Virus record (IMG/VR): IMGVR_UViG_3300030107_004381
Location: 5,338 to 25,905 of that record
Length of the DNA: 20,568 nucleotides
Source of the DNA: a virus
Reading direction: 5' to 3' (one strand)
Part shown: positions 1 through 20,568 of the stretch, piece by piece
How positions within the stretch are numbered: the stretch's first letter is position 1
Layout: the number at the start of each line of letters is the position of its first letter
The notes under the pieces: generated by a model
What the model saw: only the letters and a program-made list of their open reading frames with translations
What the model was told of the DNA's origin: nothing
The model's database searches: none
Position numbers and translations under genes: made by a program

Positions 1-229
1 TGTTATTTGTATACCACTCTTTCTGATTTCTCCTTTTACTTTCACTTTCTTTTTGTTGTTTTAAAACCTTCTCTTTATTCTTATGATACCAATCTCTTTT
101 TTGTTTTTTTCTTTTATCACTTGAACTTGATCTCAAGTTCGCCATAGTTGGAATACTTGTAATTCTTCGTGTTCCATCTCCCCATTTCTTTTGATGTTGG
201 TCAATAAGTTCGGAAAGGTCTTTAGCCAT
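1..229 (-). CDS. N-terminal part of a basic, possibly HNH/endonuclease-like phage protein (runs off the window)
   Basis: The frame starts at an ATG at 229 and stays open to base 1, giving 76 residues with the C-terminus outside the window. An AGGAGA ribosome-binding site lies just upstream and overlaps the stop of the resolvase gene, which supports this start. The protein begins MAKDLSELIDQHQKKWGDG and becomes very rich in Lys, Arg and Gln, with two WY-x(2)-N segments (WYHKN and WYTNN) about 25 residues apart. Such W/Y-Y-x-x-N-K-E-K helices are common ahead of the zinc/HNH domain in phage endonuclease VII or HNH-type proteins. The catalytic part would lie outside the window, so this is a weak family guess. 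It is the last gene of a run with the RuvC-like resolvase and the zinc-ribbon protein. Confidence 0.6.
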   Translation of the reverse strand, partial: MAKDLSELIDQHQKKWGDGTRRITSIPTMANLRSSSSDKRKKQKRDWYHKNKEKVLKQQKESESKRRNQKEWYTNN

Positions 230-237
230 GGATTCTC

Positions 238-819
238 CTACGCAATAGAATCCTTCCAACCATATTTACATATCCAATAAGAATCTACAATATCAGTTGT
301 AGGATTCGTTAGTTTAGTTGATTTGGGTCTAAGAGTTTTTTGGAAGTCTTTTGGTACGTTAGACTCTTCAGAAAATGCATTATACATTAATTCTTTATTT
401 GCATTACCTTTGTCTGTCGCAAATTTCTTAATTACTGTAGGGGGCACAGAGATAAATTCTTGGTTATCTCTGTACATTTTATGTTTGAGTAGACCAGAGT
501 TTTCGGCAACAGAACGCACATGAGATTTACCAGAAGTTGCGAATGCATATCCCTCTATGAATACTTTACTTCCACGAACTATATTCATAGCCCAATCCGA
601 AAGTAAATCATGTCTTTGTTCTTCTGTTTCCCATTCTGGATATGGATCTGCATATATGTTTAAAATCTCATGTTGGGCGGCCCGTCTGAGTCGCTGTGTA
701 TTCTCCAAATAATGTATAGTACACCTATTAAAATCAAACTGTCTATTATCATTTTCTTCTTTCCACACGCATATCGCGGGTGATGTTAGTGAATAATCAA
801 TCCCAGCTATCCTCATCAT
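238..819 (-). CDS. RuvC-like Holliday-junction resolvase / RNase H-fold nuclease
   Basis: A 193-residue protein with the RuvC layout. It has an N-terminal strand with the first acidic residue in GIDYSLTSP (residues about 6-14, matching the GIDPSLTxTG signature). A second acidic strand (FIEGYAF) lies near residues 88-94, and a C-terminal DIVDSYWI helix lies near residues 175-182 like the final Asp pair of RuvC. RuvC enzymes cut four-way DNA junctions, and in a T4-like phage such activity would resolve replication intermediates before packaging. T4 itself uses endonuclease VII, so this would be an alternative resolvase. The start at 819 overlaps the zinc-ribbon gene by 23 bases; a second ATG follows at once (816). 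No strong ribosome-binding site is visible, so coupled translation is likely. Family call good, exact substrate inferred. Confidence 0.8.
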   Translation of the reverse strand: MMRIAGIDYSLTSPAICVWKEENDNRQFDFNRCTIHYLENTQRLRRAAQHEILNIYADPYPEWETEEQRHDLLSDWAMNIVRGSKVFIEGYAFATSGKSHVRSVAENSGLLKHKMYRDNQEFISVPPTVIKKFATDKGNANKELMYNAFSEESNVPKDFQKTLRPKSTKLTNPTTDIVDSYWICKYGWKDSIA

Positions 820-1000
820 CGTCTATAATACTTTCTTCTGGTTCTTCAATTGGATTACCGCAGAAAGCACAAGCTTCAATGGATGGTCTTTTAAGTCTAT
901 CTTCCATCATATACCTAATTGTGTATTCTTCATCGCAGTAATCACACAATATTTCATAAAGTATATAGTCATCTTCATTTATCTTAATTTTTACTGACAT
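797..1000 (-). CDS. small zinc-ribbon-like acidic protein
   Basis: A 67-residue protein with two cysteine pairs, CDYC (residues about 19-22) and CAFCG (about 44-47), spaced as in a small zinc ribbon or treble clef. The C-terminus is strongly acidic (EEPEESIIDDDEDSWD). A GAGGAA ribbon of purines sits about 5 bases before the ATG and supports the start. The gene lies between a lipoprotein and the RuvC-like gene and overlaps the latter by 23 bases. Small zinc-ribbon proteins of this kind are common in phages, where they often bind nucleic acid or protein partners, but nothing here points to one target. I do not recognise a named family. Confidence 0.7.
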   Translation of the reverse strand: MSVKIKINEDDYILYEILCDYCDEEYTIRYMMEDRLKRPSIEACAFCGNPIEEPEESIIDDDEDSWD

Positions 1001-1019
1001 CCATTTCCTCTAATGTAAT

Positions 1020-1460
1020 TTAAATTGCATCATCTAAACTTAAAGTTGGTGTAGGTTTTACACCTTTTAGAGCTTGTTTTTTAGCACAAACTTGTGTAGT
1101 TACAAAAACATATTGACTAACTTCTGGTGTAATGGTTTTCTGATCATGTAGATTTGCCACAAACCACTCCCATGAATGATCTTTTTCATATTTTGACACA
1201 GCACATTTAACTATTTCAAATACATCTTTTGGTTTTAACCTCAATTGAATTTGGGGATTTACCGCCATGTTAAAAAAATATCGGGCATACCAATACTCTT
1301 TTTCTCCTTTTGGCCAAGGTTCGTGTGTCTTTTTTTCAGCCTGTTTCATTTCTATTTGAGCAGGAACTTTTTCCTCCGCTTGTTCTTGTGTTGGGGCAAC
1401 ATTGATGGTACACCCCAAAAATAATATTGTAAATATAATAATTATTAATGAATTTTTCAT
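1020..1460 (-). CDS. small predicted lipoprotein of unknown function
   Basis: A 146-residue protein. It begins with a short Lys-containing n-region and a hydrophobic core, then LFLGC (Cys at residue 17), which fits a signal peptidase II lipobox. The mature part starts with a Gln/Glu/Lys-rich linker. It then forms a compact domain with a WPKGEKEYWYARYF segment and conserved-looking cysteines near its C-terminus (KCAVSKY, TQVCAKK). It should be anchored to a Gram-negative inner or outer membrane leaflet facing the periplasm. It follows the reductase gene by 11 bases with an AAAGGA ribosome-binding site, so it belongs to the same transcript. Lipoproteins in phages often act in superinfection exclusion or lysis, but nothing specific is visible here. 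Confidence 0.75.
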   Translation of the reverse strand: MKNSLIIIIFTILFLGCTINVAPTQEQAEEKVPAQIEMKQAEKKTHEPWPKGEKEYWYARYFFNMAVNPQIQLRLKPKDVFEIVKCAVSKYEKDHSWEWFVANLHDQKTITPEVSQYVFVTTQVCAKKQALKGVKPTPTLSLDDAI

Positions 1461-1471
1461 CTAGTCCTTTT

Positions 1472-3415
1472 TTAGATTACTTCACACCCTCCTGCCGTAC
1501 ATGCCAACTCTTGACTTGCAATGGTATAGTCTTGTGATTCGTATTTTGATAGCTCTGCCCAATCCACATTTTTTGGCATCGCTTTTAAGGCTTCTTTGTA
1601 CTCTTCCTCTGTACAATCTTGATATGGTGCCTGACGATAAACATGCTCACTAAATGGAAGAAATGATATACCACTAATGGAATCAAAATTTTCATACACC
1701 CAAGCTGCTACGTCAACCCATTCATCTTCCTTTACGGAAATTGTAACAGATGGTTTATGTTCACACCAACTAGTGGCATATGTTTTCCACAAATTTAATT
1801 GTTCCAATGCAGTCATATCCATACGACAAACTGCTCCTTTTGGAGTTTTCATTGGAAACGAAAATACTGTGGTATGTTCTGGTTTTGTTACATCTGCCTC
1901 ATTTGGAAATCCCATTTCTTGCATGAGTTTACAAAGAGGATCTTTTTTGTCTGCTCTTACTGTTCTAATATAAAAAGGATTATGCCTGGCATGAATACCA
2001 GAAGCAGAATCAACAAGCTGAGAAACAGTACCACTAGGTTTGACACAAGTGATGGCCGCACTAGCTGGTATTTCAAGTTTTTCAGACCATTCTTTATTAG
2101 TCTCATAGGCGACATCTCTTAGTTCCTCTAATAGTTCTTTTAGTCCGCTTCTTGTTCCATTAGTGATTGGATTATCCATGATTCCTGTGAGGGATACTCC
2201 CAATAATCTCTCTTCATCGCAGTTTCTTTTCCATTCTCTTGAGAGGTATTTAAACTCAGTAAGGGTTGATTGAAATGTTCCAAGGATTGTCGCAGATCGT
2301 ACTTTCTCTTTGAGAGATTCGCGAGTGTCTTCTCGTCTGACAACGATTTCAGATAAGTTGCAAAACTCCCTACTCCGTAAAATGATTTCACTGCACGGAT
2401 TTGTGCCAAAGTCGCTTCGGGGATCTCGTCTAAGTATATTGTTTCCATCTTCATCTTTGTACCTCTCATTTAATTGTTCAACTGTTTTTTTGGCCGACAT
2501 TCCATTATAAATTCCTCTTTCTCCTGACTTGGAATCATAGAGAGATAACCATTCTCGCATGAAAGTACCAACGTCTGGTTTTTCTTTATAGTTAACTGAG
2601 TTGTTTGCGAGGGCTCTTTGTACGTTGTGAGTATACCACTCACCATGCTTGGCGAAACGCATCTCGCGATCATTAAGATTAGACAAGCTAATGAGAGCGC
2701 TACGACGCACACCCCCCACAACAACGATTTCTGCTGTTTTGCATACGATATCATGACATTCTATTGGTTTTAATTTTCTTCCTACAGAGCTCTTAAAAGT
2801 ATTTATTGTAAAAGTAAAAAGATCTGTCAATGGTTGAGGCCCAGATGCCCGACCACCAAAGGTTTTAAGAGGTGCACCAGCTGGTCTTACTTTAGACACA
2901 TCCCACTTTGGTATATGGCCACCATATAATAATGATACTAATTCTTTAAATGCTTTTGCCCATCCTAGTTTTGAATCTGCGACAACAACTACAGAATCGG
3001 TATCATATAATTCTTCTGGAACTGTTGGTAATTGACTTGTATATTCTTCCTCTACAGAAAAACCTACTCCTGTTCCATTCATCAATACATATAAAATTTC
3101 ATCAAATGATCTTGGACTATCTACTTTAATGTAGGAACAATTGTATCCTGCTACATTTTCTTTCTTGAGAGCGGGCCCTGCAGTCATCAAACACCTCATT
3201 GAAGGCATTACATTCAGTTCTTTGACCGCATTTTCTAACTCAGTTCTTTGACCATTTTCAAGTTTAAAACCATGTTTATCTTCTAACCACTCTGTAAAAA
3301 AATTAAAATATCGTTCTACTGTTTCATCCCACGTTTCCCTTCTTCCTAGTGTATAATCCCATCTAGCATATCTGGATAGGTGGATGTACTCTTGATAAGT
3401 GGTTGGTAATTTCAT
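1472..3415 (-). CDS. nrdJ: adenosylcobalamin-dependent (class II) ribonucleoside-triphosphate reductase
   Basis: A 647-residue monomeric class II reductase of the Lactobacillus leichmannii RTPR type, which makes deoxynucleotides from ribonucleotides using a B12-derived radical. Catalytic residues can be placed by motif. The first active-site cysteine is in GYNCSYI (Cys93). The radical loop is NPCSE (Asn339, Cys341, Glu343). The second redox cysteine is in FCNL (Cys352). The C-terminal dithiol pair CTAGGC (Cys639 and Cys644) re-reduces the active site. It is somewhat shorter than the about 739-residue Lactobacillus enzyme but all key residues are present. It starts one base inside the thyX stop (TAATG) after a GGAGAA ribosome-binding site, so the two dNTP genes are translationally coupled. 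It needs cobalamin from the host. Confidence 0.95.
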   Translation of the reverse strand: MKLPTTYQEYIHLSRYARWDYTLGRRETWDETVERYFNFFTEWLEDKHGFKLENGQRTELENAVKELNVMPSMRCLMTAGPALKKENVAGYNCSYIKVDSPRSFDEILYVLMNGTGVGFSVEEEYTSQLPTVPEELYDTDSVVVVADSKLGWAKAFKELVSLLYGGHIPKWDVSKVRPAGAPLKTFGGRASGPQPLTDLFTFTINTFKSSVGRKLKPIECHDIVCKTAEIVVVGGVRRSALISLSNLNDREMRFAKHGEWYTHNVQRALANNSVNYKEKPDVGTFMREWLSLYDSKSGERGIYNGMSAKKTVEQLNERYKDEDGNNILRRDPRSDFGTNPCSEIILRSREFCNLSEIVVRREDTRESLKEKVRSATILGTFQSTLTEFKYLSREWKRNCDEERLLGVSLTGIMDNPITNGTRSGLKELLEELRDVAYETNKEWSEKLEIPASAAITCVKPSGTVSQLVDSASGIHARHNPFYIRTVRADKKDPLCKLMQEMGFPNEADVTKPEHTTVFSFPMKTPKGAVCRMDMTALEQLNLWKTYATSWCEHKPSVTISVKEDEWVDVAAWVYENFDSISGISFLPFSEHVYRQAPYQDCTEEEYKEALKAMPKNVDWAELSKYESQDYTIASQELACTAGGCEVI

Positions 3416-4239
3416 TATTCTTCTCCTATTTTTAATTTTTCTAAAAATTCTTTTTGTTCTCTTTTAGAAAGACTGTGCTCAACTACACCAAGGTCTTCCC
3501 TTTCAGTCCACATATGATTATTATCTACATAATTTAAATGTTCTTTAATTATCTCCATCTCTTGTTTTGAGAAAGTTACTGCGTCTTGATCGTAATCTTC
3601 AAATGCTTCACAACATATTGGAAAATTTGGTTTGACCAACTTATACATTGCATCTGCATAATCTCTAATTTCTCTTTGTGCATGACTATCTGATCTTAGT
3701 TTTATAAAATGAAAGAAATTATGTAAATCAATTTTCCATATACACTCGGTATAATTAGCCACAGGTAAAACTGCTCTAGCTAATTCCCTAGAAAGTTCAT
3801 GTTCCAATAGAACTTGATATGCCATGGACGCACCATCGTAAATTCTATTGAATTCAAATTGTAATGAACCTTTATTAGTTAGGGGCTCCCCCCTACCTTG
3901 GTTATTTGTAGTAGATTGTTTAGCGAGGTAATCACCCTCAGGCAGATAAAATTCATCACTCATTACTGAGTAACGGCCAGAATACTCGTTTAGGTTTGCC
4001 ATCCTGTGTCTTACGAGTTGTCTCATAATAAAAATTGGTAACTTCAAATGGAACTTGACTTCGCACATCTCAAAGGGTGAGGTGTGTCTATGTCTCATTA
4101 GGTAACGGATAAGGTTCCGCGTTTGACTTACCTTTCGTGTTCCTTCTCCATAACTAATACGAGCAGAATTCTCTACTTCTTCATCATCACCCATCACATC
4201 TAGAAGTTTTACAAATCCTAGTTGATGAATTGTTTCCAT
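3415..4239 (-). CDS. thyX: flavin-dependent thymidylate synthase ThyX
   Basis: A 274-residue ThyX, which makes dTMP from dUMP with methylene-tetrahydrofolate, FAD and NADPH. The signature RHR-x7-S is intact (RHRMANLNEYS, about residues 77-87), followed by GRYS. An upstream RHTSPFEMCEVKF segment and a later AQREIRDYA segment also match the family. I chose the ATG at 4239, which directly follows the primase stop. The frame is open further upstream to a GTG at 4272 that would overlap the primase by 31 bases and add 11 residues. Family members usually begin close to VKLLDxMGDD, which favours the ATG. The gene is coupled to the reductase downstream, forming a dNTP supply pair. Confidence 0.95.
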   Translation of the reverse strand: METIHQLGFVKLLDVMGDDEEVENSARISYGEGTRKVSQTRNLIRYLMRHRHTSPFEMCEVKFHLKLPIFIMRQLVRHRMANLNEYSGRYSVMSDEFYLPEGDYLAKQSTTNNQGRGEPLTNKGSLQFEFNRIYDGASMAYQVLLEHELSRELARAVLPVANYTECIWKIDLHNFFHFIKLRSDSHAQREIRDYADAMYKLVKPNFPICCEAFEDYDQDAVTFSKQEMEIIKEHLNYVDNNHMWTEREDLGVVEHSLSKREQKEFLEKLKIGEE

Positions 4240-4241
4240 AC

Positions 4242-5255
4242 CTAAACTTTTTTCCAACTGTGCACTTCCCACTCACCCCGCTGACCAGAGTAAGTATTTC
4301 TATTTATAATTTCAACTAATCCAGCATCTTTTATACTGGTTAGAACCATGTCGTTTATATCTTTACAAGTGATTGATTTTGGCCAGACAACTACTTTCCA
4401 TCCGTCTTGTAAAGACTTCACCATACTTCTACAGATTTGAAAATTTCTTGGTTCATTATCAAATATAAGTGTGGTCTTATCTTTATTAAGGATACTTAAA
4501 TCAGACATATCCGCACCAGCCATCGCAAGACAATTTGGTAAGAATAGAGAGTCAATTGGCCCTTCTACCAAATATGTATGTTGGTCTGAATTCCACCTTT
4601 CAAGTCCAAATACCTTTGGTGAATTCTCATGAACTTTGACTGTCACATATCTAATTTTAGACTTTTGTAGGGCCCGCCCTTGTGCTCCGATAAGTTGGTT
4701 ATCTTTATCAAAAAAGGGTATCACTAGTCTTGGTTCTTTACTCATCAAATTTGAGTAGTCTATTTGACATACTGAAAGGGCCCAGTCCTTGAAATCTTCT
4801 GCATAGAAGATTTTATTCATAAAATGTTGAGGTATTTTTCTACCCTCATAATAAACTTTTGCATAGTGTTCTTTTGGTAAAGACTCTATGGATGGTAAAT
4901 CAATACTAGGTTTCTTTGGTTTGAATTTTGGTTTTTCAAATTTAAACTCTGGTGCTTTAGATTTTCTTTTACCAGTTTCACCTGCTCGGTATCTCTCCAT
5001 GATATATTGTTTATGGAGATATGGGTCAAGGTCTTTGATGAGATTGCCTACAGACTGACCTACACCACAATTATGACATTTGAAGAAAAGGTCTGTCTTT
5101 TTACGATAAACATAACCTCTTGCTTTTGATTTGGATTTGTGGGAATCTCCGCATTGAGGACAACGAAAGTTCCAGAGATAGTCTCTAACTTTCTTGAATC
5201 TTTCTAATCGCGGAGAAAGAAGACTCAGATATTTTGTATCAGTAATAATACTCAT
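4242..5255 (-). CDS. DNA primase, T4 gp61-like
   Basis: A 337-residue primase close in length to T4 gp61 (342 residues). It has an N-terminal zinc-binding domain with CPQC (Cys32, Cys35) and CHNC (Cys60, Cys63), then a Lys/Pro-rich linker (about residues 95-125). A TOPRIM catalytic domain follows, with the key Glu in YLVEGPIDS (Glu231) and the acidic DNEPRN motif (Asp266) that I recognise from gp61-type primases. It would make RNA primers for lagging-strand synthesis together with a gp41-type helicase, which is not in this window. It is the first gene behind a strong sigma70-type promoter. No Shine-Dalgarno sequence is visible; the about 30-base leader is pyrimidine-rich on the coding strand. 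ThyX and NrdJ follow on the same transcript. Confidence 0.92.
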   Translation of the reverse strand: MSIITDTKYLSLLSPRLERFKKVRDYLWNFRCPQCGDSHKSKSKARGYVYRKKTDLFFKCHNCGVGQSVGNLIKDLDPYLHKQYIMERYRAGETGKRKSKAPEFKFEKPKFKPKKPSIDLPSIESLPKEHYAKVYYEGRKIPQHFMNKIFYAEDFKDWALSVCQIDYSNLMSKEPRLVIPFFDKDNQLIGAQGRALQKSKIRYVTVKVHENSPKVFGLERWNSDQHTYLVEGPIDSLFLPNCLAMAGADMSDLSILNKDKTTLIFDNEPRNFQICRSMVKSLQDGWKVVVWPKSITCKDINDMVLTSIKDAGLVEIINRNTYSGQRGEWEVHSWKKV

Positions 5256-5291
5256 GATATAGAGGAGATAGAGTTGTCAGTCAATATAATA

Positions 5292-5319
5292 ATTATAACA
5301 TACTTTTAGGATTTGTCAA
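5292..5319 (-). promoter_or_regulatory. strong sigma70-type (early-like) promoter ahead of primase-thyX-nrdJ
   Basis: On the minus strand TTGACA (5314-5319) and TATAAT (5292-5297) are both perfect consensus hexamers, separated by 16 bases. Transcription should start near 5285, about 30 bases before the primase ATG. The -35 hexamer contains the TGA stop of the upstream kinase gene (5316-5318). In T4-like phages such promoters drive early genes through unmodified host polymerase, so this probably starts an early nucleotide-metabolism unit. Seen directly; timing is inferred. Confidence 0.85.
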
Positions 5320-6005
5320 CCCCTTCTGTTGATTGCATGTTGATTTTTTATCCAAGCATTTGCTGCTCGTGAGGATGGTTTTTGTTTGATTAATTTTCCA
5401 ATTTCTACGAATACTTGAGTAAAAATATCTTCACCCGCAGAATTGTTATCTACTACAAGAAAGTTTCCTCTACCAAAATAAGATTGAAATTTACCTACAT
5501 TTTCTTGGACTGCATTCCACATTTTAGTTACTTCACTTTTCTCTAATTGTCTAGCCCTCATTTCATTTCTTTGTTGAGCAACTTCAAGTGATGTATTGAC
5601 AAATATCATATAAGTATCATAACCAATCTTTCTAAGAGCATCAGATGATTTCTTTATCTTATTATAATCTTTACCAGTTCCATCAATGAGAAGTCCAAGA
5701 CGGCCTTCAATGAACCCTGCTTGTTGTCTAGAGACAATCTTTTTGGCTCTATCTCTTATTGCTTGACCTTCATCTGAGTAGATATCCTTTGCTGTAGTTG
5801 CTTTACCAGCATCTTTCAACATTTTGGTAAACAATGGATCTGAATCAACTATCTTCAATCCATAAGGATTACTCTTCCCTACACCAGATGCAGAAGCGAC
5901 ATAAGATTTACCAGAGCCTGGGCCACCAGCAGTGAAGAATGCTTTGAATATGCCAGGGTCATTAACACCTTCATATAATTTTATGAAGTCTTGGAATGTT
6001 ATCAT
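5316..6005 (-). CDS. P-loop kinase (zeta-toxin/polynucleotide-kinase-like) with capsid-targeting-like N-terminus
   Basis: A 229-residue nucleoside/nucleotide-kinase-fold protein. Walker A is GGPGSGKS (residues 27-34), and GLLIDGTG (about 104-111) is a Walker-B-like strand. NTSLEVAQQRNEMRARQ looks like the Arg-rich lid. It resembles the P-loop kinases related to zeta toxin and polynucleotide kinase seen in many T4-like phages; the substrate cannot be read from sequence. The first residues, MITFQDFIKLYEG, are a looser version of the leader shared with six other proteins here and contain an LxE|G site like that cut by the T4 head protease. Start: TAATG overlap with the upstream gene after an excellent GAGGAGGAAG ribosome-binding site. 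Its stop codon lies inside the -35 box of the primase promoter. Confidence 0.85.
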   Translation of the reverse strand: MITFQDFIKLYEGVNDPGIFKAFFTAGGPGSGKSYVASASGVGKSNPYGLKIVDSDPLFTKMLKDAGKATTAKDIYSDEGQAIRDRAKKIVSRQQAGFIEGRLGLLIDGTGKDYNKIKKSSDALRKIGYDTYMIFVNTSLEVAQQRNEMRARQLEKSEVTKMWNAVQENVGKFQSYFGRGNFLVVDNNSAGEDIFTQVFVEIGKLIKQKPSSRAANAWIKNQHAINRRG

Positions 6006-6346
6006 TACGCCTTCCTCCTCGCTTTAGCAGCTTTGACAATAGCGATCAATTCAGTATCCATTGGTTTATTTATTGCTATCTCATATTCTCTCTTAAATTG
6101 TGCATCAGCCATTCGTTTATCTTTCATCCTTAATTGTAGTTCTTTGCGTCCAGTAACAGGATGTTGTGGAGAACGTACCGCTCGTGTATGATAAAAACTT
6201 GATGGATTCATAAGATAATCATTAAATTTATATACATCATCAAACCATGCACCCCCTGTATACTCAGGATATTTTTCATAATAAGCTGGGGATACATCCT
6301 TTTTGAAACCCGATGATTCAGTTAGATGTTCTTGAAAAGTTTTCAT
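6005..6346 (-). CDS. unknown small phage protein with capsid-targeting-like leader
   Basis: A 113-residue basic protein with no family I recognise. It begins MKTFQEHLTESSGFKKD; the first ten residues differ from the T4 internal-protein leader MKTYQEFIAE at only a few positions and end in LTE|S, a plausible prohead-protease site. The remainder has an aromatic-rich part (PAYYEKYPEYTGGAWFDD) and a Lys/Arg-rich C-terminus ending AKARRKA, as expected of a DNA-associated internal protein. It overlaps its upstream neighbour by ATGA and its downstream neighbour by TAATG, and an AAAGGAAAG ribosome-binding site precedes the ATG. It therefore belongs to a tightly coupled operon with the ATP-grasp ligase and the kinase. 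Confidence 0.8.
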   Translation of the reverse strand: MKTFQEHLTESSGFKKDVSPAYYEKYPEYTGGAWFDDVYKFNDYLMNPSSFYHTRAVRSPQHPVTGRKELQLRMKDKRMADAQFKREYEIAINKPMDTELIAIVKAAKARRKA

Positions 6347-6666
6347 TTGTTTCTTTCCTTTGTTATTTTTTTCATCTTTTCTATGTACTTCCTGTACACG
6401 TTGGCAGGGCCAGTTTTACCCATAACTCTTGCTCGTTGTTCCATCGCTATTGCAGCTTGTATTTTGTGTGCATGAGTTTTCCCTGAGTTTTCTATCTTTT
6501 TAACAGACTTTTCAGCATCTTCTGTAGTTGCAAACTTGAGTCCATGTATCGTACCTTTTGGATTCTCATCCGTATAAAGGTCTGAGTGTTTGTCACTCCC
6601 AGCTGGTTGACCTTTCTTTCTTGGTATTCTGGGCCCTTCTTCTAAATGTTGTTTAAAGGATTTCAT
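6343..6666 (-). CDS. conserved basic phage protein with capsid-targeting-like leader
   Basis: A 107-residue Lys/Arg-rich protein. After the leader MKSFKQHLEE|G comes a segment with features I recall from conserved proteins of phages and large viruses: HSDLYTDENPKGTIHGLKF, then HAHKIQAAIAMEQRARVMGK and a C-terminal YRKYIEKMKK helix. No function is known to me for that family. The strongly positive charge would suit contact with DNA inside a capsid. It overlaps the ATP-grasp gene upstream and the next gene downstream by ATGA, so all are translated in a chain. The leader ends in LEE, compatible with the [LI]xE cleavage rule of T4-type prohead protease. Confidence 0.8.
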   Translation of the reverse strand: MKSFKQHLEEGPRIPRKKGQPAGSDKHSDLYTDENPKGTIHGLKFATTEDAEKSVKKIENSGKTHAHKIQAAIAMEQRARVMGKTGPANVYRKYIEKMKKITKERNK

Positions 6667-7676
6667 TTTTCAGAGTAAATTGAGGTTATTGGTTGTGTTT
6701 TGAGCCAATTTGTTCTATCCTTAAAGATTGTAAGAATATCTTTTGCGATATTCTTTTTAGTTGCTTTCTTGTATCCTTTAGTACCTGGCGTAGAATTTAT
6801 CTCTATAAAAATAGGACTATCTTTCTCTCTATCTTTTGCAGGAATAAAATCCACTCCAACCCATAATCCATCAACTGCTTTGGCTGCCTTTTCAACATGA
6901 TCTTGTTCTAATTTTGTCAAAGTAAGTATTTCTGGTACTGAACCAAGTGATACATTACTTCTAAAGTCTTTCTTAACGATAGGTCTTTTTATAGCACCAT
7001 AAAATTTTCCAGCGATGACATGAGCTCTCACATCATATTCCGCTACAATAAAGTCCTGTAGTAGTACACCCATATTTGGGTCTAACTTATACAACAATTG
7101 AGTTGTGGCAGATAGTGACTCTTCTGATTCAATTTTAACTACACCAACTCCTAGTGAACCAGTTATTGTTTTCAAGATTACAGGATATTTTGAACCCAAT
7201 CTATCAAATGCATCAAGTGCTCTATCTTGGTGATGTATCAAAACTGTTTTTGGTTGAGTTAAACCAGTTTCAGCTAAAATTAAACTTGTGCGATACTTAT
7301 CAGAAGTTGATTCCATACAGAGTCTATTGTTGATGCAACAAACACCACCTCTTTCAAGTTGTGTCAATAAATCCATCCAAGACTTTTTTCTTGTAATAGG
7401 AGCCCTGACAAAAACTATAGTATTTTCATCAACTAGAAAACCTTTATCATCATCTATACCATGTATGAATCTCTTACCATCTGAATCAAGTTCTGAGTAA
7501 GCTCCACTAACATCAACCTTATATCCTTTTAATCCTAATTTCTCACCCTCAGTAATAAAGTCATCAGCAGTTGCCTCTGGATCATCTGGATCATCTGGAT
7601 CTTCAAACCACAAATATACAAACCGATATGATGTTTCTTTTATCTGTTCCTGCAGATGTGCACCAAATGTTTTCAT
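6663..7676 (-). CDS. RimK-type ATP-grasp ligase with capsid-targeting-like leader
   Basis: A 337-residue ATP-grasp enzyme of the RimK/glutamate-ligase type, which joins an amino acid or similar amine to a carboxylate through an acyl-phosphate. Visible elements are TSLILAETGLTQPKTVL at the domain entry, the Gly-rich ATP loop KTITGSLGVGV (159-169), DVRAHVI (about 215-221) and the metal-binding FIEINSTPGTKG (280-291). The frame is open to 7736, but I start at the ATG at 7676. It has a GGAAGGA ribosome-binding site, leaves a clean 25-base gap to the previous gene, and gives the leader MKTFGAHLQE|Q shared with neighbouring proteins. A Asp-Pro-rich stretch near residue 26 comes from a 9-bp DNA repeat. 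RimK itself adds glutamates to ribosomal protein S6; the target here is unknown. Confidence 0.88.
   Translation of the reverse strand: MKTFGAHLQEQIKETSYRFVYLWFEDPDDPDDPEATADDFITEGEKLGLKGYKVDVSGAYSELDSDGKRFIHGIDDDKGFLVDENTIVFVRAPITRKKSWMDLLTQLERGGVCCINNRLCMESTSDKYRTSLILAETGLTQPKTVLIHHQDRALDAFDRLGSKYPVILKTITGSLGVGVVKIESEESLSATTQLLYKLDPNMGVLLQDFIVAEYDVRAHVIAGKFYGAIKRPIVKKDFRSNVSLGSVPEILTLTKLEQDHVEKAAKAVDGLWVGVDFIPAKDREKDSPIFIEINSTPGTKGYKKATKKNIAKDILTIFKDRTNWLKTQPITSIYSEK
7576..7601 (-). repeat. 9-bp tandem repeat inside the ATP-grasp gene
   Basis: The plus-strand unit tctggatca occurs almost three times in a row and encodes the DPDDPDDP stretch near the N-terminus of the ATP-grasp protein. The unit is in frame, so copy-number change would lengthen or shorten an acidic linker without a frameshift. 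Confidence 0.75.
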
Positions 7677-7680
7677 GTAT

Positions 7681-7687
7681 TCCTTCC
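7681..7687 (-). promoter_or_regulatory. ribosome-binding site that fixes the ATP-grasp start at 7676
   Basis: GGAAGGA on the minus strand sits 4 bases before the ATG at 7674-7676. It is far better than anything ahead of the longer frame starting at 7736, and the start it selects yields the shared MKTF..HL.E leader. Confidence 0.75.
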
Positions 7688-7701
7688 AATAATATTTAGA
7701 T

Positions 7702-8331
7702 TCATTTTGGTATTCTACTTTTTTCTGCTCTTCCACGATTTACAGACTCATCTTCAAATCCTACTATCCTTCCATTTCTATGAGATGCATCTTTACCATC
7801 ACCATTTCCATAAGTACCTCTCCTTCTGTTGTACCGATTCAACTCTGCACGATACTTCTTACTTTTCCTTGAAGATTGAAATTTTCTATACTCATCCTTA
7901 TAATCTCTTTCCTCTACCATCGCAACAGAATCTTTAGGATTACCAGTAAGGTTTGCAAGGGATATATGATATACTCTTCCAGAATCGTATGTACCTTGTA
8001 AAGAGTCCATTACATATTCTTTCCAATCCTGTTGATTTTTTAATTTAACGTACCAAGATTTAGAACCACCCTTTTCCATTACTTTTACGATTGGGTCTAT
8101 GTCTATAGAAAACTCTGGTTCATCAAAGTCTTTAGCTTTAATTCTACCTCTGAGTTTTTGCCATCCACTTCCAGATGCGAGGGTTATGTGTAAATCACTA
8201 TCTGATATTGCTACTGCGTCTGAATTTTTGGATAAAACCTGAGCTCTAATCATCTTGATTTTTTTTAATAGTGAACCTTCCACTTTCCATTTCAGAACTG
8301 ATTCTACTTTTATCATAAATACTTTCGGCAT
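7702..8331 (-). CDS. 2H-phosphoesterase-like protein with a conserved phage C-terminal tail
   Basis: A 209-residue protein. Two H-x-[ST] motifs, DLHITLAS (His48, Thr50) and VYHISLAN (His122, Ser124), lie 74 residues apart in matching strand contexts. That is the hallmark of the 2H phosphoesterase (LigT/cyclic phosphodiesterase) fold. Such enzymes open or cleave cyclic and 2'-5' phosphodiester bonds. The T4 anti-CBASS protein Acb1 is a viral member that destroys cyclic oligonucleotide signals, so a counter-defence role is possible but not shown. The last about 60 residues are Arg/Lys/Gly-rich (RGTYGNGDGKDASH, NRGRAEKSR) and look like a separate conserved phage tail of unknown role. No Shine-Dalgarno is evident; a strong hairpin lies 12 bases upstream. 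An internal ATG at 8316 is an alternative start. It lacks the capsid-type leader of its neighbours. Confidence 0.7.
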   Translation of the reverse strand: MPKVFMIKVESVLKWKVEGSLLKKIKMIRAQVLSKNSDAVAISDSDLHITLASGSGWQKLRGRIKAKDFDEPEFSIDIDPIVKVMEKGGSKSWYVKLKNQQDWKEYVMDSLQGTYDSGRVYHISLANLTGNPKDSVAMVEERDYKDEYRKFQSSRKSKKYRAELNRYNRRRGTYGNGDGKDASHRNGRIVGFEDESVNRGRAEKSRIPK

Positions 8332-8343
8332 GAAAGACTGTCA

Positions 8344-8370
8344 GGGGTGTACCTTTGGGAAGTGCACCCC
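8344..8370 (-). promoter_or_regulatory. stable hairpin just upstream of the 2H-phosphoesterase gene
   Basis: A 9-bp stem (plus-strand GGGGTGTAC at 8344-8352 with GTGCACCCC at 8362-8370, including one G-U pair in RNA) with a 9-base loop. In the minus-strand transcript it ends 12 bases before the ATG at 8331. No T-run follows on the minus strand, so it is not a standard terminator for the gene before it. It may control translation or mRNA processing. On the plus strand a T7 run lies about 12 bases beyond the stem, too far for a typical terminator. Confidence 0.6.
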
Positions 8371-8404
8371 ATCCCTTCTAGTTTTTTTGTTACTAATCTA
8401 TTTT

Positions 8405-9103
8405 TCATTTCCAGTTTTCCTTTACCCATGTGTCCTTTACTTCATGTGGTTTTGGTGTTCCATGAAAAACTACTATTTTTGAATTCATATCATATCCACA
8501 AGTATAACTTTGTAGCCAATCAGAAGGATAATATACTATATCCACATTGTGTTCTTTTAATTGATTTGTAGTCCACTCTTGATCTCCTCTATAAACTACA
8601 GGAGGAAAAGAGTTTAAATCGTGATATAAATTTTTCTTTCCATTTAATGTTTTATCAAAATATTCTTCTGCAGTAAATCTAGTTCTCAATGCTTCAAACC
8701 AGTTATCAATGATATAAGAGTGTTCACCTGCATTAAATCTCATACATGATGCGTTTATACAATCAATCTCCCAATCCTTGATACCAACAAACTCGGCATC
8801 TGGTTCAAATAAAAATAAATCATCTATTGAATTATTAATCACCACATCTAAATCAAGAAAAAGAATTTGACCAGTTATATCATGTAACTCTTTTTCAAAT
8901 AACTCAAACTTTGTATAACTATCTTTTAATTCTTTCCTTAATAGTGGTTTAGTTTCAATCTCTTCATTTAATCCAGTTGGATCTTCTGTTAAACATACAA
9001 ACCGATGCGGTAAAGTTAAGTGTCTTTCAACCATACTGTATAGTTTGTTTACATAACCAGCAGAGAATTTAGTTCCCCACTTTACACATAATATATTTTT
9101 CAT
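8405..9103 (-). CDS. glycosyltransferase, GT8-like
   Basis: A 232-residue protein with a nucleotide-sugar glycosyltransferase fold. It has an N-terminal beta strand (ILCVKWGTKFSAGYVNKLYSM), a metal-binding DxD in LFLDLDVVI (Asp84-Leu-Asp86), an acceptor-side MRFNAGEHSYI region and a C-terminal FHGTPKPHEV. The last is like the His-containing metal site near the end of GT8 enzymes. It would transfer a sugar from a nucleotide sugar; the acceptor (DNA base, surface glycan or protein) cannot be told. Its start overlaps the stop of the lipase gene by one base (TAATG), linking it to the envelope cassette and making a surface-glycan role plausible. After its stop comes a 73-base gap with a hairpin. 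Confidence 0.8.
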   Translation of the reverse strand: MKNILCVKWGTKFSAGYVNKLYSMVERHLTLPHRFVCLTEDPTGLNEEIETKPLLRKELKDSYTKFELFEKELHDITGQILFLDLDVVINNSIDDLFLFEPDAEFVGIKDWEIDCINASCMRFNAGEHSYIIDNWFEALRTRFTAEEYFDKTLNGKKNLYHDLNSFPPVVYRGDQEWTTNQLKEHNVDIVYYPSDWLQSYTCGYDMNSKIVVFHGTPKPHEVKDTWVKENWK

Positions 9104-9846
9104 TATAATTGTTTTTTTAATGTTTCTACATATTTTGAAATAGAATGATCTAAACCATCTGTTTCAGAAATTAAACCATTATCGTTATCTGGCCCCCAAT
9201 CCAAAGTCTGACTATCTACAAATACTCCTGTGTGAAGATAAGGATAAGTAGGACTAAAAGTGACAGGATCACTCCTGCGAACCACACGCCAATGAGTGGG
9301 TTGTCCACCAGACAAAACTTGAGAAGATACTTTTGGTGATCCGTAAGAGAAAACTTGAACATTGTAACCTCTTTTGTGTAACCACATTCCTACAATCTGA
9401 GCAATGGCTCCACCTAAACTGTGACCAGTAACGTGTACTGTATGTTCTAGTTGATAATATTTGTCAACCTCTTGAATAATTGTTGTAGATGCATCTCTAA
9501 ATCCCTTATGAAGATATATGTCTAATACATCATCTTTTATCATTCTTATGTCAATATCTGATAATACATTTGCTGTGTTATCAGTTCCCCTAATGACAAT
9601 AATCGTTATTCCATCACTAGTTTTTACTTCATAAGAAAGATTGTTTACCTCTGTTCCACCATTATCATAAATTGATTCACAGTATTCTGCGTGTTCAACA
9701 AGTATTTCTACTTTAATTGGTAGATTTGATTTATCACCACTTGTCGCACCCACTTCTTCAGCACTCTTCGCACATCCACTAAGTAGTAGAATCACTCCTA
9801 CTATTATGAGCTTCCAGTTCTTCTTTTTTCTTCCAAGCAGTTGCAC
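9103..9846 (-). CDS. class-3-type lipase lipoprotein
   Basis: A 247-residue alpha/beta-hydrolase. The nucleophile elbow is GHSLGG (Ser143), and the catalytic Asp (RSDPVTF, Asp193) and His (LDHSISKYV, His234) follow in the right order. RGTDN (residues 86-90) is the usual oxyanion strand of class 3 lipases. The N-terminus is GRKKKNWK, then a hydrophobic run ending LLSGC (Cys25), a good lipoprotein signal. The enzyme should be membrane-anchored and face the periplasm, able to attack phospholipid or other esters. The only reasonable start is a GTG at 9846, 68 bases inside the holin-like gene; no strong ribosome-binding site is visible, so translation may be coupled. A complete catalytic triad argues for activity. 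A role in lysis or envelope remodelling is inferred from neighbours. Confidence 0.85.
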   Translation of the reverse strand: MQLLGRKKKNWKLIIVGVILLLSGCAKSAEEVGATSGDKSNLPIKVEILVEHAEYCESIYDNGGTEVNNLSYEVKTSDGITIIVIRGTDNTANVLSDIDIRMIKDDVLDIYLHKGFRDASTTIIQEVDKYYQLEHTVHVTGHSLGGAIAQIVGMWLHKRGYNVQVFSYGSPKVSSQVLSGGQPTHWRVVRRSDPVTFSPTYPYLHTGVFVDSQTLDWGPDNDNGLISETDGLDHSISKYVETLKKQL

Positions 9847-10075
9847 CTAATATGGCTCCAAATGATAAGTGAAACATCGCACCTCCTTCTAGTGTAAGAG
9901 GCATCCATCTACTCGCATCACATACCAAACCTTTGGCAACCATCATGTTACAATAACTATCCATTTTTATATTCCAGACTACTGGCCCTATGAAGAAATC
10001 ACAGAGACAAATGAAAAGATAAACAAGTCCTGCCCAATCTCTCCAATGTCTGTTAATCGTTTTGTTTATACTCAT
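9779..10075 (-). CDS. small membrane protein, holin-like
   Basis: A 98-residue protein with two hydrophobic segments: WAGLVYLFICLCDFFIGPVV (about residues 14-33) and TLEGGAMFHLSFGAILGATAW (about 63-83). A charged C-terminal tail (KKKEELEAHN) follows. Size, topology and the LEGG..FHLSFGAILG segment resemble proteins annotated as phage holins, which open the inner membrane at lysis. The frame is open to 10144, but the ATG at 10075 overlaps the upstream TGA (ATGA), the junction used throughout this region, so I prefer it. No obvious Shine-Dalgarno, consistent with coupling to the PycTM-like gene. It overlaps the lipase gene by 68 bases. No endolysin is recognisable in the window. Confidence 0.6.
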   Translation of the reverse strand: MSINKTINRHWRDWAGLVYLFICLCDFFIGPVVWNIKMDSYCNMMVAKGLVCDASRWMPLTLEGGAMFHLSFGAILGATAWKKKEELEAHNSRSDSTT

Positions 10076-10650
10076 AAAATATTTTGTATTATAAAAACTG
10101 CAATTGCACCAGACATTCCCCAAAGAAAACTCATATAAGACCATTTGAGAAATTTGTATTTATTGAGAGCAAGAACTTTTCCTTGTCCGTAAATATCTCC
10201 AGCCATTGCATCATAAATTTTATCATCAGTCATTAAAGTATCTACATAATCTTCCTTATACTCTTCTATTGGAAGATGTGCAAAATGTCCAAAAAATAAA
10301 GGATTAAATAGTGGTGATTTTCTATCTATCTCCTGTGTACCTTTTATTTTTGGGTAATTCGTACTGGGTATAATTGCAAATATTGCAAATAATAAAGAGA
10401 AAAAACTACCAACTGCAAATGTTAATAATGGATATTTCATCACTTCATTATCTAAGTTTGCAATAGTTATCGAAAATACAATAGATGCAACAGTAATCAT
10501 AATGTTCGCCTTTGCATCTGCCATCAATCCTAATCTCATTTGATTACCATGATTGACTCGTAAGATGTTATCTACAGCAGTACGATTCTCTGGTACTTTA
10601 TCAAAAGGATTTATACCATTTCCTTTTGAGTATCTTGTAACGTGTGACAT
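10072..10650 (-). CDS. Pycsar-effector-family membrane protein (PycTM / DUF5706)
   Basis: A 192-residue membrane protein that I recognise as the DUF5706/PycTM family. MADAKANIMITVASIVFSI (residues 43-61) is the family's AD.KANI first helix. A second helix runs about 74-95. The cytosolic part NPLFFGHFAHLPIEEYKEDY (116-135) and DIYGQGKVLALNKYKFLKW (152-170) is very like family members, and a third helix covers about 172-190. In bacteria, Pycsar effectors of this family disrupt the membrane after sensing a cyclic pyrimidine nucleotide made during phage infection. Here it sits in a phage between an AapJ-like gene and a holin-like gene (ATGA overlap), with no cyclase in the window. An AAGGAAA ribosome-binding site supports the start. 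Role in the phage unknown. Confidence 0.82.
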   Translation of the reverse strand: MSHVTRYSKGNGINPFDKVPENRTAVDNILRVNHGNQMRLGLMADAKANIMITVASIVFSITIANLDNEVMKYPLLTFAVGSFFSLLFAIFAIIPSTNYPKIKGTQEIDRKSPLFNPLFFGHFAHLPIEEYKEDYVDTLMTDDKIYDAMAGDIYGQGKVLALNKYKFLKWSYMSFLWGMSGAIAVFIIQNIL

Positions 10651-10661
10651 AACATATTTCC

Positions 10662-11825
10662 TTATTTAAGAGGGGGTGCGTAAAGTAATCCTCCATGAAT
10701 GTATAATCGGTTCAATCCTCTGTTTAATCCTAATTTTTTCTTAATGTTGCGGTCAAATATTTCTTCGTAATTTCCTACTTGTTTGATTATATCATAAGAC
10801 CAGTTTTCAGTCAACCCTAACTTTGCACCAAGATGTGGATGATCTTTACCATTTTTTTCACCCATGAATCTTTGAACATTTGGGTCTTTATTTTCTATAA
10901 ATCTGTCAATATTTTTTGAGTTTATACCCATCTCTTCTGCAATAAAAAGAACATATATTGTCCATCTTACTATGTCTGACCATTTTTGGTCACCATATTT
11001 TACAACTGGCCCGAGTGGTTCTTTTGATATTATTTCTGGTAAAATTATATGTCTTTCTGGTGAATTAAATCCTAATCTATTAGATGCTAATCCAGATCTA
11101 TCAGTTCCATACATATCACAGTCACCTCTAAGATAAACATCTTTTGTTTTTTCATTGACCGAAACAGCAACTGGAATGTACTTTATTTCGTGAAGTTCCA
11201 TAAAGTCTGCGATATTTTTAGCAGCAGTACCAGAACCTTTGAAACATATTTTAGCACCATGCATCTGTTTAGCAGAAGAAACACCTAAAGATTTTTTTGT
11301 AATAAATCCTTGACCATCATAATAGGTTGTTGGTAAAAATTCAAATTTCTTTAGTACATTTCTTGTAAATGTATATGTGGTTGCTGCAGATAACATATCA
11401 ATAGTACCATCTTTTAAATATGCAAATCTAGTGATACCATTTACTATTTCGTATTCTACAGCATCTGAATCTCCAAATACTGCTGCAGCCACTGCTCTAC
11501 ACATATCAACATCAAATCCCTTCCATCCTTCATCTTCATTATCATATGTCTCTTCAGAAAAGCCAGGAAATTCATCATTAGTTCCACAAATAATATAACC
11601 TCTTTCCATTACTCTATCAAATGTAGATCCGTATGTTGGATTATATTCTTCTAATTCTCCTGTATCTCTCAGTTTTATAGCTTTAAGTTTTTCTAACTGC
11701 TGTACCAATTTGTTAATGTTATCGTCAATGCGTTCACTAGGTGGACTTCCTTCAACTGAACTGTTAATAACCATTACCCAAAATAACCACACTAAACAAA
11801 CGACAACCTTACCACTCATAATCAT
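10662..11825 (-). CDS. aapJ: AapJ/YhdW-like general L-amino-acid ABC transporter substrate-binding protein
   Basis: A 387-residue periplasmic binding protein. A signal peptide (hydrophobic core about residues 7-21, cut probably near SVEG|SPP) is followed by a short coiled-coil-like stretch (about 36-60). The binding domain begins STFDRVMERGYIICGTN. Many segments match AapJ closely: GFDVDMCRAVAAAVFGD, YYDGQGF, the ILPEIISKEPLGPVV motif, GNYEEIFDRN and the terminal GGLLYAPPLK. AapJ binds a broad range of L-amino acids for the AapQMP transporter; no permease or ATPase gene is in the window, so it would have to use host AapQMP or act as a sink. The start overlaps the cytochrome-like gene (ATGA). 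The helical spacer after the signal peptide is unusual for the family. A clear host-derived gene. Confidence 0.9.
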   Translation of the reverse strand: MIMSGKVVVCLVWLFWVMVINSSVEGSPPSERIDDNINKLVQQLEKLKAIKLRDTGELEEYNPTYGSTFDRVMERGYIICGTNDEFPGFSEETYDNEDEGWKGFDVDMCRAVAAAVFGDSDAVEYEIVNGITRFAYLKDGTIDMLSAATTYTFTRNVLKKFEFLPTTYYDGQGFITKKSLGVSSAKQMHGAKICFKGSGTAAKNIADFMELHEIKYIPVAVSVNEKTKDVYLRGDCDMYGTDRSGLASNRLGFNSPERHIILPEIISKEPLGPVVKYGDQKWSDIVRWTIYVLFIAEEMGINSKNIDRFIENKDPNVQRFMGEKNGKDHPHLGAKLGLTENWSYDIIKQVGNYEEIFDRNIKKKLGLNRGLNRLYIHGGLLYAPPLK

Positions 11826-12292
11826 TTTAAAGTCCTGTAAACTTCCATAAGTTCATCATCTGAAATGGGAGAAGTCATTGTATAATATCTTTGATGACCT
11901 ACTCTCATGAATGCTTTTATGTCAGAAAAACTTGGATACGTTGATTGTAGGTTATGAAGTAGGTAGTCAGGGTCTAAGTGACAAGTTGCACATTGATTAT
12001 CTCTTGCAAAAACTCTTGTTGATATTTTAAATCTTTCACTTTGAACTAATACTGCTGAAAGGTCTTTTTCCATCCATGTTATTCTTTCATCCATATCTGG
12101 AATAACTAGAAAAATTAAATATATAAGAAGTCCGATAATAACATAGATGAAAGATTTACTCGCAACTATTTGGTCTTTAGCTGCAAGTTCCATTTGTTGA
12201 ACTTCTTCTACTTTTTTGTCTATTTCCTCAATGTCATGTTGTAGTATTTTTGTGTCTTTTTCGTTTCCTGTATTTTTATCCTGTTGTGCCAT
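11822..12292 (-). CDS. membrane-anchored c-type-cytochrome-like protein (single CxxCH)
   Basis: A 156-residue protein in three parts. A soluble acidic coiled coil (about 13-40) comes first, then one strongly hydrophobic helix (about 47-64). The C-terminal domain carries CATCH (101-105), the CxxCH signature for covalent heme attachment, and would face the periplasm where c-type heme is inserted. Downstream, Met129 or Met139 (YYTMTSPISDDELMEVYRTL) could be the sixth iron ligand; the last segment resembles the closing helix of cytochrome c. This would need the host Ccm system. Single CxxCH motifs can arise by chance, but the layout, with a membrane anchor and helix ending, makes heme binding plausible. 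The start has an AAAGGAAAA ribosome-binding site and the stop overlaps the AapJ-like start. Confidence 0.7.
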   Translation of the reverse strand: MAQQDKNTGNEKDTKILQHDIEEIDKKVEEVQQMELAAKDQIVASKSFIYVIIGLLIYLIFLVIPDMDERITWMEKDLSAVLVQSERFKISTRVFARDNQCATCHLDPDYLLHNLQSTYPSFSDIKAFMRVGHQRYYTMTSPISDDELMEVYRTLK

Positions 12293-12295
12293 AAT

Positions 12296-12643
12296 CTATT
12301 TTCCTTTTCCAACTTGATTCAACTTTTTAGTTATTTGTTGTTGAAACCATTTCAATACAATGGGAATACTTACATTAGAAGTAAGTCCAAATAAAAAACC
12401 GACAGGATATCGGTAAGAAGCATAAGGTGCTAATTGTGGAATATTTGTAAATACTATTGAAATTAATAAATATCCTGTTAAAGACATTCCCATATTGATT
12501 AAAAGATCAAATCCTATCAACCAACCATGCCCTTCATATTTTTCTTTATTGTCTGTTCTGTAATTAAATAGAAAAAGCCAAAATGATGCAAATAATATAA
12601 TTGCCATCATTATCAGCTCATCTATTCCAAAAAGTTGATCCAT
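12296..12643 (-). CDS. three-helix membrane protein, possible holin
   Basis: A 115-residue very hydrophobic protein with predicted membrane helices at about residues 9-27, 42-66 and 80-98. Its C-terminus is basic and Gln/Lys-rich (KWFQQQITKKLNQVGKGK). This size, helix number and charged tail fit a class I holin, but there is no sequence feature specific to one, and two other small membrane proteins in this window also could be. It starts 22 bases after the HAD-like gene and ends 3 bases before the cytochrome-like gene, so it opens the envelope cassette. The ribosome-binding site is weak (AATAAAG). Confidence 0.7.
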   Translation of the reverse strand: MDQLFGIDELIMMAIILFASFWLFLFNYRTDNKEKYEGHGWLIGFDLLINMGMSLTGYLLISIVFTNIPQLAPYASYRYPVGFLFGLTSNVSIPIVLKWFQQQITKKLNQVGKGK

Positions 12644-12665
12644 GCTTTATTTGCTTTCATTAAAA

Positions 12666-13178
12666 TTAGGGGAATCCAATCTTCTTCAAATCATTTATGG
12701 TAGAAGCGGCATCAGTATGAAGTATTCCTATACCTCCGGCAGATTCCCATTCTTTGATATTACCTATGTGGTCATCTATCAGTATATTGGGTCTTTTGTC
12801 TCTACCATCCATAGCAAAGTTTTTCTTGTTTTTTCTTAGTACTATTTTCATTCTACTTGATGGAAGTTTGAAATTTTTCATCATCCATCTTGTTTTATCT
12901 TTCCAAGCTCTTTTGGCAATTGGGCCTCTTGAATCTCTTGGAACTGCTGTAAGCATAAATGGTTGGAATTGTTTTATATATCCCCACAAAACATCAGCAT
13001 CTGGCATCTTTGGGAGTTGTAAAAATAAATCTACTGGTAAATCTTGCCAGAGTTCATCTTTAAATTTTGTTCCAAGATAATTAGAGGTAAATTTTACAAA
13101 ATCAGCAACCACACCATCCATATCACAATAGATTTGTGGGTTATCAAATTCTATTATATGTTGCTGAAAACTTTTCAT
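12666..13178 (-). CDS. HAD-family 5'(3')-deoxyribonucleotidase-like phosphatase with capsid-targeting-like leader
   Basis: A 170-residue HAD hydrolase. Motif I is YCDMDGVVADF (nucleophile and acid Asp residues about 19 and 21), motif II lies in FMLTAVPR, and motif III/IV is NILIDDHIGNIKEWESAGG. This arrangement is that of the NT5C-type 5'(3')-deoxyribonucleotidases, which remove phosphate from deoxynucleoside monophosphates; the precise substrate is inferred. The N-terminus, MKSFQQHIIE|F, is the shared leader of this window and ends in IIE, compatible with prohead-protease cleavage. The ATG abuts the stop of a 29-residue membrane ORF (TAAATG). A phosphatase would fit either nucleotide salvage or the T4-like idea of an injected enzyme. 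Confidence 0.85.
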   Translation of the reverse strand: MKSFQQHIIEFDNPQIYCDMDGVVADFVKFTSNYLGTKFKDELWQDLPVDLFLQLPKMPDADVLWGYIKQFQPFMLTAVPRDSRGPIAKRAWKDKTRWMMKNFKLPSSRMKIVLRKNKKNFAMDGRDKRPNILIDDHIGNIKEWESAGGIGILHTDAASTINDLKKIGFP

Positions 13179-13268
13179 TTAAAGTATTCCTATATACCAA
13201 AAAAAATAACCAAGTGCAGCAAAAAATATAAGAAAAACAATTGCAAAATCTGTAGGACTAAGGTTCAT
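13179..13268 (-). CDS. 29-residue single-helix membrane peptide
   Basis: A short ORF that fills the gap between two larger genes. It begins at an ATG at 13268 that overlaps the upstream TGA (ATGA) and stops at 13179, directly against the next ATG (TAAATG). The product begins MNLSPTDFAIVFLIFFAALG and ends YFFWYIGIL: almost one hydrophobic helix (about residues 7-28). Perfect fit into the gap and the coupling junctions on both sides argue that it is translated. It could be a small regulator of a membrane complex or lysis protein; there is no family to compare it with. Confidence 0.65.
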   Translation of the reverse strand: MNLSPTDFAIVFLIFFAALGYFFWYIGIL

Positions 13269-13531
13269 TTGTCGTCTATCTCGTAATTAAAAGCTTTAGT
13301 ATTGCTTTTTGCTGGTTTTGCCATAGGTCTTAACCAAACCTTGATTACCATTTCACCACTTGGAGTTGGAAATGTAAAAGTTGGTTTACCTTTTTTCATC
13401 TTGTAATCATCGGTTGCATTTACAGGAAATTTAGCTAACTTTCTTTTTTTTATCTCATCAGAAACATATTTGTCTCTATCATCAGCTGTAAAAAATCTTA
13501 CTTCATTAATATGGTCTTTAAATGTTTTCAT
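13265..13531 (-). CDS. unknown small protein with capsid-targeting-like leader
   Basis: An 88-residue basic protein with no recognised family. The leader MKTFKDHINE|V is followed by a Lys-rich segment, then KGKPTFTFPTPSGEMVIKVW, which looks like a beta hairpin. It overlaps the gene before it by one base (TAATG) and the 29-residue membrane peptide after it by ATGA. Its small size, positive charge and leader resemble T4 internal head proteins, but beyond the leader there is no similarity I can see. Confidence 0.75.
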   Translation of the reverse strand: MKTFKDHINEVRFFTADDRDKYVSDEIKKRKLAKFPVNATDDYKMKKGKPTFTFPTPSGEMVIKVWLRPMAKPAKSNTKAFNYEIDDK

Positions 13532-14043
13532 TAGTATTTTACATCTTTTAGTGATTTTATTCTTTTGATTTTACTTCCAGGCCCTTGACCTATAAAATCT
13601 CCTGTTAAGTCATAAGTAGGTGGCCATGCATTCCATCCTTTTTCACCTTTTTCTATTTGTTTCTTTTGAAATGCTACATTTCCAAATTTCTTAATATAAT
13701 CAAGGGCATCTTTTTTATCATAAGTTACTAATCTTGCTGTTCCTGTCCAACCCATAACTGTTTGACCATCTGTGTTTACTCTATCATGTCCAACATGGAA
13801 AGAATTTTTAGGATATAAGTCATCACCCCTTGTATCTTTAGTAATGGTCATGTATATGGCAGTACCTTCTTCTTTTCCTTTTGGTTGTCCACTAGCAGCT
13901 TTACCTTGTTCTGAATCATCCATATACAGAAACTTTGAAAAAACTATATTTAGTTTTCCATGTTTACCACTATTACTTAAATCTTTGGAAGAATATTTGG
14001 TAATGTCTTTTTCTTCATTGATATGTTGTTTAAATGATTTCAT
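13531..14043 (-). CDS. unknown protein with capsid-targeting-like leader
   Basis: A 170-residue protein. The frame is open to an ATG at 14058, but the ATG at 14043 overlaps the stop of the upstream coiled-coil gene (ATGA) and gives the leader MKSFKQHINE|E, so I start there. The body has a beta-rich look (GKLNIVFSKFLYMDD, GTAIYMTITKD, GWTGTARLVTYDKKDALDY) and a basic C-terminus. I do not recognise it. It is followed at TAATG by another leader-bearing protein, so the two are made together. Confidence 0.75.
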   Translation of the reverse strand: MKSFKQHINEEKDITKYSSKDLSNSGKHGKLNIVFSKFLYMDDSEQGKAASGQPKGKEEGTAIYMTITKDTRGDDLYPKNSFHVGHDRVNTDGQTVMGWTGTARLVTYDKKDALDYIKKFGNVAFQKKQIEKGEKGWNAWPPTYDLTGDFIGQGPGSKIKRIKSLKDVKY

Positions 14044-14447
14044 GTTTTTGTCATCCAACTAATGATTGATGCAGCTATAGCTCCAATAGCTCCAGCGACA
14101 AGAGAAGTCATACCCATAAGGCGTGACTTCCATTGTTCTACAGCACGAACTCTTTCTTCCATTTTTGTTATGTGGTCTATTAATCTTCTTTCAGAATTAC
14201 CAATTTCATCACGAACAGTTCCAACTCGCGAATGTAAGAGTTTAAGTTCAGAACGAATCTCTTCATCTGCCTTTCGGTGTTCTTCTTGGCGAGAATTTAG
14301 TGATTTAATCTCTACTGTAAGTTCTACTATTCTATCTGCTGTTGTGTCTAATTTGGTTAGAAGAGCATCAATCTGTCTTCCTCTGACCTCAACCTCTTGT
14401 TGTAAAAGTCCAACTTGAAGTCTGACATCCTGTAACTCTTCTGGCAT
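14040..14447 (-). CDS. coiled-coil protein with C-terminal membrane anchor (XhlA-like)
   Basis: A 135-residue protein that is almost wholly heptad-patterned coiled coil (about residues 3-108, rich in Leu, Glu, Arg). It ends in one hydrophobic helix (GMTSLVAGAIGAIAASII, about 111-128) and a short SWMTKT tail. The design resembles XhlA-type holin-associated proteins or other tail-anchored phage proteins; the resemblance is in layout, not sequence. An AAGGT ribosome-binding site precedes the ATG. It ends inside the first codon of the next gene (ATGA). Possible roles are lysis timing or tethering a complex to the inner membrane. Confidence 0.7.
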   Translation of the reverse strand: MPEELQDVRLQVGLLQQEVEVRGRQIDALLTKLDTTADRIVELTVEIKSLNSRQEEHRKADEEIRSELKLLHSRVGTVRDEIGNSERRLIDHITKMEERVRAVEQWKSRLMGMTSLVAGAIGAIAASIISWMTKT

Positions 14448-14451
14448 TTTA

Positions 14452-14802
14452 TTAGACCTTAAATATTTGAGTCATTCTTATTAACTCAATTCCAGCATTA
14501 AGACCATCTTCAATTCTTACAGAAATATCATCTTCTGAGTCTGAATTGTCTAGATCCCATTGTTCAGATACGAATGTAATTAATTCGTTCCATTCTTCTG
14601 CATCAAGGTCAGCAACTTCTGGAATAATATCTTCTATATTATCTATTGCTGGGCCCAATCTCTTGAGAGGTTCAATAAAATTAAGACCATCTCTCCAATT
14701 GAAATCACCATCTGCATTTGACTTTTTGATTGCTTCGGCTAAGGAAAACACAAATAATAAAAGTTCTTTGGTTTCCTGTATTCCGTATTTTTCTTCTGCC
14801 AT
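14452..14802 (-). CDS. acidic phage protein of unknown function
   Basis: A 116-residue acidic, mostly helical protein. It starts MAEEKYGIQETKELLLFVFSLAEAI, with a DGDFNWRDGLNFIEPLKRLGPAI segment and an Asp/Glu-rich C-terminal half (DLDNSDSEDDISVRIEDG). I do not recognise the family. The ATG directly follows the preceding stop (TAAATG) behind a very good GGAAGGAG ribosome-binding site, so it is probably made in quantity together with the 378-residue protein upstream, which suggests a virion-related role. Confidence 0.7.
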   Translation of the reverse strand: MAEEKYGIQETKELLLFVFSLAEAIKKSNADGDFNWRDGLNFIEPLKRLGPAIDNIEDIIPEVADLDAEEWNELITFVSEQWDLDNSDSEDDISVRIEDGLNAGIELIRMTQIFKV

Positions 14803-15939
14803 TTAACTCCTTCCATATTTGAGATAGAGCATAGGGCCGCTCTCTCCGTTTTGTAAAATGATAGGTCGCCTTGGATACTTTAGACCATATTCTCTGATTG
14901 TTTGTCCTACTAAACCATCACCAACATACTTTTCATATCTACCATATTTCTTTTTACCCAATCTACAATTATAAAATGTTTCTGAATCTACTATGAATAC
15001 ATCCTTACCTGCAAATGTTGTTCTTTGAACTTCTTCAGTTATACCTGCACCTTTAAGTAACTCTCTTTTCTTTTTCTTCTTTTTACCAAGTACAGGTGCT
15101 TGATATTGAATACCACCACTATCTGGAGCTGTTGGTGCTACATTTGCTAATTCTTCATCAACTTCATCTGCAGCAAGTTTAGCAGCTACAGCCATCTCTT
15201 TCTTTTTCTTGTCTGACTTTCCTTTGAACTGTGGAGCATCTGATTTTTGAAAATCTTTAATAACATCTCCCATACTTGCTTTTTTAATATCAATACCTTC
15301 TTCTACTTCTTCAGTTTTTAGTTCTGGAGCTCCACCTTTTCTAAATGATTTTTTGAATGCCTTTTGTGCATTTTTTAAGTCTTTCTTATTGATGACTATC
15401 TGACCTTTTCTATTGATGACTGCCTCTATTCCTGCATCATCCAACGCCATCATCGCTTGTAATTCCTGACTTTCCTCTAATTTTGTCTCTGTTAGAAAAG
15501 TACCGAAAGATTTTCTATTCATGTTGTCTACCTCTTCTTTAAGAAATTTAGCGTCGGCCTCCCAATCAGTCTCTAGGAATTCCATAAGTTTACGTTTCAT
15601 GTAACCATCATCTGTCCATATTCTAGTATCTTTTTGTTCTTTTAATAAGAATAGTGCAGCTGCATAGTTCAGAAGTATTGTTTTTCCAACTATTGGAATC
15701 TTTTCAAGTAATCCTCTAATTTTGAATACCATACGATGAAGCATGGTGTATGAAGACTTTTCTTTTACAGTTTCTAAGTCAGCACTTTTCTTGAGAGCTT
15801 TACCCTTCTTATCAATTATACCTAACTTATATGCATTAGTTGATGTATATTTCATGGTGAGAAGGCGTAGAAACCTAAACACAAAATATAAATCAGCACC
15901 TCTTGATGCTTGTCCTATTACATTACTTAATGATGGCAT
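14803..15939 (-). CDS. conserved marine T4-like phage protein, probably virion-associated, with internal leader-like site
   Basis: A 378-residue protein. The N-terminal third (SNVIGQASRGADLYFVFRFLRLLT, AYKLGIIDKKGKALKKS, YTMLHRMVFKIRGLLEK, NYAAALFLLK) is a conserved block that I associate with T4-like marine phages. The middle is Lys/Glu-rich (VEEGIDIKKASMGDVIKDF, SDAPQFKGKSDKKKK), the kind of segment that recurs in marine phage structural proteins. At residues 140-151, MNRKSFGTFLTE|T closely mimics the N-terminal leader of seven other proteins here and could be an internal processing site. The C-terminal domain (VFIVDSETFYNCRLGKKKYGRYEKY) is compact. Starts at TAAATG behind GAGAGAG. Function unknown; a structural role is inferred. 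Confidence 0.75.
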   Translation of the reverse strand: MPSLSNVIGQASRGADLYFVFRFLRLLTMKYTSTNAYKLGIIDKKGKALKKSADLETVKEKSSYTMLHRMVFKIRGLLEKIPIVGKTILLNYAAALFLLKEQKDTRIWTDDGYMKRKLMEFLETDWEADAKFLKEEVDNMNRKSFGTFLTETKLEESQELQAMMALDDAGIEAVINRKGQIVINKKDLKNAQKAFKKSFRKGGAPELKTEEVEEGIDIKKASMGDVIKDFQKSDAPQFKGKSDKKKKEMAVAAKLAADEVDEELANVAPTAPDSGGIQYQAPVLGKKKKKKRELLKGAGITEEVQRTTFAGKDVFIVDSETFYNCRLGKKKYGRYEKYVGDGLVGQTIREYGLKYPRRPIILQNGESGPMLYLKYGRS

Positions 15940-16347
15940 TTAACTCTCTCTATCAAATTTTCTTAAACTGTCTATGACACCTTGATCCATTAAAATATCA
16001 CTTATTATTATCTCTTTTCCCATTATAGATTCTATTTTATCTTCGGGTAATACTTTTAAATAAAACAAAAAAGGCTTTAATATCGGCCAAAATTTTTCTT
16101 CTATCTTGAAGAACAAAATCCTAGTTGCCGCAGCGGGTGGGAATACATTATAAAAAACTATAATATGGTTGAGGAGCAATCTCTCCTTCAATACTCCCTC
16201 AGACACATACTGATTGAGTAGTCTTTTGATATATTTGATTTTCTTCAAATCATCATTAAACTCTTCAACTTCTGTACATTGTGGGTTATTATATTCTTTC
16301 ATTGCATAGAGAAGAAAATTCTTCTCATTCAAATCATCAAAAATCAT
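15940..16347 (-). CDS. conserved phage protein of unknown function
   Basis: A 135-residue, largely helical protein with hydrophobic and aromatic patches: LLYAMKEYNNPQC, KERLLLNHIIVFYNVFPPAAATRILFFKIEEKFWPILKPFLFYL. The pattern NPQC..EEF.DDLK..KY.KRL followed by LNH.IV.YNVF is one I recall from hypothetical proteins of T4-like marine phages, usually beside the preceding gene type, but no function is known to me. The hydrophobic stretches look like buried helices, not membrane spans. It starts 5 bases after the coiled-coil gene and ends against the next ATG. Confidence 0.75.
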   Translation of the reverse strand: MIFDDLNEKNFLLYAMKEYNNPQCTEVEEFNDDLKKIKYIKRLLNQYVSEGVLKERLLLNHIIVFYNVFPPAAATRILFFKIEEKFWPILKPFLFYLKVLPEDKIESIMGKEIIISDILMDQGVIDSLRKFDRES

Positions 16348-16352
16348 TATAT

Positions 16353-16574
16353 TTATGAATCATCATCACTAAGCTTTTGCTCGTCTTCTGATTCTTGCGG
16401 TTGGAGTTTTCCTATGAAATAATTACAAGTTTGTATTGCACCACCAAGTGCTTGAATTTGTTGTTGTGTTTGAGTCAAACCCTGTTGATACTCTTGTAGT
16501 CTTTCTAGAAGGACTTTACGATCTCCTTCTAATCTATCTTTTTCTTTATTCAAATCTTCTAATTCTAAAGACAT
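16353..16574 (-). CDS. short coiled-coil protein
   Basis: A 73-residue protein starting MSLELEDLNKEKDRLEGD. Residues about 3-60 are a Leu/Gln/Glu-rich coiled coil, with a short GGAIQTCNYFIGKL turn and an acidic tail (ESEDEQKLSDDDS). The frame could start at a TTG at 16586, but the ATG at 16574 has a GAGG ribosome-binding site six bases upstream, so I use it. It is the first gene after the intrinsic terminator; no promoter is obvious in the short gap, so some read-through or an undetected promoter must serve it. Similar short coiled-coil proteins often act as chaperones or connectors in phage structural regions, but this is a guess. Confidence 0.7.
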   Translation of the reverse strand: MSLELEDLNKEKDRLEGDRKVLLERLQEYQQGLTQTQQQIQALGGAIQTCNYFIGKLQPQESEDEQKLSDDDS

Positions 16575-16580
16575 AATAAT

Positions 16581-16584
16581 CCTC
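16581..16584 (-). promoter_or_regulatory. ribosome-binding site fixing the start at 16574
   Basis: GAGG on the minus strand, six bases before the ATG at 16572-16574. It favours this start over the TTG at 16586. Confidence 0.65.
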
Positions 16585-16597
16585 AATAATTAATATT

Positions 16598-16628
16598 AAA
16601 AAAAAGGGAGTCTCGCGAAAGACTCCCC
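16598..16628 (-). terminator. intrinsic (rho-independent) terminator
   Basis: On the minus strand an 8-bp stem (GGGAGTCT / AGACTCCC, plus-strand 16606-16613 and 16620-16627, six-base loop) is followed at once by eight T residues. It lies 23 bases after the stop of the Ala/Thr-rich structural gene and closes the structural block. Confidence 0.9.
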
Positions 16629-16650
16629 ATACAATAGTTAAAGACTAAAA

Positions 16651-17127
16651 TTAAGCCTTAATAATTGTTGAACCACCATCACAAGCAGCAGCTGCTCCGT
16701 TAGCTGCACTCATCAAATACCAACCAGTAGCTGTGGTTGTGTGATATAAGAATGTTGCAGTCTCACCAGCATTTGTTGTAGCGATTGTAATATACGCTCC
16801 ACCTGTAGCAACTGGTGTAAGGGTTGCTGTACCAGCAGCAACTGAAGTCATGAACTTAAACTGTCCAACAGTTCCAGCAGCTAATGATGTTGCAATAGCA
16901 GTTGAAACACCCACATTGGAGATAGCAACTGTTAAACTTAAAGCTGTTGTAGTTGTCGTTGCTTCAATGCTCGAGAAAGCAAGAGGAGCAGGAATGGACA
17001 TGAAAACTGTGTTAACAGCTACCTTCTGGTTTGAAGGGTTTGAACTAGGACTGTCCACAACGTGGAACAGATCTGTTGACGCGAGAGCAGTATTCTCTGT
17101 TAACGCGGTTATCTTCTTATCGGCCAT
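16651..17127 (-). CDS. Ala/Thr-rich virion surface-type protein
   Basis: A 158-residue protein beginning MADKKITALTENTALASTDLFHVVD, the kind of N-terminus found in phage fibre or head-decoration proteins (ADKKITALT..T..A..DL.HVVD..S..P.N.K). The remainder is Ala/Thr/Gly/Val-rich with alternating beta-type pattern (TATLTPVATGGAYITIATT) and ends CDGGSTIIKA. It is likely an abundant structural protein. An AAAGGAAA ribosome-binding site lies close before the ATG, and a hairpin precedes that. It is followed by a strong intrinsic terminator and preceded by a 146-base structured gap, so it may have its own transcript. Confidence 0.8.
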   Translation of the reverse strand: MADKKITALTENTALASTDLFHVVDSPSSNPSNQKVAVNTVFMSIPAPLAFSSIEATTTTTALSLTVAISNVGVSTAIATSLAAGTVGQFKFMTSVAAGTATLTPVATGGAYITIATTNAGETATFLYHTTTATGWYLMSAANGAAAACDGGSTIIKA

Positions 17128-17273
17128 ATTATTTCCTTTAGGCTATGTGCCGGGACTCGGCACCGTTAAGGTTAAAATACGCTAAGACTCCGCTGCGCGC
17201 AATGCGAAAGTTCTTGTCTTAGACGCGGGTTATAAAATCAAAAACACTTACATAATATGTATAAAACTACTTA
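17128..17273 (-). other. structured, GC-richer intergenic leader between two structural genes
   Basis: A 146-base gap with no plausible ORF. On the plus strand it holds a 6-bp hairpin GTGCCG/CGGCAC (17147-17163, five-base loop) and a long-range inverted repeat CTAAGAC/GTCTTAG (17182-17188 and 17216-17222). Within the latter's loop lies the 8-base palindrome TGCGCGCA (17194-17201). GC content is visibly above its surroundings. No TATAAATA late promoter or good sigma70 promoter is visible. It may be a structured 5' leader of the next gene, an RNA-processing site, or a small RNA. Confidence 0.55.
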
Positions 17274-17283
17274 TTAAGTAGTT
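17265..17283 (-). terminator. possible weak terminator hairpin across a stop codon
   Basis: An 8-bp perfect inverted repeat (AACTACTT / AAGTAGTT, three-base loop) spans the TAA stop of the 308-residue structural gene, followed on the minus strand by TTTTA. The stem is AT-rich and the T-run short, so termination would be partial at best. Confidence 0.4.
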
Positions 17284-18200
17284 GTTACTGTTGCTGAAAT
17301 AACTTCAGCAGCGACTTGTTGCATAATACCAGAATCAGCAGTTTCAGTATCACCAGCTTCTGTAAAAGTTGATGAATTTAATGTTATTGCCTGTCTTGCA
17401 ACTGTTAATGCACCATTTGCATTAGAACCAGCAATCGTGAAAAAGAAATTCATCTGAGTACCAGTTGTTTGTGTTTCCATCTGTAGGTGATCTTTACTTC
17501 CATCACCAGACTGAGATGCATCTTCCATCATGATACGATCTCCATCATCTGTGCCAGGTGCACCATCAGTACTGTTCATACGAATTGTATCCCAATCTGA
17601 ACCAACAGCTTCCATTGTGTTTACTGTGGTATTACCTGCAGCAGCTGTCGCTGTGTATGAAACTGTTGAATCATCTGCAGATTTTGTATGAGTAACAATC
17701 AGAGTTGGCATAGTTGACTCAGTAAAATCAACTGGCTCATTCCATGTAACTCTTACAAAAGCGTTTGCAAGTGTTCCAGCTGCAGCAACTGAATACGCTG
17801 GTTTGTTGTTTGCAGATCCAGTTGTAAGACCTTCAAATGAAACGTGTGTAATTTGTGCTACACCAAGTCCTTCTGTTGCATCCGTTCCAGTAAGATTTCC
17901 AATGGATACGAGACATTCATCCCAAAACTGAGTACCAGTGGAATTTTTATTATGTCGTAACCACCAACCTTCGTTATTTGCAAAACTTCTGGCCTGTTCA
18001 TCTGGTGACAGCCATGTTGGTCTTTTTTCTATTTGCTCTTCTAACAGGAGTCTAAATCCTGCATCTGTGCCCGGCGCACCATCTGTACTATTGAGTAGTA
18101 CGTTGTCATGGATGCCGAATTCTATTGGGCTTACAGTTTCGGTGGATTCAAATTCATATTCCATCGAATCTGGTGATAATGAACTACTCCAAAGTGGCAT
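17274..18200 (-). CDS. Thr/Ala/Asp-rich structural protein with a duplicated motif
   Basis: A 308-residue acidic, beta-rich protein. A motif occurs twice: NSTDGAPGTDAGFRLLLEE (37-55) and NSTDGAPGTDDGDRIMMED (209-227). It is of the type L..TDG...TDAGD..LLE that recurs in marine phage structural proteins. Between them is GWWLRHNKNSTGTQFWDECLVSIGNLTG (an assembly-like segment, about 78-104), split here as GWWLRHNKNSTG and QFWDECLVSIGNLTG. An Ig/cadherin-like part follows (about 115-195, AFVRVTWNEPVDF, MPTLIVTHTKSADDSTVSY). It is probably a head or tail surface protein. A T4-type late promoter lies 37 bases before the ATG, which has GGAGAG as ribosome-binding site. It ends in an AT-rich hairpin. 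Confidence 0.8.
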   Translation of the reverse strand: MPLWSSSLSPDSMEYEFESTETVSPIEFGIHDNVLLNSTDGAPGTDAGFRLLLEEQIEKRPTWLSPDEQARSFANNEGWWLRHNKNSTGTQFWDECLVSIGNLTGTDATEGLGVAQITHVSFEGLTTGSANNKPAYSVAAAGTLANAFVRVTWNEPVDFTESTMPTLIVTHTKSADDSTVSYTATAAAGNTTVNTMEAVGSDWDTIRMNSTDGAPGTDDGDRIMMEDASQSGDGSKDHLQMETQTTGTQMNFFFTIAGSNANGALTVARQAITLNSSTFTEAGDTETADSGIMQQVAAEVISATVTTT

Positions 18201-18236
18201 TTTACTCTCCTATTAAAATTAGTTTGTTTATATAGT

Positions 18237-18244
18237 TATTTATA
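18237..18244 (-). promoter_or_regulatory. T4-type late promoter TATAAATA
   Basis: TATAAATA on the minus strand, in the 48-base gap between two structural genes, at the right distance (37 bases) to start a short leader for the 308-residue protein. T4 late promoters consist of this -10 element alone and are used by polymerase carrying the phage sigma gp55. The setting before a structural gene strongly supports the call. Confidence 0.75.
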
Positions 18245-18248
18245 CTAT

Positions 18249-19331
18249 TTACTCTGTCAAGGTCTGAGGTTTTTCCTCTGAATCGACTGTTTCTTTATCT
18301 TCTTCTTTAACTTCTTGAGGTTGTCCTTGCATAATTTTTAATGCTACATCCGCGACACCTCTTAAATCTTCAAATGGTTTACCAGATAGAGGATTTTTTG
18401 CCTCTTTAATTTCTCCCTTTTTCATTTTATCAAGATGTTTTTGTATTCTTTTAGATTGACCAAGATGCATTTTAGATGCATTTTCTAACTCTTTTACAAT
18501 CTTTTCTAAATCTGGATCTTCTTCAAGATCAAATTCAACTCCTTCTAACATTTTCATTGCAAAAGCTTGAGATTTCATAAAACCAGCTTTAGTCTTTATC
18601 ATATCTTCAAATTTTTTCTTTGTTGCAGGTTTTAATGCATTATATACTTGAGTCATTGCAGATGCAGAAAACGCATCAACTCTTGCTTTCCCATCTTTAA
18701 ACATAAATATCTGATTTTGTTTATCTTTGACTATCTTTTTAAGATTATCTATTGTTGGTGGTACAGCAACCTCTTTTTCAACAAGTTCAACTTCTTCAAA
18801 CTGAACTGGTACACTAATAGAACCACCAGTTTTAGGGTCATTAATCATCATTCTTTCTTTACCCTTAGTAGAGTTCTTGAAATCCTTATGAACCTTACTA
18901 AAATTCTTTTTAGAGATTTTAACTACCTTACCATCATACTTGTAGTCTTTACCAGCAAGAACAGCTTCATCAATCTCAACTTCTTCATTTCTGATTTTAT
19001 CATAGTATTTGTTAATGTTCTTGTACATCCAATCACTATCTGTTTTTGAAGTAGAACCTTGTTTCTCATTACGTTTCATAATCTCTTGAACTTTCTTAAC
19101 TTCAGCGGGAGTACCGAAAGCCTTTGCAAGCATCAGATAGTTTTCTGTATGTCTGTTCTCATCTTCATTTTTTAGATAATCTTTTTTGAGTTTCTTGAGA
19201 TTAACTTTTTCTTCAAGACCTTGTTCATCACAAACTCCACAATGTTCATCAAGTTTCATAACCTTCGCTGCTGCTTCTGCAACACTTACCAAACTTGGAG
19301 TAGATGCAGTTCCAAATATATTATCAGACAT
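18249..19331 (-). CDS. Lys/Glu-rich virion-associated protein, marine T4-like type
   Basis: A 360-residue, highly charged helical protein. From the N-terminus: a CGVC pair (residues about 31-34), a Lys-rich segment (KVNLKKLKKDYLKNEDENRH) with LAKAFGTPAEVKK, then NEEVEIDEAVLAGKDYKYDGK and KISKKNFSKVHKDFKNS. The C-terminal part has the ASKMHLGQSKRIQKHLDKM helix and NPLSGKPFEDLRG, both resembling modules that recur in structural proteins of marine T4-like phages. I infer a head-core or virion-internal role; several [LI]xE sequences could be protease sites. It follows the partial acidic protein with its stop and start overlapping by one base (TAATG), after a GGAGAACAAG ribosome-binding site. Confidence 0.7.
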   Translation of the reverse strand: MSDNIFGTASTPSLVSVAEAAAKVMKLDEHCGVCDEQGLEEKVNLKKLKKDYLKNEDENRHTENYLMLAKAFGTPAEVKKVQEIMKRNEKQGSTSKTDSDWMYKNINKYYDKIRNEEVEIDEAVLAGKDYKYDGKVVKISKKNFSKVHKDFKNSTKGKERMMINDPKTGGSISVPVQFEEVELVEKEVAVPPTIDNLKKIVKDKQNQIFMFKDGKARVDAFSASAMTQVYNALKPATKKKFEDMIKTKAGFMKSQAFAMKMLEGVEFDLEEDPDLEKIVKELENASKMHLGQSKRIQKHLDKMKKGEIKEAKNPLSGKPFEDLRGVADVALKIMQGQPQEVKEEDKETVDSEEKPQTLTE

Positions 19332-20568
19332 TACTTGTTCTCCTTTTGATAGAACTTTCTTGCGAAAGAAACACTTCGCTTTTCTGTTACTTTTTTCTTT
19401 TTCTTCTTAGGTTGTTCTGGCCAATCTGGATGACTACCAACCTCAAGTTTCTCTTCTGAGTCAATTGGGTCATGTACTCCCATACTTTGAGTACCTACTT
19501 CTTTAAGTTGTATACCCCACTTTTTAAATTTTTCTTTAACATCTTCTTTCTGAGTAGCGACACCATCCTTTGTTGTAACTCTAGGAGCAATCTTGGCATC
19601 TGTTGCTTTTCCTACTGCTGTATCTGGTGTACTAGATTTTGTTCCAACTGCTGGTTTTTCACGACCACTCTCTGCATCTACCTCTACTGGTTCTTTAGCA
19701 GCAACTGCTTTACCTACAGCTTTTTTAGGTGCACCACTCTTTTTATCTCCCAAATCTTGACCTATTCCTGTCATATCTGGTGCAGTTTTGAATGATTGAT
19801 CAGTAAACGCAGGTTTGTATTTTGGATCTGAAAATTGATGAAGACCATAATCTTTATCGGTATCTGAAGTAGTTGTACCTTCATCTCCGTAACCGCGTAC
19901 ATCTAAGTAAGATGTTGCTTCTGTTAGACCATAATCGTCAAGGACATCCATCAATTCAGCTTTTGGCATACCTTCTTTCTCGGCTTTGGCCATGATACCA
20001 TCCATCCACTTCTTCTTAGCATTCTTGTTCATCCTAGACCATTTTCTCTCTACTTTTCTAGCATCATTATCTATCCAAGCTTCTTTGACTTGTTCTACCT
20101 GAGCGTCAAGATAGTCTGCCATTCCATCAAGTTTATCTACAGCAATTGCAACTTTGTTTGTCCACCAAGAAGGTAATGCACTTTCATCTGATAATTTATT
20201 CAACTCTGCCTCCATCCTCATTAGAGCTGACTTTGCAACTTTTACTTGATTCTTCGCAGACGCAACATCAGTATGTCCACCTTCCATTATTTGACTTTCC
20301 TCATTAAATACACTTACTTTTTTTAATGCTTCAGCCCATGTATTTCTAGCGTGTGGATTTCTTATTTGTTCCATCTTTGGATTGATATCTATTTTTTCTT
20401 CTTTACCACTTTCTGCCTCAGTTGCATCGGGCTCGGCCTCTTCGTCTTCTTCCTCATCGGCCTTGTCCTTGATTTTTTGAACCACTAGGTCAGCAATCTT
20501 CTCTATTTCTTCTTCAGAAGGCTCATCATCTTCTTCTGGTTCTCCTACTGGATCTTCACCTTCATCAT
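19331..20568 (-). CDS. acidic virion-associated protein, N-terminus outside the window
   Basis: The frame is open to the right edge of the window, so the N-terminus is missing; at least 412 codons are present. A GTG at 20485 is not a convincing start, because coding-like acidic sequence continues before it (DEPSEEEIEKIADLVVQKIK). The visible part starts extremely acidic. It then has a module with NPHARNTWAEALKKV and GGHTDVASAKNQVKVAKSAL, then LPSWWTNKVAIAVDKLDGMA, like modules I recall from structural proteins of marine T4-like phages. A Lys/Ala/Pro linker and a basic C-terminus (KKKKKKVTEKRSVSFARKF) follow. Strong opposite charges at the two ends suggest scaffold or core function. It ends at a TAATG overlap with the next structural gene. 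Confidence 0.7.
   Translation of the reverse strand, partial: DEGEDPVGEPEEDDEPSEEEIEKIADLVVQKIKDKADEEEDEEAEPDATEAESGKEEKIDINPKMEQIRNPHARNTWAEALKKVSVFNEESQIMEGGHTDVASAKNQVKVAKSALMRMEAELNKLSDESALPSWWTNKVAIAVDKLDGMADYLDAQVEQVKEAWIDNDARKVERKWSRMNKNAKKKWMDGIMAKAEKEGMPKAELMDVLDDYGLTEATSYLDVRGYGDEGTTTSDTDKDYGLHQFSDPKYKPAFTDQSFKTAPDMTGIGQDLGDKKSGAPKKAVGKAVAAKEPVEVDAESGREKPAVGTKSSTPDTAVGKATDAKIAPRVTTKDGVATQKEDVKEKFKKWGIQLKEVGTQSMGVHDPIDSEEKLEVGSHPDWPEQPKKKKKKVTEKRSVSFARKFYQKENK

Follow-up and report, generated by a model that had tools for sequence, protein, structure and literature searches.

A predicted 2H phosphoesterase with a modular C-terminal tail in a putative phage head-cargo block

The window analysed here, a stretch of 20,568 nucleotides taken from an IMG/VR virus record of 25,905 bases (positions 5338-25905), encodes a predicted 2H phosphoesterase within a putative head-cargo block (Table 1), and we consider, at a probability of about 0.5, that this enzyme is injected into the host and heals RNA ends early in infection. 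The computed basis for this comprises a 2H fold carrying both catalytic motifs, a modular tail, neighbours sharing an N-terminal tag and a constant kinase gene, from which we infer catalysis, packaging, injection and the RNA substrate. The cargo block, together with a wider family of apparently head-tagged 2H enzymes, provides a stronger lead than the Acb1 and Pycsar connections drawn in a sequence-only reading of this DNA.

Table 1. Features of the window discussed in the text (positions count from the first letter of the window).
Feature	Position	Strand	Basis
Predicted 2H phosphoesterase domain with C-terminal tail	7702..8331	minus	ORF, 209 aa, ATG at 8331
Possible alternative start of the 2H ORF, residue 6	8316	minus	Homologue start at same position in L084, L105, L139
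Predicted 2H phosphoesterase fold, residues 10-131	7939..8304	minus	AlphaFold model built on A6, whose residues 10-131 match 2H structures
First catalytic motif HIT, residues 48-50	8182..8190	minus	H and T invariant in 20/20
Second catalytic motif HIS, residues 122-124	7960..7968	minus	HxS in 16/19, HxT in 3/19
Family signature ANLTGNPKDSV, residues 126-136	7924..7956	minus	Pattern searches; alignment A10
C-terminal tail module phrog_6437, residues 142-209	7705..7908	minus	Profile match, E 3.2e-13
RimK-like ATP-grasp protein, next gene downstream of 2H; starts MKTFGAHLQEQ (capsid-targeting-like)	6663..7676	minus	RimK 3.7e-32
Small cargo-block protein, starts MKSFKQHLEE	6343..6666	minus	
Small cargo-block protein, starts MKTFQEHLTE	6005..6346	minus	
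P-loop kinase, Zeta_toxin/AAA_33-like, starts MITFQDFIKLYEG	5316..6005	minus	Pfam 8.5e-11
NT5C/HAD-type phosphatase-like cargo-block protein, starts MKSFQQHIIE	12666..13178	minus	phrog_2643 3.8e-22
Two cargo-block proteins, starting MKTFKDHINE and MKSFKQHINE	13265..14043	minus	ORFs at 13265 and 13531
PycTM homologue, part of neighbouring membrane-protein cassette	10072..10650	minus	Pfam PF18967 1e-19; PADLOC PycTM 3e-15

H-x-[TS] motifs occur only twice in the 209-aa minus-strand ORF, HIT at 48 and HIS at 122, which bears out the two HxT/HxS motifs 74 residues apart of the sequence-only reading. An AlphaFold model computed from the 30-row alignment A6 (mean pLDDT 72.2, pTM 0.61) places both motifs on strands (48-53 and 122-127), with pLDDT by 10-residue block of 58-95 over residues 1-140 and a mean below 55 from residue 171 on; an earlier prediction from a 6-row alignment was poor (pLDDT 45.7) and that model was discarded. 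The first 24 rows of a Foldseek search of the PDB were all 2H enzymes or solved phosphodiesterases, none passing E 0.001, the best being drCPDase (E 0.0044), E. coli LigT and, at rank 3, human Usb1, with Acb1 at rank 10 (E 0.049). VIA-align returned 37 rows at Z 4.7-8.7, among them archaeal LigT-like (8.7), T. thermophilus (8.6), drCPDase (8.1), LigT (8.1), Acb1 (7.9), MHV ns2 (7.7), AKAP18 (7.2) and Usb1 (7.1); rows within Z 1 of each other are tied, so that the fold says 2H and nothing narrower. In the alignment with LigT (5ldo chain C; model 10-129, chain 6-132) H122 falls opposite LigT H125 if the alignment is gap-free. The proposal of a 2H phosphoesterase is thus supported both by the motifs on strands of the modelled fold and by the end points of the LigT alignment, and with the motifs in register and the modelled 2H fold we place the protein in the 2H phosphoesterase superfamily as a predicted, active-looking enzyme. 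In the BFVD the first-ranked match was a ‘Swiss Army Knife 2H phosphoesterase’ of an uncultured Caudovirales phage (A0A6J5RQR0; E 1e-4, 16% identity), a likeness by fold only.

At the level of sequence, the 2H gene belongs to a phage family absent from the family libraries scanned. The catalytic part matched no relevant family in Pfam, NCBIfam or PADLOC, and PHROG matches cover the tail only; the LigT models PF02834 and PF13563 did not match the window protein, and among 15 family members only weak hits were seen (PF13563 in 6/15, LigT_PEase in 2/15; best 0.0087). Searches of PDB sequences with the window protein and the profiles A2, A4 and A5 found no 2H enzyme. When 50,697 phage records were searched with tblastn, neither the whole protein nor a distant relative had a match at E up to 1, a search in which the low-complexity filter may hide the basic tail; a 36-residue piece likewise matched nothing, and the catalytic part at E up to 10 gave one weak partial match (E 0.6, Haloarcula virus). 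The bacterial genome scan contained no relative of the 2H protein. Searches of the literature for a capsid-borne 2H enzyme, covering mostly papers outside subscription, did not name this family, and Acb1 combined with virion gave no match. Rfam and tRNA searches of the window were also empty, and a hairpin between the glycosyltransferase and 2H genes scored barely better than shuffles (z -1.1).

Relatives were therefore collected from contigs (given here as L numbers): the close relatives L001, L002, L003, L083 and L084/L085 came from tblastn-confirmed scans and L105 was reached via the kinase neighbourhood. The DNA pattern HxSxANLTGxPxD, covering the second motif and the signature, recovered 16 stretches, and a looser version recovered 27 in IMG/VR. 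Since the search pattern held only the second motif and signature (HxSxANLTG...DS), conservation of the second motif is partly by construction; the upstream HxT/S was absent from the pattern, and an in-frame H-x-[TS] nevertheless lies 72-104 residues upstream in 24 of the 27 stretches. The other three are L112, which lacks an upstream motif, and L137 and L127, which are cut by the contig end. Alignment A10 holds 20 sequences, the other 19 being 25-94% identical to the window protein, with K14, H48, T50, S92 and R119 invariant; H48 and T50 are kept in 20/20, and H122 with S/T124 in all 19 sequences that reach the second motif. Each set of duplicate contigs (L081, L088, L091 and L114 of L001; L086, L090 and L137 of L002; L089 and L092 of L083; L110 of L105; L111 of L084; L113 of L085) entered the contig counts and A10 only once, as did the 2H proteins that L143 and L144 share with L142 and L141; the 27 pattern stretches are counted as listed. 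L002, whose 2H domain is cut by the contig end, was excluded from A5 and A10, and A10 also leaves out L112 and a third group (L115, L118, L119, L126 and L127). Members of this third group carry H-x-S upstream of H[VI]S[ILV]ANLTG...DSIARPE(N/D)C, with a spacing of about 76-104 residues where complete. L112, from an unrelated-looking phage, has a 76-aa ORF (5368-5598) ending RRFHISLANLTGKPKDSVR, which has the latter half of the 2H signature but no first motif and is perhaps a remnant or a recombinant.

The C-terminal tail noted in the sequence-only reading is confirmed as residues 142-209 (GTYGNGDGKDASH), of which 144-205 match phrog_6437 (86 positions). That reading called it an unexplained addition; it is instead a common marine-phage module that also occurs outside 2H enzymes. 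At least 600 IMG/VR stretches were matched by pattern and at least 587 of them encode a relative; among the best 80 of these relatives, 77 match from residue 93 onward only, mainly in the tail, and the ORFs of these 80 loci include 37 that start MPxxSKxQ(R/Q) and 41 with at least two ESVNE/GKLTE-like linkers. The tail on its own, for which a search in other phages had been proposed, is a separate gene in L085, where it starts MKTFEEY and accompanies a tail-less 2H gene; in L098 the tail is preceded by MKTFLEY, and the module also lies inside large unrelated proteins. The 2H enzymes of L083 and L105 have a different C-terminal domain in place of the tail, and that of L001 has both. In alignment A9 the other 16 tails are 76-91% identical to that of the window. 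Standing alone, occurring in other proteins and missing from some 2H enzymes, the tail is a mobile module and not special to this enzyme. From its pattern ASH...NR a small HNH-like fold would be conceivable, but from residue 171 on the model is of low confidence (mean pLDDT below 55). In L070 and L079 the module is fused to a protein starting MKVVFTFGRFNPPTIGH, which by motif we take to be nucleotidyltransferase-like. If the reading is right, this module, recurrent in many marine phage proteins, becomes a candidate packaging or nucleic-acid-binding handle.

The alternative C-terminal domain is carried by the 2H relatives L001, L002, L083, L105 and L138 and not by the window protein. Set beside that of L001, the window protein is shorter by a C-terminal domain of roughly 130 residues around 7676-7705, its stop falling about 26 bases before the ATP-grasp ATG, and on this sequence comparison the absence looks like a recent loss. 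The domain also occurs as a gene of its own, in L045 (7603-7989, starting MKSFSTYIFER) and in L046 (8451-8855, reading MKTFSTYIFER near its start).

The genes around the 2H gene share a feature of known capsid-targeted proteins. Six ORFs of the window (at 6663, 6343, 6005, 12666, 13265 and 13531) start with MK[ST]FxxH[LI]xE, and the kinase at 5316 makes a seventh with its start MITFQDFIKLYE; T4 ipI starts MKTFKEF. T4 internal proteins are described (PMC9026906) as targeted by N-terminal propeptides of 10-19 residues that are later cut by the prohead protease, with residues 4 and 7 mainly responsible in IPIII. In the window clade no such tag was found on the 2H protein itself (0/5, the window 2H and four relatives), and 0/55 ORFs share one with the window 2H; the case for its putative packaging consequently rests on the block and the tail. 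Among more distant loci, the first 15 residues of the 2H protein match 1-5 other ORFs of the same locus at 7-14 of 15 positions in six of nine (L116, L117, L120, L122, L123 and L125), whereas over residues 16-30 these pairs agree at only 0-2 positions of 15. The misses are L128 (6/15) and L121 and L124, whose proteins were taken from non-start codons and counted as misses; L140-L142 lay outside this test. L108 encodes a 1295-residue protein that combines a kinase relative with what its opening residues suggest is the domain of the 6343-6666 ORF, a fusion in keeping with the mosaic injected proteins described by Iyer et al. 2017. A further MKSFKGYLTE-type protein recurs in L105 (2074-2958), L085 (4877-5776) and L093-L101, with a conserved (T/A)xFHxTD...SISAF and no convincing Pfam match in the four copies scanned; by resemblance we assume that it is possibly an ADP-ribosyltransferase.

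The substrate is most likely RNA ends, which are favoured because the neighbours are RNA- or nucleotide-end enzymes, every link except the kinase being patchy. The kinase is present in 8/8 window-clade contigs that extend to it (the window, L001, L083, L002, L139, L105, L085 and, as a partial copy at E 6e-5, L138; L003 and L084 end earlier). A gene resembling CCA-type tRNA nucleotidyltransferases (PolyA_pol head and RNA-binding domains) lies next to the 2H gene in L105, L084, L085 and L138, an NT5C-like phosphatase gene is its direct neighbour in L120 and L122, a related kinase is found 1.7 kb away in L124 and an RNA ligase (PF09414, 4.7e-16) about 5.4 kb away in L117. In the window itself no RNA ligase was identified, the adjacent ATP-grasp protein being RimK-like. 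Phage 2H enzymes are described as clearing 2',3'-cyclic ends for RNA repair (PMC9503650, PMC7824862); for the 2H domains of injected polyvalent proteins, Iyer et al. 2017 (PMC5512222) state that they were never seen with RNA ligases.

On the preferred reading, the products of the cargo block would be small enzymes loaded into the heads of T4-like phages by means of the N-terminal targeting peptide and injected with the DNA, and in the window 2H protein, which has no such peptide, the phrog_6437 tail may take over packaging or bind DNA or RNA. After entry the enzyme would act on RNA, opening 2',3'-cyclic phosphates or cutting 2'-5' links. The kinase and phosphatase, joined in some relatives by a tRNA nucleotidyltransferase or an RNA ligase, would work with it, so that RNA damage done by host defence RNases could be healed early. 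A bolder version, which we put forward tentatively and at less than even odds, is that T4-like and other tailed phages inject a pre-loaded RNA-healing kit of separately targeted 2H enzyme, kinase and HAD phosphatase, some with the CCA-type nucleotidyltransferase, that mends tRNA cut by defence RNases before phage genes are expressed, the window 2H enzyme having swapped its N-terminal peptide for a C-terminal tail of the same duty. If so, the few injected proteins known from T4 would widen, in marine phages, into a broad and modular set of nucleic-acid enzymes carried in the head, and the head-cargo setting makes it possible to test for either RNA repair or the disarming of host alarm signals just after infection.

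A rather unlikely alternative is that the protein is Acb1-like and on entry destroys CBASS cyclic di- or trinucleotide signals or signals of the 2'-5' oligoadenylate type. Acb1 is a 2H enzyme of the same motif logic, several Acb1-named proteins were among the BFVD matches, and the structural comparison with Acb1 and LigT suggested in the sequence-only reading returned the 2H fold; a preference for Acb1 did not follow from it, because Acb1 and the LigT-like structures, which score equal or higher, are tied. With E allowed up to 1, the Acb1 models PF23474 and phrog_755 did not match the window protein but recognised T4 Acb1 as a positive control (2.7e-60 and 5.3e-68), and phrog_755 weakly matched 2/15 family members (best 0.0069). 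A profile comparison of the 2H family with an Acb1 alignment gave E 0.0029 with both motifs in register, but was dropped as support because an unrelated control alignment scored 0.0048; against single sequences the values were 0.019 for LigT and 0.23 for T4 Acb1. These comparisons give Acb1 no special standing. Acb1 has (PMC9117128) the catalytic motifs H44/T46 and H113/T115, the aromatic stackers Y12, W74, F107 and W147, a base contact by E141 and a C-terminal lid of residues 145-152, and eight of 12 distant members of the present family end 13 residues past the second motif, apparently leaving no space for a lid with E141 and W147, the alignment to Acb1 being weak at the other positions. The genomic setting of T4 acb1 (57B) speaks for the alternative: it adjoins ipI, the gene of a capsid internal protein (in L109, ipI at 1592-1879 and Acb1 at 1953-2411), and signal degradation is among the roles proposed for injected 2H domains by Iyer et al. 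2017 (PMC5512222). The start of T4 Acb1, MMEFKDFST, resembles that of ipI, MKTFKEFTST, and M-x-x-F lies near the start in 5/6 further Acb1 sequences; judged from these starts, Acb1 itself might be head-targeted.

Iyer et al. 2017 (PMC5512222) also propose RNase or Usb1-like roles for injected 2H domains. That the window enzyme is of Usb1-like or RNase type and trims or cuts the RNA of the host, by itself or in relatives together with their extra C-terminal domain, is in our view unlikely. Human Usb1 stands high in the Foldseek ranking, and HVSL (PF09749) matched 4/15 members weakly (best 0.013), but these matches lie below the cut-off and the window protein had none. HVSL is, we assume, the Pfam family that holds Usb1. 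By motif, the extra domain of L001, L083, L105 and L138 looks like a BECR RNase, and that of L002 is presumably RNase-like as well. The BECR naming was not adopted: Pfam matches were weak and unrelated (PerC 0.007, DUF3867 0.054), and the PDB returned designed proteins and a dehydrogenase. The window protein does not have this domain. That the 2H enzyme is instead a partner or antagonist of the nearby PycTM, controlling cyclic CMP or UMP, we regard as highly improbable. The sequence-only reading had placed the 2H gene near the PycTM cassette; the homologue is real (Table 1), a small ORF, a lipase gene and a glycosyltransferase gene lie between, and no link specific to the 2H gene emerged. PycTM is near the 2H gene in 5/8 informative clade contigs (the window, L001, L003, L138 and L139), but is missing near it in the other three (L105 and the nearly identical L084 and L085), and the cassette follows cargo blocks in L035, L045 and L046, where the 2H profile found no 2H gene. 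The 25.9 kb record yielded neither a class III cyclase (PF00211) nor a SMODS gene, an absence that is weak because the record is incomplete. Cyclic-nucleotide control ‘from both sides’, as had been suggested, is not supported by these findings. Nor is the suggested anti-Pycsar role supported: Apyc1, the enzyme known to counter Pycsar, is a metallo-beta-lactamase by fold and shows ‘no structural or mechanistic homology to Acb1’ (PMC9117128).

In the cassette itself (10072-12643) PycTM is accompanied by a pair of small membrane proteins, of which one carries a CxxCH heme-type motif, and by an SBP_bac_3 solute-binding protein (5e-12); the gene order recurs beside the cargo block in L001, L003, L045 and L046.

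Set against known systems, the predicted RNA-end enzyme of the window shares the 2H fold with the LigT/ThpR and CPDase branch (5ldi/5ldo, drCPDase 5h7e, archaeal 1vdx and T. thermophilus 1iuh), where its best VIA-align matches lie at 13-17% identity, and E. coli LigT has two HxT/S motifs, with H43 and H125, at matching places; unlike that branch it has the ANLTGxPxDS signature, the C-terminal tail and a phage cargo-block setting. With Acb1 (T4 57B; FBB1 7t26/7t27) it has in common the 2H fold, a phage gene and the two HxT/S motifs, with the same tetrad logic (HxT/HxT in Acb1, the second motif here mostly HxS); it differs in having no PF23474 match. The block resembles the T4 internal proteins ipI and ipIII in that a short N-terminal MK(T/S)F-type peptide is common to unrelated small proteins, from which targeting in the window block is inferred; unlike them, the window 2H protein does not have the peptide. 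A parallel in delivery is offered by the 2H domains of phage polyvalent proteins, which according to Iyer et al. 2017 (PMC5512222) are parts of mosaic fusions with presumed head packaging and injection, whereas here the 2H gene stands alone, among small genes that each have their own tag, and is associated with kinase, nucleotidyltransferase and, once, RNA ligase genes.

Follow-up and report, generated by a model that had tools for sequence, protein, structure and literature searches.

A predicted AapJ-like amino-acid-binding protein encoded in a conserved operon of marine T4-like phages

The gene for an AapJ-like substrate-binding protein (SBP) described here is best read as part of an old operon that marine T4-like phages own, in which it comes third, after the genes for a small membrane protein (TM115) and for a membrane protein with a CxxCH motif. 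It lies in a window of 20,568 nucleotides, the whole stretch of DNA analysed, which is part of the 25,905-base virus record IMGVR_UViG_3300030107_004381 (positions 5,338 to 25,905). A first-pass annotation had placed the open reading frame at exactly the coordinates given in Table 1; the frame is real but runs on the minus strand, and the plus strand across the same interval is full of stops.

Table 1 Features of the SBP region, in window coordinates
Feature	Position	Strand	Basis
AapJ-like substrate-binding protein (SBP) gene, 387 aa, P0001	10662..11825	-	ORF, Pfam, 4z9n, dN/dS
Signal-peptide-like N-terminus, residues 1-26, putative cut after VEG	11748..11825	-	by eye, alignment
Variable spacer, about residues 27-64	11634..11747	-	alignment
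Substrate-binding domain, residues 65-387, anchors T150, R155, T200, D242	10665..11633	-	4z9n, HisJ alignment
PycTM-like membrane protein, 192 aa	10072..10650	-	Pfam PF18967, E 1e-19
Single-span membrane protein, 156 aa, CxxCH (C101, C104, H105)	11822..12292	-	4-base overlap with SBP start
TM115, three-helix membrane protein, 115 aa, holin-like size and layout	12296..12643	-	AF2 pLDDT 80

SBP belongs to the SBP_bac_3 superfamily by its Pfam match (E 5.2e-12; 46.1 bits against a curated cutoff of 26.4), while its best NCBIfam match, TIGR01096, scored 128 bits, under the cutoff of 256 for that family. The best match among solved structures was 4z9n (residues 65-386, E 4.3e-76), which we take to be a Brucella-type AapJ, and AapJ, BztA and YhdW are presumably the fitting subfamily names; the second-best solved relative was found at E 7.7e-11. 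The similarity to AapJ noted earlier therefore extends over the whole binding domain, including its C-terminal part. Inspected by eye, the N-terminus shows the lysine, the hydrophobic core and, in most relatives, the A-x-G-like cut site of the signal peptide that had been proposed (VEG in the window protein, AEG in many relatives), and K6, W16 and G26 are nearly invariant in the alignment of relatives. Judging from this N-terminus, SBP is probably exported. The spacer between signal and domain is present in the window protein, but it is not conserved: its length varies among relatives, and it is nearly absent in L025, L074 and L105, for example. A role as tether or oligomeriser, suggested in the first-pass annotation, is therefore unlikely as a general function and was dropped.

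The SBP gene is under purifying selection (median dN/dS 0.153; 1179 pairs with dS 0.05-0.8), and pairs within the same dS range gave medians of 0.135 for the CxxCH gene, 0.062 for TM115 and 0.14 for the PycTM-like gene. Partial proteins under the length limits were dropped and identical sequences collapsed before SBP alignment; partials were also dropped before the Mantel tests reported below. Two loci have the SBP gene split into two frames (L095:4428-5540 and L110:3170-4286), through either sequencing error or decay.

Ligand-site positions were mapped by alignment to E. coli HisJ, using 82 phage and 95 bacterial rows. We take T121 to be a backbone anchor of HisJ, and the remaining pocket positions, Y14 apart, are likewise our assumption. 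At the sites of HisJ S72, R77, T121 and D161, all 82 phage and all 95 bacterial rows carry T, R, T and D (T150, R155, T200 and D242 of SBP), so that the backbone anchors had been retained when the ligand-contacting residues were checked; by eye, they are also kept in L227 and L235, which belong to a group (L227-L236) outside the 82-row set. In HisJ/LAO, the ligand is held at its amino group by S72 and D161 and at its carboxyl group by R77, and Y14 is a pocket position (PMC4192606). The side-chain pocket is altered relative to bacterial AapJ (R147 to A, T199 to G, T201 to A, L86 to F, N148 to A/T). These differences from bacterial AapJ fall at the sites of HisJ Y14, S69, S70, T120 and Q122 and are fixed or nearly so across the 82 rows; the D11 and L52 sites gave no clean separation of phage from bacterial rows. 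Since the pocket differs from that of AapJ proper at fixed sites, binding of the usual AapJ ligands cannot be taken for granted. Of 101 near-invariant AapJ columns, 82 are retained in the phage protein. From the kept anchors and the changed pocket we infer that SBP may bind an alpha-amino acid that is not the ligand of host AapJ, or not that one alone.

The order of the operon was counted in 157 contigs, one row each, left from 208 loci after removal of 51 duplicates. The relative lists comprised the best 80 of 112, 133, 242 and 192 relatives, so that distant relatives are undersampled in these counts. The CxxCH gene stood behind TM115 in all 140 contigs with room; 123 had room beyond the CxxCH gene, and in 111 of these SBP was its direct neighbour. 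Among the 12 exceptions, one (L095) has SBP in two frames, seven have SBP about 1.3-1.8 kb downstream, two (L228 and L230, with 735 and 1462 bases downstream) are too short to judge, and in L084 and L085 a gene for an IscU/NifU-like Fe-S scaffold takes the SBP place straight after the CxxCH gene (L084:2511-2897 and L085:3678-4064; PHROG match at 3.9e-40 for L084, the same protein in L085). CxxCH and TM115 can thus occur without an adjoining SBP gene. Because the SBP query biases the 111/123 count, we recounted from loci found with TM115 alone (best 80 loci): the CxxCH gene followed in 73 of 73 with room, and among 62 with room SBP was adjacent in 51, further downstream in 7 and not seen in 4. 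The end of the CxxCH gene, with its stop, runs 4 bases into the SBP gene in 117 of the 133 contigs that hold both. A promoter scan of the region returned 11 sites, fewer than the 19.1 in shuffled sequence, and no promoter is claimed.

The three proteins also vary together. Mantel correlations over 97 contigs were 0.63 for CxxCH-SBP, 0.46 for TM115-SBP and 0.38 for TM115-CxxCH, with none of 500 permutations as high, although these values are no proof of interaction, as neighbouring genes are physically linked. Between two of the relatives, G005 and G006, identity was 60% for TerL and 44% for the sheath, compared to 78% for SBP, 75% for CxxCH and 82% for TM115, which would reflect either strong constraint on the cassette or its exchange between phages. 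The reading as a lone auxiliary gene was rejected because of the linkage within the operon.

The PycTM-like gene, by contrast, is set apart from this core. On the question whether related phages keep SBP beside it, 104 contigs had room to tell: it comes directly after SBP in 72, was non-adjacent in 10 and was not seen in 22. SBP and PycTM distances do not co-vary (Mantel r 0.010 over 67 contigs, 203 of 500 permutations as high, against 0.38-0.63 within the operon), which weakens the idea of a partnership. The fixed partners of SBP are the upstream TM115 and CxxCH genes rather than PycTM. A gene for a class 3 lipase-like protein often lies downstream of PycTM in relatives, and the window has one at 9103-9846 (minus strand; Pfam 2e-18) with a lipoprotein-type N-terminus by eye.

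The CxxCH motif was present in all 139 sequences (109 distinct), as were H133 and M129; H113 was found in 137 and M139 in 97. All 20 members searched matched the Pfam SoxA-TsdA cytochrome c family at E up to 1, the best at 7e-4 and below the cutoff, and such matches lean on the CxxCH motif itself. The AF2 model was poor (pLDDT 60), and a profile search returned no relative in the PDB. We regard the protein as a putative inner-membrane heme-c-type protein. For TM115, the named matches in a viral Foldseek search were often holins, none of them significant (best E 0.12), and a PHROG holin match was obtained for 1 of 20 members (E 0.32); no holin family scored convincingly in Pfam or PHROGs. Foldseek against the PDB gave a best E of 3.7, and VIA a Z of at most 7.4, a range usual for helical models. 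TM115 was also considered as a permease piece and rejected as such, since its BPD_transp_1 matches (5 of the 20 members, E 0.037 at best) are at chance level. Small three-helix phage holins of the LydA type resemble TM115 in size, in their three helices and in a basic tail, but showed no significant match to it.

That the gene is phage-borne, as first proposed, is supported by relatives in at least 112 IMG/VR contigs and by the T4-type virion genes that flank the cassette in L110 and L114, where PHROGs identified a head-tail adaptor, head closure and sheath stabilizer proteins, the small and large terminase and the tail sheath. By these gene contents the carriers are T4-like phages. The isolate terminases nearest to that of L110 are from cyanophages (about 60%), and the B12-dependent ribonucleotide reductase of the window is nearest to those of phages of Puniceispirillum, Sinorhizobium, Rhizobium and Roseobacter (about 60-63%), a kinship that would fit an alphaproteobacterial host.

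Several other genes in the window and its relatives were recorded. G006 encodes a full TctA permease (L205:8154-9599, Pfam 2.1e-79), overlapped by the gene for a secreted-looking protein that gave no Pfam match (L205:9592-10707), and a run of radical-SAM-like genes with CxxxCxxC-type motifs by eye (about 3.3-19 kb, L204). G005, a 134-kb relative, carries a Bmp-type SBP (L198:10955-12205, 3.4e-42), an SbmA/BacA-like transporter (L198:5399-6367, 4.6e-133) and, near the cassette, two genes resembling A-type Fe-S carriers by eye (about 82554-83298, L201). The window itself encodes a RimK-like ATP-grasp ligase at 6663-7736 (minus strand; Pfam 3.7e-32). Several small proteins have an MKSF/MKTF-QHL-type N-terminus in common (window 12666-13531, 6005-6666 on the minus strand, and many loci), which, we presume, recalls the cleaved internal head proteins of T4-like phages.

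Phylogeny, proposed earlier as a way to find the donor among marine alphaproteobacteria, yielded no near one. The tree had 117 rows, 95 of them bacterial and 22 drawn from the 82 distinct SBP sequences of phages. A branch with support 100 separated all phage rows from the bacterial ones, on a stem of about 2.14 + 0.33 changes per site (a range of about 2.1-2.5); the tree is unrooted, with no outgroup, so that the phage clade may have arisen inside or outside AapJ. Matches to SBP at E <= 1e-30 were present in 221 of 385 alphaproteobacterial genomes, and the highest identity of a bacterial AapJ to phage SBP was 49% among the matches listed (385 genomes and the best 80 of 596 loci), which argues against a recent transfer from a host. 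Named phages matched SBP weakly, in 4 of 50,697 records and at 23-32% identity, and gave no match to the CxxCH, TM115 and PycTM-like proteins; the A2 and A3 profiles each matched 0 of 372 alphaproteobacterial genomes in a search run without a positive control. These findings suggest that SBP is a long-diverged phage-side branch and not a recently borrowed host gene. As it sits in nearly always the same short operon, SBP appears to be part of a phage envelope device instead of a recent host loan, and we are highly confident that it is the SBP of a phage-owned operon.

As to function, our leading reading, at somewhat below an even chance, is that SBP supplies the infected cell with an amino acid through a host Aap/Yhd-type permease. 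SBP would be made together with the inner-membrane heme-c-type protein and TM115; a late time of expression is probable, as several relatives have the cassette amid their virion genes. The secreted SBP would then bind its amino acid and present it to the permease, while the CxxCH protein may carry electrons or report the redox state in the same membrane. We rank uptake first, if under even odds, because of the retained family-wide conserved columns, and the reading is strengthened by relatives that carry transport genes (TctA, the Bmp-type SBP, SbmA/BacA). Against it count the lack of a permease gene in the cassette (no permease ORF adjoins SBP in the window, and thus none of the AapQMP operon expected for AapJ proper) and the pocket unlike that of AapJ. 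The IscU-like gene that stands in for SBP behind TM115 and CxxCH in L084 and L085 counts against uptake as well, as do the cyanophage uptake proteins of the PstS type, which are patchy, host-like and non-syntenic (PMC10976474), unlike phage SBP.

Less probable, at perhaps one chance in four, is an envelope sensor that involves no host permease: SBP would report an amino acid, the CxxCH protein would report the state of redox or respiration, and TM115, with its holin-like build, would convert both signals into lysis timing or control of the membrane state. The near-fixed gene order with its 4-base overlap, the correlated CxxCH and SBP distances, the place of the cassette among late virion genes and the holin-like size and holin-named viral fold matches of TM115 all speak for such a sensor; the holin matches are non-significant, however, and linkage alone correlates neighbouring genes. 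We consider it doubtful that the three proteins go further and form one inner-membrane/periplasm complex, a nutrient- and redox-gated lysis switch of these widespread marine T4-like phages that would sense the amino acid together with host respiration and set the lysis time or membrane energetics. Similarly unlikely is a blocking or decoy protein, which would occupy the host permease or a periplasmic receptor without delivering ligand and so shut out other phages or alter host uptake. A pocket remodelled within an otherwise largely retained AapJ frame and the membrane-protein neighbours, including the PycTM-like one, agree with a decoy, but the ligand anchors, kept in all 82 rows, would be needless for a pure one. 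The original proposal, in which an auxiliary gene taken from a host increases uptake of the usual AapJ ligands via AapQMP and the helical spacer serves as a tether, has family membership and the anchors on its side and is improbable given the distant bacterial relatives, the long stem, the changed pocket and the spacer that is not conserved.

Phage-borne binding proteins are usually taken as borrowed host genes, whereas the SBP described here is an old phage-side branch, locked in an operon with a putative heme-c-type membrane protein in well over 100 marine virus contigs. If the proposed role is true, these phages would bring their own envelope device, which couples amino-acid availability to the energy state of the host. 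With AapJ/BztA/YhdW the phage protein has the whole domain and the backbone anchors in common; it differs by its identity of at most 49% among the matches listed, its separate clade, its changed pocket and the lack of adjoining Aap permease genes. A literature search, with most subscription journals outside its reach, found no comparable amino-acid SBP in phages. The tctA gene on SUP05 phage contigs (PMC4164917) is likewise a solute-transport gene on marine phage contigs, and TctA occurs in G006 as well, but it encodes a permease of another family than SBP_bac_3. The nearest precedent is cyanophage PstS, also a phage-coded periplasmic binding protein (for SBP, a predicted one) without its own permease; in PMC10976474, PstS is reported from 30 of 95 genomes, host-like and without synteny. 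The close kinship to a sampled host gene that marks PstS-type auxiliary genes was not found for phage SBP, which, unlike PstS, forms one old clade in a near-fixed operon.

Follow-up and report, generated by a model that had tools for sequence, protein, structure and literature searches.

A conserved viral membrane protein with a putative haem c motif, and its gene neighbours, in T4-like ocean phages

Phage genes that touch on electron transport are known mainly from photosynthesis and, recently, from sulfur oxidation. The locus described here raises the question of whether a viral membrane protein with a single CxxCH motif carries covalent haem and, if so, what such a protein would do in an infected cell. 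The window that we analysed is a stretch of 20,568 nucleotides (positions 5,338 to 25,905 of IMG/VR record IMGVR_UViG_3300030107_004381); the whole virus record containing it is 25.9 kb in length. An earlier note on this DNA had reported an open reading frame in which the sequence CATCH follows one membrane helix, and this frame is indeed present on the minus strand. We refer to its product as CYT, to the products of the genes upstream and downstream as HOL and SBP, respectively, and to the three together as the trio. The features are as follows.

12296–12643, minus strand: HOL, 115 amino acids, about three transmembrane (TM) helices and a basic C-terminus; immediately upstream of CYT
11822–12292, minus strand: CYT open reading frame, 156 amino acids, ATG start; predicted bitopic membrane protein with one CxxCH (haem c type) motif
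12098–12151, minus strand: predicted membrane helix of CYT, residues about 48–65, from hydrophobicity, the AlphaFold2 helix and an N-in charge bias
11978–11992, minus strand: CATCH, putative haem-attachment motif, residues 101–105, read from the sequence; C101, C104 and H105 invariant in 135 alignment rows
11906–11908, minus strand: Met129, candidate distal haem ligand, invariant (135 of 135 rows)
11894–11896, minus strand: His133, candidate distal haem ligand, invariant (135 of 135 rows)
11876–11878, minus strand: Met139, position of the Met ligand of class I cytochrome c, variable in the 135-row alignment
10662–11825, minus strand: SBP, exported AapJ-like amino-acid-binding protein by its family matches; its start overlaps the CYT stop (ATGA)

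The order of elements in CYT is a predicted cytoplasmic N-terminus, the single membrane helix, a helical stalk and the single CATCH. The mean net charge is −0.3 on the N-terminal side of the membrane helix and −2.4 on the C-terminal side, and the mean counts of Lys and Arg residues flanking the helix are 2.6 and 2.1, respectively. This asymmetry favours only modestly an N-in/C-out arrangement, which would place the motif in the periplasm as proposed earlier.

Homologues of CYT were collected from IMG/VR together with four GTDB contigs, giving 134 distinct full-length sequences. The earlier note had named loss of the motif in related phages as the result that would count against it. The CxxCH is kept in all 134 sequences, at pairwise identities down to 47%. 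Synonymous sites are strongly diverged (pS of about 0.65), and at the motif itself the Cys codons alternate between TGT and TGC and the His codons between CAT and CAC. The pN/pS values are 0.19 for the domain with the haem box, 0.18 for the stalk, 0.31 for the membrane helix and 0.53 for the cytoplasmic tail. A DNA-level search for CxxCH codons gave matches near background and is given no weight here. In a 167 kb relative the motif occurs in one of 193 predicted open reading frames, namely CYT, but this is weak evidence because 0.37 such frames are expected by chance when the proteins of that genome are shuffled. Judged from these alignments, the CxxCH is more than a chance occurrence and is under selection, with the weight resting on its conservation.

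The profile searches and structure predictions that had been suggested as checks gave a mixed outcome. The Pfam SoxA-TsdA domain (PF21342) was matched weakly but repeatedly, in 63 of 66 CYT members with a best E value of 7e-4; other weak Pfam matches were to Cytochrome_CBB3 (7/66) and Cytochrom_C550 (4/66). The window protein itself, however, scores 13.5 bits against SoxA-TsdA over residues 97–124, which is below the curated cut-off of 27. Like CYT, the SoxA/TsdA domain has a brief helical stretch behind its CxxCH; unlike it, CYT has a predicted single membrane anchor and no Sox or Tsd partner genes were seen. Neither by sequence nor by profile did CYT match any PDB entry significantly, and no family was found for it in PHROGs or NCBIfam. 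AlphaFold2, run with 66 homologues on full-length CYT, returned a model with a low mean pLDDT of 63.7 and block means of 73–88 over residues 41–90. In this model a helix runs unbroken from residue 12 to residue 98 and is followed by helices at 108–118, 122–137 and 145–155. The mean pLDDT for the domain alone was 51.3. Foldseek searches with these low-confidence full-length and domain-only models gave no match and no cytochrome.

If haem were not bound, C101 and C104 could bind a metal such as zinc together with His, or the two cysteines could form a structural disulfide. A Cys2His2 site could arise from the CxxC plus the two invariant His residues, H105 and H133, and both the absence of a fold match for CYT and its weakly supported topology are compatible with such an arrangement. 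Nevertheless, haem c sites typically have a His immediately behind their second Cys, as is invariably the case here, and the commonest weak profile match of CYT is to a cytochrome c domain. An exported CxxCH is, moreover, a substrate of bacterial haem c synthase by motif alone: for the bacterial synthase CcsBA both thiols of the motif and its His suffice and helix 1 is dispensable (PMC8112865). We regard a non-haem site as improbable. In our view, covalent haem on CYT, as the earlier note had claimed, is the most economical reading, since the CxxCH is invariant, the motif is predicted to lie outside the membrane and the profiles lean towards cytochrome c.

The identity of a second haem ligand is a separate matter. 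Residues C101, C104, H105, M129 and H133 are part of a set of 25 invariant positions within residues 66–156, whereas His113 is variable, being Ser in ten of the 135 rows. At position 139 the residue is Met in 94 rows, Ala in 17, Leu in 12, Asn in eight and Val, Ser, Thr or Arg in the other four. Should CYT bind haem, M129 and H133 are the likelier candidates for the distal ligand, because both are invariant while M139 is lost in 41 of the 135 sequences. For the same reason CYT is not classed as a class I cytochrome, and a plain class I identity appears doubtful. The protein may still work in the manner of a cytochrome even though the class I Met is variable.

HOL is the constant partner of CYT. 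CYT lies directly downstream of HOL in 294 of 294 loci with room on the contig, and HOL directly upstream of CYT in 295 of 295 (in both counts the loci are partly redundant). The two genes are mostly separated by 3–8 nucleotides or overlap by one nucleotide. HOL has no conserved His, but its predicted membrane helices contain the invariant polar residues D46, N50, T56, T88, S89, N90 and S92, which suggest that it has a function of its own. Comparison of 33 HOL members with Pfam and PHROGs matched neither a holin family nor any other known family.

SBP shows a looser linkage. The coupling of CYT to an amino-acid-binding protein that had been claimed is borne out: the CYT stop and the SBP start share an ATGA, and this pattern with SBP as the next gene recurs in 97 of 124 distinct homologues. 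Where the contig is long enough (282 loci, again partly redundant), SBP lies close downstream of CYT in 267. Exceptions include relatives in which other genes lie between the two and one (L007) in which an IscU-like gene follows CYT. This occasional displacement or replacement implies that SBP may sit outside a HOL–CYT complex. The protein matches Pfam SBP_bac_3 with an E value of 5e-12 (46.1 bits; cut-off 26.4), TIGR01096 with an E value of 3e-37 and the AapJ-type protein in PDB entry 4z9n with an E value of 4e-76, residues 65–386 of SBP being aligned in the last case. By these alignments SBP is a full-length match to the family 3 binding proteins. It differs from AapJ-type proteins in sharing one operon with HOL and CYT, and no transporter genes adjoin it in the window.

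By analogy, the nearest functional model for CYT would be the membrane-anchored cytochrome cy, which resembles its predicted outline in having an N-terminal membrane anchor and a periplasmic mono-haem c-type domain. CYT might be an electron carrier, that is, a tethered cytochrome c feeding a host terminal oxidase or reductase, comparable to cyanophage plastocyanin, with SBP supplying amino acids. The c-type motif, the weak SoxA-TsdA, Cytochrome_CBB3 and C550 matches, the full-length match of the downstream SBP to an amino-acid-binding protein and the presence of metabolic genes in relatives (isocitrate lyase-like in L084 and PEPCK-like in L280) would all suit a carrier, and cytochrome cy is a known one (PMC7876108). 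However, we found no sequence match between cytochrome cy and CYT, whose domain is short (52 residues from the region of the second motif Cys to the end). Furthermore, the class I Met position is gone in many sequences, the predicted stalk is a continuous helix with no flexible linker and an obligatory three-helix partner without a conserved His is ill-suited to a simple shuttle. We consider the carrier reading unlikely. A sensor or regulator role fits CYT somewhat better than that of a free carrier because of the continuous helix, the obligatory HOL partner and the unfixed Met position.

The earlier note stated that phage redox proteins are usually photosynthetic; non-photosynthetic phage redox genes, including the sulfur-oxidation genes soxC and soxD, have already been reported (PMC8190135). 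Phage soxD resembles CYT in being a c-type cytochrome-related gene in phages of non-photosynthetic hosts. It is part of an established host pathway, and in the phage SoxD proteins reported in PMC8190135 one haem motif or both are missing, whereas for CYT no host counterpart is known and the motif is invariant. A search of the open-access literature for phage-encoded cytochrome c yielded nothing beyond a metagenome report on viral cytochrome oxidase from the Indian Ocean.

CYT is carried by a marine myovirus that is T4-like and uncultured. Three of seven long trio-carrying records encode the T4 capsid protein Gp23, with E values of 6e-136 to 4e-143, and Gp23 of the trio contigs is nearest to that of phages of Methylophilales, Prochlorococcus and Pelagibacter. 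Among 50,697 cultured-phage records tblastn found no homologue of CYT at E 0.01, and tblastn of a divergent CYT domain and of HOL against cultured phages gave chance-level matches only. A pattern scan of 84,980 GTDB genomes returned four CYT loci (L082–L085), in genomes titled Saprospiraceae, Flavobacteriales, Chloroflexi and Acidimicrobiaceae. These contigs carry phage genes; L084 reads as a phage-like contig from its open reading frames, and L083 has the same phage gene order. A cellular origin of CYT was considered and set aside, the four contigs being probably mis-binned phage. When about 300 genomes from each of two phyla other than the Proteobacteria (the likely host phylum) were searched with profiles, the same contigs alone were returned. 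Ferrochelatase was looked for in 17 trio-carrying phage records and was absent from all of them.

The genomic settings of the trio bear on the suggestion that CYT is a haem-bound lysis timer, in which HOL would be a holin of class I type and CYT would couple respiration to its triggering. The size of HOL (about 115 amino acids), its three predicted helices and basic tail and its strict pairing with CYT are what such a holin might show. In L118 the trio has a late-gene setting in the gp16–gp17 gap, between the small and large terminase genes, with sheath and tube genes around it and genes for a lipase lipoprotein and a coiled-coil membrane protein nearby. The same gap in cultured relatives holds metabolic genes in HTVC008M (phytanoyl-CoA dioxygenase and tryptophan halogenase) and an F5/8 protein gene in Melnitz, and this variation marks it as a site of variable cargo and is no proof of a role in lysis. 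Elsewhere the trio adjoins a PEPCK-like gene (L280) or, in the window, nucleotidase and Pycsar-like genes; no evident lysis gene adjoins it in L280 or L286. These differing settings argue against a fixed lysis cassette, an idea that we have downgraded, and the movement of the trio through unrelated surroundings weakens the lysis-timer proposal. The lack of a match to any holin family and the presence of an amino-acid-binding protein, unexpected within a lysis cassette, also count against it, and we judge a role in lysis timing to be improbable.

Read by eye, other genes in trio-carrying relatives appear to encode isocitrate lyase (L084, 434–1711), PEP carboxykinase (L280, 15–1244) and an IscU-like Fe–S scaffold protein (L007, 2511–2897).

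The reading that we tentatively prefer, with a little under even confidence, is that CYT is the inner-membrane mono-haem c subunit of a two-protein complex with HOL and that SBP comes from the same operon. Host translocation would put the C-terminus of CYT in the periplasm, where the host Ccm or Ccs machinery (assumed) would attach haem to C101 and C104, with H105 as the proximal ligand and M129 or H133 as the distal ligand. A fairly rigid stalk for the haem would be formed by the periplasmic helix, which runs on from the membrane helix and the cytoplasmic coiled coil. We speculate that the haem could signal to HOL, or pass on to it, the redox or gas state of the respiratory chain of the host; SBP would meanwhile support amino-acid uptake, so that membrane function would be suited to late infection. 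Points against this reading are the low AlphaFold2 confidence, the Foldseek searches that returned no cytochrome, the absence of ferrochelatase from the trio-carrying records and the fact that neither CYT nor HOL has a characterised homologue. Haem binding, the topology of CYT and formation of the HOL–CYT complex are what we infer; what the haem would sense and what HOL would do are speculative. On a broader and doubtful proposal, HOL, CYT and SBP would constitute a new kind of phage membrane system at work in infected non-photosynthetic ocean bacteria. A viral c-type haem protein would sense the state of the host respiratory chain or relay it to a membrane channel or a regulator, also viral, and uptake, energy state or lysis time would be set in this way.

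CYT represents a large and strictly conserved family of membrane proteins with a haem motif that T4-like viruses of the ocean encode; no member turned up in cultured phages or in the family libraries that we searched. If the preferred reading is true, viruses of heterotrophic bacteria put their own haem proteins into the host envelope, and the linkage to HOL and SBP makes a viral haem effect on respiration, nutrient uptake or lysis time testable.

Several further observations concern the neighbourhood of the trio. A membrane protein encoded at 10072–10650 of the window matches Pfam PycTM (E value 1e-19), a family for the membrane-spanning portion of Pycsar defence effectors; its homologues come after the trio in many relatives, and none was found in cultured phages. 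At 9103–9846 the window encodes a lipoprotein-like class 3 lipase (Pfam Lipase_3, E value 2e-18), which adjoins a small membrane protein at 9779–10144. The 167 kb relative (L290) encodes a second periplasmic binding protein, of BMP type by eye, at 1687–2772. Finally, many proteins encoded in the window (5316–6666 and 12666–14058) and in L290 and L296 start near-identically, with stretches such as MKSFKQHLxE or MKQYKQFLAEA. We take these starts to resemble the sequence that directs internal proteins of T4 to the capsid, and the proteins that bear them, including a deoxyribonucleotidase-like protein and a P-loop protein, may be packaged in the head.
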